From: a virus
Direction: 5' to 3' (one strand)
Length of the DNA: 40,712 nucleotides
Virus record (IMG/VR): IMGVR_UViG_3300046535_001514
Coordinates: 1 to 40,712 of that record
The position numbers and the translations under genes were made by a program. The notes beneath the pieces were generated by a model that was not told where the DNA came from, ran no database searches, and worked only from the letters and a program-made list of their open reading frames with translations. Shown here one piece after another: positions 1-40,712 of the stretch. How positions within the stretch are numbered: the first letter of the stretch is position 1; each line of letters opens with the position of its first letter.

Positions 1-375
1 CTCATAGAATCCCCAGAAACTAAATACCGTGTAATCAGCATAGTTGCTCACGCTCTCAGCAGTATCTACGGTTATAAATGTACATAGCATCTCTGGATAT
101 TTATCGAGCAGCTCAAAGTGATCGGTCTTGAAAATACCCCCGCCGGCGGGCTGCGGCGTACCTTGATATTGCGCCCAATACACATACTCATTGAACTTCC
201 TCTCAGCATCTAGCATTTCTCGGGTAATGAGATTTGGTGCCAAAATATTACCGTGGACATCCTCTGCTTGTAATAGCAGATGATTCCACTTGGCTCCGTC
301 TTTGCCAGCCAATAGGAATGCTTGGAGGTCATCTTCGTGTAGTGCATGGCCAATGCCAATGATCGGCACATTCGG
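1..375. repeat. Diverged terminal overlap, left copy (pairs with 40338-40712)
   Basis: The first 375 bases align without gaps to the last 375. I count 25 differences. Twenty-two fall at third codon positions of the terminase frame, and only one (position 200, Arg versus Lys) changes an amino acid. This looks like two alleles of one locus from a mixed phage population, joined at the ends of a circular or circularly permuted genome. It does not look like an exact packaged terminal repeat. Confidence 0.9.
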
Positions 376-1008
376 ACTGCGTGGACGAGTCTTGATTGTG
401 TTATTGAAGTTGTCGATGACCGACTGTCGCATCGTGTCACTGAAGACTTCGTCGGGCTTGTGCATATCATCCATCAGCACCCCGCCGCTGAAGCGCTGCA
501 AATTAGGCAGTCCCGCATCTTGACCAGTAATCGCACCTTGAGAACCAAAAGCCTTTACCGCGCCCCCGTAGTTTGTTCGAAAGTCAGCCTTGGCCGAACT
601 ATCTCGAGAAATCTCGACGCCGAAAAGATGCCGATACATGGGCATTTCTATGATCGACTTGATATTAGCAGTATGTCCTGCGGCTAGCTCTGAGCTATAG
701 CTTATGTAGATGAACTTGCAGTCAGGATAGTGAGCCAAAGCCCACGGAATAAAATAGGTTATCAGTGTTGATTTTCCGTGCCCAGGCGGCAGCGTCATCC
801 ATACTCGCCGCTCTTTCATGTAAAACACATCAGTGAGCATGCGAGCGATTGTTATTTGATGGGCTTCGCGGCTGGCAGGCTGGGAGATGACAAAGTCACG
901 CCCAGTGCGTAGCTTGAAAAAGGTTTGCGTGAAAAGCAATAAAGAGCCGAGAAGCTTTGCTTTAAGCTCCGCCGCGCGTGGGTCACTCTCGATGCCGGTT
1001 GCGATCAC
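1..1008 (-). CDS. Terminase large subunit, N-terminal part (cut by window edge)
   Basis: This is the ATPase half of the DNA-packaging motor, which binds the procapsid portal and drives genome translocation. The frame is open from a GTG at 1008-1006 down to base 1. No ATG is available, because the frame is closed by a TGA eight codons upstream of the GTG. A Walker A motif PPGHGKST lies at residues 74-81 and a Walker B VLMDD at 177-181. The start lies 2 bp after the putative small terminase gene. The protein continues in frame at the other end of the window (40337 to 39792), giving about 517 residues, similar to P22-type large terminases. Bases 1-375 are also present as a second allele at the right end. 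Confidence 0.93.
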   Translation of the reverse strand, partial: MIATGIESDPRAAELKAKLLGSLLLFTQTFFKLRTGRDFVISQPASREAHQITIARMLTDVFYMKERRVWMTLPPGHGKSTLITYFIPWALAHYPDCKFIYISYSSELAAGHTANIKSIIEMPMYRHLFGVEISRDSSAKADFRTNYGGAVKAFGSQGAITGQDAGLPNLQRFSGGVLMDDMHKPDEVFSDTMRQSVIDNFNNTIKTRPRSPNVPIIGIGHALHEDDLQAFLLAGKDGAKWNHLLLQAEDVHGNILAPNLITREMLDAERKFNEYVYWAQYQGTPQPAGGGIFKTDHFELLDKYPEMLCTFITVDTAESVSNYADYTVFSFWGFYE

Positions 1009-1010
1009 TA

Positions 1011-1322
1011 CTAATAGTCTCTTTTGTGTTCATCAAGAAGCGGACTCATAACCGCATTTACAGCATCTAGCATAGCGCTGTGCTGCGACTCATCTGTCTT
1101 GTGCTCAACTGATTTGAAAGTCTGCGAACTCTTCTCACAGAGCACGGTCATAGCTCTGACGCGCATGCCCCAATCGATGCCTGCGAATTTCTCTCCTTCG
1201 GCTTTTGCGACTTCAATTAAAGCCTGCACCGGATTAAAGCCTGCTTTTTCGCACTCCGCGACCACGTCAAAGAAGCGCCTTCCGGTTGGGCCGGGCGGTC
1301 TTCCGCGTTTTCGCACTGCCAT
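1011..1322 (-). CDS. Putative terminase small subunit
   Basis: A 103-residue protein directly upstream of the large terminase, the usual place for the DNA-recognition subunit. The N-terminus is very basic with an AT-hook-like RKRGRPPGP (residues 4-12), which could bind AT-rich DNA. The rest is a helical region starting about residue 17 (FFDVVAECEKAGFNPVQAL) followed by a second helical half. The start codon overlaps the stop of the upstream gene by one base (TAATG), which implies translational coupling. The function is assigned from position and size, since small terminases are poorly conserved. Confidence 0.72.
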   Translation of the reverse strand: MAVRKRGRPPGPTGRRFFDVVAECEKAGFNPVQALIEVAKAEGEKFAGIDWGMRVRAMTVLCEKSSQTFKSVEHKTDESQHSAMLDAVNAVMSPLLDEHKRDY

Positions 1323-1564
1323 TAAGCCACCGGCTTGATTTTAGGCGGCCTGCCCATCCTTTTTCGTTCCTTCTCTTCCTTAGCAGGCATCTTAACCTCT
1401 TCGAAAACACTGTTTTCAGCTGTGTGCGTCAGTGTTTCAGCGGTTTTCAGCGTATGCGCGTAGCCTTGCGGAATCGTCAGGCAAGTGCAATCTGTCGGCA
1501 TAAGCCCCAAGCCTTTCATCTTTCCGCTTCCACCGCACATCCGGCAATTTTTCAATAAATTCAT
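1322..1564 (-). CDS. Small zinc-motif / AT-hook protein, first gene of the late operon
   Basis: An 80-residue protein of unknown function. Near the N-terminus it has CRMCGGSGKMKG followed by CTC, a DnaJ-like CxxCxGxG pattern that probably binds one zinc ion. The C-terminus is a basic AT-hook-like KRMGRPPKIK, echoing the AT-hook at the start of the next gene. The two stop/start codons overlap. It is the first gene after the late promoter at 1640-1612. Its ATG sits at the end of the second operator repeat, and no good Shine-Dalgarno sequence is visible, so initiation may be nearly leaderless or regulated. Confidence 0.72.
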   Translation of the reverse strand: MNLLKNCRMCGGSGKMKGLGLMPTDCTCLTIPQGYAHTLKTAETLTHTAENSVFEEVKMPAKEEKERKRMGRPPKIKPVA

Positions 1565-1603
1565 GTAGTTATCACACTTATGGTTGTAGTTATCACACTT
1601 ATG
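1562..1603 (-). repeat. Two tandem 21-bp operator-like repeats at the start of the late operon
   Basis: On the minus strand, CATAAGTGTGATAACTACA occurs at 1603-1585 and again at 1582-1564, exactly 21 bp apart (two helical turns). The second copy runs into the ATG of the first gene. The core CATAAGTGTGATAA occurs only once more as an exact copy-set, as a palindrome at 33525-33558 behind another promoter. The repeats lie just downstream of the expected transcription start, a good place for a repressor roadblock or a leader-RNA element. Confidence 0.75.
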
Positions 1604-1611
1604 AGGTGCCA

Positions 1612-1640
1612 GCTATATCATGCGTTTCAACGTTTGTCAA
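1612..1640 (-). promoter_or_regulatory. Leftward sigma70-type promoter of the packaging/late operon
   Basis: On the minus strand, a perfect -35 TTGACA (1640-1635) is followed by a 17-bp spacer and a -10 TATAGC (1617-1612) preceded by TG (TGATATAGC, extended -10 form). The upstream stretch AAAACGCTTGACAAAC matches the promoter at 33591 in 15 of 16 positions. It would fire into the zinc/AT-hook, TerS and TerL genes. Confidence 0.7.
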
Positions 1641-1715
1641 GCGTTTTCTTCATCTTTCGCACCCAAACTGTACAAAAAATGGTCAATCTACTGAGCGGCT
1701 TGTCTCACTTAATCC

Positions 1716-1743
1716 TTGCTTGTCTCACTTTTTATGCTATACT
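1716..1743 (+). promoter_or_regulatory. Rightward extended -10 promoter
   Basis: TTGCTT (1716-1721), a 16-bp spacer and TGCTATACT (1735-1743), an extended -10 hexamer with five of six consensus bases. It lies about 50 bp upstream of the first rightward gene. The -35 region sits inside a direct repeat, GCTTGTCTCACTT at 1698-1710 and 1718-1730, 20 bp apart, which could be an activator or repressor site. Confidence 0.65.
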
Positions 1744-1753
1744 GAGTTCAGGT

Positions 1754-1777
1754 CATCACATCCCGTGATGGCATCAC
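1754..1777. promoter_or_regulatory. Palindromic operator after the rightward promoter
   Basis: CATCACATCCCGTGATG (1754-1770) is a 6-bp inverted repeat with a 5-bp spacer. It is followed at once by a third half-site, CATCAC (1772-1777). It starts about ten bases after the -10 box, so a bound dimer would cover the transcription start. The binding protein is not identifiable from sequence. Confidence 0.55.
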
Positions 1778-1792
1778 TTAAAGGATAAAGCA

Positions 1793-2056
1793 ATGACAAA
1801 ACCATTCAAATTTTATATATCAAATTCTTTAACGCTAGAGACATTTGGAGCAGACACTTTGCCGCAAGCACAAGAAATATTAAATGCCATCATAGCGTCT
1901 GGAAGAATCCCAAGTGCTGATAGTGCTGAATCTATGCCAGAGATTTATACACTTGCTGAGATAAAAGAATTGTTCGATGGTGATGATGAATTTGATTTAG
2001 GGGGATTTGCAGACAATACGCATTTAAACAAATACATTCAACCAACTAGAGGATAA
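1793..2056 (+). CDS. Small acidic protein of unknown function
   Basis: An 87-residue protein, first gene of the rightward cluster, starting after AAAGGATAAAGCAATG. It is acidic and looks alpha/beta (TLAEIKELFDGDDEFDLGG near the C-terminus), with no membrane segment or recognisable domain. The leader sequence is shared almost base for base with the next two genes. The role is probably early host takeover, judging only from position behind its own promoter. Confidence 0.75.
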   Translation: MTKPFKFYISNSLTLETFGADTLPQAQEILNAIIASGRIPSADSAESMPEIYTLAEIKELFDGDDEFDLGGFADNTHLNKYIQPTRG

Positions 2057-2061
2057 AAACA

Positions 2062-2436
2062 ATGACAAACTTAAACGCAACATATATTGCTGATGATTAC
2101 AAAAGATACGGCGAGAAAACACCAAACATAATCGCGGGTGCAGAAAGACTGGCAATCTGGGTTACTTCCGGCGGATCAGTTGACGATCCCATTTACGATT
2201 TTTTTGATAATCTCGATTACACGAATTTTGAAGCTATGACAAAAAAAGATCGGGATTCTTTGAAAATACTCTTAGTATATCATATTTCCGGCGAGGAAGA
2301 TTCATTTTTATCTTTTGATGATGGAGATTTTATTATACGCGCACCCGCGGGCAAAAAACTTGAAGCATTAGCAGATAAAGTTATATCTGCATATATAGAT
2401 ATCTGGAAGTTCAAGCATATGTGGGACAATCGCTAG
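2062..2436 (+). CDS. Hypothetical acidic protein
   Basis: A 124-residue soluble protein with no domain I recognise. It starts 5 bp after the previous stop behind AGAGGATAAAAACAATG, the same type of ribosome site as its neighbours. Sequence features are an N-terminal segment (IADDYKRYGEKTPNIIAGAE), a middle rich in Asp and Phe, and a helical C-terminus ending KFKHMWDNR. It probably belongs to the same early transcript as the genes on either side. Confidence 0.75.
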   Translation: MTNLNATYIADDYKRYGEKTPNIIAGAERLAIWVTSGGSVDDPIYDFFDNLDYTNFEAMTKKDRDSLKILLVYHISGEEDSFLSFDDGDFIIRAPAGKKLEALADKVISAYIDIWKFKHMWDNR

Positions 2437-2474
2437 ATCTAATCTTAATTAACTATCAACTAAAGGATAAAACA

Positions 2475-2741
2475 ATGAAACAACGAGAGATTTTAAGCTT
2501 TTCTGACCGCGGCAGGCAGCATCTAATCAACGAACTCTGCACTATCTACCAGCCGCTATTCGTCGCCAGGTATCTTAGCGAAGATGCTATAGCTGAATAT
2601 CTTGCTTATGCAAAGAACGCCTATAGTACGATGTGCACTATCCAGGGGGCATTTGAGAATTCAGCAAAGCCTGTCTATTTCGACGAAGATGACTTCGAGT
2701 GGAGTCTTGATCTAACCAACGCTAAGGAGGATGCCGAATAA
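2475..2741 (+). CDS. Hypothetical 88-residue protein
   Basis: Starts at the ATG at 2475, because AAAGGATAAAACAATG gives a good ribosome site there that matches the two genes upstream. An in-frame ATG at 2421 lies inside the preceding gene and has none. The protein is mostly helical (QREILSFSDRGRQHLINELC at the start) with an acidic end. The stop TAA overlaps the next ATG by one base. No function recognised. Confidence 0.72.
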   Translation: MKQREILSFSDRGRQHLINELCTIYQPLFVARYLSEDAIAEYLAYAKNAYSTMCTIQGAFENSAKPVYFDEDDFEWSLDLTNAKEDAE

Positions 2742-2920
2742 TGCATAAACTAATCAGCGGTTTCTACATCTTTTACTGCGTCGCACTCTTGCTTTTGCCT
2801 CTAACCTGTCTATTCGTGAAGCGGCCAGGCTGGTGGATATTGGCTATACTCATCAATGTGGGCTTCTGGGGATATCAGCTTATGGCTATGAGCGGAATCG
2901 GCATACTCACGATTTTTTGA
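2741..2920 (+). CDS. Small two-helix membrane protein
   Basis: A 59-residue protein. Residues 4-25 and 32-50 are strongly hydrophobic, separated by a short basic turn (FVKRPGWW), so it is likely a hairpin in the inner membrane. A very strong ribosome site, AAGGAGG, lies at 2724-2730. The start overlaps the previous stop (TAATG) and the stop overlaps the next start (TGATG). This tight coupling supports a real gene. Possible roles are superinfection exclusion or a membrane anchor; neither is shown by sequence. Confidence 0.7.
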   Translation: MHKLISGFYIFYCVALLLLPLTCLFVKRPGWWILAILINVGFWGYQLMAMSGIGILTIF

Positions 2921-3216
2921 TGAAAGTCTCTTTAGCAACCGCCGCTAAGATCATAACGAACCTTAGCGGCATTCGCATGTCTCGTAAATCATTCCTAAAC
3001 CAAGTAATCAGAGGCGGGTGGCCATACCCAGTATACAAGCCAAACCCAACCATGTACCCGTTTAGGCTATATCTCGTTAACGATACTGATGCTGTTGAGT
3101 ACTCAAAGACTTACAAGGGGTTCGAGATCGGTAGGCCTAAGCTCATGACGCCCGAATTGTTCTCAAAATCACTTGATGTGCTTGAATCTGTGATAAATAG
3201 TTGCACCCCCCACTGA
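2920..3216 (+). CDS. Hypothetical basic protein, possibly DNA-binding
   Basis: A 98-residue protein, last of the rightward cluster, starting at the TGATG overlap at 2920. The in-frame ATG further upstream lies inside the membrane-protein gene and lacks a ribosome site. The N-terminal half (LATAAKIITNLSGIRMSRKS) could form a helix-turn-helix, and the middle is basic and aromatic (GGWPYPVYKPNPTMYPFR). No confident family match. A regulator role is only a suggestion. Confidence 0.68.
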   Translation: MKVSLATAAKIITNLSGIRMSRKSFLNQVIRGGWPYPVYKPNPTMYPFRLYLVNDTDAVEYSKTYKGFEIGRPKLMTPELFSKSLDVLESVINSCTPH

Positions 3217-3573
3217 CCAAGGATGGCTCGGGCATTGAAAACTAACAATCTGCTATTGAGAACAGATCACAAAGATGCACGAGATGTCGAGCGCGCGGGG
3301 GATGCGGCGTAGGTTTCTCCAGCTTTGAATGATCGCCCCACTCTTACGCTTACGGGCTTCCTACCGTCAAGGGTGACGGGCGTGCTGGCAACGCTTGTCT
3401 AAGTCTATTCTATTATCTCTTTGTTGACGATAAGATGCCCATGCTTCCCAATGTAAACAAACTTCAGAATAATCAATTGACATCGTTTGCATAAGAGAGT
3501 TACATCACCCACATCATTCATGGGCGGATTTGGCAAAAAACAACTATGCCCGAAAACTTTACAGATGAGCCTT
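3217..3573. other. Convergent intergenic region without a clear gene
   Basis: About 357 bp between the rightward cluster and the end of the leftward accessory operon. It contains a short hairpin, CCGTCA/TGACGG with an AGGG loop (3364-3379), and an isolated TTGACA at 3476-3481 without a convincing -10. No reading frame of useful length with a ribosome site was seen. Base composition is more GC-rich at 3280-3400 than around it, so a structured RNA or terminator region is possible but unproven. Confidence 0.4.
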
Positions 3574-3732
3574 TTAATCATAAAAAACTTCCTTTATGCT
3601 ACCAATACCCCACTCATATCTATGCACTATTCGTGCATTACATCTCTCGCATAAAAATTCAGAATACAGCCATATTGACTTGGTAGGCTTCAATTTATGC
3701 CCAAAAACCCAACAGCGAAATCTCTTTAGCAT
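3574..3732 (-). CDS. Small zinc-ribbon-like protein, paralogue of the next gene upstream
   Basis: A 52-residue protein with the start at 3732 (MLKRFRCWVFGHK), 4 bp after the upstream stop and preceded by GGA. A longer in-frame start at 3768 would overlap the upstream gene by 32 bp. The layout CWVFGH, then CERCNARIV, resembles small prophage proteins of the DUF1660 type (C-x-x-FGH and CxxC), which probably bind zinc. The upstream gene at 3737-3922 has the same CxxFGH/CxRCG order, so the pair looks like a tandem duplication. Function unknown. Confidence 0.65.
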   Translation of the reverse strand: MLKRFRCWVFGHKLKPTKSIWLYSEFLCERCNARIVHRYEWGIGSIKEVFYD

Positions 3733-3736
3733 TTTA

Positions 3737-3922
3737 TCAATTCCAGGTAAGTTCGTGATCTTTATCACACTTCTTGCAGCGCTTCTCGTATACCTTTCCG
3801 CAGCGAATGCACTGCAATATAGCCATGCGTGACGGATTGTGGATAAATTTTATCTCCCAATCGTGTCCGAACGCTTTACAGAGAAAGCGTTTGTAAATCT
3901 TAATATCAATCTCTGGGGGCAT
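3737..3922 (-). CDS. Small zinc-ribbon-like protein (DUF1660-like)
   Basis: A 61-residue protein. Motifs in order are CKAFGHDWEIKF (about residues 15-26), CIRCG (about 38-42) and CKKCDKDH near the end, enough cysteines and histidines for one or two zinc sites. It is paralogous to the next gene. The start lies 2 bp after the stop of the preceding gene in the leftward operon. No enzymatic residues seen. It is probably a small nucleic-acid- or protein-binding accessory factor, by inference. Confidence 0.7.
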   Translation of the reverse strand: MPPEIDIKIYKRFLCKAFGHDWEIKFIHNPSRMAILQCIRCGKVYEKRCKKCDKDHELTWN

Positions 3923-3924
3923 CG

Positions 3925-4227
3925 TTAGTCTCCTTCTCTCGCCACACTCGCCACATTTTCGAGTGGATAAATTAATGTTTGATCACCAACTAAGACAAAA
4001 ACCAACATTATTTCAAAATTGCATACTGAGAATCCAGTAACAACCCCCCTTTTACCATCTGAGGTCGTAACTTTATCGCCAATTTTAACTTTTGGCGCTG
4101 CTTTTCTCAATTTCTCAAACTTTCTATGCTGATGGCTTTCGATACAGCAATTAACGAACACAATAAGTATACAACTAACAAAAAAAGCAATACCAAATAC
4201 TTCCAAAAAAGATAAAGTATTACTCAT
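3925..4227 (-). CDS. Membrane-anchored KOW/SH3-like protein (YajC-like layout)
   Basis: A 100-residue protein. Residues 8-28 form one transmembrane helix (FGIAFFVSCILIVFVNCC). A basic linker follows, then a beta-barrel signature VKIGDKVTTSDGKRGVVTG at about 47-65, so the soluble part should lie in the cytoplasm. The order, one helix then a GDKVxTxxGxxGxV barrel, resembles YajC of the Sec system. It could also simply be a membrane-tethered member of the VGDKV family found elsewhere in this genome. The start overlaps the stop of the preceding small membrane gene (ATGA). Confidence 0.7.
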   Translation of the reverse strand: MSNTLSFLEVFGIAFFVSCILIVFVNCCIESHQHRKFEKLRKAAPKVKIGDKVTTSDGKRGVVTGFSVCNFEIMLVFVLVGDQTLIYPLENVASVAREGD

Positions 4228-4391
4228 ACCTCAGGATCTCCAAACAATAACCTTTCTACTTCCTCTCGATCCTGTTGGCGTTTTTCATCATACTCTTTCC
4301 GAAGTTTCCCCAATCTTCTATCATTCTTTAAGATAAAAATACAGCAGATAAAGGTACCAACATTACATAGTATTATAATTAAATCACTCAT
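4224..4391 (-). CDS. Small single-pass membrane protein with charged tail
   Basis: A 55-residue protein. Residues 3-21 are hydrophobic (DLIIILCNVGTFICCIFIL), followed by a highly charged, probably coiled-coil tail (LGKLRKEYDEKRQQDREEVE). AAAGGAG lies eight bases before the ATG at 4391. The gene overlaps the end of the nuclease gene and the start of the next gene, as expected in a packed operon. Its first residues resemble other tiny membrane peptides at 37362-37493 and 37524-37589. It might be a spanin- or holin-type accessory; unknown. Confidence 0.68.
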   Translation of the reverse strand: MSDLIIILCNVGTFICCIFILKNDRRLGKLRKEYDEKRQQDREEVERLLFGDPEV

Positions 4392-4911
4392 ACTTCGTGC
4401 TCTCCTTTAATCGCTTCTCGAAGTTACGGTCATACACACGATAGAACTGCCGGTCTACGATTGTGCACAGGTTCTCCGCATTCTTGTTTTGTGCGGCTTC
4501 TGAGTAATTGTAGCTACCCAAAATAGTTATGTCATCATCGATCAATATGATCTTGTTATGCGCGATGGCTGGTTTGTAATCTATCCACACTGGAATGCTT
4601 AGAGATTTAAGGTAGTTTGCAGCGCTCTGAGTCGTCTTTCCATCTGTCACCTGTGATTTGTCCAGAACCACTCTGATGAAGACGCCACGCGCCTTAGCGT
4701 TGGCTAGAGCTGCCAGGATGTCAGGATTTGTGAGCACGTAAGCTTGCACCTTGATTGTAACCTGCGCCCCGTCAATCTCATGTATGACCTGGTCTGCGCA
4801 CTGGCCTCCTGGCGTAAAGCAGATGTTGGCGGTTGCTTTCTTGCCAAAGTGGATCGCTGATGCTGACATGCATATAAAAAGTAATGCTACTGCTAATATT
4901 TTATACTTCAT
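4384..4911 (-). CDS. Secreted phospholipase-D-family nuclease (Nuc-like)
   Basis: A 175-residue protein. Residues 1-19 form a signal peptide (MKYKILAVALLFICMSASA) and predict export to the periplasm. One HKD motif is complete: H118, K120, D125, with G132-S133 and N135 after it (AHNKIILIDD, then GSYNYSEAAQNKNAEN). A single HKD motif in about 155 mature residues is typical of the dimeric Nuc/EDTA-resistant endonucleases. Known members cut DNA phosphodiesters without metal. A periplasmic nuclease in a phage accessory operon could destroy incoming competitor DNA or help degrade host DNA at lysis; that role is inference. Confidence 0.85.
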   Translation of the reverse strand: MKYKILAVALLFICMSASAIHFGKKATANICFTPGGQCADQVIHEIDGAQVTIKVQAYVLTNPDILAALANAKARGVFIRVVLDKSQVTDGKTTQSAANYLKSLSIPVWIDYKPAIAHNKIILIDDDITILGSYNYSEAAQNKNAENLCTIVDRQFYRVYDRNFEKRLKESTKYE

Positions 4912-5117
4912 TATCTTCTCCTGATCATTTTTATCTTTCCATCAATCAGCTCAAGTTTTGAATCACAATAGTCTTCGAAATATTCTATCATGGCATTTTG
5001 AAGCTCTTTCAGTGAAAGCAATTCAAAATAAAGTTTGTACGAAGTGAAATTGTTCTCGATATCATTTATCTTTGAATGCATATCTTTCACTCTAAGTTTA
5101 AGGTTTTTATATTTCAT
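4911..5117 (-). CDS. Small helical (coiled-coil) protein
   Basis: A 68-residue protein, mostly helical: LRVKDMHSKINDIENNFTSY then LKELQNAMIEYFEDYCDSKL and a basic end. Three ATGs in a row (5123, 5120, 5117) are possible starts; 5117 is best spaced from GGGG. An ATG at 5150 lies deep in the upstream gene. The stop is adjacent to the nuclease start. No domain recognised. It may partner with one of the neighbouring small proteins. Confidence 0.6.
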   Translation of the reverse strand: MKYKNLKLRVKDMHSKINDIENNFTSYKLYFELLSLKELQNAMIEYFEDYCDSKLELIDGKIKMIRRR

Positions 5118-5337
5118 CATCATCCCCAAAAGTGTTGCAAATGTTTGCAAAGGATTCGAATATCATCCGAGCGCCCTCATCGGATATACAGCGGACTGAA
5201 TCCTTAAGTTTTGTGCGTTGAATGGCAGTGAACACAGGAAGGTTATCTACATAATCATGCAGAATAAACATAAGCTTCAAGGTTATTTCCGTTCTCATAA
5301 ATTCAATGGCATAAAGCGTCTCTTTATCTATCTTCAT
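5107..5337 (-). CDS. Hypothetical helical protein
   Basis: A 76-residue protein from the start at 5337, which is preceded by AGAGGATTGGA. An alternative start five codons upstream (5352) lies next to the previous stop and has no ribosome site. It is helical, with KIDKETLYAIEFMRTEITLK then a Phe/Asp-rich C-terminus (GDDDEI). It overlaps the downstream gene by about ten bases. Function unknown; no catalytic or zinc motif seen. Confidence 0.62.
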   Translation of the reverse strand: MKIDKETLYAIEFMRTEITLKLMFILHDYVDNLPVFTAIQRTKLKDSVRCISDEGARMIFESFANICNTFGDDDEI

Positions 5338-5356
5338 TCCAATCCTCTTCATTAAG

Positions 5357-5458
5357 TTAACAAAAATGCGCCATTATTTCTGCGATACAGAAAATTACCG
5401 CTATAAAGGCACACACTAAGGCAAAAATTACTGCGCTTTCTTTCAAAAAATCTTTCAT
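5357..5458 (-). CDS. Tiny single-pass membrane peptide
   Basis: A 33-residue frame that is almost entirely one transmembrane helix (SAVIFALVCAFIAVIFCIAE) with a charged MKDFLKE start. The upstream GCAAGAAG is a weak ribosome site. It fits exactly between the tRNA gene and the next coding gene, whose possible first start is only 4 bp away. Short size keeps certainty moderate. It belongs to a group of tiny membrane peptides scattered in this genome. Confidence 0.5.
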   Translation of the reverse strand: MKDFLKESAVIFALVCAFIAVIFCIAEIMAHFC

Positions 5459-5470
5459 CTTCTTGCTCTA

Positions 5471-5547
5471 TGGCTCCCCGAACTGGACTCGAACCAGTGA
5501 CCTAGCGATTAACAATCGCGCGCTCTACCGAGCTGAGCTATCAGGGA
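5471..5547 (-). tRNA. tRNA-Asn (anticodon GUU)
   Basis: A full cloverleaf on the minus strand. The acceptor stem pairs TCCCTGA with TCGGGGA. The D arm is AGCTCAGCTCGGTAGAGC. The anticodon arm GCGAT/ATCGC has loop TTGTTAA and anticodon GTT. The T arm is CTGGTTCGAGTCCAG. A discriminator G and an encoded CCA (5473-5471) follow. It closely resembles gammaproteobacterial tRNA-Asn. Its first seven bases overlap the last codon and TGA of the upstream coding gene, so it must be processed out of an mRNA transcript. It is complete, not a truncated attachment-site copy. Confidence 0.95.
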
Positions 5548-5969
5548 GTATACGTTAATACACCCGAGGAAGGTGCAAACATCCCCGAAATCCCGCAGCA
5601 TGAATTACAAACAAAAATCCTTCTTGATTTTCCCGCTAAATTCAGATATAGCCCATTACATTCTTTCGCTCGATCACCACATTTGCCGCAGATTTTTCCT
5701 AGCACTTCATCCTTATTTTCTTCTCGAGCAATCGAGTGATTAGCTCTGCGTTCTTCAGCTTCTTTTTTTGCATTCGGATTTCTTATCCACTGGTTAGAGC
5801 GATCAAACTCCTTCAGCTCATCAGAATCAACAGCCCACCCAGTACCATGCTTCCTAGCTACAATTCTCCCCTTCCTGCATAAAGCCCTCACAGTTACTGG
5901 ACTCATAGGATATCCTGTTTTTTTAGCTATTAATTCTGCCGCTTCTTTTGTTGTCAGAGCTCTCGTCAT
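5541..5969 (-). CDS. HTH plus zinc-ribbon DNA-binding protein
   Basis: A 142-residue protein. The N-terminal 55 residues fit a MerR/excisionase-type winged helix: LTTKEAAELIAKKTGYPMSP then TVRALCRKGRIVARKHGTGW. A charged linker follows. The C-terminal part has a zinc ribbon built from C94-x-x-C97, C104 and C121-x-x-C124/C125. This is a plausible transcription regulator and one candidate for binding the ATCGCTGGCGAT operator upstream of its own operon (inference). Its TGA is formed by the 5' end of the tRNA-Asn gene. Confidence 0.75.
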   Translation of the reverse strand: MTRALTTKEAAELIAKKTGYPMSPVTVRALCRKGRIVARKHGTGWAVDSDELKEFDRSNQWIRNPNAKKEAEERRANHSIAREENKDEVLGKICGKCGDRAKECNGLYLNLAGKSRRIFVCNSCCGISGMFAPSSGVLTYTP

Positions 5970-5972
5970 TGT

Positions 5973-6752
5973 TTATTCTTTCTTTTTTATGACTTTATCA
6001 ATAATGGCGCAAACTTTTGAATGTGACCCCGGCAACATAACCCAATATGGAAATTCTTTAACATCACAATTTATTTTCGTAATCCTTGCCTCGACATAGA
6101 CCGTATCGCCCACCTTGAATTTTGGTTCTTCAAACGGATTTACATCCACATCAGGGAAAGTGAAGCGCATCTTACCTGAGATACCATCACCACCTCCGCT
6201 TAACCCCCCACTGCAGACTTTGACTTTGAATTCTGGCTCAGGTTTCTTCTCTTCTTCAGGCTTCACAAGCTCAAGACAAGATGTGTCTATGTATTTAGGT
6301 CCGTCACAAAAATCAACCACGATATACGCAGGTAATCCTGATTCTCTGCCGCTCATTACTATCCCTATCCCGAACCTACCTTTAACCCTAACTCTGTCGC
6401 CTGCTTTGAATTTTTGCTCAGGTTTCTTCTCAGACTCTACCTTTTTTAGATCATCTGCATTAAAAGACACGGCAATCAGAGGAAGTTCTGCATTCCAATC
6501 CCATGGCTTGGCTACGATTTCAATGTTATCTTTTTTAACATCAACTATTATCCACATCTGCCCATACTTGTCCTTTACTTTGTCGCGAACTTTGAAATCA
6601 TGCTCGGGTTTTACAAGTTCCAGATTATCTGTTTTTTTCAGAAAAGGCACTCCATATACCGCGCAAAATTCCTCATGAAAACAACATATTACACCTTCTC
6701 TTCCCAGGTATTGACCATATTTTACTCTAACTTTGTCGCCTACTTTGAACAT
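5973..6752 (-). CDS. Multi-domain KOW/SH3-like repeat protein
   Basis: A 259-residue protein built from four beta-barrel modules, each opened by a variant of FKVGDKVRVK: near residues 2 (FKVGDKVRVKYGQ), 53 (FKVRDKVKDKYGQ), 113 (FKAGDRVRVKGRFGIG) and 212 (FKVGDTVYVEARI). Linkers are rich in Lys, Glu and Pro (VKPEEEKKPEPEF). Such barrels commonly bind RNA, ribosomes or RNA polymerase (KOW, NusG-like) or act as adaptors. The start at 6752 is preceded by GGGGAG; a start at 6767 is possible but lies further inside the upstream gene. Exact partner unknown. Confidence 0.7.
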   Translation of the reverse strand: MFKVGDKVRVKYGQYLGREGVICCFHEEFCAVYGVPFLKKTDNLELVKPEHDFKVRDKVKDKYGQMWIIVDVKKDNIEIVAKPWDWNAELPLIAVSFNADDLKKVESEKKPEQKFKAGDRVRVKGRFGIGIVMSGRESGLPAYIVVDFCDGPKYIDTSCLELVKPEEEKKPEPEFKVKVCSGGLSGGGDGISGKMRFTFPDVDVNPFEEPKFKVGDTVYVEARITKINCDVKEFPYWVMLPGSHSKVCAIIDKVIKKKE

Positions 6753-6922
6753 AATTTTGCTCCCCATTGTTTTAATTGATCTGCATCAAACGAAAAATCA
6801 TCCCAATCTCCCTTGATTCTATAATAAGTTTTTTCAGAATCCTTTCCGCTCGTAGGCATACTTTTAACATCTATTCCTTCCATCTCAACGATAATTTTAT
6901 CTCCTACTTTAAATTTAGTCAT
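6740..6922 (-). CDS. Single-module KOW/SH3-like protein
   Basis: A 60-residue protein starting MTKFKVGDKIIVEMEG, the same opening as each module of the larger downstream protein. The start at 6922 is favoured, because four extra N-terminal codons would be only a frame-shifted Lys run from the upstream gene. It ends WGAKLCSK. It overlaps both neighbours by a few bases. Probably a free-standing version of the repeat module. Ligand unknown. Confidence 0.65.
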   Translation of the reverse strand: MTKFKVGDKIIVEMEGIDVKSMPTSGKDSEKTYYRIKGDWDDFSFDADQLKQWGAKLCSK

Positions 6923-7100
6923 TTTCTTCTTCAACCTCTTCTAGTCCAAATTTAGTCCACCACGTTACGCTGCCGTTGCCCATATGAACAGCGTACAGCT
7001 CTGCGGATCCTGGTGTACGTTTATTCTCAATTATACAGGTCACGTAACCATAGCTACCATCGCTTGTTTTTACCTTGTCTTCAATCTCAAATATTGCCAT
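6915..7100 (-). CDS. Single-module KOW/SH3-like protein
   Basis: A 61-residue protein. FEIEDKVKTSDGSYGYVTCI is a typical first hairpin of a KOW/SH3 barrel, followed by YAVHMGNGSVTWW and an acidic tail (LEEVEEEND). The preceding bases include TAGGAG. It is the first intact coding gene of the leftward accessory operon, directly after the rtcB remnant. Function by analogy only: RNA, ribosome or RNA polymerase contact. Confidence 0.68.
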   Translation of the reverse strand: MAIFEIEDKVKTSDGSYGYVTCIIENKRTPGSAELYAVHMGNGSVTWWTKFGLEEVEEEND

Positions 7101-7124
7101 TTTTTCTCCTATTGATATTAATAA

Positions 7125-7386
7125 TCAACCTTTAATGCATAGAATCTGTTTTAGTGTCGCCACAGGCTTAACCAAATCTTTCTGAGCATTCATTACAGAA
7201 TCAATTGATTTGTATGATTCTGGTATTTCATCTATGAAAGACGATCCTTTTTGGCATCAAAGCCACCCATTTGTAAATAAATGGCAATGAAGACAAGTTA
7301 ACCGCTTGTTGTATTGCCTGGTGTTCTATGTTAACACCATCATCCCAGACTTTAATTGGGTGTGTTACACCGTCCAAAACTCTCAT
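7125..7386 (-). pseudogene. rtcB: rtcB RNA-ligase remnant with internal deletion
   Basis: The first 44 codons read as the start of RtcB: VKVWDDGVNIEHQAIQQAVN then LSSLPFIYKWVALMP, the segment that in intact RtcB leads into the metal-binding DVH motif. There the frame ends in RIVFHR-stop. In another frame the sequence continues as the RtcB C-terminus: IDEIPESYKSIDSVMNAQKD, then LVKPVATLKQILCIKG-stop. More than 300 codons carrying all catalytic cysteine and histidine residues are missing. Both ends are still very recognisable, so the deletion looks recent. It lies directly behind the strong promoter at 7558. Confidence 0.85.
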
Positions 7387-7529
7387 TTTTCACCAAGGAT
7401 CTACGTTGATTAAGTGCTTGCTATGCCATCACGCCGAGCGTTTGTGAGGACACCAATTAGACATCGAATGTGCGCATGCTTCCGACGGTTACCAGATTGG
7501 TGAGAGATTCTCTCTTCACAAGCATGAGC
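7387..7529 (-). other. Leader between leftward promoter and rtcB remnant
   Basis: About 135 bases of expected 5' untranslated RNA on the minus strand. CACCAAT (about 7507-7501) and ATTGGTG (about 7459-7453) can pair, and a second TTGGTG lies near the rtcB start. Only very short frames are present. It may be the leader of the former rtcB gene or the remains of another gene. No known riboswitch pattern recognised. Confidence 0.35.
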
Positions 7530-7558
7530 ATCATAATCGCTGGCGATCGTCATGTCAA
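7530..7558 (-). promoter_or_regulatory. Leftward early promoter with palindrome in the spacer
   Basis: On the minus strand, a perfect -35 TTGACA (7558-7553), a 17-bp spacer and -10 TATGAT (7535-7530). The spacer contains the palindrome ATCGCCAGCGAT (7547-7536). The 29-bp element matches the rightward promoter at 12095-12123 at 23 positions, including both hexamer positions and the palindrome. A repressor bound to the palindrome would block RNA polymerase directly. It drives the accessory operon that ends at 3574. Confidence 0.8.
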
Positions 7559-7599
7559 CAGATTTATGCTACGATGATTTCTTTAATCGAGAGGTTACG

Positions 7600-7734
7600 A
7601 TGACAGACGAAGAGAAAGCGATCGACAAAGAACTGCTTGACATTTTTAGAGAAATGGGAAGAAAGATGAAAAGCCTTGAGCCTGAGCTGAGAGCGTTGGT
7701 GTATGAGAACTTGGGGGATTTGTACGAAGAGTAG
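7600..7734 (+). CDS. Small acidic helical protein
   Basis: A 44-residue protein, MTDEEKAIDKELLDIFREMG onward, mostly helical and charged, ending LGDLYEE. The start at 7600 follows GAGAGG. An in-frame ATG at 7552 overlaps the leftward promoter and has no ribosome site. The gene is alone on the plus strand between two leftward transcription units. An extended -10-like TGCTACGAT lies around 7566-7574, without a convincing -35. Unknown function, moderate certainty because of size. Confidence 0.5.
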   Translation: MTDEEKAIDKELLDIFREMGRKMKSLEPELRALVYENLGDLYEE

Positions 7735-7738
7735 CGGT

Positions 7739-7799
7739 GGTTGGCCGATAGCGCGTCAAGCGCCGTAAGTTCGTTCCTAGGACGAACAAACGACCAACC
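7739..7799 (+). ncRNA. Possible structured RNA or terminator-like element
   Basis: GGTTGG (7739-7744) can pair with CCAACC (7794-7799) and enclose two hairpins: GCGC/GCGC with loop GTCAA (7751-7763), and GTTCGT/ACGAAC with a 7-base loop (7769-7787). This makes a compact three-way junction of about 61 nt right after the small rightward gene. It is not a tRNA, because there is no T arm and no conserved D or T loop bases. The bases after it (7801-7905) hold another small hairpin, GGTG/CACC, and no gene. Confidence 0.4.
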
Positions 7800-7905
7800 G
7801 TGGTGTTGGGCACCGGGTCAATTCCCAGAACACTCTCGCGAATGCACTCTCCAAAGGACTCCCAACTCAGTGTAAGTATCGCATAATTACAAAATTAATC
7901 AATAG

Positions 7906-8394
7906 TTACGACAGGTATTCATTAACAACTTTCTCAAACTCCTCAACAGACCTAACAACTTCGCAGTGATAGCCCATGTCGAACTGCTTTGCGAAGAAGT
8001 CCTTCTGCGCTTCAGATAGCCTGCCTTTTTCCGTTTTTAGCTCAATCCAGAGGCCGTGTAACGCGCCATTGGGTATTGTCAGCAGTAAGTCAGCCACACC
8101 CGCTTTACAGCCCTCACGCTTAAGTCTGGCCGCTTCCCTGGGGTTTCTCTTGCCACCGTTCATGCTCGCAATTAAATAGTCACTTAACCGTCCATGGAAC
8201 CATCCCCCCCAATTCTGACGATACGAAGCAAGCTGAATTATCGCTTGCTGCAAGTCCGACTCTTCATGCCGTCTGACCTTTTTGGGTTTAGCAGGTAAGC
8301 GGATCAAATTTTTGGTGCTTTTGGCGGTTTTAGCCTTCAAAGCTGAAATATGCGCGTTAAGGTACATACAGTCGTCGATCCTATGGTTACCCAT
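7906..8394 (-). CDS. VRR-NUC domain nuclease
   Basis: A 162-residue protein. The C-terminal 120 residues match the VRR-NUC branch of PD-(D/E)XK nucleases: E45/E46 in an N-terminal helix (HEESDLQQAIIQLASY), GCKAGVADLLL with D102, IELKTEKGRLSEAQ with E118 and K120, and Q130. Phage members of this family are thought to cut branched DNA such as Holliday junctions during replication and packaging. The first 40 residues are basic and probably disordered. The gene stands alone beside the origin region, and an AGGG lies shortly before the ATG at 8394. Confidence 0.88.
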   Translation of the reverse strand: MGNHRIDDCMYLNAHISALKAKTAKSTKNLIRLPAKPKKVRRHEESDLQQAIIQLASYRQNWGGWFHGRLSDYLIASMNGGKRNPREAARLKREGCKAGVADLLLTIPNGALHGLWIELKTEKGRLSEAQKDFFAKQFDMGYHCEVVRSVEEFEKVVNEYLS

Positions 8395-8815
8395 CTTACC
8401 CTACTGCTACATATGCCATAGTCGAGTGGTTTGATTGTTTTTGAATTACAGGGCATATCTGTGTGATAGTTTTGGGTCAAAGTCTCAAAGTTCGCTGATT
8501 TTCAAATCTCATCAAGTTGAAATATCAACATCCAGTACTTTACCATAGTTTCTACAGGGTTGTATGTTTGCAGTTAAAAATACATAAATACTAATCTGTT
8601 ATAAATATATAAATATACCTTTGCGACAGAGCACTTTTTTTGACGAAAAAAACGCTTTTTTGAAAAAAGCTATCCACAGGTTATCCACAGGCAAATTGGT
8701 ACTTATCCACAGGTTATCCACAACTTATCCACAGGCTCTCTTTTCCAAGGGTATACCCGGATCAAATCCTTGTTTTTCTGTGTTTCTTGATTTGTTTTGG
8801 ATTGTATTTTGAGTT
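8395..8815. other. Probable replication origin: AT-rich region plus DnaA boxes
   Basis: This region codes for no convincing protein. An AT-rich stretch (about 8565-8640, with ATAAATATATAAATATACC) is followed by a cluster of DnaA boxes at 8670-8733. That is the layout of a bacterial-type origin, with a duplex-unwinding element beside an initiator-box array. No phage polymerase or helicase was found, so recruiting host DnaA and the host replisome is plausible. An inverted repeat ATATGCC (8411-8417) and GGCATAT (8452-8458) lies near the nuclease start. Confidence 0.65.
8670..8733 (+). repeat. Array of five DnaA boxes
   Basis: TTATCCACA, the high-affinity DnaA consensus, occurs perfectly at 8681-8689, 8703-8711, 8714-8722 and 8725-8733. 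A one-mismatch copy, CTATCCACA, is at 8670-8678. Start-to-start spacing is 11, 22, 11 and 11 bp, so all boxes lie on the same helical face in the same orientation. Such phasing favours cooperative loading of DnaA. Confidence 0.85.
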
Positions 8816-8851
8816 GGTGACAGTCTGTCACCGGTTACAGATAGTAACCGG
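8816..8851. promoter_or_regulatory. Two adjacent perfect palindromes beside the origin
   Basis: GGTGACAGTCTGTCACC (8816-8832) has 7-bp arms and a 3-bp centre. It overlaps by two bases a second palindrome with arms CCGGTTAC (8831-8838) and GTAACCGG (8844-8851) around AGATA. Neither is followed by a T run on either strand, so they are not typical intrinsic terminators. They sit between the DnaA boxes and the stop of a leftward gene. Candidates are binding sites for a replication or repressor protein. Confidence 0.6.
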
Positions 8852-8874
8852 ATGGCAGTACGTGTCGATTGATT

Positions 8875-9057
8875 CTATCCGTTAATTATTAATGGGGTAG
8901 TTATCCAATAGGGGTGTGTGGTTAGCAGACCATCACTATCTCTCTGTCTTGGACGACAAAATGGGCATGCGTTATTTTGCTCAGGAGTAGTCTTCTTTAG
9001 CTCATTTATAGCCTTAGAAATCAATTTTCCCAACTGTATATATTCTTCATCTGTCAT
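8875..9057 (-). CDS. Small CxxC protein of unknown function
   Basis: A 60-residue protein: a helical N-terminus (MTDEEYIQLGKLISKAINEL), then ACPFCRPRQRDSDG and an Ile/Thr-rich end. There is only one CxxC, so zinc binding would need a dimer or partner. AGGTGA lies six bases before the ATG, and a promoter is predicted at 9183-9155. It is monocistronic next to the origin, so a replication-control role is possible but unsupported. Confidence 0.6.
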   Translation of the reverse strand: MTDEEYIQLGKLISKAINELKKTTPEQNNACPFCRPRQRDSDGLLTTHPYWITTPLIING

Positions 9058-9154
9058 AAGTCACCTAGGTTTTGGCGTCAATGCAAGATCAACGCCAATG
9101 GCCGCGCGTTCACTTGATGGACGATCTGCTTAATATTCGCATTCGCGGCACCGG

Positions 9155-9183
9155 AATTTACTATATTGTAGCGTATGTGTCAA
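9155..9183 (-). promoter_or_regulatory. Leftward promoter next to the 23-bp repeats
   Basis: On the minus strand, a perfect -35 TTGACA (9183-9178), a 17-bp spacer and -10 TAAATT (9160-9155). It points to the small gene starting at 9057. The -35 box abuts the first of three TTGAYTACA repeats (9184-9192), so a protein bound there would affect this promoter. Confidence 0.5.
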
Positions 9184-9238
9184 TTGATTACACGCTGACC
9201 AGACTTTTGACTACATAACTTCCCGCCAATTGACTACA
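9184..9238 (+). repeat. Three TTGAYTACA repeats at exact 23-bp period
   Basis: TTGATTACA at 9184-9192, then TTGACTACA at 9207-9215 and again at 9230-9238. The intervening 14 bases are not conserved, so the signal is the repeated 9-mer at constant spacing. The array lies between a leftward and a rightward transcription unit. Weaker copies (7 of 9) may follow at 9254 and 9263. It is likely a multi-site operator or iteron-like array. Rightward -10 candidates such as TAAAAT at 9259-9264 are poorly spaced from the TTGACT boxes. The rest of 9058-9299 holds no gene. Confidence 0.6.
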
Positions 9239-9299
9239 GACTTATTCGATGGATGGACTAAAATGGCTACATCGATAACACAAAGGGAGATTCAGAGAT

Positions 9300-9716
9300 G
9301 TGACAACTTTAGGAGGTAAGCCTTTTATACCTTTTAAAGCCGGTATTTATCCATTCAAAGTAGTAAAAGCAGTCTGGGCAGTAAGCAAAGCATCTGGGGA
9401 ACCGATGATAGTGATTACTCTTGAGCTTGTCAGAGACTATCAGACGTACATTGTAACCGACTATATGACTCTTTTGTATATCGAACGGGTCGAGGAATTT
9501 TTTAAAGCAACGGGGAAGAGGGTTGCGTCAAAAATCAGGCATATGCAGCCACACTGGTTTGATGGTACGTCCGGTTTTGTGAGCGCAGGAACTTTGATTT
9601 ACAATCAGAGAGTTAGACCGAAAATTTTAAATTACTTACTACCAAAGGAGAGCAAAAATGTCAAAAGAAGTAAACGAAGCAATAAAAAAGTTAAGGCAAT
9701 TAAATGCCAATATTGA
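9300..9716 (+). CDS. Possible single-stranded-DNA-binding protein (DUF669-like)
   Basis: A 138-residue protein starting with GTG at 9300 behind AAGGGAG. An ATG two bases earlier is followed at once by TGA. The pattern AGIYPFKVVKAVWAVSKASG then EPMIVITLELV and a helix EEFFKATGKRVASK fits the DUF669 type of phage ssDNA-binding-like proteins, normally found with RecT or helicase genes, as here. The C-terminal 23 residues are very basic. They are encoded in a 59-bp overlap with the next gene, and the true protein might end in a shorter form in relatives. Confidence 0.6.
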   Translation: MTTLGGKPFIPFKAGIYPFKVVKAVWAVSKASGEPMIVITLELVRDYQTYIVTDYMTLLYIERVEEFFKATGKRVASKIRHMQPHWFDGTSGFVSAGTLIYNQRVRPKILNYLLPKESKNVKRSKRSNKKVKAIKCQY

Positions 9717-9939
9717 TGCAGGTAAAAAGCGTGCATCAGATTCACTGGCGACTCTTGAAGTGTCAAACCCTGAGCTTAGGAAAGCTATCATTCCCTTATA
9801 TGATCTTCTTTGCCATATAGATCAAATGTATGCTTTTAAAACAGAGATCCTTAACCGCTGTTATGCTAAGTTACACGATACAATCATGGCGGAGGAATGT
9901 GACTGCCATCATTGTACATCAATGAAAGTCAAACACTAG
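9658..9939 (+). CDS. Small helical protein with C-terminal Cys/His motif
   Basis: A 93-residue protein with an excellent ribosome site (AAAGGAG, then ATG at 9658). It is helical throughout (EVNEAIKKLRQLNANIDAGK), ending ECDCHHCTSMKVKH, a CxCHHC cluster that could hold zinc. Placement between the possible ssDNA-binding gene and the RecT-like gene suggests a replication or recombination accessory. No family recognised. Confidence 0.7.
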   Translation: MSKEVNEAIKKLRQLNANIDAGKKRASDSLATLEVSNPELRKAIIPLYDLLCHIDQMYAFKTEILNRCYAKLHDTIMAEECDCHHCTSMKVKH

Positions 9940-9949
9940 GATTATCACT

Positions 9950-10186
9950 ATGGAAAATGACACAAAAATCTGTCGAGAGTTTTATAAAGAAGTCGATATC
10001 AGAAATGCCAGGCATTACAAGCTCGGTGACAAAGTTGATTTGACGGGCATCGTTTGTAGAGAGCCGGATTTACTCTCTGGCAAAATACCTATTCTTATTG
10101 ATGATGTTAATAGCCCATCTGAGTGCGCAATGCCTATTGAGATTCATGTTTTATCAAACCACGTAACTAAAATAAACGGAGATTAA
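9950..10186 (+). CDS. Small beta-rich protein with a LGDKV opening
   Basis: A 78-residue protein starting 10 bp after the previous stop. The core HYKLGDKVDLTGIVCREPDL resembles the first strands of the KOW/SH3-like barrels encoded elsewhere in this phage, though the rest (IPILIDDVNSPSECAMPIEI) also suits an OB-like barrel. It sits directly before the RecT-like gene, with 1 bp between stop and ATG. Unknown function. Confidence 0.7.
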   Translation: MENDTKICREFYKEVDIRNARHYKLGDKVDLTGIVCREPDLLSGKIPILIDDVNSPSECAMPIEIHVLSNHVTKINGD

Positions 10187-10187
10187 A

Positions 10188-11051
10188 ATGGAACAAAAGC
10201 CAAATATACAAGAACTTCAAGCACTTTCTAAATTTTACGTTGATAGCAAGTACTTTAGTGACATAACGACGTCTCAGGTTATCGTTAAAATACTGGCTGG
10301 ACGAGAGTTGGGAATAGACACTTTCAGCAGTGTCCGCGGAATCCATGTGATAAAAGGTAACACTATTTTAAGTGCTTCCATGATCTCACAGCTTGTGGCT
10401 AATAGCCCACGCTATGGCTACAAGGTTTTATACTCTGATGATGTGAAATGTGAAATACAATTTTTTGAAAATAACCAGAAATCCGGTATAGCTTCATTTA
10501 CACTCGAAGAAGCCAAAAGAGCAGAACTTACAAGCAACCCATGCTGGAGGAAATATCCATCAGATATGCTTTTTGCTCGCGCCATGTCGCGGGGTGCTAA
10601 GCGATATGCGGCGGGAATCTTTGGCGCAACTGGTGTATATACTCATGAAGAAATGGGCATGGATGTTGATGAGGATGGTTGTATAATTGATGTTAAGGCC
10701 GATCGAGTCACCAGAAATGAGGCAGGAGCCTTAGTAAATCCTTCTACCCCACTCCTACATGAGCTTGTCATGGACGTAAAGGCATGCGTTGAGGATGCTC
10801 GTCGTAAAGGCGCATGCAGTGACCAGCTAATCCAGCATATCTTCGCAAAGGAAGGCATTGAAGACTGGCCGGAGCTTAAACCCGCTCGGGCGAAGGTTTG
10901 GATAAATTATATACAGGGTCGCGTCAAGAAGTTTGAAGATGAAGAGATGCTCAAAGAAGCCACGAAGAGCATACAGGAAACTAAGGACATCATCGAAGGT
11001 GAATTCGGAAATGTCGAAGTCTTATCAGTTACCCAACAAGAGGGGGTGTAA
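10188..11051 (+). CDS. RecT-like single-strand annealing protein
   Basis: A 287-residue protein. The N-terminal part ELQALSKFYVDSKYFSDITT onward, with ILAGRELGIDTFSSVRGIHV, is the pattern seen in RecT-type phage annealases that begin with a substrate-selection helix. The centre, FTLEEAKRAELTSNPCWRKY then PSDMLFARAMSRGAKRY and GVYTHEEMG, is the best diagnostic block. The C-terminus is acidic and helical, as is usual. Such proteins anneal complementary single strands during recombination-dependent replication. No exonuclease partner (RecE-like) is visible; the VRR-NUC protein could contribute. Confidence 0.68.
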   Translation: MEQKPNIQELQALSKFYVDSKYFSDITTSQVIVKILAGRELGIDTFSSVRGIHVIKGNTILSASMISQLVANSPRYGYKVLYSDDVKCEIQFFENNQKSGIASFTLEEAKRAELTSNPCWRKYPSDMLFARAMSRGAKRYAAGIFGATGVYTHEEMGMDVDEDGCIIDVKADRVTRNEAGALVNPSTPLLHELVMDVKACVEDARRKGACSDQLIQHIFAKEGIEDWPELKPARAKVWINYIQGRVKKFEDEEMLKEATKSIQETKDIIEGEFGNVEVLSVTQQEGV

Positions 11052-11052
11052 A

Positions 11053-11256
11053 ATGTCTAAAGTAGTAGATTACATAAATTGCGGACTTTCGCCGCTGTGG
11101 GCTGAGCCGTACGAACCTCACCCGCGGGAAGACTGGTTTTTAAATCAAGTGGAGGAGGAATACCGTCAACGTAAGGGGATGGTGATAGAGTCTCTGGGAG
11201 ATGTACTGGCAATACGTCTTCTATCCAACCGTGATCAAAAGTCTAAGCAGGTTTAG
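11053..11256 (+). CDS. Hypothetical 67-residue protein
   Basis: Starts at 11053 after AAGAGGGGGTGTAAA. A longer frame open upstream is just a shadow inside the recombinase gene. Sequence: MSKVVDYINCGLSPLWAEPY, then a helix with EEEYRQRKG and a basic end. It may be a small DNA-processing accessory, based only on co-transcription with the RecT-like gene. No motif recognised. Confidence 0.65.
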   Translation: MSKVVDYINCGLSPLWAEPYEPHPREDWFLNQVEEEYRQRKGMVIESLGDVLAIRLLSNRDQKSKQV

Positions 11257-11284
11257 AATGAAAACTAATCAAAGGAGTGATTTG

Positions 11285-11473
11285 ATGGAAAAGCAGGAGT
11301 TAATGAAGTTTGACCCAGATGTTTTGGTCTCTGAATTTCTGAATGGCGAAGGTCGAAATAAGATTCTCCGCTTGGATAGAATAGAGACACTTTATAAGGC
11401 TAACCCGAGTGATTTGGAATTTAAACGATTCTATAATTCGGTTAGAAAATCTTTTAAACTAAACGAGGTATGA
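11285..11473 (+). CDS. Hypothetical helical protein
   Basis: A 62-residue protein with its start at 11285, chosen because AAAGGAGTGATTTG precedes it. In-frame ATGs at 11201 and 11258 lie in or beside the previous gene with poorer sites. Charged and helical: FLNGEGRNKILRLDRIETLY then FKRFYNSVRKSFKL. The next gene starts 1 bp after its stop. Unknown function. Confidence 0.62.
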   Translation: MEKQELMKFDPDVLVSEFLNGEGRNKILRLDRIETLYKANPSDLEFKRFYNSVRKSFKLNEV

Positions 11474-11474
11474 T

Positions 11475-11753
11475 ATGGAAATTTTTGATGCAAACCGTAA
11501 CTTAGTGTCTCCCGAAATTGAGGTTCCCTTTATGCTGAAGGGTTTAACAACAATCTTTGGGAAAGAATCAATAGTAGGTGTTTTAAAGAAGTCCTTCCAT
11601 ATCGACAAAATAGAAGACTTTGAGAAACATCCATTGCTCTTCTTGTCTCTGTCCCAGTTCTATCGAAATGAAGTTGATTATATGGCTAAACTCAAAAAGC
11701 GTAAATCAGTTAAGCCCTATTCCATCGCACAACACAGGAAAACAGTATGCTAA
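11475..11753 (+). CDS. Hypothetical 92-residue protein
   Basis: Preceded by ACGAGGTATGAT. Mixed alpha/beta with a middle region GLTTIFGKESIVGVLKKSFH and a basic C-terminus (KLKKRKSVKPYSIAQHRKTV). It overlaps the csrA start by seven bases, so translation of the two is probably coupled. No domain identified. Confidence 0.65.
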   Translation: MEIFDANRNLVSPEIEVPFMLKGLTTIFGKESIVGVLKKSFHIDKIEDFEKHPLLFLSLSQFYRNEVDYMAKLKKRKSVKPYSIAQHRKTVC

Positions 11754-11935
11754 TACTAAAGAGGATGAATGGTCAATCGATTAAGATTGGTGAGTTCATT
11801 AATGTCAAGGTTTTATCAGTAGACATTAACGAGCAGGGATTTACAGAAGTGACTATCGGGGTAACTGCTCCGAAAGAAGTCACAATACTTCTGGATGATA
11901 TTAAAAAAAGGAGTACTAAAAATGGCAAAAAATAA
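11747..11935 (+). CDS. csrA: CsrA-family RNA-binding translational regulator
   Basis: A 62-residue protein, the length of bacterial CsrA. The signature MLILKRMNGQSIKIGEFINV, the strand VTIGVTAPKEVTIL and the helix DDIKKR follow CsrA from end to end. A short insert (DINEQGF) sits between strands 2 and 3. CsrA dimers bind GGA motifs in RNA hairpin loops and block or stabilise mRNAs. L4 and R6 are kept, but the arginine near position 44, central for RNA contact in E. coli CsrA, is Leu here (VTILLDDI in place of VSVHREEI). The phage protein may therefore have changed specificity or act by forming mixed dimers with host CsrA. Confidence 0.92.
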   Translation: MLILKRMNGQSIKIGEFINVKVLSVDINEQGFTEVTIGVTAPKEVTILLDDIKKRSTKNGKK

Positions 11936-12098
11936 CATATTAGTTTTACTGGCATTCTCTATGATAATTTTTTATGGATTATTGATACTGGCTCATTGGC
12001 CTACATCAATACCTATTAAAGTGTTGCTGTATTTTTATGCCTACATGGCAGCGTATGGATTGCTCATGCATTGCATAAAGATCAAACGATTGTATTGA
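11922..12098 (+). CDS. Small two-pass membrane protein
   Basis: A 58-residue protein starting at 11922 behind AAAAGGAG. Residues 5-24 (NILVLLAFSMIIFYGLLILA) and 32-50 form two transmembrane helices, with a basic C-terminus (IKIKRLY). It overlaps the end of csrA. It could be an inner-membrane inhibitor or superinfection-exclusion protein; the sequence does not tell. The next promoter begins at its stop codon. Confidence 0.68.
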   Translation: MAKNNILVLLAFSMIIFYGLLILAHWPTSIPIKVLLYFYAYMAAYGLLMHCIKIKRLY

Positions 12099-12123
12099 CA
12101 TCATGATCGCTGGCGATTACAAT
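12095..12123 (+). promoter_or_regulatory. Rightward promoter with palindrome in the spacer
   Basis: Perfect -35 TTGACA (12095-12100), a 17-bp spacer and -10 TACAAT (12118-12123). The spacer holds the palindrome ATCGCTGGCGAT (12106-12117). It is a near-copy of the leftward promoter at 7558-7530 (23 of 29 positions). The start would lie about 10 bp before the ribosome site of the gene at 12141. It gives the distal half of the cluster, including the RNA ligase, its own control. Confidence 0.82.
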
Positions 12124-12140
12124 CATGATAAGGAGTGGAA

Positions 12141-12353
12141 ATGACAAAATACACAAAGCATACGGTTGGCGATGACGGTTTTACAGAATGGTTTAATCCT
12201 ATGCCCTTATGGAAAGTTAGTTGCTGCGATTGTGGTCTAGTCCATGATATAGAGCTAAAAATAAAGAATAAGAGGATATTAATCCGTGCAAAGAGAAATT
12301 ATCGTGCTACGGGTCAAAAAAGAAGACACATGAACAGGAGAAAAGATGACTGA
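12141..12353 (+). CDS. Small phage protein with CCDCG motif
   Basis: A 70-residue protein starting at the ATG at 12141 after AAGGAG. A GTG two codons earlier is possible. WKVSCCDCGLVHDIELKIKN followed by RAKRNYRATGQKRRHMNRRK matches a small phage protein type seen beside early genes of many phages of proteobacteria. It is basic at the end, perhaps nucleic-acid-binding with a metal site. Biochemical role unknown. Confidence 0.72.
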   Translation: MTKYTKHTVGDDGFTEWFNPMPLWKVSCCDCGLVHDIELKIKNKRILIRAKRNYRATGQKRRHMNRRKDD

Positions 12354-12723
12354 TTTTAAAGTGGGCGACTTAGTAATTGTAGGCGAAAGCTCAGCCGTGG
12401 CTGAAGTTATTAAATGCTCAGAGAAGTGGGTTTTTATTTATTTTGACAACGATCAGGTCGAAAAGTGCCTGAGGATGGAACTATCTTTACTGCCCCCGCA
12501 GCCCTTTAAAAACGGCCAGGTCTTGTGTGTAGATATTAGCCAACGCAAAGGCATTTTGATAGATTATTCACAACCAAGACAATTTCTCGCTAAGTTTGAT
12601 TACATGATAGATAAAAATTATGCGTATCTGACTATAGAAGTTGATGGGGAGCGAATGTACATTTGCGCGCATATTAATGAGTTGTCTGAATGCCTGATCG
12701 ATTTTGAAGAGGAGGCGGCATAA
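12346..12723 (+). CDS. KOW/SH3-like protein
   Basis: A 125-residue protein opening MTDFKVGDLVIVGESSAVAE, the same VGD signature as the leftward family at 5973-7100. A second barrel-like segment starts at PFKNGQVLCVDISQRKGILI. It ends in an acidic tail. It overlaps the gene before by eight bases and the gene after by one. It probably adopts one or two small beta barrels. Partner unknown. Confidence 0.68.
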   Translation: MTDFKVGDLVIVGESSAVAEVIKCSEKWVFIYFDNDQVEKCLRMELSLLPPQPFKNGQVLCVDISQRKGILIDYSQPRQFLAKFDYMIDKNYAYLTIEVDGERMYICAHINELSECLIDFEEEAA

Positions 12724-12965
12724 TGACTATCAAGAAACATGGGGATATTTATCCTATGCAGACAGCCCCTCGAGACGGAACCCCAGTATTTTTACTGTCA
12801 ACTAAAGGGTGGTTTAAGGCTGTATTCCGTGGCGATACCTGGCAACCGATGGACTTCGACGGGTGGGAAATAGATTTTGATAAGGCATCACATTGGAGAC
12901 CAATGCAAACGAGCATGCGTAGAACTAATTTAAATCCAGATTTAAATTTAGAGGAGGCTGAATAA
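12723..12965 (+). CDS. Small HWRP-domain protein (DUF551-like)
   Basis: An 80-residue protein with MQTAPRDGTPVFLLSTKGWF, a Trp-rich centre and HWRPMQT. The frame xxPxDGxxVL...W...HWRPM is that of small phage proteins annotated as DUF551 or similar. It is the first of three such genes within 1.2 kb (with 13311 and 13586). Start and stop overlap its neighbours by one base. These proteins are widespread in phages, but their function is not known. Confidence 0.7.
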   Translation: MTIKKHGDIYPMQTAPRDGTPVFLLSTKGWFKAVFRGDTWQPMDFDGWEIDFDKASHWRPMQTSMRRTNLNPDLNLEEAE

Positions 12966-13318
12966 TGGCTGAACTTTTGCTAAAAAAGTACCATGATTTC
13001 ATAGTCCTTTTGGCTAGTCAAGATCCAGACGAGGTGGATTTTGATGAGATTGTTTGTGAGGCTGAAAAATTCTTAGAGGAGAATCCGATCTATGAACAAA
13101 TAAATAAATTTCATCATTTAGACAAAAATTGGGAGTCTAGTTGGCCTCAATGTAATATCTTTTGCGTTTTTTGTATTGATTGTGATGATGCAGAAAAAGG
13201 TATGCTCAAGCAATCGCCTGATGGATATCGCATATTCACGCACAGTAGGATTATCTCTGTTAGAGAATCTAAAAAGTGTATCATGTGGAGATATTATTTT
13301 GAGGGCGAAGATGAGTAA
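12965..13318 (+). CDS. Hypothetical 117-residue protein
   Basis: An acidic N-terminal helix region (ASQDPDEVDFDEIVCEAEKF) is followed by a Cys/Trp-rich middle (WPQCNIFCVFCIDCDDAEKG) and a beta-rich end (IISVRESKKCIMWRYYFEG). The cysteine cluster could bind a metal. It is embedded between HWRP genes with overlapping start and stop codons. No family recognised. Confidence 0.65.
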   Translation: MAELLLKKYHDFIVLLASQDPDEVDFDEIVCEAEKFLEENPIYEQINKFHHLDKNWESSWPQCNIFCVFCIDCDDAEKGMLKQSPDGYRIFTHSRIISVRESKKCIMWRYYFEGEDE

Positions 13319-13589
13319 CTGGATAAAATTCGACAAGAATGACCTTACCACATGGCCTCCATACAAGGTCAATGTCTTGGCTATTGATGAATACAAAGAC
13401 ATCCAAACCGTAAGCCACGATACGTATGATTTTGATGAAGATGATGAGGATGCCTCGGAGACGGACGACTTTGGAAAAAACGAGCATTTTTTGGCGATGG
13501 CTCACGAGTGTTCATACGATTACACCCACGATGTGACGGACTCGGTAACGCATTGGCGGCCTATGATCGATCTGCCGGAGGATTTATGA
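13311..13589 (+). CDS. HWRP-domain protein (DUF551-like), tandem copy 2
   Basis: A 92-residue protein. The start at 13311 (ATGAGTAA overlap with the previous stop) is chosen because the sequence MSNWIKFDKNDLTTWPPYKV matches the start of the next gene (MSKWIKFD then EKTWPEF). It has a very acidic insert in the middle (DFDEDDEDASETDDFG) and ends THWRPMIDLPEDL. Probably a tandem paralogue pair. Confidence 0.7.
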   Translation: MSNWIKFDKNDLTTWPPYKVNVLAIDEYKDIQTVSHDTYDFDEDDEDASETDDFGKNEHFLAMAHECSYDYTHDVTDSVTHWRPMIDLPEDL

Positions 13590-13939
13590 GCAAGTGGATT
13601 AAATTTGATGTGTTCGACGAAAAAACATGGCCAGAGTTTGAGGAAGAGATTTTACTGGTTATGAATATCAGTAATCATTCTTATGTAACTATTGGCAGAA
13701 TAGTTGATTGTCGTGGTATAGACGAAGGTTTGGCAGTCTATGCGGATGGCTGTAGTGATGGTATTAAATGTGTCACACACTGGCGGCCAATTCCTGATCC
13801 TCCTACTATGAAACCCAAAGTATGCCCCGCATGCGGTAACCCGCCGAAGCCGTTCGAGACAGACTCGATCGACAAAGATCCATACAAGACCTGCGCCATG
13901 TGCGGGGAAATGACAGCTGACCAACAGGATTTAGCATAA
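13586..13939 (+). CDS. HWRP-domain protein with C-terminal zinc ribbon, tandem copy 3
   Basis: A 117-residue protein starting at 13586 behind GGAGG, with an ATGA overlap. An N-terminal DUF551-like unit runs from MSKWIKFDVFDEKTWPEFEE to THWRPIPDPP. It is then fused to a zinc ribbon made of CPACGNPPK and CAMCGE (CxxC...CxxC). Its two neighbours lack this extension, so this looks like a domain fusion. Function unknown. Confidence 0.7.
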   Translation: MSKWIKFDVFDEKTWPEFEEEILLVMNISNHSYVTIGRIVDCRGIDEGLAVYADGCSDGIKCVTHWRPIPDPPTMKPKVCPACGNPPKPFETDSIDKDPYKTCAMCGEMTADQQDLA

Positions 13940-14784
13940 TGCCCGAATTTAAGAAATTTCCGAAAATTGAAAGATACGACGTCGTTGAATTCACTATTAC
14001 TCAAAAATTGCATGGGTCTAATGCTCAAGTCTATATTTTTGAAACAGAGAATGGACTAGATTTGTTGTGCGGCAGTAGATCAAGATGGATTACGCCCGAG
14101 GATGACAACTTCGGATTCGCTAAATTTGTGCAAAACAATAAACAAGATTTCATGGATACTCTTGGAATTGGTAGGCATTACGGGGAATGGGTGGGCAAAG
14201 GAATAAACACAGGAGAAGGACTTATCGATAAACAATTCTTCTTGTTCAATTGGAAGAGATGGGTGTTTATTCCTTTGCCAGAAAATGTTCGCCGTATCCC
14301 ACTGATAAGCCATGGTCATACATTTCTATATGAGCTGGATGGTAGGATAGAATGTGCAATGGAAGATCTTAAAGAATCAGGTAGCAAAATTTGCCCTGGT
14401 TATATGAAGCCAGAGGGCATCGTAATAGAAATAAATGGGGTATTTTACAAGAAGACTTTCGAAAATGAGGAAGTCGCCTGGAAGTGCAAAGAAAAATCAG
14501 ACAATCCTTTCATTGGGCAAGTAGATGTTTCGCACTTATTGCAACCGCTTCGATTGGAAAAATTACTCTCTCGAGATGAAAAGTATGTAAGGGATTATCC
14601 GCGCAGTCTGCCTATAATCTGCGCAGATTATGTCAATGACCTTGAAGAAGAAGGACAATTTTTCGAGAACGATGAAGAGCAGATTAAGGCAATTAAACGG
14701 GCATTAGGCAGGAAATTATTTTCTTTCGTTAAAGCCACGGTTACTTCTTCGGCTCAACCGGCTGATCTATCGAAAAAAGATTAG
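13939..14784 (+). CDS. RNA ligase (Rnl2-type nucleotidyltransferase)
   Basis: A 281-residue protein with the ordered motifs of covalent nucleotidyl transferases. Motif I is KLHG at 23-26, where K23 is the expected adenylated lysine (TQKLHGSNAQVYI). Motif III/IIIa regions are GEWVGKG (82-88) and FFLFNW (100-105), motif IV is PEGIVIEI (158-165), and motif V is WKCKEK (181-186). Spacing fits the T4 Rnl2-like RNA ligases, which seal nicks in duplex or tRNA-like RNA. Likely role: repair of RNAs cut by host anticodon nucleases. Its last 44 bp overlap the convergent holin-like gene. Confidence 0.85.
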   Translation: MPEFKKFPKIERYDVVEFTITQKLHGSNAQVYIFETENGLDLLCGSRSRWITPEDDNFGFAKFVQNNKQDFMDTLGIGRHYGEWVGKGINTGEGLIDKQFFLFNWKRWVFIPLPENVRRIPLISHGHTFLYELDGRIECAMEDLKESGSKICPGYMKPEGIVIEINGVFYKKTFENEEVAWKCKEKSDNPFIGQVDVSHLLQPLRLEKLLSRDEKYVRDYPRSLPIICADYVNDLEEEGQFFENDEEQIKAIKRALGRKLFSFVKATVTSSAQPADLSKKD

Positions 14785-14953
14785 ACGCTGCCTTTAAAAC
14801 GAATCCAAGAGCCGTGAGCGCGATAGCGGCTTTTGGGTAACCTGAGACTACAGAAATCAATCCAGACGCGCCTAGCGCCCCGTTAATAGCGTCAGAGACG
14901 CGCTTAATCACGATGGGCGTGGGTTTTAATGCAAATTGTAGGCCAAATCTCAC
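14741..14953 (-). CDS. Holin-like small membrane protein
   Basis: A 70-residue protein. Two moderately hydrophobic Ala/Gly-rich segments, at about 22-39 (AINGALGASGLISVVSG) and 42-60 (AAIALTALGFVLKAASNLF), flank a Pro/Lys turn, followed by a charged tail. It lies directly after the endolysin with a 4-bp overlap, the usual place of a holin. Hydrophobicity is modest, so another lysis accessory is possible. It is the last gene of the late operon and overlaps the RNA ligase end from the opposite strand. Confidence 0.6.
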   Translation of the reverse strand: MRFGLQFALKPTPIVIKRVSDAINGALGASGLISVVSGYPKAAIALTALGFVLKAASNLFSIDQPVEPKK

Positions 14954-15495
14954 TTGTATGCCCTCGTCACCCAGCCGTTAATAAACTTACTTAATTTAGG
15001 ATTCCTGCTAATTAAGTTTTCGTAGAAATTTTTACGATCAGTCTTGAACTGCCCGAGAAGCTTTACTTTCTCCTCATCCGACATCTTATTAAGCGTATTC
15101 AGGGTTTTTATGCCCAATTTACCATCAGCATCAATCCGCTGTTGGCCGATAATAGTGTTCAATGACTTTTGCAGGACTTTGATTGCCGGTATTTGCCCCG
15201 CGTTAACGGCGAAGTCGAATACACGCTCGGCAATGTCCCCGTCTTTGATGAGATCGTAGCCCCTTGAATACCACAGAGACCTATAGACCTCGCGCGCATT
15301 ATCTCGCGTGAAGTGGTGCATATCATTTGCCGTGATTACCCCATCCCCGTCCACATCATAGCGCATGAGTTTGGCGGCGTTCAGGTAAGCAGAGGTTATT
15401 CCATAAGCGGTCGCGCCGCCTGCATCGTCCTGGTCGTCTACAAATCCCCCTTCGTTCTGAAGAACAAAATCTATAGCCATGCTTAAATTAGACAT
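14950..15495 (-). CDS. Endolysin, GH108-type muramidase with EF-hand-like loop
   Basis: A 181-residue protein. NEGGFVDDQDDAGGATAYGI (14-33) is the glycoside hydrolase 108 signature, with E15 the expected catalytic acid. The C-terminal half (VFDFAVNAGQIPAIKVLQKS then DADGKLGIKTLNTL) is the associated peptidoglycan-binding domain. DVDGDGVITAND (47-58) has every ligand position of a calcium-binding EF-hand loop. No signal peptide, so release should depend on a holin. It overlaps both neighbouring genes by a few bases. Confidence 0.9.
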   Translation of the reverse strand: MSNLSMAIDFVLQNEGGFVDDQDDAGGATAYGITSAYLNAAKLMRYDVDGDGVITANDMHHFTRDNAREVYRSLWYSRGYDLIKDGDIAERVFDFAVNAGQIPAIKVLQKSLNTIIGQQRIDADGKLGIKTLNTLNKMSDEEKVKLLGQFKTDRKNFYENLISRNPKLSKFINGWVTRAYK

Positions 15496-15715
15496 CTTCT
15501 TTAGATTCTGGCTCTACGGGCGGTGGAATATACATGCAAACGCACTGAGAAAATCTCGTCACAATATCCCCTGAGCTGGCGCGTGACTGAGAAACTGATA
15601 AAGTCCCGATATAGTCGTAGCCATATCCGCTCGGTATCGGGCCCAAGTAAAGTTTCATTTGTGCTTCGAATGCGGCTTGGTCTGTATCTGTTACAAGTTT
15701 ATATATATATGCCAT
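15488..15715 (-). CDS. Small protein in the lysis region
   Basis: A 75-residue soluble protein: MAYIYKLVTDTDQAAFEAQM, then a Tyr/Gly-rich middle (LGPIPSGYGYDYIGTLSVSQ) and a proline/glutamate end. GGTGA lies before the ATG. No transmembrane segment, so it is not a holin. It may belong to the tail (small fibre or chaperone) rather than to lysis. Unknown. Confidence 0.65.
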   Translation of the reverse strand: MAYIYKLVTDTDQAAFEAQMKLYLGPIPSGYGYDYIGTLSVSQSRASSGDIVTRFSQCVCMYIPPPVEPESKEDV

Positions 15716-15724
15716 AAATCACCA

Positions 15725-16105
15725 TTAACTGCTAGCCCATTTGGAAAATGCTTTTATTAGTCCAACGTAGTCAAACGTTAATAGAATAGCACACGTTCCG
15801 CCGAATATCGACATTGTCTTGATAAGCATCGTTACCGCGCCATTTTTGAAGCTTTGGTTTAGGGCGATTTTCTCAAGATTGCCGTCGATATTTTCGAGTC
15901 TATAACTCACATCTTTCGCAAAGTCGTCAATCTTCTTGTTTGTCTGACTTAGCTGGACATTCATGTTTTGCATAGCGACGGATGCCATCGCCTGAGATTC
16001 AGCCAGAGAATTCACGCGACTTTCGATTCGCGTGATGTCCTCTCGGTATTCCTCTCGTTTTATGTAATCATGTATTTGAATTTCCTTTTCCGCATGAAAT
16101 GTCAT
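15725..16105 (-). CDS. Coiled-coil protein with C-terminal membrane helix (XhlA- or spanin-like)
   Basis: A 126-residue protein. Residues 15-90 are heptad-like (ESRVNSLAESQAMASVAMQN, then NKKIDDFAKDVSYRLENIDG). Residues 95-115 form one transmembrane helix (MLIKTMSIFGGTCAILLTF). A coiled coil before a single C-terminal helix is typical of XhlA-type holin accessories and of tail-anchored lysis proteins. Position between the tail spike and the endolysin supports a lysis role. Confidence 0.65.
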   Translation of the reverse strand: MTFHAEKEIQIHDYIKREEYREDITRIESRVNSLAESQAMASVAMQNMNVQLSQTNKKIDDFAKDVSYRLENIDGNLEKIALNQSFKNGAVTMLIKTMSIFGGTCAILLTFDYVGLIKAFSKWASS

Positions 16106-16114
16106 ATATTAACA

Positions 16115-18619
16115 TTATTGTATGAGATATGAAAAACTCAGATTTACCGTATTAACCACATTTAACGCTGCAACATCGCTTTTATTGGTAACCTGAACGG
16201 CAGCTTGCGTATTTATTGAGCTGATATCATAAATGTCACCCCCCACCGGCACGACTGAATAGCAATTCGAACCCATCATGTTTGCCTGGGTTGCCCCCGA
16301 AAAGTTATTGCCAATCGGGATTGTAATACTTACAAAGTTATCTACAGCGGTTGGCGTGTACTGATACTTTACGTTCACTACGCAGACATTCCCTGCGGCA
16401 GATTTACCGTAGGTGTACGCAGCATAAAGGAGGGTGAAAGAACCCGATGTGCCTAACACATTCGTGATAGTAGGTGTAAAAATGTCAGAAAAGGAGTTTA
16501 AGCCCAATTGAGCATCTATTCCCTCAAGTGCTCCCGCGACAGAAGCATCGACAGGAGTGAAATTAACTGGAGAGATGTTAGATAGCATGCCATTTGATAT
16601 TTCAGAATTAACTATCGTGACAGGACCGCTAATACTGGGAACTGACGTAAGATACCTATCGATACTCAGGAAAAGTGACCCTGGGTCAGTCGCAGATACC
16701 GTGAGTCCATTTATATACGAGCTTCCATCTGAAAATATCTCAAGCAATGACGTCGTGCCAATTGTGGAAAAATTAGGACCGCTTCCGACATACAAATTGT
16801 TATCATCGAAAAGAAAAGCTTGGCCTGTGGAAACATGCACATTTAAACCAACACCAGTCCCAAAAAATTGATTTTTAGCAATATTATACACACGAGGGTT
16901 AGCAGCATCTGAATGAAGTATTTGGGTGTCTGCAAACATGCTAGATGAAAGATAACAGTCACAATTTTGAATATTCAAAGTAGGAACAATTTCAGATGTC
17001 GCGGTTATAGAGCCTATCAAACCTTGGCATAGAAAAGTCGTTGATCCAACTGTGCTGCCCTTGATGTTGTAATTATCACCAGTTAAGGTAAAAATGTTTT
17101 GCATCTGGATTGTAGCTGTTCCTGTTTGACTAATTCCATCAAAATCTAAAAGCATGCCTGCCAAAAAAGCCGTCGAAAGATTGTCAATAATTACATTTCC
17201 ACCAGACGCAAATGAAGCATCCAAAACTATTAAATTGGTAATTGTGTACGAACCACCATTGAAATTATAGTTTACCCATGGAAATATTGACCAATCCGTA
17301 TCTGTGAAATCTCCGAAACTATAAATAGTATACGGCGTAGAGGATGTTGCTAAAGCAAATACTTGTGAAATAGCAAACGAGATTGTGGAATAGGGATTTG
17401 CGAAACTGCCCGTCCCAGTTATATCGCTTCCAGCTACTTGACTAACATAAATTTGTTGAGTTACAGAACCAGATAAAATACCGTCAACATAATTCTTTGT
17501 AGCTGCGTCTGTAGAAATCAAAGGATCACCAACATTATTTATCTGTTGGGTATCACAATTTATATTAGCACCGACCATTTGGATGTTCGATGTACTGACC
17601 GTAGGCGTTCCAATCAGAGTGGGCAACGCTGATAGACGATCAACATTGAGTGTGATTGTTTTTCCAGGATCGTTTGTTAATGTTAATCCCCCATTAAAAT
17701 AAGAATTAACCGAGATAATCTGACAATCTGCTGGAAAACCAGTGTCACTGCTAAAGAAAAATGCTGAAGAAGTAGACGATAATATTGTTCCGATATCGTT
17801 CACAAAGCATGTTCCTGCAATGGTACCAACATTATATGCATTACTTGCGCCAATCACTGAATTATTTAAAAAGTTAAATTGGTGAAAGTTTGAAGAATCA
17901 TTCTGCGTATAATTGATAGTATTGAATAAGCTATTGTTTAAATTACCGAAGCAATTTGCTATGAACATATCCTGAGATGACCCAAACCCTGTAATGGAAT
18001 CAAAATTAAGGACAGTTCCGCCGGTGCTAGTTCCATTTATGGTATAACTAAACACAGTTGAACTTGTGATATTGTAAAATATCAAGACCGCAACCCCAGT
18101 TTGAGATATGGCATTAAAATCAATATTTAACCCGCCTTGCAAATCAGCATTACCGATATTTTCGATAGTTACCGTGCCCCCAGAACTAAAACTTACATCC
18201 ACGCCCACAGGATTCGTGACAGAATATGAGCCGCCATTAAAATTATAGCTCACCCATGGGAATAGCGACCAGTTTGTGTCGGTAAAATTCCCCGTTGCGT
18301 AAATCGTATAGGGGGTGACTGATGTTGCCAATCCCGAGATTTGAGAAAGCGCAAAAGAGATAGTGGCGTAAGGATTCCCTGCGCTTCCTGTCCCAGTTAT
18401 GTCACTACCCGAGATTTGGCTAACGTAAATCTGCTGGGTTACAATGCCAGATATGTCAGCCAAAGAAGCCATGGATTCAAACGTTGCGCCATCGTTTGAA
18501 AACTGTAACTTACTTAAATCAGTGTTATAAACCTGTGCGCCCGCGGAAACTGGTAAGTCTGCGGCTATCTCGGCGGCAGTGGCTTGCGGCGTAAAATATA
18601 AAGGTGCTGGTGATGACAT
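16115..18619 (-). CDS. Tail spike/fibre with two beta-helix repeats
   Basis: An 834-residue protein, very rich in Ser, Thr, Asn, Gly and short beta strands. A module of about 320 residues is duplicated: copy one begins QQIYVSQISGSDITGTGSAG (about residue 62), copy two QQIYVSQVAGSDITGTGSFA (about residue 386). Each continues with a PYxTISFA, NFNGGSY and repeated-strand pattern typical of a parallel beta-helix. The linker DAATKNYVDGILSGS resembles tail-fibre linkers. The C-terminal 140 residues are a separate beta-rich head. It probably recognises or degrades a surface polysaccharide. No enzymatic residues can be named. Confidence 0.82.
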   Translation of the reverse strand: MSSPAPLYFTPQATAAEIAADLPVSAGAQVYNTDLSKLQFSNDGATFESMASLADISGIVTQQIYVSQISGSDITGTGSAGNPYATISFALSQISGLATSVTPYTIYATGNFTDTNWSLFPWVSYNFNGGSYSVTNPVGVDVSFSSGGTVTIENIGNADLQGGLNIDFNAISQTGVAVLIFYNITSSTVFSYTINGTSTGGTVLNFDSITGFGSSQDMFIANCFGNLNNSLFNTINYTQNDSSNFHQFNFLNNSVIGASNAYNVGTIAGTCFVNDIGTILSSTSSAFFFSSDTGFPADCQIISVNSYFNGGLTLTNDPGKTITLNVDRLSALPTLIGTPTVSTSNIQMVGANINCDTQQINNVGDPLISTDAATKNYVDGILSGSVTQQIYVSQVAGSDITGTGSFANPYSTISFAISQVFALATSSTPYTIYSFGDFTDTDWSIFPWVNYNFNGGSYTITNLIVLDASFASGGNVIIDNLSTAFLAGMLLDFDGISQTGTATIQMQNIFTLTGDNYNIKGSTVGSTTFLCQGLIGSITATSEIVPTLNIQNCDCYLSSSMFADTQILHSDAANPRVYNIAKNQFFGTGVGLNVHVSTGQAFLFDDNNLYVGSGPNFSTIGTTSLLEIFSDGSSYINGLTVSATDPGSLFLSIDRYLTSVPSISGPVTIVNSEISNGMLSNISPVNFTPVDASVAGALEGIDAQLGLNSFSDIFTPTITNVLGTSGSFTLLYAAYTYGKSAAGNVCVVNVKYQYTPTAVDNFVSITIPIGNNFSGATQANMMGSNCYSVVPVGGDIYDISSINTQAAVQVTNKSDVAALNVVNTVNLSFSYLIQ

Positions 18620-18627
18620 TTTTTACC

Positions 18628-20991
18628 TCAACTGTATTGTATGATATTCAAATTTTTTGCCAGGAAATTAAAGCCATTTCCAGCAGTGAATGTTGGCCCC
18701 CATTCCAGGATAAGAGCTGTATTTAATGATGCGTTGTAAGGCAATAATGCAGGGCTTATTATCATCTGAAAGGCGCGCAAATTATTGGCGGTATCTGCAT
18801 ACCATCCCGCGACCGAGCATGTCACGTTGGTCGAATCTACCCGCGTTACCTTTATCTTAACGGCCATATTCTTCTGACCGCTAAACCCACTGAAGTTTAT
18901 TATGTTGCTTTGTACGGCAAAAGTGCCAAAGGCGAACTGCAGAATTCCGGTACCACCACTGCCTGAGGATGCCATCTGTCCGGTTATATCAATTTCAACT
19001 GTTTGCCCAATCCCTAGGCTGTTGGCTAAAACGACATTTGTCCCATGTAGGGTGTTCCAGACGCTCGTAAAAACTCCGTTAGGATAGGAGGCGGTATATA
19101 GAAGTGTAGTACCCAAGGTGAAATTAACGCCCGAGATACTGGGGCCAACAGATAAGTGCCCCGAAGCCTGGGTTTCTGTTGCAATAAACTTTGTCGTCTT
19201 GGTTAATCCATTGTAACTCGCGAATATAACATCGGCACCTTGGCTATAGGCATTAAAATTTACCAATGCGCTTTCAGCACCAGCCGTAGCATTTAAAGCG
19301 AAAACCTCCATATGCCGATAGTTAATCGCGACATCTAACGTATTAACGGCAAAAGTGCTCTCTAACCCAATTGGATTACCCAGATTAGATATATCCGTCT
19401 GATATGTCAAAGACGCAGGGATGGTAGTCGTCAAGTTCGATTGCAAAACGAACGGTTTTGCCGGTGTCTCTACAATGATGCCATTACCCGCATCATATGC
19501 AGATTGCAGGGTAGCACCCCCCACGAGGTTTGATCCGCCGATAGAGGAGACGAAGCAGTTCAAAGAATCCACTGTCGGGTTATCAGTTGAGGTGAGATTG
19601 GCTATGAAAATCTCGACAGTGTCAGTTGCTACTAGAGTAAGTCCACACTGAAGGGGAACAGGTCTAAATGATGGGCTAATGCCGTCTAATGAATATTTCA
19701 TTATCGATTTGGATACTATCGCCCCATTGAGGTAAATGCTCATCTGTATAGTATCTGTGGCTAGAGTCATAGTACCGCTTGCGCATACCGTGATTGCGTA
19801 TTCAATCGCATTTGGATTCGTGCAGGTTAATGTTCCAGAAGGGTCTTGCGTGAAGTGTAATAAATCTCCCGCACTGTAAACCGAGTTTACCTTGACCGGT
19901 ACGCCGATCGACCCAATAACCGTAGGCGTTACGTTCCCCGTGAAATACATCTCCCCATATGAGGCGTCTGTATTGATGCCAGGAGAGGTGTTGGTTATCA
20001 CCCCTGTGACAGGGTCGTAAGAGATACCTGTCCCGCCGCTCAGCGCCTTACGGGCATTTATGGTCACCTGTGCAGAGGTAGCGCCGCCCAACAGCAGGGG
20101 AGTTACGCCAAGGACATCTGTGGTCAAGAAGGTTAATGGCCCTGTCAGCGTCAGGGTATTAAAGTAAGAATCAGCCACGCTGTTAACATTCAGATTGCCA
20201 GAGCTGAAGTTGTGAAACGTAACAGTCCCGATATATTTATCCCCCATGCAGAAAACCCGAAGACCAGAGGTGGTATTATCCTCGATCAACGTGTTTCCCA
20301 GCACCTCTACTGATGAAAGCGTAAAGTTGCTTCCAGTTCCATTAGCTGTATGATTTATGGTCAAATCATCGACCGTGGAGTTTGTAACGCCACCATAGCA
20401 ATTCTGGACTTGTATGCTTTGTTCATTTCCGAACCCAAAAATGCCATCAATAATAGCAATCGTTGTCCCCACGGTGTTCCCAGAGATAAATATTGAGGAA
20501 GCAGCCGTTGTTACAGCGTTTTCTATCCTCACGACCGCAAAGGTCGGTGCAAACAGATTAAAATTCAAGAACATGCCGCCGGTGAGCGTTAAGGCTTGAA
20601 GATTTTGTATGCTGAGAAGTCCGCTAGAAGACCATGATGGATCTAGCACGACCTGGTTTGTCACCGCGTATTCTCCACCATTGAAATCATAGTAGATGTT
20701 TGGCTTTAAGACCCAATTTAGGTCTGTGAACACACCAAATGCACTGATTAGGTAGGGTTTTGCTTGAGTGGCATCGGTGATCTGGCCGTTGGCGAAAGAG
20801 ATAGTTGCATAGGGGAATTGGACGCTGCCATCACCCGTAGCATCGCTGCCGAACTGTGAGACATATTTAACGGTCGCGCCACTGAGCGCCTGCGTGAAAA
20901 TGGTGTTTACGCCCGAGCGCAAGCCCACAACCTGATCTGTCGGCCTTAAAGAACCCCCATTTACAAATTGACTAAATTTAATGTCTGCCAT
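18628..20991 (-). CDS. Tail spike/fibre, paralogue with one beta-helix module
   Basis: A 787-residue protein. Residues 37-320 share the module of the 834-residue spike (KYVSQFGSDATGDGSVQFPY, then ATISFANGQI and DFNGGEY). The N-terminus MADIKFSQFVNGGSLRPTDQ looks like a short virion-attachment segment. The C-terminal half differs from the other spike: it has TNTDA/TPVTGVITNTSPGIN-type fibre elements and ends in beta-rich segments (ILEWGPTFTAGNGFNFLAKN). It probably assembles with the neighbouring fibres into the adsorption apparatus. Confidence 0.8.
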   Translation of the reverse strand: MADIKFSQFVNGGSLRPTDQVVGLRSGVNTIFTQALSGATVKYVSQFGSDATGDGSVQFPYATISFANGQITDATQAKPYLISAFGVFTDLNWVLKPNIYYDFNGGEYAVTNQVVLDPSWSSSGLLSIQNLQALTLTGGMFLNFNLFAPTFAVVRIENAVTTAASSIFISGNTVGTTIAIIDGIFGFGNEQSIQVQNCYGGVTNSTVDDLTINHTANGTGSNFTLSSVEVLGNTLIEDNTTSGLRVFCMGDKYIGTVTFHNFSSGNLNVNSVADSYFNTLTLTGPLTFLTTDVLGVTPLLLGGATSAQVTINARKALSGGTGISYDPVTGVITNTSPGINTDASYGEMYFTGNVTPTVIGSIGVPVKVNSVYSAGDLLHFTQDPSGTLTCTNPNAIEYAITVCASGTMTLATDTIQMSIYLNGAIVSKSIMKYSLDGISPSFRPVPLQCGLTLVATDTVEIFIANLTSTDNPTVDSLNCFVSSIGGSNLVGGATLQSAYDAGNGIIVETPAKPFVLQSNLTTTIPASLTYQTDISNLGNPIGLESTFAVNTLDVAINYRHMEVFALNATAGAESALVNFNAYSQGADVIFASYNGLTKTTKFIATETQASGHLSVGPSISGVNFTLGTTLLYTASYPNGVFTSVWNTLHGTNVVLANSLGIGQTVEIDITGQMASSGSGGTGILQFAFGTFAVQSNIINFSGFSGQKNMAVKIKVTRVDSTNVTCSVAGWYADTANNLRAFQMIISPALLPYNASLNTALILEWGPTFTAGNGFNFLAKNLNIIQYS

Positions 20992-20995
20992 TTTT

Positions 20996-21169
20996 TTACT
21001 CCGTAATCATGTTATCGCCAGTTTCAGTAATTACAAATTGTCCAATTTCTGAAATGATGAAAGACCCTGGCGGGGGTGGGGAAATACCACCGAATATAAA
21101 TTCTTGTATAAAGGGTGATTCTAGTAGGGGGTTATTAGCAACCCCCATGGTTCCATTAGGTAGTGGCAT
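20996..21169 (-). CDS. Tiny tail-associated protein
   Basis: A 57-residue protein starting MPLPNGTMGVANNPLLESPF and ending with a repetitive FIISEIGQFVITETGDNMIT, a pattern of alternating strands seen in small phage fibre or baseplate add-ons. It overlaps the end of the gene upstream by 14 bases, and its stop lies 5 bp before the spike's ATG. Proline-rich turn in the middle (GISPPPPGS). It may be a short connector or tip peptide of the fibre. Confidence 0.6.
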   Translation of the reverse strand: MPLPNGTMGVANNPLLESPFIQEFIFGGISPPPPGSFIISEIGQFVITETGDNMITE

Positions 21170-21518
21170 AAAAAGTCACTCCCACTTGATCTGCTATGTC
21201 CGAGGTAATAAAAGATAAGACATCTCCCGGCATTACAAGGCGTCCGGCTGGGTTCAATTCAGACTCGCATTGCGCAAAAGTGCCGCTGGCTGGAATAGTG
21301 GGGGTTCCATTGACTGATACCCAGACAGACGCGCCAGGCGTGAACGAAAATATCGCCATCACATTTTTATAGGTAGGCTCGGAGGTCGTTGGAACTGTCA
21401 GCGAACTTATCACGCTAGTTGACAGCAAGACTTGCCACTGGCTGCTTGAGAATGTCACACCAAAGCCGTTGTAGCCATTGATGTCGCGGGTCATTGAAAA
21501 AGGTAGCATGTTAATCAT
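21156..21518 (-). CDS. Small beta-rich tail fibre component
   Basis: A 120-residue protein preceded by AGGAATACTAAA. It is beta-rich throughout (GVTFSSSQWQVLLSTSVISS, then ASVWVSVNGTPTIPASGTF), with no signal peptide. It resembles the jelly-roll-like small proteins that cap or decorate fibres. It lies between two large fibre genes. No specific family recognised. Confidence 0.65.
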   Translation of the reverse strand: MINMLPFSMTRDINGYNGFGVTFSSSQWQVLLSTSVISSLTVPTTSEPTYKNVMAIFSFTPGASVWVSVNGTPTIPASGTFAQCESELNPAGRLVMPGDVLSFITSDIADQVGVTFYATT

Positions 21519-21532
21519 TTTAGTATTCCTCG

Positions 21533-23887
21533 TTAGTATTTAATTAGCCAAACAACATTCGCGTTTACTGATCGGTTTTCATTCCCGCCAGTCTCATTTG
21601 TCACGCCCGAGGTTACTGCTTGCGCTGAACCTCCTCCGGTGCCACCTGGATTAATTGGGACGAAGGTTCCATACACATGACTATGCGCAATCAGCTGGTC
21701 AGCCTCGTATGTCCCAAGATTATTCCCATATCCCAGGGGATTAACACTGAATCTCGGCCCCAAATCCCATATCTGTGTTGGGTCATATCCACGCAAAAAC
21801 AGCCCTTGTAAATTAGGCACAGCAAAGTACGTGCTATTAATGGCAATCATAGTCTTTGAAGCGACCTGCGCTGCGGTATCAGCGCTCAGCAAATCTACTT
21901 CTATCCCGTAGGAACCCAATACGACCGGAATTGTCCCTATACCGTCAACGGTATACCAGACAAAATAATTGTTAATATTGGTCGCGCCGAACGTAAAATA
22001 ATCCCCAGGGGTTATGGTTCCGGCTGCTATGGTAGTTATGACATTTACTTGTGTGCCTGAAATGGCGCTTTGAACGATGGCAGCGACATCTGCTGCTGTA
22101 TAAGTCGATTTCAATGCAACCTTTATGGCAGTTCCGCCGGGCGCTGGATCAATACCGATTCCATCAACTGTAAACCACATGTAGTACAGCGTTGGGCCGG
22201 GCAACGTGGTGAATCTAAAATATTTGCCAGCCAAGGTCAGCGCTGCGATGGTTGTGATATTGAACATCAGGAACGCAGCTACTGTGGCTGGGTCTCGATA
22301 AACGGAAATCGTAAACCCAGATGTATTCACGGTCGGCGCGGTCACAGTACCAGCAGTAGAGGCTTTGCAAAAAATAGTGGTCGCTGACTGCAAGTACCCA
22401 GTGATATTAAATCCCGCCGCACTTGCGGGGCATACGGGAAAGAAAGTAAACCCGGTCGGCATAAGGCCATCAGCTGGTGCATTTGCCACACCAGGCTGGT
22501 TCGTGGACATAAACAAATTAGAGGTCGATGAAGCTTGTATGTATGTGGTTACGAAGTTTGGACCGGTGCCGAAAATGGGCAAATTAGTGACCACATTGTA
22601 ATACCGAGATTGTAACCTTGAGAAAGGCACGCCCAAGGGGGAATATCCCGCGGTTAGATATTGAGAGCCATCCCCCTTCATAAGATTTGAGCTTGGGTGT
22701 AATGATCCATTGAAGAAATACTGAGCAGCGATAACAGTGCCAATTTCGTCATCAGAATACGCTAACCCCTCTTTTGACAGCACAAGCGGCAGGAAAAGAT
22801 CAGATCCATCGCTGTTGGGTGGAGGCGCGGTCAGAGACCTAGCCATGAAATCAGCATTAGTCGTCGGCGGGAAAGCAATAATCTCGACTTCCCCGAAAAA
22901 TTGAATAAAGTCGGTGAACTGTGCTCCAAAAGTGATATTGGTCGGGAATGAGATAGCTAACTCGATATAGTCATCATTGTTCGTGCCTAAACTTGTTCCG
23001 CTGTTATCGCCAAAAACAAAGCTCTGCTGGTAAGCAAGCTCAGTGCCGGTGATGAGAAATGTCCCCAGGGTTGTGACGGTCGTGGGCGACGGAGACCCAC
23101 CGGTTCCATAGAACTTAATCAAATCTAAACTAACATTAAAGTCACCGCTATTGAATGTCACGCCGGTGAATCCGAATGTGTAGAAGTCCGTATCAGACGA
23201 GAACTTATTCACGTCATAAAACCTGACGCGCAAGTCTTTGAAGGCATCTGGCGCATTGGCGCTTGAGCAAACGATTTGAACAGCATAGCGCGGACTTGCC
23301 GTGGGATTGGTTACAAATTCACCAAATCGGAAGAACTGTACATTATCAACCGCCGTGCTACCTACCGGCCTTGCAAAATACCAGCCGCCCTGGGCAATTT
23401 CTGTGACTGGCGTTGTGATCTGACCAAACGGAATATTATTGACAAGATCTGCCGGAATATCGTTATGCGACAAAAATTGACCGTTTGGCACATAGTTAAC
23501 AGCATTAGCCTCGACGCCCTCTGATCCATTTCCGACATTGGGCGGCCACGCTTCTCGGGTGAATTGTAGGACATCATTGGAATCTTTTACTACTATATAA
23601 TAAAGTTCTATGTTTCCATCTGCATCGTAAGGGTAGTAGTAAGGGACGACATTGTTTCCACCGGCATCTTGAAAAGTACCCACCCCACTTAAGGTACTCG
23701 GGTTTGGGAGTTGGACAAATGTATAATTTGGCGGATTTCCACTGATCGTGTAGACAGCTTTATGCAAGGCACGATTATTATCCGAGAAAAATTCCACAGT
23801 GCCATCCGCGAGTGGCAACCCGCTATCCTTGTCAACAAGGTATAATTCTAGGTCTGAAACTGATATATATCGTTGGTCAATTGTCAT
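21533..23887 (-). CDS. Large tail fibre / collar protein
   Basis: A 784-residue protein. The N-terminal 120 residues (ISVSDLELYLVDKDSGLPLA, then GTVEFFSDNNRALHKAVYTI) are an Ig-like virion-attachment module common at the start of phage fibres. The middle is a carbohydrate-binding-like beta region. Around 545-690 lie two tandem copies of a module of about 72 residues, marked by YMWFTVDGIG and FVWYTVDGIG. The C-terminus (LFLRGYDPTQIWDLGPRFSV, then LIAHSHVYG) resembles the phage tail-collar domain that forms receptor-binding tips. Confidence 0.82.
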   Translation of the reverse strand: MTIDQRYISVSDLELYLVDKDSGLPLADGTVEFFSDNNRALHKAVYTISGNPPNYTFVQLPNPSTLSGVGTFQDAGGNNVVPYYYPYDADGNIELYYIVVKDSNDVLQFTREAWPPNVGNGSEGVEANAVNYVPNGQFLSHNDIPADLVNNIPFGQITTPVTEIAQGGWYFARPVGSTAVDNVQFFRFGEFVTNPTASPRYAVQIVCSSANAPDAFKDLRVRFYDVNKFSSDTDFYTFGFTGVTFNSGDFNVSLDLIKFYGTGGSPSPTTVTTLGTFLITGTELAYQQSFVFGDNSGTSLGTNNDDYIELAISFPTNITFGAQFTDFIQFFGEVEIIAFPPTTNADFMARSLTAPPPNSDGSDLFLPLVLSKEGLAYSDDEIGTVIAAQYFFNGSLHPSSNLMKGDGSQYLTAGYSPLGVPFSRLQSRYYNVVTNLPIFGTGPNFVTTYIQASSTSNLFMSTNQPGVANAPADGLMPTGFTFFPVCPASAAGFNITGYLQSATTIFCKASTAGTVTAPTVNTSGFTISVYRDPATVAAFLMFNITTIAALTLAGKYFRFTTLPGPTLYYMWFTVDGIGIDPAPGGTAIKVALKSTYTAADVAAIVQSAISGTQVNVITTIAAGTITPGDYFTFGATNINNYFVWYTVDGIGTIPVVLGSYGIEVDLLSADTAAQVASKTMIAINSTYFAVPNLQGLFLRGYDPTQIWDLGPRFSVNPLGYGNNLGTYEADQLIAHSHVYGTFVPINPGGTGGGSAQAVTSGVTNETGGNENRSVNANVVWLIKY

Positions 23888-25873
23888 TTATCTTCTCTCG
23901 TTAAGTGCGTTTTGTATGGATTGCGTTAATCCTGTTGTGATTGCAGCGGGCAATATAGAGCCCGCGCTCATCGATTTGTCTTTTTTAAGCATCTTTTCTA
24001 CTAGCTTTTCACGATAAGCTTGGGATGTGAGCTTGTTCGTTAATGAGCGCGCAGTGAGTGGCTTAGCCACTAATGCCGCCAGCGCGCCTGGCAATCCTCC
24101 TGCGGACATGCCCCCTACGCCCAACCCGACATCTACGATATTGCCCAAATTCTCCAATCCTCTTTGACCAGTCTTTGGGTTAAACATTCTGCCCAATGCC
24201 TCAGAATTCATGCCAACCAGCTTGCTGTAATCATTCAAAGCAGAACGCTCTGCCTTGTCGGGAATAAGAGCAGCTTTCTGTTTAATGCCTAAATTATTCT
24301 GGCTCCAAAGATTCTTTAACGCATTGGGATCAAGATACCGATCATCTTCGCCGCCCTTGATTGCGCGGGAGAGATAAGAATACTTGAGCAAGTTTTGGCC
24401 TTCAGGGTCCAGCTTGGTCATGAGCTTGCCGAGTTGACCGGATTTATCGGTATTGCGCCCAGTTTTAATGAATGTCGATACCAAATCCTCAGCACTTTTT
24501 TTACCGCTTAAAAACTTGTAGATGTCTTTATCGAGAAACTTAGAAAAAGTCTCTTTATAATTCTGTTCCGCGCCGGTATATGCTTCTTTCAGAAGAGGAT
24601 TGCCCGTTTTGTCGATTGATTGCTTAATGTCAGTCTTCAGTGAACTGCCAAGCTTTGATAGGCTGCCAGCAATAAACCGATCTGCTGGCAGTGGGGAGTT
24701 ATATTGATTGGATAAACCTTTAAGAGCACCCGCTAAGATGTTTGCTTCTTTTAAGCTCAGGTTAGATGCATTGGTTTGGCCTGACATCTGCGCAGTTAGG
24801 GAGGGCGGCGCAAGCGCCTTTTCTAACAACTTTTGCGTCGGCGCATCTAACTTAACATTTTCCAAAATCCCTTTATTTTGTAAAAGTGACTTATTAAAGT
24901 TTGATATTTCTACAGGCATCCCGATGGTATCTGCAATTTCCTCAGCCCCCTTGTAAAGAGAGTTTTTTAAAGCCGTCTGATTTTTGTATGCGTTTATCAA
25001 TGACTCGCCTAGCTTTGCATCGACATCCATGGGATTAGTGCTGCCCAGATACTTTGACAGAATTGCGTCGCCCCGTGATGTGACATCCACCGCTGTCTTG
25101 CCCATAATGGCATCTGCGCCACTCCCCGCAATTTTGCTCAGGGAGTTTTCAAAAGTTCTTTTGAGCATCGGCGACTCAATGACATCCCCGAGAGGTGTCG
25201 TTGTTCCACGTGTAACATCCAAGTTTTTTGTCAGCTGTTCAGGCGTCAGAGAGCCGCGCAGGAAATTCGATGGCATGAGTTTACCCAAGGCACCTCCCAG
25301 CGCGCCGGTCGCACCCCCGACCAGTCCTTCTATGCCAGCGCCCTGCAATCTATCCTCAGGATTCATGACGGCACCCATGGCACCGCTAGCCAGCGCATTC
25401 CTGGCAAATGACGGACCAACGCCCGCGCCAAGCATGTATTGTGCCGTTTTCTCTAGTGTCGGAATTGATTTGGCTGCGGTTAATCCTTTCGAGACAGCGC
25501 CCAGAGGTGCTGCGTAAGTAGCAATATTGCCACCGATATTCCCAATATCATAAGCTAGACCCTCGCCGGATTGTGAAAGTGGTATCTGTGCGGGTTTCGG
25601 TAACCCCAGTGCGCTCCCGATCGCGCCCATGCCGCCGGTGATAAGATTCGCGGAGTTTGCTAAGAAGTTCTGCGCGGCGTCGCCCGCCCCAAGTATCGCC
25701 TGTAGTGGCGCGCTTGATGCTAAAGACTGTGCCCATTGGGGGGACTGGTCTTGGGTGCCATTGAGCTGTGCCAAAAGTGCTGGGTCGGTGACTTCTTGAC
25801 CCATAGGCGAGGGTTGTCCCCCTCCTTCGGAATTCAATTGAGCAAGCAAATTTGGGTCGGTGACTTCAATCAT
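23888..25873 (-). CDS. Large ejection (internal virion) protein
   Basis: A 661-residue protein starting at the ATGA overlap at 25873; a GTG four codons earlier is possible. The first 40 residues carry two copies of EVTDPxLLAQLN. Next comes a Gly/Ala-rich segment (residues about 75-210) with amphipathic or membrane-active character, then long helices rich in Lys and Leu. This composition, and its place after a head-associated protein and before the fibres, match P22 gp16/gp20-type proteins. Those leave the capsid with the DNA and form a conduit across the envelope. Family inferred from layout. Confidence 0.72.
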   Translation of the reverse strand: MIEVTDPNLLAQLNSEGGGQPSPMGQEVTDPALLAQLNGTQDQSPQWAQSLASSAPLQAILGAGDAAQNFLANSANLITGGMGAIGSALGLPKPAQIPLSQSGEGLAYDIGNIGGNIATYAAPLGAVSKGLTAAKSIPTLEKTAQYMLGAGVGPSFARNALASGAMGAVMNPEDRLQGAGIEGLVGGATGALGGALGKLMPSNFLRGSLTPEQLTKNLDVTRGTTTPLGDVIESPMLKRTFENSLSKIAGSGADAIMGKTAVDVTSRGDAILSKYLGSTNPMDVDAKLGESLINAYKNQTALKNSLYKGAEEIADTIGMPVEISNFNKSLLQNKGILENVKLDAPTQKLLEKALAPPSLTAQMSGQTNASNLSLKEANILAGALKGLSNQYNSPLPADRFIAGSLSKLGSSLKTDIKQSIDKTGNPLLKEAYTGAEQNYKETFSKFLDKDIYKFLSGKKSAEDLVSTFIKTGRNTDKSGQLGKLMTKLDPEGQNLLKYSYLSRAIKGGEDDRYLDPNALKNLWSQNNLGIKQKAALIPDKAERSALNDYSKLVGMNSEALGRMFNPKTGQRGLENLGNIVDVGLGVGGMSAGGLPGALAALVAKPLTARSLTNKLTSQAYREKLVEKMLKKDKSMSAGSILPAAITTGLTQSIQNALNERR

Positions 25874-27126
25874 TTCTGGTACCACTTTCCGTTGATATTT
25901 TGAAATTGCTGACCGTTAATGACTTTTGTGCCAGGGGCGGATTGCTGACCAGGCTCAGGAATAGGATTATATTTTTGCAACCTCTTTAATGGCGCATTCG
26001 AGGCAGGAGATGCGGAAACGCCAACCGATTGTGCAACACGATCTAAAGATTCCCCCAACATGTTAAACTGGGTAATAAATTGCTTCGGATTAGATGTTAT
26101 TGAATCCATTGTCTTTTTATAAAGATTCTGTAGCTGTTCTCTTTGAGAGTCTGTTGCGCCCATCTGGTCTAATGTTTTAATCCTGTTCTCAAGCAAAACC
26201 ATATCATGATTTACGAAAGATATATAATTCTCATAAGCCTGAGGATTCTTTTGCGATAATGCATCAACGGCTGACTTTCCTTTTCCAAGAGCGCCCGCAT
26301 ATTCCGATGCAGCTATTGCCTTATTCTGGAATTCGGGATTATTCATAATGCCGCTGACTTGGATAGCGCCTTCCAACTGCCTTTCTGTTGCCGCCGTAGT
26401 GAGACCTTTATTGGCCGCTAGCTCGGAGATATTTTTCAAATTTGCATTTTGTTCAGGGGTCGGAAGTTTAAAAGCATTGGGCGGTATCAAGCTTTGTTGA
26501 GGTGCATTTCCTTGCCCCTGTCCTTGTCCTTTGCCGTACTTGGGGAAATAATCGGCCAAAGCCTCTGATAATATAGAATTTTGACTGCCGGACTGTTCCT
26601 GAAGTGTTTTATTGCTTAGTGTAGCCATCATGTCATTGTATGCATCACCGTTATCGGCAATCCATTGGGCGCGAGTAGGCGCGGGCATTTGCTGCAATGC
26701 CCTGGACATTTCATAAGCAGCGCCAAATCGGCTACTGACATTTTGCGCCCTTGATCCTTCAATCAAATACCGCAACGGCATAAACTTCGATTCCTGGTTC
26801 GCGAGTCCCGCTTGCGCGCCACGAAGTCCCATTTGTGACTGAATGTCCTGCCCGTAGTATTTAGCTTGCTCTCCAATCAATCCGGTCTGCGCCTGCATGT
26901 GTGGTGCCATTTGCTGCCGGTATGCTAACTCGGCTTCTGTCATCTGTGGGGCATATTGATTTTGAATTTCCGCCAAAGCATTTGCTAATTCAAGCTGCCT
27001 AAGTTCTTCTTTCTGCTTCTTTGGCATATTCCAAAGCTGCATGCCCGCGCCCAAATTTTGCGCAAGGTTTGGCGATGCGGTATTTGCCGTGGGTAGTGCT
27101 GCCCAGTTTAAAACGGGTGTTGGCAT
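25870..27126 (-). CDS. Ejection (internal virion) protein, Gln/Ala-rich
   Basis: A 418-residue protein from the start at 27126 behind AAGAGG; an upstream frame start at 27165 would overlap the previous gene. It is helical and rich in Gln, Ala and Asn (LRQLELANALAEIQNQYAPQ, then MTEAELAYRQQMAPHMQAQT), ending NGQQFQNINGKWYQK. This is typical of podovirus internal proteins delivered with DNA. The ATGA overlap with the next ejection gene supports joint production. Confidence 0.7.
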   Translation of the reverse strand: MPTPVLNWAALPTANTASPNLAQNLGAGMQLWNMPKKQKEELRQLELANALAEIQNQYAPQMTEAELAYRQQMAPHMQAQTGLIGEQAKYYGQDIQSQMGLRGAQAGLANQESKFMPLRYLIEGSRAQNVSSRFGAAYEMSRALQQMPAPTRAQWIADNGDAYNDMMATLSNKTLQEQSGSQNSILSEALADYFPKYGKGQGQGQGNAPQQSLIPPNAFKLPTPEQNANLKNISELAANKGLTTAATERQLEGAIQVSGIMNNPEFQNKAIAASEYAGALGKGKSAVDALSQKNPQAYENYISFVNHDMVLLENRIKTLDQMGATDSQREQLQNLYKKTMDSITSNPKQFITQFNMLGESLDRVAQSVGVSASPASNAPLKRLQKYNPIPEPGQQSAPGTKVINGQQFQNINGKWYQK

Positions 27127-27130
27127 GTGT

Positions 27131-27946
27131 TTAAACCTCTTTGAATTCAATACCAATAGCGTCATAATCCACGCTTAAATAGCCGCCGATCTCTTTAACT
27201 GCTTCAGGATTAATCTCCATGACTTCCTGGGCAATAACGCCCTCGAACTCTTTGTCGGGGTGCGCTATGTACCTGAACCTGTACAAATTATGTCCATTTT
27301 TTTGTCCTACCTTCACGAAGTCCTTCTTCAGTCGCTCATCTGAGAAGAAAGCACCCAATGCCGCACCCCCCATCTGCAGGAGATTAGAATTGCCCGCTTG
27401 GTTGGCGGCATTCTGGTTATTCGCGCCCTGGTATGCCATCCCCGCCTGGTTCATTAGCGAGGACGAGAGCTGATTTGCCATTGCATCAGATGCGCCATAG
27501 CCCATCTGGTTAATCCCTGACTGACCGCCCAGGCCGGTGTTATATAAGCCAAGAACCTGATTCATATAGTTGTAGTAATCTTGGTTTGCTAGCTGACTCG
27601 AAAACGTGGCTGCGTTTTGCTGAGCATATGGCGTACCTGCCATTCCCCCTGCCGCCGCTGCGGAGTTCGCAGCGTTCATCCCTTGCTCGTATTGAAACTG
27701 ATATCCAGGAGATTCCTGGAAGCCTTGGCCAAGCTGTGAATATCTTTCCCCTGGGTTAGATACCAATTGCCCATACTGCGCCATCAGGCTCGCCAGAGAT
27801 TCTTTTCCAGCATTGATGTACGGGTCGTAATAGGGCTTTACCGCGCCTGGGATTTGATTTAAATACTCCATGCCAGGTTGTGCCGGATTAGTGTAGCCAC
27901 CCCCCGCATTACCGATGCCTAATACATTGCCAATTTTGCCTAACAT
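27131..27946 (-). CDS. Virion/injection protein with C-terminal S74-type chaperone domain
   Basis: A 271-residue protein. Residues 1-200 are low complexity, rich in Gly, Gln, Asn, Tyr and Ala (PGYQFQYEQGMNAANSAAAA), as in DNA-injection proteins. The last 65 residues match the peptidase S74 intramolecular chaperone: SDERLKKDFVKVG, YRFRY, GVIAQEV and a final DYDAIG. S74 domains normally sit on tail fibres and cleave themselves off after trimerisation. Finding one on a short Gln/Gly-rich protein in the ejection block is uncommon, though known in podoviruses. Confidence 0.75.
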   Translation of the reverse strand: MLGKIGNVLGIGNAGGGYTNPAQPGMEYLNQIPGAVKPYYDPYINAGKESLASLMAQYGQLVSNPGERYSQLGQGFQESPGYQFQYEQGMNAANSAAAAGGMAGTPYAQQNAATFSSQLANQDYYNYMNQVLGLYNTGLGGQSGINQMGYGASDAMANQLSSSLMNQAGMAYQGANNQNAANQAGNSNLLQMGGAALGAFFSDERLKKDFVKVGQKNGHNLYRFRYIAHPDKEFEGVIAQEVMEINPEAVKEIGGYLSVDYDAIGIEFKEV

Positions 27947-27953
27947 AAATTAC

Positions 27954-28238
27954 CTATAATGGTGTGGTGGTGAACACAACTAAAGTGCCATTTTCATTAC
28001 CAACATATTTATTAATATCTGTGTCATACCAAAATGTGCCCGGCCCCTTCGCATTTGGGTTAGACGGGCTGACGATATTCTGAATTGCAGCAGTGGTCTG
28101 GGATGGGATTACGTACCCATCATCACTTAAATTACGCTGCATTTGCTGCGTAATGATGTCGAGCAATTGCTGTGTATCGGATGTGGGCATCCCCGTGGGT
28201 TCGACCATCTTTGTCGCTGTGTAAGTTGGGATTCTCAT
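27954..28238 (-). CDS. Small virion structural protein
   Basis: A 94-residue protein. A helical N-terminus (TQQLLDIITQQMQRNLSDDG) is followed by a short beta segment, GPGTFWYDTDINKYVGNENG, of the kind seen where phage proteins describe a fibre or plug tip. It overlaps the gp10-like gene by 4 bp and lies before the injection proteins. A head-to-tail plug or small fibre is possible. No family recognised. Confidence 0.65.
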   Translation of the reverse strand: MRIPTYTATKMVEPTGMPTSDTQQLLDIITQQMQRNLSDDGYVIPSQTTAAIQNIVSPSNPNAKGPGTFWYDTDINKYVGNENGTLVVFTTTPL

Positions 28239-29761
28239 TGAAAAATTTGTATCTCCCCATTAGTGCACTTCCACGGCCCCACGCCCCAAAATCGGAATTG
28301 GGGGACAAAGTCATTAGCTGTGCCACAACTCCACCAATTCAGCCTGTTCATTCTATTCCCGACGGTGTAGATCGATTTCCTTGGGGCATAACTACTAAAA
28401 CTTATTCCCCCATTTTTAGACATACTCATGTCAATGCCTGGGAAGTAATCTGGGTTGTTTCCGTCGTTATGCGTGTCGTTTCCCTGCTCCAGTGTGAATG
28501 TCATGTTGTTTATGACAAATCGCATCTGGTTTGCCGCCCTGACATTGCTACACACCCGAATTCTGGGTATCTCATAAAACTTCGGGGAATCGTCCCCAAA
28601 TTTCCCATAGTCAAACGTGTAAAGCTGGTCTGACATCTGATAAATATTTCCATCCCTGAAGCTCACAAAGTAATAAGTCTCGTCGAAAAATGCTACGCGG
28701 CGTGCGATGTGGAAGTTCATGTTTTCGTCAGTCGCATCGTAGAACTTCTTATCCGTGAAATCGTACAGCAACGTGTAGTTGTCTTGAGGGTCATAGAACG
28801 TCAGCTGGTAAATCAAGTGACCTGAGAGCTTCATAAAAAAAGCGCTGGACTTTTCGGGTGCTACTAGCTGAGAGAATCGGTAATTTATCCCATCGGTTGA
28901 CACTTGCTGTATATCGCCGCCCGAGGAATACATGATTACCGGCCCTGATTTCTCATTGAATCCTAACCACGCGATGATGTGCTCTAGGCTTGCGACCGTT
29001 GCTGAATTCACACACCCGTAATCGATGTTGATCGAGTAGCTTCTCTGGTATGGGAAGGTCGCTGCCGCCACATCCGTCCATAATTCCGTGACATAATTTC
29101 CCATCACGAACAACAGATTGCCCTTCCCTGGCACACGCAACGTCACCTTTGCGTAATCCGCTTTCGTTTGTAGCGCGCCATTTACGGGAGTAGCACCAGC
29201 GCCCCAAAACCAGTTAAGCCCATTGTTGGGCGCTGATAGGAACCATTTGGAGCTGTTCAGGTCAGGCACTACAAAGTAGCCGTCCTGGAAAGTTACATAG
29301 CCTGGCCGAGACCCCGTGGGGAAAGTTGCTTTCGTAAATGCCCCAGTCACATAGTTGTAAATGTAAATATCGTGCTGATCGCAAATCGCGATTTGATTGG
29401 CAATGTTTTCGTCGATGAACACGTCCCCCGTGAAGCTATTGATGGTTCCAACAGGGTTTACCGTGTAATTCGTCGTCGAGCCAGACGCATAAACGGTGAT
29501 CGAGTACACTTTATTATCAATCACTGCAATCAAGGTGCCAGACTTAATGCTTGAGAAAATGCCCCTACCTTTCCCGTTTGGCGAGATCGTAATTGCCTTC
29601 TTGTACCCAGCATAATCCACCAACCAGTTATCTGCCGAGATCATATTGTAAGTGCGGGACGCCTGTATTTTAGGGTCTCTCCCGTATGTGCTAGATCCGA
29701 CTATATCAAGCGGCAAGGGGTTTAAGTTCGGCGATGTCGGTTTGTTTTTTGGCTGGGACAT
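28235..29761 (-). CDS. P22 gp10-like head completion / DNA stabilisation protein
   Basis: A 508-residue protein. Start at 29761 (TAATG overlap with the upstream stop, AAAGG before it). It opens with LPLDIVGSSTYGRDPKIQAS then RTYNMISADNWLVDYAGYKK, and continues with repeated beta strands (GYFVVPDLNSSKWFLSAPNN, LRVPGKGNLLFVMGN) that suggest a beta-propeller. The size and pattern match the packaged-DNA stabilisation protein gp10 of P22-like phages, which extends the portal after packaging and holds the needle and tail. Confidence 0.82.
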   Translation of the reverse strand: MSQPKNKPTSPNLNPLPLDIVGSSTYGRDPKIQASRTYNMISADNWLVDYAGYKKAITISPNGKGRGIFSSIKSGTLIAVIDNKVYSITVYASGSTTNYTVNPVGTINSFTGDVFIDENIANQIAICDQHDIYIYNYVTGAFTKATFPTGSRPGYVTFQDGYFVVPDLNSSKWFLSAPNNGLNWFWGAGATPVNGALQTKADYAKVTLRVPGKGNLLFVMGNYVTELWTDVAAATFPYQRSYSINIDYGCVNSATVASLEHIIAWLGFNEKSGPVIMYSSGGDIQQVSTDGINYRFSQLVAPEKSSAFFMKLSGHLIYQLTFYDPQDNYTLLYDFTDKKFYDATDENMNFHIARRVAFFDETYYFVSFRDGNIYQMSDQLYTFDYGKFGDDSPKFYEIPRIRVCSNVRAANQMRFVINNMTFTLEQGNDTHNDGNNPDYFPGIDMSMSKNGGISFSSYAPRKSIYTVGNRMNRLNWWSCGTANDFVPQFRFWGVGPWKCTNGEIQIFQ

Positions 29762-30477
29762 TAGGTAGCCTTTGTCCAACCATGACCGATATTCGCCTGA
29801 CCATATATATCAGGCCCCTGTTTCCTCTGAAGCATCGAAGACTTAATCAAGGTGAAATCGATAGGAGAAATATCGTATATCTGGGCCTCGATCTGGTCTA
29901 ACTTAACCTGCGTCTGCGGCTGTAGCATAATGTTGTACTCTTGACACATATACTCAGCTAAAGCGTACCGCAGATATTCAATGTAATACTGGTCAAATCT
30001 CAGGAGCAAATCTTCATTCAAAACCACGTCATTTATCGTGAATTTCCCATGAATTTTGAACGGGTAGTTCTGCTCTGGGAAAAAATACATAAATATGTTT
30101 GAGCCATCCAAAGCCCGCTCAACATAGTATTGATAAGGCAAGGAATTGATGTTATTGGCTCTCGCTGTCGCGAAGTATTCATGGCGCTGCACGAGTGTCA
30201 TCGGGTATCTGACCTGGTTCAGATCAAATGTTAATGTCTCGCATAAAATCAGGTTGGGTATAAAATATTCTTCCTGACCTACAATACCCACAAAATCGAA
30301 TTCTGTGTAATACGGTATTAAACGCTGGTTAGCTGTTTTAATGGCTAACAGAGCGTTTAACATGTTCAAACCATCGGTTAATTGATCTCCCGATACGGTT
30401 TCTAAATCTCTTGCAACAATGCCGGAGAGATACCAAGCCCGTGTAATGAGTTGTGTAGCTGTGTATGGGTTTGCCAT
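29761..30477 (-). CDS. P22 gp4-like head-to-tail adaptor
   Basis: A 238-residue protein. MANPYTATQLITRAWYLSGI, then VSGDQLTDGLNMLNALLAIK, resembles the helical start of gp4-like tail accessory proteins that bind the portal after DNA packaging. The second half is beta-rich with an aromatic core (MYFFPEQNYPFKIHGKFTIN). It lies between the coat region and the gp10-like gene, the same order as in P22. It is longer than P22 gp4, so assignment rests on order and N-terminal pattern. Confidence 0.72.
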   Translation of the reverse strand: MANPYTATQLITRAWYLSGIVARDLETVSGDQLTDGLNMLNALLAIKTANQRLIPYYTEFDFVGIVGQEEYFIPNLILCETLTFDLNQVRYPMTLVQRHEYFATARANNINSLPYQYYVERALDGSNIFMYFFPEQNYPFKIHGKFTINDVVLNEDLLLRFDQYYIEYLRYALAEYMCQEYNIMLQPQTQVKLDQIEAQIYDISPIDFTLIKSSMLQRKQGPDIYGQANIGHGWTKAT

Positions 30478-30495
30478 CTCTCAAGCACCTTTTTC

Positions 30496-31254
30496 TTAGA
30501 TGAACATCTCAAAGCCAGTCACATTAATGCTGAGAGAATCCAGCGCGCTCCCAACATAGTAGTCAATCGCAGGGAAGGTCGTATCTTGTAATGGCTGGAT
30601 TTCGACAAATTCTCCCTGTGTAACAGTAGCAACTATGCCAGTCAGCACAAAAGAAAGACCCGCTACCGCGTGCGCATTTAAAAATGCGATGTCACCCACG
30701 ACATCTGGCGTAAAATAGGTAGCCAGCTGCACTCTGCCGTAGTTTGCAGAAGGCATTGCGCCAGACAGGTCAATCGATGTTGCAACCGCTGCACTTCCAG
30801 CCGACAGAACAGAGATCGATGTCAACCACTGGAACCGACGCAGATTCCCCGTCCCAACATTAATCACGGGGATTAAGAAGGGATTTGAATCGGAGAGCAG
30901 CGCGCCTACCATCCTGAACTGACTGAAAGTCACGCCATTTAAAGACGGCATCAGGGGTTGGGTTGCGGATAACGAAGCAAGTGAAGCAGGGTTGTTAGCG
31001 TTAGTGTCATCGTACAACACATAAATGTAGTACGTAGAATTCGCGGTAAACACGCCTGTGTCTATGCCATTTGCGCCGCTCGCCATGAAATCGACGATCA
31101 GCGGGGTTTGAACGGCTATATCAAAGCTGTTTGTAGAATCTCTGACTTGTCCGGTTGCAATGGTTGCGAGTATGTTACTCGTAACCGAAAGCGTACAGCC
31201 GTCCGCATAGAGATTCGGTAATGCATTTCCTGGTAATTGTGTAAAATCTGACAT
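30496..31254 (-). CDS. Capsid-associated beta-rich protein
   Basis: A 252-residue protein from the ATG at 31254, preceded by GGAGG; a frame start at 31320 would overlap the coat gene. It is rich in Ser, Thr and Ala with many short strands (TGVFTANSTYYIYVLYDDTN, then SFVLTGIVATVTQGEFVEIQ). Directly after the coat gene, such proteins are commonly head decoration or head-fibre proteins. No precise family. Confidence 0.68.
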   Translation of the reverse strand: MSDFTQLPGNALPNLYADGCTLSVTSNILATIATGQVRDSTNSFDIAVQTPLIVDFMASGANGIDTGVFTANSTYYIYVLYDDTNANNPASLASLSATQPLMPSLNGVTFSQFRMVGALLSDSNPFLIPVINVGTGNLRRFQWLTSISVLSAGSAAVATSIDLSGAMPSANYGRVQLATYFTPDVVGDIAFLNAHAVAGLSFVLTGIVATVTQGEFVEIQPLQDTTFPAIDYYVGSALDSLSINVTGFEMFI

Positions 31255-31279
31255 TTTAAAGCCTCCGAATTGTTTAATA

Positions 31280-32587
31280 TTAGGTATCAGGGAAAATGAC
31301 GCGCATGCTGTTTTCAGCAACCATCACAGAACCCCAGATCACATCCCAAACGTAGGCTCGTGTGTTCTGCCCGAATTGAGAACCCCAGTAATGGCGAATC
31401 GAGCAACCCGAATCAGGGTCAGTCGTTTTGACAGTATCAAAAGGAGATTCATCAGGCAGCTGCGGCATAGCCAGATACAGAGGGTTACCGGACATAATCA
31501 CGCCCGCACGGTGAGTCGGCACAAAATTAACCTGCATGCCAGGCTGTAGCGTGGTGTTGATGTTCTGATTTAGGCTTGGAACAGATACCAAGGCTGGGTA
31601 GATGTTCACAGTCACATCGCCTGCGCCGTCAGCTGGAGCATCCTGAGTTACACGAAACTGCACAGGTTGCTGCGAAGGTTTGTGCCCGATGAAGGTCAAG
31701 AATCGCAGGTTGGGGAAGTTAGGAACGCCATCATTGAACTGAGCCATATCGCCAGTCAAAATAGCGGTCAGATCAAATGGGGTGGCACCAGAAAAGGTGA
31801 GCTGTGTGACGTTCTGGCCGGACGGATCATTTGTCGAGACCAAGGTCAGCGTGGTCGCGTTGTTACCAACGTTTCCTGACACGTGGCGGGGCAGCAAGTT
31901 TGACTCGTACCACTGAAATCCGTTTACGTTAGCGAATTCCCACTTTTCGGCTAACTCATTGTTACGAGTTAAAGCGAACTGACTCAAACCATTGTTAACG
32001 ATAGCAGGCACGTCAACCATGGGGATAATGGCGCACATATCATAGTCAGCAGCACCAAAGTCACGAAAGTTTGCCTGGGCTTGTGCTAACTGCTGGAAAG
32101 AATTGATTGCAGTTGTGCCATTGCCGAAGAAACGATAAGGACCGGACGAGGGGTCTAGAACCTGACCAAAACGGGGGTCTTGTGGGTTGTTGACACGAAC
32201 TTCAGAAACTATGTTACGCAGGATGTCGCTTTCGACTGCGTTACCCAGTTCCTTGATTCGGGACATGCCAAACCTGTCCATGTAGTCTTCAACGTTGAAG
32301 ATGAACTGTTGGTCTGTGAATCCAGAGGAGCTATTACCAGCTTGCGAGCAGGTTAAGTTCTGAACGCGCTGTACGGATGATTCTAAGTTGACAATTAAGC
32401 CATTTTGGAAGGAAGAGCGAGGTGCCAGATCGAAAGAAACCGTATCACCTAAGTTACCGGTCAGGTTCTCGAAATTCTGGAACTTTTTGTTACTGATGTT
32501 GATGCCGACAAACTCGTTTAACATCCAAGCGAGTTCAGCTTTTTGGTAGGTTATTACCTGTTGTAATCTATTAATAGGGACAGCCAT
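31280..32587 (-). CDS. Major capsid protein (P22 coat-like)
   Basis: A 435-residue protein, close to P22 coat (430). N-terminal helix INRLQQVITYQKAELAWMLN, then VGDT-like LGDTVSFDLAPRSSFQNG, a long insertion domain around residues 220-340 (GNVGNNATTLTLVSTNDPSG) and a C-terminal YVWDVIWGSVMVAENSMRVI strand. The order scaffold then coat then adaptor is conserved. The fold should be HK97-like with an I-domain. AATTCGGAG precedes the ATG. Confidence 0.85.
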   Translation of the reverse strand: MAVPINRLQQVITYQKAELAWMLNEFVGINISNKKFQNFENLTGNLGDTVSFDLAPRSSFQNGLIVNLESSVQRVQNLTCSQAGNSSSGFTDQQFIFNVEDYMDRFGMSRIKELGNAVESDILRNIVSEVRVNNPQDPRFGQVLDPSSGPYRFFGNGTTAINSFQQLAQAQANFRDFGAADYDMCAIIPMVDVPAIVNNGLSQFALTRNNELAEKWEFANVNGFQWYESNLLPRHVSGNVGNNATTLTLVSTNDPSGQNVTQLTFSGATPFDLTAILTGDMAQFNDGVPNFPNLRFLTFIGHKPSQQPVQFRVTQDAPADGAGDVTVNIYPALVSVPSLNQNINTTLQPGMQVNFVPTHRAGVIMSGNPLYLAMPQLPDESPFDTVKTTDPDSGCSIRHYWGSQFGQNTRAYVWDVIWGSVMVAENSMRVIFPDT

Positions 32588-32639
32588 TTTACTTATCTCC
32601 GAATTGTTATTTAGGGAGACAATGGCTGTTTATTAAGTT

Positions 32640-33407
32640 TTAACGCTTCCGCTTATGTGTTTTAAACATTGCGCGAAAGTCACTAACCGTTTGCGAGCCA
32701 TTGTCTGTGCCAGTAGGCGATGGCTGAATTTGACTTAACGGCGCATTTGCGGTTTTGACAGTGGAAGCGGCTTTGTTTATTCGAGTTGCCTCGGATAACT
32801 TTTTCATCTCGCGGTATGCTAAATCTGATCGCAATCCGCGCTGTGACATTTCTGCATCTTTCTTTGCAAGCGATTCCAATACCTCCATTTTGCTGGGATT
32901 ACTAGCGAGCTCGTACATAATATCGCCGGTATTCTCAAAATTCAGAGAAGCATGCACCGCGTGCGGAAAAGCTGAGAACTGAAAGCCTGATACCACTTCA
33001 TCAAAATCAGAGTAGTTTTGCTTAACAGAGTCTAGTCTAGTCTGGAAATCGGCAGCAATCTTGTCGCCGTACTCCCTTTGCTGCATAGCGATAAACTCAC
33101 TTTGTTTCTCCTGGAGTTTCTCGTTTACCTGCTGCGAGATTAGAGCTTGTACCTCGTGTGTTGGCATGCCACCAAAAGAGTTAGCTTGCTGAGGTGTCTG
33201 GCTTTGTGTGCGCTGGTATTCTGCTACTGCGTCTTGGTGTGCCTTTTGAGCCACGCGCGCATTAGAATGCCTGACAATCTCATCAACTTTCGACTGAGGT
33301 ATCATCTTTTCAGCTGGCGCTGGAGCCGGAGCTACAGAGCTAGATTGAGTTTCAGATGCCGCAGGCGTACTCTGCTGATTTTCAACAAATGTGTTTGTTT
33401 CGTTCAT
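32640..33407 (-). CDS. Scaffolding protein
   Basis: A 255-residue protein starting at the ATG at 33407, six bases after AAAGG; an in-frame TTG two codons earlier is less likely. The N-terminal 35 residues are disordered (Ser, Pro and Ala rich). The middle is helical (VDEIVRHSNARVAQKAHQDA, then VNEKLQEKQSEFIAMQQREY). The last 20 residues end in a basic FRAMFKTHKRKR, the expected coat-binding helix. It is immediately upstream of the coat gene and guides procapsid assembly. Confidence 0.82.
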   Translation of the reverse strand: MNETNTFVENQQSTPAASETQSSSVAPAPAPAEKMIPQSKVDEIVRHSNARVAQKAHQDAVAEYQRTQSQTPQQANSFGGMPTHEVQALISQQVNEKLQEKQSEFIAMQQREYGDKIAADFQTRLDSVKQNYSDFDEVVSGFQFSAFPHAVHASLNFENTGDIMYELASNPSKMEVLESLAKKDAEMSQRGLRSDLAYREMKKLSEATRINKAASTVKTANAPLSQIQPSPTGTDNGSQTVSDFRAMFKTHKRKR

Positions 33408-33416
33408 ATTCAACCT

Positions 33417-33527
33417 TTACTCGACGATCGCCCCGTCACGGTTATGCCCCAATGGCGCATGGGTCTCGGCTAGTTTTCCGCATAGCTGCGTAGATGCCCC
33501 GTTCACGGCACGGGTACCGGAGTTCAT
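33417..33527 (-). CDS. Possible 36-residue leader peptide before scaffold
   Basis: An open frame MNSGTRAVNGASTQLCGKLA to a TAA just before the scaffold ribosome site. Its ATG is made of the last three bases of the 3' arm of the palindrome at 33558-33525. An AGGA in the palindrome loop is the nearest Shine-Dalgarno-like sequence, about 13 bases away. It could be a regulatory leader peptide. Short length and unusual spacing keep this uncertain. Confidence 0.35.
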   Translation of the reverse strand: MNSGTRAVNGASTQLCGKLAETHAPLGHNRDGAIVE

Positions 33528-33558
33528 AAGTGTGATAATTCCTGTTATCACACTTATG
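33525..33558 (-). promoter_or_regulatory. Perfect 14-bp palindrome, operator and/or mRNA hairpin
   Basis: On the minus strand, arm CATAAGTGTGATAA (33558-33545) and arm TTATCACACTTATG (33538-33525) flank the six bases CAGGAA. The arm is identical to the core of the tandem repeats at 1562-1603. It starts five bases after a -10 box, so it would be the first thing transcribed, forming a long hairpin with GGA in its loop ahead of the scaffold gene. Confidence 0.8.
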
Positions 33559-33562
33559 CGTA

Positions 33563-33591
33563 TAGATAGCACAAGACTTTTGGTTTGTCAA
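33563..33591 (-). promoter_or_regulatory. Internal late promoter ahead of scaffold and coat
   Basis: On the minus strand, a perfect -35 TTGACA (33591-33586), a 17-bp spacer and TGCTATCTA (33571-33563), an extended -10. The region AAAACACTTGACAAAC matches the promoter at 1640 in 15 of 16 bases, and both are followed by CATAAGTGTGATAA. It gives extra transcription to scaffold, coat and all downstream virion genes. Confidence 0.75.
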
Positions 33592-33606
33592 GTGTTTTAT
33601 TTGGAT

Positions 33607-33900
33607 TTATTTGATGCGGTAACGCAGGAGTGGGGACACCCTTAGCCCACCCAAGCCGTTGATAGGCTCTTGCTCTTGAAGACTCTGGAATGGTGTTAAT
33701 GGTGTTTTTGGTGCTGCGCCGAAAGAAACTGTATCGCCCAACTCTGGGGAACCCGGTAAATCATAATCGGCGTCTTCTAATAATTCAAACCGCTCGAACG
33801 CTTCGACCTCTTCTTGAATCATTCTGGACATGTGCTGGTTAACCGATTTCACCCAGTAGCCATTAGAGATATCTCTTTCAGGCCTTTTACGTTTAGTCAT
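33607..33900 (-). CDS. Hypothetical 97-residue protein
   Basis: Last of the small genes between portal and scaffold. The N-terminus is basic (MTKRKRPERDISNGYWVKSV), the middle helical and acidic (MIQEEVEAFERFELLEDADY), and the end Gly/Pro-rich and basic. Its ATG overlaps the previous stop (ATGA). No domain recognised. Placement right before the internal promoter makes it the end of one message segment. Confidence 0.65.
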   Translation of the reverse strand: MTKRKRPERDISNGYWVKSVNQHMSRMIQEEVEAFERFELLEDADYDLPGSPELGDTVSFGAAPKTPLTPFQSLQEQEPINGLGGLRVSPLLRYRIK

Positions 33901-34175
33901 TTTTTAGAGCCGAAGAAGAAGTCTGGTGAGGTGATGTCCATTGTATTGCTTAACTCGTCCATAGCTCCCTTATTCCGTGGGTCAGGACGGCTATAATGTC
34001 CCAATTTCTGCGCCAAAGAAGAAGCCACACGCTGAGAATCATCGGGCGACATCTTTTCCTGAGCGACATATCTGTGGCGATACTTAGCCTGGAGAGTCTC
34101 CAGCATCTCAATTGCGGTGCAGATGCCCTGAAAGTCGGCTTCGCTCTCAATTTTTAGCTCGATGGATAGTTTCAT
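33897..34175 (-). CDS. Hypothetical 92-residue protein
   Basis: Starts MKLSIELKIESEADFQGICT, followed by a helix AIEMLETLQAKYRHRYVAQE and an Asp/Ser-rich C-terminus ending FFFGSKK. It overlaps the genes on both sides by 1-4 bp, so the block is translated as a unit. No motif suggests a catalytic function. It could be a small assembly or packaging accessory. Confidence 0.65.
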   Translation of the reverse strand: MKLSIELKIESEADFQGICTAIEMLETLQAKYRHRYVAQEKMSPDDSQRVASSLAQKLGHYSRPDPRNKGAMDELSNTMDITSPDFFFGSKK

Positions 34176-34513
34176 TAGTGGTAGGTGTATGGTTTCAGGT
34201 TGAACAGGGTCGCTAATCCAGCATACAGATCGCGGTGTTTGACGGTGTGAAGCAGGTAGCTTTTTAGCTTAGCGTCATTACCGGTTGGATTGCTATTATC
34301 GAAAATAGCAGGGTTAATGCCGCCCTCAAAGGCTTCTTTGCATGGCGCACACATGGGAAAGCCCATGGTAAGGACTTTCCCAGAATCGTCCGACACCGAT
34401 ACTGAGGCCGCGTCCTTCTCTGCGCAATTTTTACACAGAAACGCATCACAGCCAATTTTGGCGCAAACGAGGCCAATGCGCTTTTTTCCGCAGATAATGC
34501 AGGTTTTCTTCAT
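34175..34513 (-). CDS. Zinc-finger protein with several CxxC pairs
   Basis: A 112-residue protein. Cysteine pairs in order are CIICGKKR (5-12), CAKIGCDAFLCKNCAE (about 17-32) and CAPCKEA (about 56-62). That is enough for two zinc sites in a RING- or treble-clef-like arrangement. The C-terminal 45 residues are helical without cysteines. Function unknown. It starts directly after the stop of the gene before it. Confidence 0.68.
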   Translation of the reverse strand: MKKTCIICGKKRIGLVCAKIGCDAFLCKNCAEKDAASVSVSDDSGKVLTMGFPMCAPCKEAFEGGINPAIFDNSNPTGNDAKLKSYLLHTVKHRDLYAGLATLFNLKPYTYH

Positions 34514-34741
34514 TTAAGCCTTCTTCTTTTTCTTTTGAGACGGTTTCTTGTATAACCTGGCTTCAGCAGCCTCAGTCTTTTGCATCTTTTTGGATATATT
34601 TGGGAAAGTCAATCTGTACCGATTCTCGATTGGCCATGGGTCTCTAAGCTCTAAAGTTGCATCGTCCTCAAAAGGGGGAAAAACAACCTCATAGGCTTCT
34701 GTACCATAAAGATCGGAATCTCCCCATATAATATCGAACAT
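34514..34741 (-). CDS. Hypothetical protein with Lys-rich tail
   Basis: A 75-residue protein. The N-terminal 40 residues are acidic (MFDIIWGDSDLYGTEAYEVV). The last 30 are very basic (KKMQKTEAAEARLYKKPSQK then KKKKA), so the protein is strongly bipolar. It shares a one-base overlap with the upstream gene and abuts the next. It could bind nucleic acid through the tail. No family known to me. Confidence 0.62.
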   Translation of the reverse strand: MFDIIWGDSDLYGTEAYEVVFPPFEDDATLELRDPWPIENRYRLTFPNISKKMQKTEAAEARLYKKPSQKKKKKA

Positions 34742-34923
34742 TATTTGCTTAGTCTCTTCAATGTCTCAGCAAGCCGCGCACGCTTTGCGGTCGTCTTGTT
34801 CTTAGAGTGCTCAGCCTTTTTCAACTTCCCTGCCGGAATCTTCCCCCCCTCCTTTACTCCCAGCGTCTTCCTGAGGGAGCCTGGGTGCTTTATCGCCTTC
34901 TCTATCCAATTCTTGTCTGCCAT
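34741..34923 (-). CDS. Small basic phage protein (KAIKHPGSLRKTLG type)
   Basis: A 60-residue protein: NWIEKAIKHPGSLRKTLGVK, then KIPAGKLKKAEHSKNKTTAK and RARLAETLKRLSK. This is a very common small phage protein seen in many unrelated tailed phages. It is lysine-rich and helical, probably nucleic-acid-associated, and of unknown role. A different reading frame of the same strand also encodes the end of the neighbouring gene (34811-35026) over 113 bases. Confidence 0.78.
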   Translation of the reverse strand: MADKNWIEKAIKHPGSLRKTLGVKEGGKIPAGKLKKAEHSKNKTTAKRARLAETLKRLSK

Positions 34924-35026
34924 TTTGTTTACCTTTATTGTTTAAATTTCTTGGTTGACTCGATAATACAGAAATTTCCCCCGTTCTCCAATTAGTCTTA
35001 ACTACGTCGCCAATTTTAAATGTCAT
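34811..35026 (-). CDS. Short KOW-like protein with overlapping-frame C-terminus
   Basis: A 71-residue protein behind a strong AGGAG site. It starts MTFKIGDVVKTNWRTGEISV, the opening hairpin of the FKVGDxV barrel family of this phage. After about residue 34 the frame continues out of phase through the next gene for 113 bases, giving a Gly/Lys/Glu-rich tail that looks like a shadow translation. Either the barrel gene was truncated and its tail is accidental, or this is real dual coding. Confidence 0.55.
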   Translation of the reverse strand: MTFKIGDVVKTNWRTGEISVLSSQPRNLNNKGKQNGRQELDREGDKAPRLPQEDAGSKGGGEDSGREVEKG

Positions 35027-35057
35027 TTATACGCTCCTATTCTATATTTTGAGAGAA

Positions 35058-35273
35058 TCAATCGCGAGACATCTTTTTCATTAGTTCATGAAATCTCCTA
35101 GAAGCACATAGCCTTTCCATGTGTTCCTTTAAGTCATCTTGTGTACAATCGGGGTTATCATTGATGAACTGTAAAGCATCAAGTTCTGTTTGGATATTCC
35201 CTAGTTTTTTAACCTTATGGAACATCCGGTTTGGTAATAAACTGTTAAATAGCTTTCTGATAATATTGATCAT
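35058..35273 (-). CDS. Small helical protein, paralogue of 35283-35504
   Basis: A 71-residue protein with MINIIRKLFNSLLPNRMFHK, then TELDALQFINDNPDCTQDDL and KEHMERLCASRRF. The pattern IIRK near the start, followed by a Leu/Ile-rich region, C-x2-DDLKEHME and a basic end, is shared with the upstream gene. The later part could be a small winged-helix. This is a likely tandem duplication. Function unknown. Confidence 0.65.
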   Translation of the reverse strand: MINIIRKLFNSLLPNRMFHKVKKLGNIQTELDALQFINDNPDCTQDDLKEHMERLCASRRFHELMKKMSRD

Positions 35274-35282
35274 TTTCTAACC

Positions 35283-35504
35283 TTACCCTGAGAAATATTT
35301 GTTTTTTTCATTCTCTGCCCGATATGCTTCCATATGTTTAAAGAGTTCCTCCTTGCTGCATCCTTCTGAACCAAAACGTGCAATATACTCAAGCATTTCC
35401 AAATGCTCGTCGGTCATTTCTATATGACCCGGCTTCATTCTATCCCTATTATTTTGCGCCTTAAGGGACATAAACCTGCGTATCTTTCTGATAATACCGC
35501 TCAT
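35283..35504 (-). CDS. Small helical protein, paralogue of 35058-35273
   Basis: A 73-residue protein: MSGIIRKIRRFMSLKAQNNR, then EHLEMLEYIARFGSEGCSKE and ELFKHMEAYR. The spacing of IIRK, the hydrophobic helix and the C-x-KEELFKHME block repeats that of the downstream gene. It overlaps the upstream zinc gene by 4 bp. Possibly a small winged-helix DNA-binding protein, by inference from the helix pattern only. Confidence 0.65.
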   Translation of the reverse strand: MSGIIRKIRRFMSLKAQNNRDRMKPGHIEMTDEHLEMLEYIARFGSEGCSKEELFKHMEAYRAENEKNKYFSG

Positions 35505-35725
35505 TCGCGTGCCCTCAAGTTTCCTTCCTTTAACACATCTTTAATCTGCTCAAGGACAGCTAAGAGAGGATCATGCCTAGTATTCCACCTTTCTATATCA
35601 ACATAACATAGAACTTTAGTATTTGAAACGTAACAACCTACTGTATGACTGAATGTGTAAAAACCTTCATGGTCATCGTCATCTTTTGCGACTGCGCCGC
35701 AGAACGGACAAGGTTTAATTTCCAT
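35501..35725 (-). CDS. Lar-like zinc-finger protein
   Basis: A 74-residue protein. KPCPFCGAVAKDDDD at the start and WNTR after a central VLCYVDIE follow the pattern of Lar-type proteins (CPFCG ... C ... WNxR), small zinc proteins named for restriction alleviation. The second CxxC pair is incomplete here (C31 and C40 only), so zinc binding is less certain. If Lar-like, it might modulate a host type I restriction system. That role is by family analogy. Confidence 0.62.
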   Translation of the reverse strand: MEIKPCPFCGAVAKDDDDHEGFYTFSHTVGCYVSNTKVLCYVDIERWNTRHDPLLAVLEQIKDVLKEGNLRARE

Positions 35726-35909
35726 TTAAGTGTTTTCTCCAATTTTCTATGTCTTCGTATGTTTTAGTTAGCTCATTATCATTTTTTTCGAGTTCACGCT
35801 GAAGCTTATATCTTTCGACTCTCAATGATTCTTGTTTGGATAATAAAACTTCCAAGTGCAGATTCCTATTCCTCATTTCTTCCGCAGGCTCCACTGGTTT
35901 AATTTCCAC
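35715..35909 (-). CDS. Small coiled-coil protein
   Basis: A 64-residue protein with a GTG start at 35909, eight bases after GGAGG. EEMRNRNLHLEVLLSKQESL, then RVERYKLQRELEKNDNELTK, is heptad-rich and probably dimerises. Its first five codons (MEIKP) match those of the next gene, suggesting that the 5' ends share ancestry by recombination. Function unknown. Confidence 0.6.
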   Translation of the reverse strand: MEIKPVEPAEEMRNRNLHLEVLLSKQESLRVERYKLQRELEKNDNELTKTYEDIENWRKHLNGN

Positions 35910-36105
35910 TGGTGTATTCCTCCAATCGTCTTTTAAGGATGCTTTTCTCTCGGGCTAACTTTGCAGCCTCAAAAACGAAAACTGATGCAGCGTCTTCATC
36001 ATTATTTTCCACGGCTTCCCGCATTTTTTCGCGTAATTCCTTCTCAATAATTTGGAGCTCAACCTTTCGGTTGCATGCTTCTCTTAGTTCTTCGTCAGTC
36101 ATCAT
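35899..36105 (-). CDS. Small charged helical protein
   Basis: A 68-residue protein from the ATG at 36105 (a second ATG follows at 36102). Longer starts up to 36180 would lie inside the upstream gene. MTDEELREACNRKVELQIIE, then KELREKMREAVENNDEDAAS, is strongly helical with coiled-coil character. No motif. It overlaps both neighbours by about ten bases. Confidence 0.6.
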   Translation of the reverse strand: MMTDEELREACNRKVELQIIEKELREKMREAVENNDEDAASVFVFEAAKLAREKSILKRRLEEYTSGN

Positions 36106-36433
36106 TCTGGCACCCTGGATTGTGTTTAATAAAGTAGTTTGAAACCACGCTGAATGGCGCATACTCAGGAATACCGCCACACTTCGGGCAATTTTCTGGA
36201 ATAGGCGCGGGCGTTATTTCGACTACGTCCGATATTTCTTCTATTAAAGCCGCCCCTATCATCTCCTCTATTTTAACCTGAAACTTGCTCGGCTGAAAGT
36301 CCTCTGAGAATCTCTTGGCGAGGCTTCTTCGGAACATCTCTTCGCAAGCTAAATTTTCCTCCGCCTGCTTCAAAAATTTGTAGATGTCTTCTAGTTTCTT
36401 TTGGTTATCTGTCATAGCGGTATCTGATGGCAT
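36095..36433 (-). CDS. Hypothetical protein with possible zinc site
   Basis: A 112-residue protein after an excellent GGAGGATAAGTAG site. The N-terminal 60 residues are helical (NQKKLEDIYKFLKQAEENLA). The C-terminal part has CPKCGGIPEYAPF and a final H-x4-C (HNPGCQNDD), so CxxC...HxxxxC may bind zinc. It starts 1 bp after the previous stop. Unknown function. Confidence 0.65.
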   Translation of the reverse strand: MPSDTAMTDNQKKLEDIYKFLKQAEENLACEEMFRRSLAKRFSEDFQPSKFQVKIEEMIGAALIEEISDVVEITPAPIPENCPKCGGIPEYAPFSVVSNYFIKHNPGCQNDD

Positions 36434-36745
36434 CTACTTATCCTCCATCTCATTTAGTGCCATTAATTTTTTAATTTGCACATTCAATTCACTAACTTCG
36501 GTTTTTAACCAATGCATTTCAATTTCTCTTTGATTCTTAGACATCTCATGCTGTTTGTATGTTCCTATATTTTTCTCCCAATATAGCGCTTCCATATAAT
36601 AACTTCTAACCGCTGAAAACAAGTTTAAATGGAACTTTGCTAAATGATAATGTTCATCTGTATTTTCTTTGTACGATTGATGCTTGAGAAGAGCTTTCCG
36701 CATGAACTTAACAATGTCTGGGATCATTAGAGGATCTGGGATCAT
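36434..36745 (-). CDS. Hypothetical helical protein
   Basis: A 103-residue protein, mostly helical with many His and Tyr (HYHLAKFHLNLFSAVRSYYM) and a coiled-coil C-terminus (EIEMHWLKTEVSELNVQIKK). Two possible starts, 36745 and 36727; GAGGATAAA lies upstream of the first. A 3-bp gap separates it from the previous gene. No family recognised. Confidence 0.62.
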   Translation of the reverse strand: MIPDPLMIPDIVKFMRKALLKHQSYKENTDEHYHLAKFHLNLFSAVRSYYMEALYWEKNIGTYKQHEMSKNQREIEMHWLKTEVSELNVQIKKLMALNEMEDK

Positions 36746-36748
36746 TAT

Positions 36749-37096
36749 CTATTTATCCTCTTTTTTTCGCATGAGTTCTCTCCATTCTAACACAGACCGC
36801 TCACACTCCTCTTTGTTTTCGGGTTTATTCTTCTGCCCAGATACAATGTAATTAATCAATTTATTAATCTCCTCCAAGGCCAGGTCTTTAACGTCTAAGC
36901 CCAGTCGCTCAAGCTCTGCAAGTGCGACCTTTTCAAATCCCTTTGTACAATAATTTAAAATACCCTGTAAGTCACGTAGATACATCTCATAGATACCATC
37001 GACCGACTTCATATTCTCTGGCGATACAAAGGGGCAAAGTTGCAAACATTTTCTTAGGTATTCATCATCATAATTACCGTAACCTAAGCCCATCAT
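36749..37096 (-). CDS. Hypothetical helical protein
   Basis: A 115-residue protein: YDDEYLRKCLQLCPFVSPEN, then FEKVALAELERLGLDVKDLA and a charged end. Probably all-alpha. The start overlaps the previous stop by 4 bp (ATGA). It is part of the block of small genes between portal and scaffold. Function unknown. Confidence 0.65.
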   Translation of the reverse strand: MMGLGYGNYDDEYLRKCLQLCPFVSPENMKSVDGIYEMYLRDLQGILNYCTKGFEKVALAELERLGLDVKDLALEEINKLINYIVSGQKNKPENKEECERSVLEWRELMRKKEDK

Positions 37097-37365
37097 AGAT
37101 GGAGTCCGCTGTCCTCTTCCGACAATTCAGGCGTCGAAACATTCCCTAGCGGAACAGATTGCCCGTTTTCTTTGATGATTCGACGCTCTTCTTTTACAGA
37201 AATATTCCCGATTTCTGGTTGAACAGAACTCCCTATCACTTTGTATAGTCGGTAACGGAGATCTGTGCATGGGTCATCATACTCGACAACACCAGGAGCA
37301 ACCAGAAACTTAATGGTCATCGTTATCTCCACACCCTCCGTAACTGATTCATAGAATGTAGTCAT
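37093..37365 (-). CDS. Hypothetical 90-residue beta-rich protein
   Basis: MTTFYESVTEGVEITMTIKF, then LVAPGVVEYDDPCTDLRYRL, followed by acidic and Ser-rich residues (NVSTPELSEEDSGLHL). Mixed strands at the start suggest a small barrel or sandwich. It overlaps the preceding tiny membrane gene by 4 bp (ATGA). No recognisable motif. Confidence 0.62.
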   Translation of the reverse strand: MTTFYESVTEGVEITMTIKFLVAPGVVEYDDPCTDLRYRLYKVIGSSVQPEIGNISVKEERRIIKENGQSVPLGNVSTPELSEEDSGLHL

Positions 37366-37493
37366 TTTTCACTTTTTTTCCTGGTTAATTTCAAAATACC
37401 ATCGCGGATAGGCTCCCAGCAGAGGATAAAACACACGCCGCCGCATAAGAGATATGTAAAGATTTTAAAACACTCGATTGTCGTATCACTCAT
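37362..37493 (-). CDS. Tiny membrane protein
   Basis: A 43-residue protein: MSDTTIECFKIFTYLLCGGV, then CFILCWEPIRDGILKLTRKK. It has one hydrophobic Cys-rich segment (about 8-25) followed by a basic amphipathic tail. GAGG lies about nine bases before the ATG. It resembles the tiny membrane protein at 4224-4391 and the broken frame just upstream (37494-37589). It may sit in the inner membrane. Function unknown. Confidence 0.58.
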   Translation of the reverse strand: MSDTTIECFKIFTYLLCGGVCFILCWEPIRDGILKLTRKKSEK

Positions 37494-37589
37494 GTTTTTT
37501 CCTCAATAAATTTCGAAATAGCTTCACGAAATCCACCAGATAATAAAACCCATGATACCGCATAAGATAATTAAAGTCGCATCAGTCAT
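37494..37589 (-). pseudogene. Possible broken tiny membrane gene after portal
   Basis: From an ATG at 37589 that overlaps the portal stop, the frame reads MTDATLIILCGIMGFIIWWI then S-stop (37524), 21 residues. In a neighbouring frame the sequence goes on as FREAISKFIEEKT to a stop at the next gene, similar in layout to the basic tail of the tiny membrane protein that follows. One indel would restore a product of about 35 residues. Alternatively, it is a genuine 21-residue peptide. Confidence 0.35.
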
Positions 37590-39804
37590 TTTCTATTTCC
37601 TTCTCCGACTCACTCATCTTATGATGCATTTCCATAAGCCCCAATGTATGAGCGTGCTCCATATCCATAGATTCTTTAGCCAGATCAATCGATTCCCTGA
37701 TCTCTTCAGCCGCTACCTTGGCTTTCTCTAAATCTAGCTTCTGATCGCCAGCGCTCATCTTGGATATTACATCAATTCGACCAGTTTCTGCAACATATTC
37801 TTTCACTGCAACCTCAGCTAACCTGATCTTCTCGTCTGCCAACGCTTCGAGTTCTTTTTGCTTCGCTGTGATGAGCGGTGCCAAAGCCTGTTGCTTGAGC
37901 GCCTGAGCCTGCATTTCCATCTCCTGCTTAGCTTTCTGCATCTCCATAGTCTGCATCTGCATCTGCATCTGCTGAGCCTGCTGAGCCTGCTGCTGCTGCT
38001 GTTTAATGGTCTGCATGAATGGCTTGATCTTGGATTTCAGCGAATCAATGCCGCGGATTTCGATGTTGTCGAGCAGCATTTCGATGCCTTCTTCCTCCGT
38101 CGCGATGAATTGAGCGATCGGGGGCACTTTATCCATCAAGACGGTGAGCATCTGAAAGGCTTGCTGCCGCTGAATCTCAAAGTTAACGCCTGCCTCTACC
38201 TTTATCTGGAGATTTAGGGAATCATAGTCGAGCTTTGGCTCTCCGATAGTATTCACCTTCTGATACATTTTCTTGCCCGATGCGGACCGAATAGGAAGCG
38301 ACCGCGGGCCATCTATGTACTTTGGTATTAAGTCCATAATTATCTCAGCGGCTCTATTTTGCGCTTTGATGTAGCCGACCATGTAGGGCTGTGAGGCCGC
38401 ATTAGACTGAACTGCGCCATTGTAGATGGCTTGGCCGCTGAGCTGGTTGTCGTTGATGCCCAGGGACGAGTCAAAGCTACCCAAAATGGTCTGGCTGAGC
38501 TGATCCAGATTCATGAAGGTTTGCATGAATTCTGCAGGCATTTGACGCTGCACGACTTCGCGTGGCTGTGGCAATGGCTTGGTCGGGTCATTGCGATCGA
38601 AAGCATTATAAATCAATGTGCTTGGGATTTGGGGGTTTATCCATGCGTCTTTGTACTCGGCGGGAATAGATTCATTTGGCACCAGCCATTGCGACTGTGG
38701 ACTATTCTCTATGTGGTTAGCAATCATGATGCCGGTGAAGTTCTTAAGCTTCTGAACCCCGACAAGGTTATGCATCATGCTTCGTGTCATCTGCCTAGCT
38801 GACCCTCCACCATTCTCATCTCTTAGCATGACGGAATTACCATCAACAAAGACAATCGGCAGGAACTTGTAGTCAGTTTCCACATATTCTAAGGTGCCAT
38901 TTTCAACCATTCGATGCCGACAAATATTGACAAACTCTGTCTCGCGCGCCTTACCCACAACAGCAGGGGGCGGCGCAATATCATCCCACATTTCGCCCAG
39001 CTTCTCGTATTCCTTCTCCGTCATCACCTGACCATCTACAAGACGCACAATCTTAGCTTTTTTTATCTTTTTCTCGTAGTAATCAACCATCATGACTATG
39101 TCGCGATTGTCGTTCGTATATGACCAATTAAAGTCGTACGTTGACAGATCGGAGCTGACTTTTCTGACAAACTTCATCCCCTTTGTCATATCTGTGCCGT
39201 ACTCTGCCTCGAATTCGTGCCGGTTCTTCGGATAGCACTCATAGCAGAACATGCCGTCGCCCTTGTGCGATTCAACTGCCATTTTGTCAAAGCCAACGAG
39301 CGTGGGGTCAAAGCATCGCTTCATGATGATGTTTTGGTCGAAAGACATCTCGTTCGCGTACTCGGTGCATATTTTGAACGCGCTGAAACCACCCGAACAG
39401 ATATCTTTGTAAATCTCGTACTCCATGTTATCGCGATTGCTCTCGAAGAAGATGAAGCGGATGTAACCCTCGATTATCTTAATCAGATTTGGGTCTATTG
39501 ACTCTAAGACCAAGTCGCCCTGGCTCACCTTGAGATTTGGCTCTTGCTTAGCGAACTCACCAAACAATCGAGAAAGCTTAGCTTCCATGATATTGAACTC
39601 GATCTGCGGCCTATTCAGTGCATTATTGAGTGCGACATCAGCTGTTGATAGCGATGTGTTAAAGATCAGGTTACGAAAATAACTGTAATTCCTGTAATTT
39701 GCCTTAAAATAGTCATGGAAGTCTTTGATGTTCGCTTGACATCGTGCGCGCTGGTCATCGACTGACTTACCGCTGATGCGCCTATCTGCAATTATCGTTG
39801 GCAT
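37582..39804 (-). CDS. Portal protein (P22-like)
   Basis: A 740-residue protein, close in length to P22 portal (725). DNA passes through its dodecameric ring, to which terminase and then the tail adaptor bind. The body has typical portal segments such as RPQIEFNIMEAKLSRLFGEF, HNLVGVQKLKNFTGIMIANH and SSLGINDNQLSGQAIYNGAV. Residues about 594-640 are Gln/Met-rich (TIKQQQQQAQQAQQMQMQMQ), leading into about 100 residues of helix, matching the long C-terminal barrel of P22-type portals. Its start overlaps the end of the large terminase by 13 bp. Confidence 0.9.
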   Translation of the reverse strand: MPTIIADRRISGKSVDDQRARCQANIKDFHDYFKANYRNYSYFRNLIFNTSLSTADVALNNALNRPQIEFNIMEAKLSRLFGEFAKQEPNLKVSQGDLVLESIDPNLIKIIEGYIRFIFFESNRDNMEYEIYKDICSGGFSAFKICTEYANEMSFDQNIIMKRCFDPTLVGFDKMAVESHKGDGMFCYECYPKNRHEFEAEYGTDMTKGMKFVRKVSSDLSTYDFNWSYTNDNRDIVMMVDYYEKKIKKAKIVRLVDGQVMTEKEYEKLGEMWDDIAPPPAVVGKARETEFVNICRHRMVENGTLEYVETDYKFLPIVFVDGNSVMLRDENGGGSARQMTRSMMHNLVGVQKLKNFTGIMIANHIENSPQSQWLVPNESIPAEYKDAWINPQIPSTLIYNAFDRNDPTKPLPQPREVVQRQMPAEFMQTFMNLDQLSQTILGSFDSSLGINDNQLSGQAIYNGAVQSNAASQPYMVGYIKAQNRAAEIIMDLIPKYIDGPRSLPIRSASGKKMYQKVNTIGEPKLDYDSLNLQIKVEAGVNFEIQRQQAFQMLTVLMDKVPPIAQFIATEEEGIEMLLDNIEIRGIDSLKSKIKPFMQTIKQQQQQAQQAQQMQMQMQTMEMQKAKQEMEMQAQALKQQALAPLITAKQKELEALADEKIRLAEVAVKEYVAETGRIDVISKMSAGDQKLDLEKAKVAAEEIRESIDLAKESMDMEHAHTLGLMEMHHKMSESEKEIEND

Positions 39805-40712
39805 ACGTTTGCCCTCAGTTTAGATATATTGTTGAAGTTAGTGTTTAATGCTTTTGCAACTTCCTTATTTTTACTTTCACTCCCTACTTGCCTAATTAGT
39901 GTCTTATCTATGAATGCGATCTTGATTGCATCGTATAGAGTATCGGCGATGTCGTCATGTCTGTGCGTATTGTTGGCGGTTATCTTGCGCATGTGGTCTA
40001 TTACCATGGCTGTGTGATTAGAGTATCGCGGGAGAGAGACCAATCTCTTTGCCACGTATGGCTGCGCCTCGAAGTAGCGCGCCGTTTTAGACTTGCTGAC
40101 CTTCGTTCGAGTTATGTCCCTGATATCCAGCCCCCTGATGTGCTCCAGCGTCGATATCAGCGTGGTGCCTGTCGATTTCTTCTCGATTGCGATGAAGTTC
40201 GGTGGCTTTGGAAAGTCCAAGCACGCGCGGTAGAAGTCCATCAGCTCTGATTCGAGGTCGGCTGGGACTATCCTCTCCATCTTGCAATCAATCCAGTGAA
40301 GCCCATACTCGCCGGTGACACGCTCTTTATACTTGATCTCATAGAATCCCCAGAAACTAAATACCGTGTAATCAGCATAGTTACTCACGCTCTCAGCGGT
40401 ATCTACTGTGATGAATGTACACAGCATCTCGGGATATTTATCGAGTAGCTCAAAGTGGTCGGTCTTGAAAATACCCCCGCCGGCGGGCTGTGGCGTACCT
40501 TGATATTGCGCCCAATACACATATTCATTGAACTTCTTCTCAGCATCTAGCATTTCTCGGGTGATGAGGTTTGGTGCCAAAATATTCCCGTGGACATCCT
40601 CTGCTTGTAGTAGCAGATGATTCCACTTTGCTCCGTCTTTCCCCGCCAGAAGGAATGCTTGTAGGTCATCTTCATGCAGTGCATGGCCTATGCCAATGAT
40701 CGGCACATTCGG
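39792..40712 (-). CDS. Terminase large subunit, C-terminal part (cut by window edge)
   Basis: The frame is open from the window edge (40712) to the stop at 39792. It contains the RNase-H-like nuclease half: FITVDTAESVSNYADYTVFS holds the first catalytic aspartate, FIAIEKKSTGTTLISTLEHI fits the second acidic site, and HRHDDIADTLYDAIKIAF holds the last aspartates. Bases 40338-40712 are the second allele of the segment at 1-375, with one Lys/Arg change. Joined across the ends it completes the protein begun at 1008, about 517 residues. It cuts concatemers at packaging initiation and headful termination. Confidence 0.93.
   Translation of the reverse strand, partial: PNVPIIGIGHALHEDDLQAFLLAGKDGAKWNHLLLQAEDVHGNILAPNLITREMLDAEKKFNEYVYWAQYQGTPQPAGGGIFKTDHFELLDKYPEMLCTFITVDTAESVSNYADYTVFSFWGFYEIKYKERVTGEYGLHWIDCKMERIVPADLESELMDFYRACLDFPKPPNFIAIEKKSTGTTLISTLEHIRGLDIRDITRTKVSKSKTARYFEAQPYVAKRLVSLPRYSNHTAMVIDHMRKITANNTHRHDDIADTLYDAIKIAFIDKTLIRQVGSESKNKEVAKALNTNFNNISKLRANVCQR
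40338..40712. repeat. Diverged terminal overlap, right copy (pairs with 1-375)
   Basis: Second allele of the 375-bp terminase segment. It differs at 25 sites from the left copy, nearly all silent, with no indels. The unit between the two copies is 40,337 bp, the likely genome length if the molecule is circular or circularly permuted. Confidence 0.9.

Follow-up and report, generated by a model that had tools for sequence, protein, structure and literature searches.

What could a CsrA copy do for a phage if it has kept the fold of the family but lost the side chains that grip RNA? Copies of CsrA on mobile elements are common. In 2020, csrA was found in 30 of 2517 phages (PMC7366521), and the csrA of JC1 is considered to be a moron gene whose product is possibly associated with the virion (PMC9144972). 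A copy of the kind described here may interfere with host CsrA rather than serve as a second copy, and it gives a way to separate two explanations. If such a protein is active although it binds no RNA, then contacts with proteins or the formation of mixed dimers suffice to rewire the host. It would also provide laboratory strains with a natural CsrA inhibitor that is small and genetically simple to test.

The phage and its csrA-like gene

The window (the whole stretch of DNA that was analysed, IMG/VR record IMGVR_UViG_3300046535_001514) is a virus sequence of 40,712 bases, obtained from metagenomic DNA only and classed as linear, a class that often corresponds to a fragment. The phage is divergent and podovirus-like. 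The record encodes a P22-type portal, a large terminase, a major head protein, a scaffold and a head closure protein, together with an endolysin and excisionase-like genes, which bears out the statement of an earlier note on this DNA that the gene is phage-encoded. Among named phages, no megablast match to the record and no close relative were found.

The csrA-like frame lies exactly where the earlier note placed it, on the + strand, from an ATG at 11747 to a stop which ends at 11935. Its translation, MLILKRMNGQSIKIGEFINVKVLSVDINEQGFTEVTIGVTAPKEVTILLDDIKKRSTKNGKK, is a protein of 62 residues with a leucine at the position of E. coli Arg44, assigned to the CsrA family from Pfam, PHROG, AlphaFold2 and PDB matches. 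It matches Pfam PF02599 (CsrA) with 45.7 bits (cutoff 27, E=6e-12) and PHROG 9500, "CsrA-like regulator" (E=2e-10), and it scores below the NCBIfam CsrA equivalog cutoffs (42.9 vs 70.1 bits for TIGR00202, 41.3 vs 73 for NF002469). The protein is a member of the CsrA superfamily that fails the canonical CsrA equivalog test. A match to an integrin in the PDB sequence search was taken as chance.

The gene belongs to a compact early phage operon, a rightward gene run from about 9300 to 14784 which includes a RecT-like single-stranded DNA annealing protein (10188-11051, +; PHROG 561, E=5e-8) and an RNA ligase. Just upstream, the stop of a 92-residue ORF (11475-11753, +) overlaps the csrA start by 7 bases, so that the translation of the two is probably coupled. 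This ORF has no Pfam or PHROG match, and its single-sequence model is helical and of low confidence. On the 3' side, a small membrane-like ORF (11922-12098, +) probably starts within the end of csrA; the ORF list also allows for a start further upstream, at 11895, and Pfam and PHROG gave no family match. A Shine-Dalgarno-like AGGA precedes the open csrA-like frame and, since the gene overlaps its neighbours at both ends, it is probably translated together with the rest of the operon.

The RNA ligase (13939-14784, +; Pfam PF09414, E=1e-8; PHROG 548, E=3e-26) closes the operon. It is distantly Rnl2-like and suggests RNA repair or takeover functions.

Elsewhere in the window, on the - strand, a PLD-like nuclease (PF13091, 4384-4911) with an apparent signal peptide is an odd cargo for a phage, a tRNA-Asn (GTT) gene (5471-5547) which overlaps the end of an excisionase-like HTH ORF is a possible attachment site or phage tRNA, and several small proteins (5973-7100) carry repeated FKVGDKV or KOW-like motifs.

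Predicted structure and insertion

The AlphaFold2 monomer model, built with 46 viral and bacterial relatives, has a mean pLDDT of 88.6. It predicts the full-length CsrA fold announced by the earlier note, with its strands and C-terminal helix, and it overlays solved structures of the family: Z is 8.3 and the rmsd 1.1 Å over 55 residues with 2bti (RsmA/CsrA), and 7.7 and 1.0 Å over 53 residues with 2jpp (RsmE) (Foldseek, VIA-align). Strands E18-27 and E33-40 form a long β2-β3 hairpin, without a helix in the insert.

The short insert reported before the third strand is also present: it consists of five residues between β2 and β3, within residues 27-33 or so (INEQGFT, 11825-11845, +), the edges of the region being alignment-dependent. 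Fourteen residues of the phage protein span E. coli positions 23-33, against nine in nearly all other sequences, and the loop is the longest in the set, in which others reach 12-13. The insert alone is nevertheless unremarkable, because other phage CsrAs with an intact Arg44 have three to four additional residues at the same site and RsmN has about 16.

The structural alignments end at model residue 58 and chain residue 53 for 2jpp, and at 60 and 55 for 2bti. This offset of +5 equals the length of the insert; therefore, L49 stands at the position of R44.

Loss of RNA-contact residues

The replacement of Arg44 by leucine, the central claim of the earlier note, holds in both kinds of alignment: VSVHREEI of E. 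coli CsrA aligns opposite VTILLDDI, and the structural alignment agrees. Leu48 and Leu49, encoded by CTT (11888-11890, +) and CTG (11891-11893, +), stand for His43 and Arg44. No other basic residue takes the place of Arg44 in the structural alignment, and residues 48-51 (LLDD) include none.

The extent of the change had been understated, however: the loss of R44 stands, but the substitutions R7 to M (M7), Q29 to E, R31 to T (T36) and T5 to K had been overlooked. R6, K38 and R50 are kept, as are the equivalents of L2, L4, V40 and I42, and three lysines are gained (K5, K53, K54). The net charge is +4, compared to +1 in E. coli CsrA, a value found only in the most basic tenth of the 122 viral CsrAs compared. 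The hydrophobic core is preserved, and the residues of the fold and dimer interface are retained (L2, L4, R6, A36, P37 and the acid of position 46, as D51), including the R6-acid46 pair of the inter-subunit salt bridge.

The csrA region of this phage is present in one assembly only. A single sequencing error is not sufficient to account for the change, because the His and Arg codons must each have changed by at least one base to give Leu-Leu. Searched with a CsrA pattern that demands a non-Arg codon at position 44, the window gives one match and 100 shuffles give none; chance therefore does not explain the match.

Rarity among viral and cellular CsrAs

In a viral scan whose patterns leave out position 44, Arg44 is kept in all 80 CsrA loci. 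The scan of viral contigs for a CsrA pattern with an ATGCTN start and a non-Arg codon at 44 found none, while the same pattern with Arg at 44 gives at least 120 matches. With an ATGTTR start, a single Arg44-less viral lineage appears, which has His44. Since these patterns depend on conservation of the core, Arg44-less proteins of greater divergence may have escaped them.

The His44 protein (IDHPKKIV) is a phage CsrA with an altered C-terminus, carried by two contigs (L267:1270-1488, +, and L268), and its gene sits where these otherwise different contigs cease to be identical. Their use as two lineages in a selection test was abandoned: they are identical over 1458 bases and thus make one lineage.

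Among about 85,000 species, with one genome each, the non-Arg44 pattern gave 19 matches, five of which are CsrA-like: a Gln44 protein in Bythopirellula, a Leu44 protein in each of two MAGs (one of Planctomyces, one of Tatlockia), and a pair of near-identical, apparently truncated Pseudomonas copies. The genomes which contain them have 2 to 13 CsrA-family matches each. The Tatlockia MAG has near-duplicate paralogues, one with Leu44 (VHLDEV, L225:304-492, -) and one with Arg44 (VHRDEV, L253).

The RNA contacts were also compared as a set taken from the literature (T5, Q29, R31 and R44, PMC4005645; R50, PMC3791407; R7, PMC6692469). At these side chains, the phage protein deviates more than all 122 non-redundant viral CsrAs, with a contact set chosen when the sequence was already known and a reference set that was partly selected on R44 and obtained with patterns favouring conserved cores. 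At the fold positions, by comparison, its divergence is equalled or exceeded by 35 to 93 of the 122, according to which positions are counted. The result for the contacts holds when R6, K38, H43 and E46 are added, and in a set of 30 sequences not selected on R44; when R44 is left out, the protein is still first or second. It has no basic residue at any of positions 7, 31 and 44, a combination seen in 0 of the 122. No phage CsrA lacking Arg44 plus other basic contacts was found in the papers searched. Phage csrA genes were already known; a variant without Arg44 and other basic contacts is the unusual part.

Relatives and origin

The nearest sequences are CsrAs from plasmids of Piscirickettsia salmonis and from a related viral contig (47-54% identity, tblastn and alignment). 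These plasmid or phage-like proteins (for example NZ_CP039224 and L021) share with the phage protein a DDIKN or DDVKKR ending and the KVLSV core, but they keep the arginine (IHRDDI, IQRDDV) and have no insert. On this comparison, Leu49 and the insertion are most simply taken to have arisen within the phage's own lineage.

The viral contigs searched contained no close relative of the protein. The only contig from the same phage (L008) covers the portal region and not csrA. Searching for relatives with the RecT-like protein gave one distant match and with the RNA ligase none, and the portal has only distant relatives in plasmids, from E. coli. The order to which the Tatlockia MAG belongs gave no match in 143 genomes, a result that is uninformative about the host. 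In a local search, the only neighbouring genes in common with other csrA loci are an endolysin, a VRR-NUC protein and a weak RecT match.

Possible functions

The earlier note offered three options: binding of different RNAs, mixed dimers with host CsrA, or binding of proteins. Published mutants of the arginine indicate what its loss may cause. In RsmN, R62A (the equivalent of R44) keeps the structure and binds RsmZ-2 more than 1000-fold more weakly, although an rsmA mutant still regained swarming with it (PMC3791407). In E. coli and C. jejuni, R44A ranks with the mutations that impair RNA binding most (PMC6692469). It also reduces binding by RsmQ, a plasmid protein for which two-hybrid tests show heterodimers with RsmA and RsmE of the host (PMC9928087).

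The best reading is that the phage protein is a structurally sound CsrA whose canonical ANGGA binding would be strongly weakened. The fold and the interface are kept while RNA contacts are lost, hence the proposal, to which we give a probability of about 40%, that it acts through mixed dimers with host CsrA. A real CsrA-fold protein would be made from the early operon and, judging from the mutants above, would bind canonical RNA much more weakly than CsrA does. It could still form the swapped dimer and hence pair with host CsrA; the mixed dimers would have impaired RNA-binding faces, and Csr control of the host would be lowered or shifted during infection. The stronger version, a phage "anti-CsrA" in which a dimerising, RNA-blind copy poisons CsrA, a global post-transcriptional regulator of the host, through mixed dimers, is more doubtful; host takeover by such a copy is not documented in the papers searched.

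A close rival, nearly as likely as mixed dimers, is that the protein still regulates by binding RNA, its specificity being altered or relaxed, and acts on a few transcripts of the phage or the host. Because contacts of the backbone provide most of the GGA specificity in the CsrA family (PMC3791407, PMC6692469), RNA binding may persist in part. The backbone contacts to GG would persist, the equivalents of L2, L4, V40, I42, K38 and R50 are conserved, and altered binding is possible since the protein is basic, with K5, K53, K54 and the C-terminal tail as candidate replacements for the lost arginines. The RecT-like and RNA ligase genes of the operon also fit a role with RNA. On the other hand, the loss of this one arginine has a large effect in RsmN (PMC3791407), and here R31, R7 and Q29 are lost too; moreover, the RNA upstream of the gene shows no fold signal and no notable ANGGA hairpin (fold z-score 0.17).

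The gene is unlikely to be a decaying or drifting remnant without function, as might be thought of a single sequence with no relative to reveal selection, when Arg44-less CsrAs elsewhere are rare and found in genomes which also carry intact copies. Indeed, the frame is intact, the 15-base insertion is in frame and the operon overlap exists on both sides; the core is no less conserved than that of other viral CsrAs, the deviation being confined to contact side chains, and the adjacent H to L and R to L changes need separate base changes. Less probable still is a reuse of the RNA face for binding a protein (a partner of host CsrA, a chaperone or a phage protein), by analogy with FliW and CesT. 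The RNA edge has gained in hydrophobicity (I47-L48-L49), CesT (5z38) and FliW (5dmb) are known to bind CsrA, the CsrA chains of both structures match the model, and the 92-residue ORF overlapping the csrA start is a candidate partner. However, this ORF has neither a family match nor a good model, and no FliW- or CesT-like gene was found among the proteins scanned in the window, which is probably a fragment.

Comparison with known CsrA systems

The phage protein has in common with CsrA, RsmA and RsmE (PF02599; E. coli CsrA, P. fluorescens RsmE 2jpp) its length, the MLIL-x-R start, the β topology with a C-terminal helix and the IGV-x-APKEV core, and its model overlays them within 1.0-1.1 Å. It differs from them by Leu for Arg44, Thr for Arg31, Met for Arg7, Glu for Gln29 and Lys for Thr5, and by a hairpin that is five residues longer.

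The CsrAs of Pseudomonas (RsmM type), Vibrio and Bcep22-like phages (PMC7366521, PMC9144972) are likewise phage-carried, and at several of these loci the upstream stop overlaps the csrA start, or nuclease or RecT genes are nearby. All those examined keep Arg44, unlike the protein described here. In Vibrio phages (L002, L005, L241), the stop of the upstream gene overlaps the csrA start as in the window, and in VvAW1 the gene upstream of csrA encodes an exonuclease. Bcep22-like and Pondi-type CsrAs (L243:1980-2174, L242:1989-2189) have divergent N-termini and keep the equivalent of Arg44; that of BcepIL02 has wholly lost MLIL-x-R, and its gene lies between the portal and major head genes.

RsmN/RsmF of P. 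aeruginosa has an insertion at the same β2-β3 site, but there it is a helix of about 16 residues, the dimer topology is non-swapped and the arginine is kept as Arg62 (PMC3791407). Membership of this group was rejected for the phage protein, whose five-residue hairpin insert has no helix and which lacks the arginine.

The other CsrAs without Arg44 (His44 in L267/L268; Gln in L219 and Leu in L220 and L225, all three cellular) have no β2-β3 insert. L267/L268, L220 and L225 keep Arg31 and Arg or Lys at position 7, L219 (Ser31) being the exception, and each cellular one shares its genome with additional members of the CsrA family.

The plasmid-borne RsmQ is also a CsrA homologue on a mobile element and pairs with the Rsm proteins of its host (PMC9928087), but it has R44 and binds GGA, whereas the phage protein has a leucine in its place.

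What the first reader, a model, noticed from the sequence alone, without database searches (positions are those of the whole stretch)
13939..14784. RNA ligase, tRNA-Asn and RtcB remnant: a candidate RNA-repair / anti-anticodon-nuclease module
The Rnl2-type ligase has all motifs. The phage also encodes an intact tRNA-Asn(GUU) and once encoded RtcB. T4-type RNA repair counters anticodon nucleases. tRNA-Asn is among the tRNAs cut by colicin E5-type toxins that target queuosine-family anticodons. The ligase and tRNA operons are driven by twin promoters sharing the same palindrome, so they would be expressed together. No polynucleotide kinase partner is visible, so the RNA end chemistry handled is an open question.
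Basis: partly seen in the sequence, partly recalled or inferred. Interest (0 to 1): 0.7.

Follow-up and report, generated by a model that had tools for sequence, protein, structure and literature searches.

The report
Phage RNA ligase and tRNA-Asn

Summary
13939-14784 (+) encodes a two-domain Rnl2-type RNA ligase: the catalytic domain matches T4 Rnl2, and the C-terminal domain, folded alone, matches T4 Rnl2 residues 248-334 (Z 8.1). tRNA-Asn(GUU) lies at 5471-5547 (-). RtcB survives only as two end fragments in different frames (7356-7252, 7247-7128, -). Two strong promoter-like sites share one palindrome, far beyond chance. No kinase was found. Phage ligase, RtcB and tRNA sets are known as an RNA-repair kit. 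Colicin E5-type cuts leave 2',3'-cyclic-phosphate/5'-OH ends, which need RtcB (dead here) or a kinase-phosphatase (none found). A lone Rnl2 needs 3'-OH/5'-PO4 ends. A published defence nuclease, AriB of PARIS, makes exactly such nicks in the anticodon stem of tRNA-Lys, -Thr and -Asn(GUU). I propose this class of damage as the target; that is inference. The three closest ligase relatives have tRNAs within 0.3-2.3 kb on the same strand, but the general association is weak (p about 0.03-0.05), and many relatives sit among DNA-replication genes. The phage tRNA differs from likely host tRNA-Asn at base 32 and in the stem. New member of a known kind; interest moderate.

The parts
13939..14784 (+). 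two-domain Rnl2-type ATP-dependent RNA ligase, 281 aa; catalytic lysine K23
14500..14781 (+). C-terminal helical domain of the ligase, T4 Rnl2-like; absent from the compact relatives
   Evidence: AF2 model pLDDT 82.6; VIA-align Z 8.1, rmsd 2.8, 81 residues to 2hvr_B 248-334; conserved in 14 IMG/VR relatives
12095..12123 (+). promoter-like site TTGACA-17-TACAAT ahead of the rightward gene run that ends with the ligase
12106..12117 (.). palindrome ATCGCTGGCGAT in the spacer of the rightward promoter
12135..13939 (+). small genes between promoter and ligase (one weak DUF551, no RNA-end-processing domain recognised)
7530..7558 (-). promoter-like site TTGACA-17-TATGAT with the same palindrome, ahead of the leftward gene run
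7252..7356 (-). RtcB remnant, N-terminal piece (43% identical to residues 18-52 of Caulobacter phage BL57 RtcB)
7128..7247 (-). RtcB remnant, C-terminal piece (last 40 residues), other frame; central part with the active site missing
5471..5547 (-). tRNA-Asn(GUU), CCA encoded; U32 and altered 28-42/29-41 pairs compared with Burkholderiales tRNA-Asn
14194..14279 (+). perfect 17-bp inverted repeat inside the ligase gene (arms 14194-14210 and 14263-14279), strong RNA hairpin

Best explanation
The locus is a reduced phage RNA-repair and tRNA-supply set. The surviving enzyme is a two-domain Rnl2-type ligase (shown by sequence and predicted structure). It would seal nicks with 3'-OH and 5'-PO4 ends in double-stranded or structured RNA, without a kinase (established for T4 Rnl2; inferred here). 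The most likely substrate is host or phage tRNA nicked by a metal-dependent defence nuclease, such as the Toprim nuclease AriB of PARIS, which nicks tRNA-Lys, -Thr and -Asn(GUU) between bases 40 and 41 of the anticodon stem and leaves these ends (published for AriB; inferred here). The phage tRNA-Asn would back this up by replacing lost tRNA. The RtcB branch, which would deal with cyclic-phosphate ends, has been lost by an internal deletion (shown).
For: Ligase identity. Both domains have T4 Rnl2 as a leading structural match. RtcB broken; no kinase family in the window and only 1 of 14 two-domain relatives over cut-off, in a 169-kb phage, so kinase-free use is the rule in this clade. AriB makes 3'-OH/5'-PO4 nicks in a duplex stem of tRNA-Asn(GUU), and phage T5 tRNA-Asn helps overcome PARIS (PMC12409363). 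The three closest ligase relatives have tRNAs near on the same strand: L020 ligase then tRNA-Pro, -Met; L019 ligase, phosphoesterase, then tRNA-Thr, -Met, -Gln, -Pro, -Asn; L018 tRNA-Met, an ADP-ribose/ribose-phosphate kinase and nicotinamide transferase pair (like the NAD-restoring counter-defence NARP1), then ligase. Intact viral RtcB genes often sit in tRNA arrays. Phage tRNA-Asn is changed at base 32 and pairs 28-42/29-41.
Against: Host unknown; AriB's Pfam family (DUF4435, link from memory) in only 1 of 60 Burkholderiales genomes. The ligase-tRNA association over 24 records is weak (8 within 3 kb against 3.9 expected, p 0.03; two-domain clade alone p 0.11). In the window the two are 8.9 kb apart on opposite strands. 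Compact relatives lie in DNA-replication operons without tRNA or healing enzymes, and others follow a DNA ligase, RecT, helicase or replication initiator gene. G41 and other stem variants also occur in some bacterial tRNA-Asn. Stand-alone Rnl2 of T4 has no proven role in tRNA repair in vivo.
Confidence: 0.42

Rival explanations
1. The ligase serves RNA or DNA-RNA nick sealing in phage replication or recombination and has nothing to do with tRNA damage; the tRNA-Asn is an independent passenger.
For: Compact relatives sit beside DNA polymerase, primase-helicase, RecA, Dda helicase, thymidylate synthase; two-domain relatives follow a DNA ligase (L026), RecT (L029), helicase (L030) and replication initiator (L024). 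The ligase-tRNA association is weak.
Against: The three closest relatives have a tRNA within 2.3 kb on the same strand; both domains match a dsRNA nick-sealing enzyme.
Confidence: 0.33
2. One reading: ligase plus host or unseen phage end-healing enzymes repair colicin E5 / PrrC-type anticodon cuts of queuosine tRNAs including tRNA-Asn.
For: tRNA-Asn is an E5 target and the phage tRNA keeps G34-U35; RtcB, once present, handles such ends; the record is incomplete.
Against: RtcB is dead, no kinase in the window; Rnl2 cannot join 2',3'-cyclic phosphate to 5'-OH; T4 uses Rnl1 with Pnkp for this.
Confidence: 0.1
3. The tRNA-Asn supplies translation demand for late proteins rich in asparagine (codon or amino-acid supply).
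For: Asn is 6.8% of the larger predicted proteins examined and 7.9% in the tail region; phage tRNA-Asn is common.
Against: As a rule bacteria have a single Asn isoacceptor (GUU), so there is no codon gap to fill; the tRNA carries a base-32 change not seen in 150 Burkholderiales genomes.
Confidence: 0.3
4. The RtcB fragment is an assembly artefact rather than a real deletion.
For: Metagenome contig; no second copy of this region was found.
Against: The junction lies in open sequence behind a strong promoter, with both ends in different frames; nothing else in the region looks chimeric.
Confidence: 0.08

Closest known systems
T4 RNA ligase 2 (Rnl2, gp24.1)
   Same: Motifs I, Ia, III, IIIa align; catalytic domain and C-terminal helical domain match 2hvq/2hvr.
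   Different: 281 against 334 residues, about 20% identity; shorter stretch between motifs III and IV; only one motif V lysine conserved in the clade.
Compact phage RNA ligases annotated 'RNA ligase 2' (Caulobacter, Rhizobium, Mycobacterium phages)
   Same: 38-43% identical over residues 1-180.
   Different: They are 177-205 aa and have no C-terminal domain; the window belongs to a separate two-domain group of at least 15 members.
T4 Pnkp-Rnl1 tRNA-Lys repair against PrrC
   Same: Phage ligase assumed to rejoin cut tRNA.
   Different: Here an Rnl2-type ligase, no Pnkp found, so other RNA ends.
Phage T5 tRNAs against PARIS (AriB)
   Same: Phage tRNA-Asn(GUU) with changes in the anticodon arm; AriB cuts host tRNA-Asn.
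   Different: T5 strategy uses several tRNAs including Lys and Thr and no ligase is invoked; here a single tRNA plus a ligase. Effect on AriB untested.
Phage RtcB ligases
   Same: Remnant ends 67-78% identical to the C-termini of intact viral RtcB.
   Different: Central catalytic part deleted; not functional.

Membership tests
Rnl2-type RNA ligase | RNA_ligase nucleotidyltransferase domain with KxHG(S/T)N, motif III GEW, motif IV EG, motif V lysine | tested here: met
   PF09414 1e-8 over cut-off; alignment to T4 Rnl2; invariant K23, R47, E83, E159, K171
Rnl2-type RNA ligase | T4 Rnl2-like C-terminal domain | tested here: met
   By structure: 2hvr_B residues 248-334, Z 8.1, rmsd 2.8 over 81, next unrelated chain Z 4.8. 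By sequence only weak: PF18043 in 1 of 15 members at E 0.027, not the window protein
Rnl2-type RNA ligase | seals 3'-OH/5'-PO4 nicks in duplex RNA | not testable with these tools
   needs enzyme assay
T4-type Pnkp plus ligase tRNA repair | polynucleotide kinase-phosphatase partner | tested here: not met
   no AAA_33 match at E 0.01 in the window; the record is incomplete at the terminase end
T4-type Pnkp plus ligase tRNA repair | Rnl1-type ligase | tested here: not met
   only PF09414 matched at E 0.1; structural match to Rnl1 weaker (Z 9.6-9.8, catalytic domain only) than to Rnl2
RtcB repair | intact RtcB with active site | tested here: not met
   only end fragments in two frames
Phage tRNAs adapted against tRNA nucleases | anticodon-arm changes relative to the host tRNA | tested here: inconclusive
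   U32 and swapped 28-42/29-41 pairs against Burkholderiales, but the host is not known
PARIS counter-defence | protects against AriB | not tested
   needs experiment; DUF4435 in 1 of 60 Burkholderiales genomes

The most novel reading that the evidence does not exclude
A kinase-free Rnl2 ligase plus a tRNA-Asn altered in the anticodon arm form a two-pronged answer to defence nucleases that nick the tRNA anticodon stem with 3'-OH/5'-PO4 ends (PARIS AriB and similar): the ligase repairs host tRNA and the phage tRNA resists cutting. This would give stand-alone phage Rnl2 enzymes a biological role.
Probability: 0.15. Interest if true: 0.72.

Novelty: new member of a known kind. Interest (0 to 1): 0.4.

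Why it matters
The biological job of stand-alone Rnl2 ligases in phages, T4's included, is still not settled. The chemistry of the ends gives a sharp test: 3'-OH/5'-PO4 nicks, as AriB makes in tRNA-Asn, Thr and Lys, should be sealed by Rnl2 with no helper, while E5, PrrC or Cas13 cuts should not. A ligase group that keeps the T4 C-terminal domain, lacks a kinase and sits near tRNAs in its closest members is a good place to make that test.

Tried and rejected
Close relatives of the ligase by single-sequence scan of IMG/VR: none; the alignment reached 370 relatives, of which 14 share both domains. C-terminal domain in annotated phages: no match. The same promoter-palindrome in other viral contigs: none. 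Polynucleotide kinase in the window: none. The C27.U43 mismatch in the tRNA looked odd but is normal in Caballeronia/Burkholderiales. Idea that ligase, RtcB and tRNA-Asn form a conserved trio: rejected, RtcB is in 0 of 14 two-domain records (2 of 50 overall, both the same phage, with tRNA-Pro) and tRNA-Asn in 1 of 14. Idea that base-32 U is unique to this phage: rejected, at least 56 IMG/VR contigs have it. Two-domain ligases in cellular genomes: only two partial contigs (L122, L127), probably viral. Foldseek with the C-terminal domain alone gave no significant hit; only the structural re-alignment of its candidates singled out T4 Rnl2.

Full report
What the record is. The window is a 40,712-base IMG/VR virus record. 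It carries a P22-like portal, a terminase gene that runs off the end, head and tail genes, and an early region with RecT and VRR-NUC genes. It is not shown to be complete.

The ligase. 13939-14784 (+) encodes 281 aa. It matches Pfam RNA_ligase (1e-8) and PHROG_548 (3e-26). T4 Rnl2 is the only related solved structure found by sequence, and with the 15-member profile the match is 6.7e-6. The catalytic lysine K23 lies in KLHGSN; R47, E83, E159 and K171 are invariant in the clade. Most phage relatives are compact, 177-205 aa, and stop after motif V. The window protein has about 95 further residues with no match in annotated phages. An alignment search of IMG/VR found 14 relatives that share this extension, 39-57% identical. 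The full model has mean pLDDT 86. Its best PDB match is T4 Rnl2, tied with Naegleria Rnl in the structural re-alignment. The C-terminal part folded alone (pLDDT 83) aligns to T4 Rnl2 residues 248-334 with Z 8.1, rmsd 2.8 over 81 residues, against 4.8 for the first unrelated chain; Foldseek alone did not rate it significant. So this is a genuine two-domain Rnl2, and the compact group has lost, or never had, the second domain. In T4 Rnl2 that domain is responsible for substrate specificity (PMC4599027).

The RtcB remnant. PF01139 finds only its last 47 positions at 7262-7128 (-), with a stop. Comparison with intact phage RtcB proteins gives an N-terminal piece at 7356-7252 and a C-terminal piece at 7247-7128 in different frames. 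Related viral RtcB genes are mostly intact (380-412 aa), and several sit directly among tRNA genes: L378 in a 13-tRNA array, L381 behind tRNA-Thr, L385 ahead of tRNA-Pro. RtcB activity is therefore not available from this copy.

The tRNA. tRNA-Asn(GUU) has a complete cloverleaf with CCA. The nearest cellular relatives found are betaproteobacterial, 87% identical. Compared with these it has U32 for C32 and swapped base pairs at 28-42 and 29-41. The U32 form, in a fixed tRNA-Asn pattern, was found in 0 of 150 Burkholderiales, 0 of 200 Pseudomonadota and 0 of 80 Bacteroidota genomes (a few genomes shared). The C32 form was found in 41 of 60 Burkholderiales; no C32 control was run for the other two sets. 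In IMG/VR the U32 form occurs in at least 56 contigs on many different arms, and the C32 form in 120 or more. U32 is thus recurrent in viral tRNA-Asn and rare or absent in the bacteria sampled. This resembles the published pattern of anticodon-loop changes in phage tRNAs (PMC10264068), but the host is unknown.

Promoters. The two sites are 11/12 matches to sigma-70 consensus with 17-nt spacers and share TTGACATSAYGATCGCYRGCGATTAYRAT. The pattern is found twice, 0.02 expected, and not in other IMG/VR contigs. A shared regulator is likely; shared timing of ligase and tRNA is inference.

What it does. RNA end chemistry decides. Rnl2 enzymes need 3'-OH and 5'-PO4 (PMC7824862). Colicin E5, PrrC and other metal-independent nucleases leave cyclic phosphate and 5'-OH; T4 handles PrrC cuts with Pnkp and Rnl1 (PMC3400036). 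Here RtcB is dead and no kinase family was found in the window; among 14 two-domain relatives only a 169-kb phage has one over the cut-off. Metal-dependent nucleases leave ends that Rnl2 can use directly. AriB of PARIS nicks tRNA-Lys(UUU), -Thr(UGU) and -Asn(GUU) between bases 40 and 41 of the anticodon stem, leaving 3'-OH and 5'-PO4, and T5 tRNA-Lys, -Thr and -Asn together overcome it (PMC12409363). A nick in a short RNA duplex is the textbook Rnl2 substrate (own knowledge). This makes AriB-like damage the best single candidate, but it is a match of chemistry and target, not a demonstration.

Neighbourhoods. In the three closest relatives a tRNA lies within 0.3-2.3 kb on the same strand. L018 reads tRNA-Met, ribose-phosphate-pyrophosphokinase-like gene, nicotinamide-phosphoribosyltransferase-like gene, ligase; the pair resembles the NAD-restoring counter-defence NARP1 (PMC12774641), though it could equally be the ordinary PRPP/Nampt pair. 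L019 reads ligase, phosphoesterase, then five tRNAs ending in tRNA-Asn. Against this, over 24 records with a tRNA the ligase lies within 3 kb in 8 (3.9 expected, p 0.03; p 0.05 at 1.5 and 5 kb), and in the two-domain group alone p is 0.11. Many relatives sit in DNA-replication operons. RtcB is in none of the 14 two-domain records. There is no conserved ligase-RtcB-tRNA-Asn trio.

Verdict. The general idea (phage RNA repair and tRNA supply) is established in the literature, and this is a new member of it. The specific E5 model is unlikely; 3'-OH/5'-PO4 nicks are the better hypothesis, with a replication role for the ligase as the main rival.

Noticed in passing
14194-14279: Perfect 17-bp inverted repeat (52-nt spacer) inside the ligase gene, RNA hairpin -32 kcal/mol; the only inverted repeat of 15 or more within 200 nt in the window (0 of 100 shuffles) and absent from the 14 relatives, whose longest is 12. 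Possibly a template-switch product; arm 2 codes VFIPLP where relatives differ.
   Followed up: partly
8681-8733: Four perfect DnaA boxes TTATCCACA in 53 nt (6 in the window, 0.42 expected): likely replication origin or host DnaA titration site.
   Followed up: partly
4384-4911: PLD-family nuclease with a signal-peptide-like start, in the same leftward gene run as the tRNA.
   Followed up: no
5541-5969: HTH_17 / excisionase-like gene whose end overlaps the tRNA-Asn by 7 nt; no integrase turned up among the genes that were scanned, so an attachment-site origin of the tRNA was not shown.
   Followed up: no
L018:3343-6525: tRNA-Met, a ribose-phosphate-pyrophosphokinase-like gene, a nicotinamide-phosphoribosyltransferase-like gene and the Rnl2 ligase in a row on one strand: possible counter-defence island.
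   Followed up: partly
L112:1334-5391 (G023): Another phage with tRNA-Pro, intact RtcB, terminase and a compact ligase within 4 kb.
   Followed up: partly
L199-L254: U32 in tRNA-Asn recurs in at least 56 viral contigs on many different anticodon arms but in none of the bacterial genomes sampled; may be a viral signature worth a proper census.
   Followed up: partly
L003: A 5.9-kb IMG/VR contig whose portal protein is 100% identical to the window's: a second sighting of this phage.
   Followed up: no
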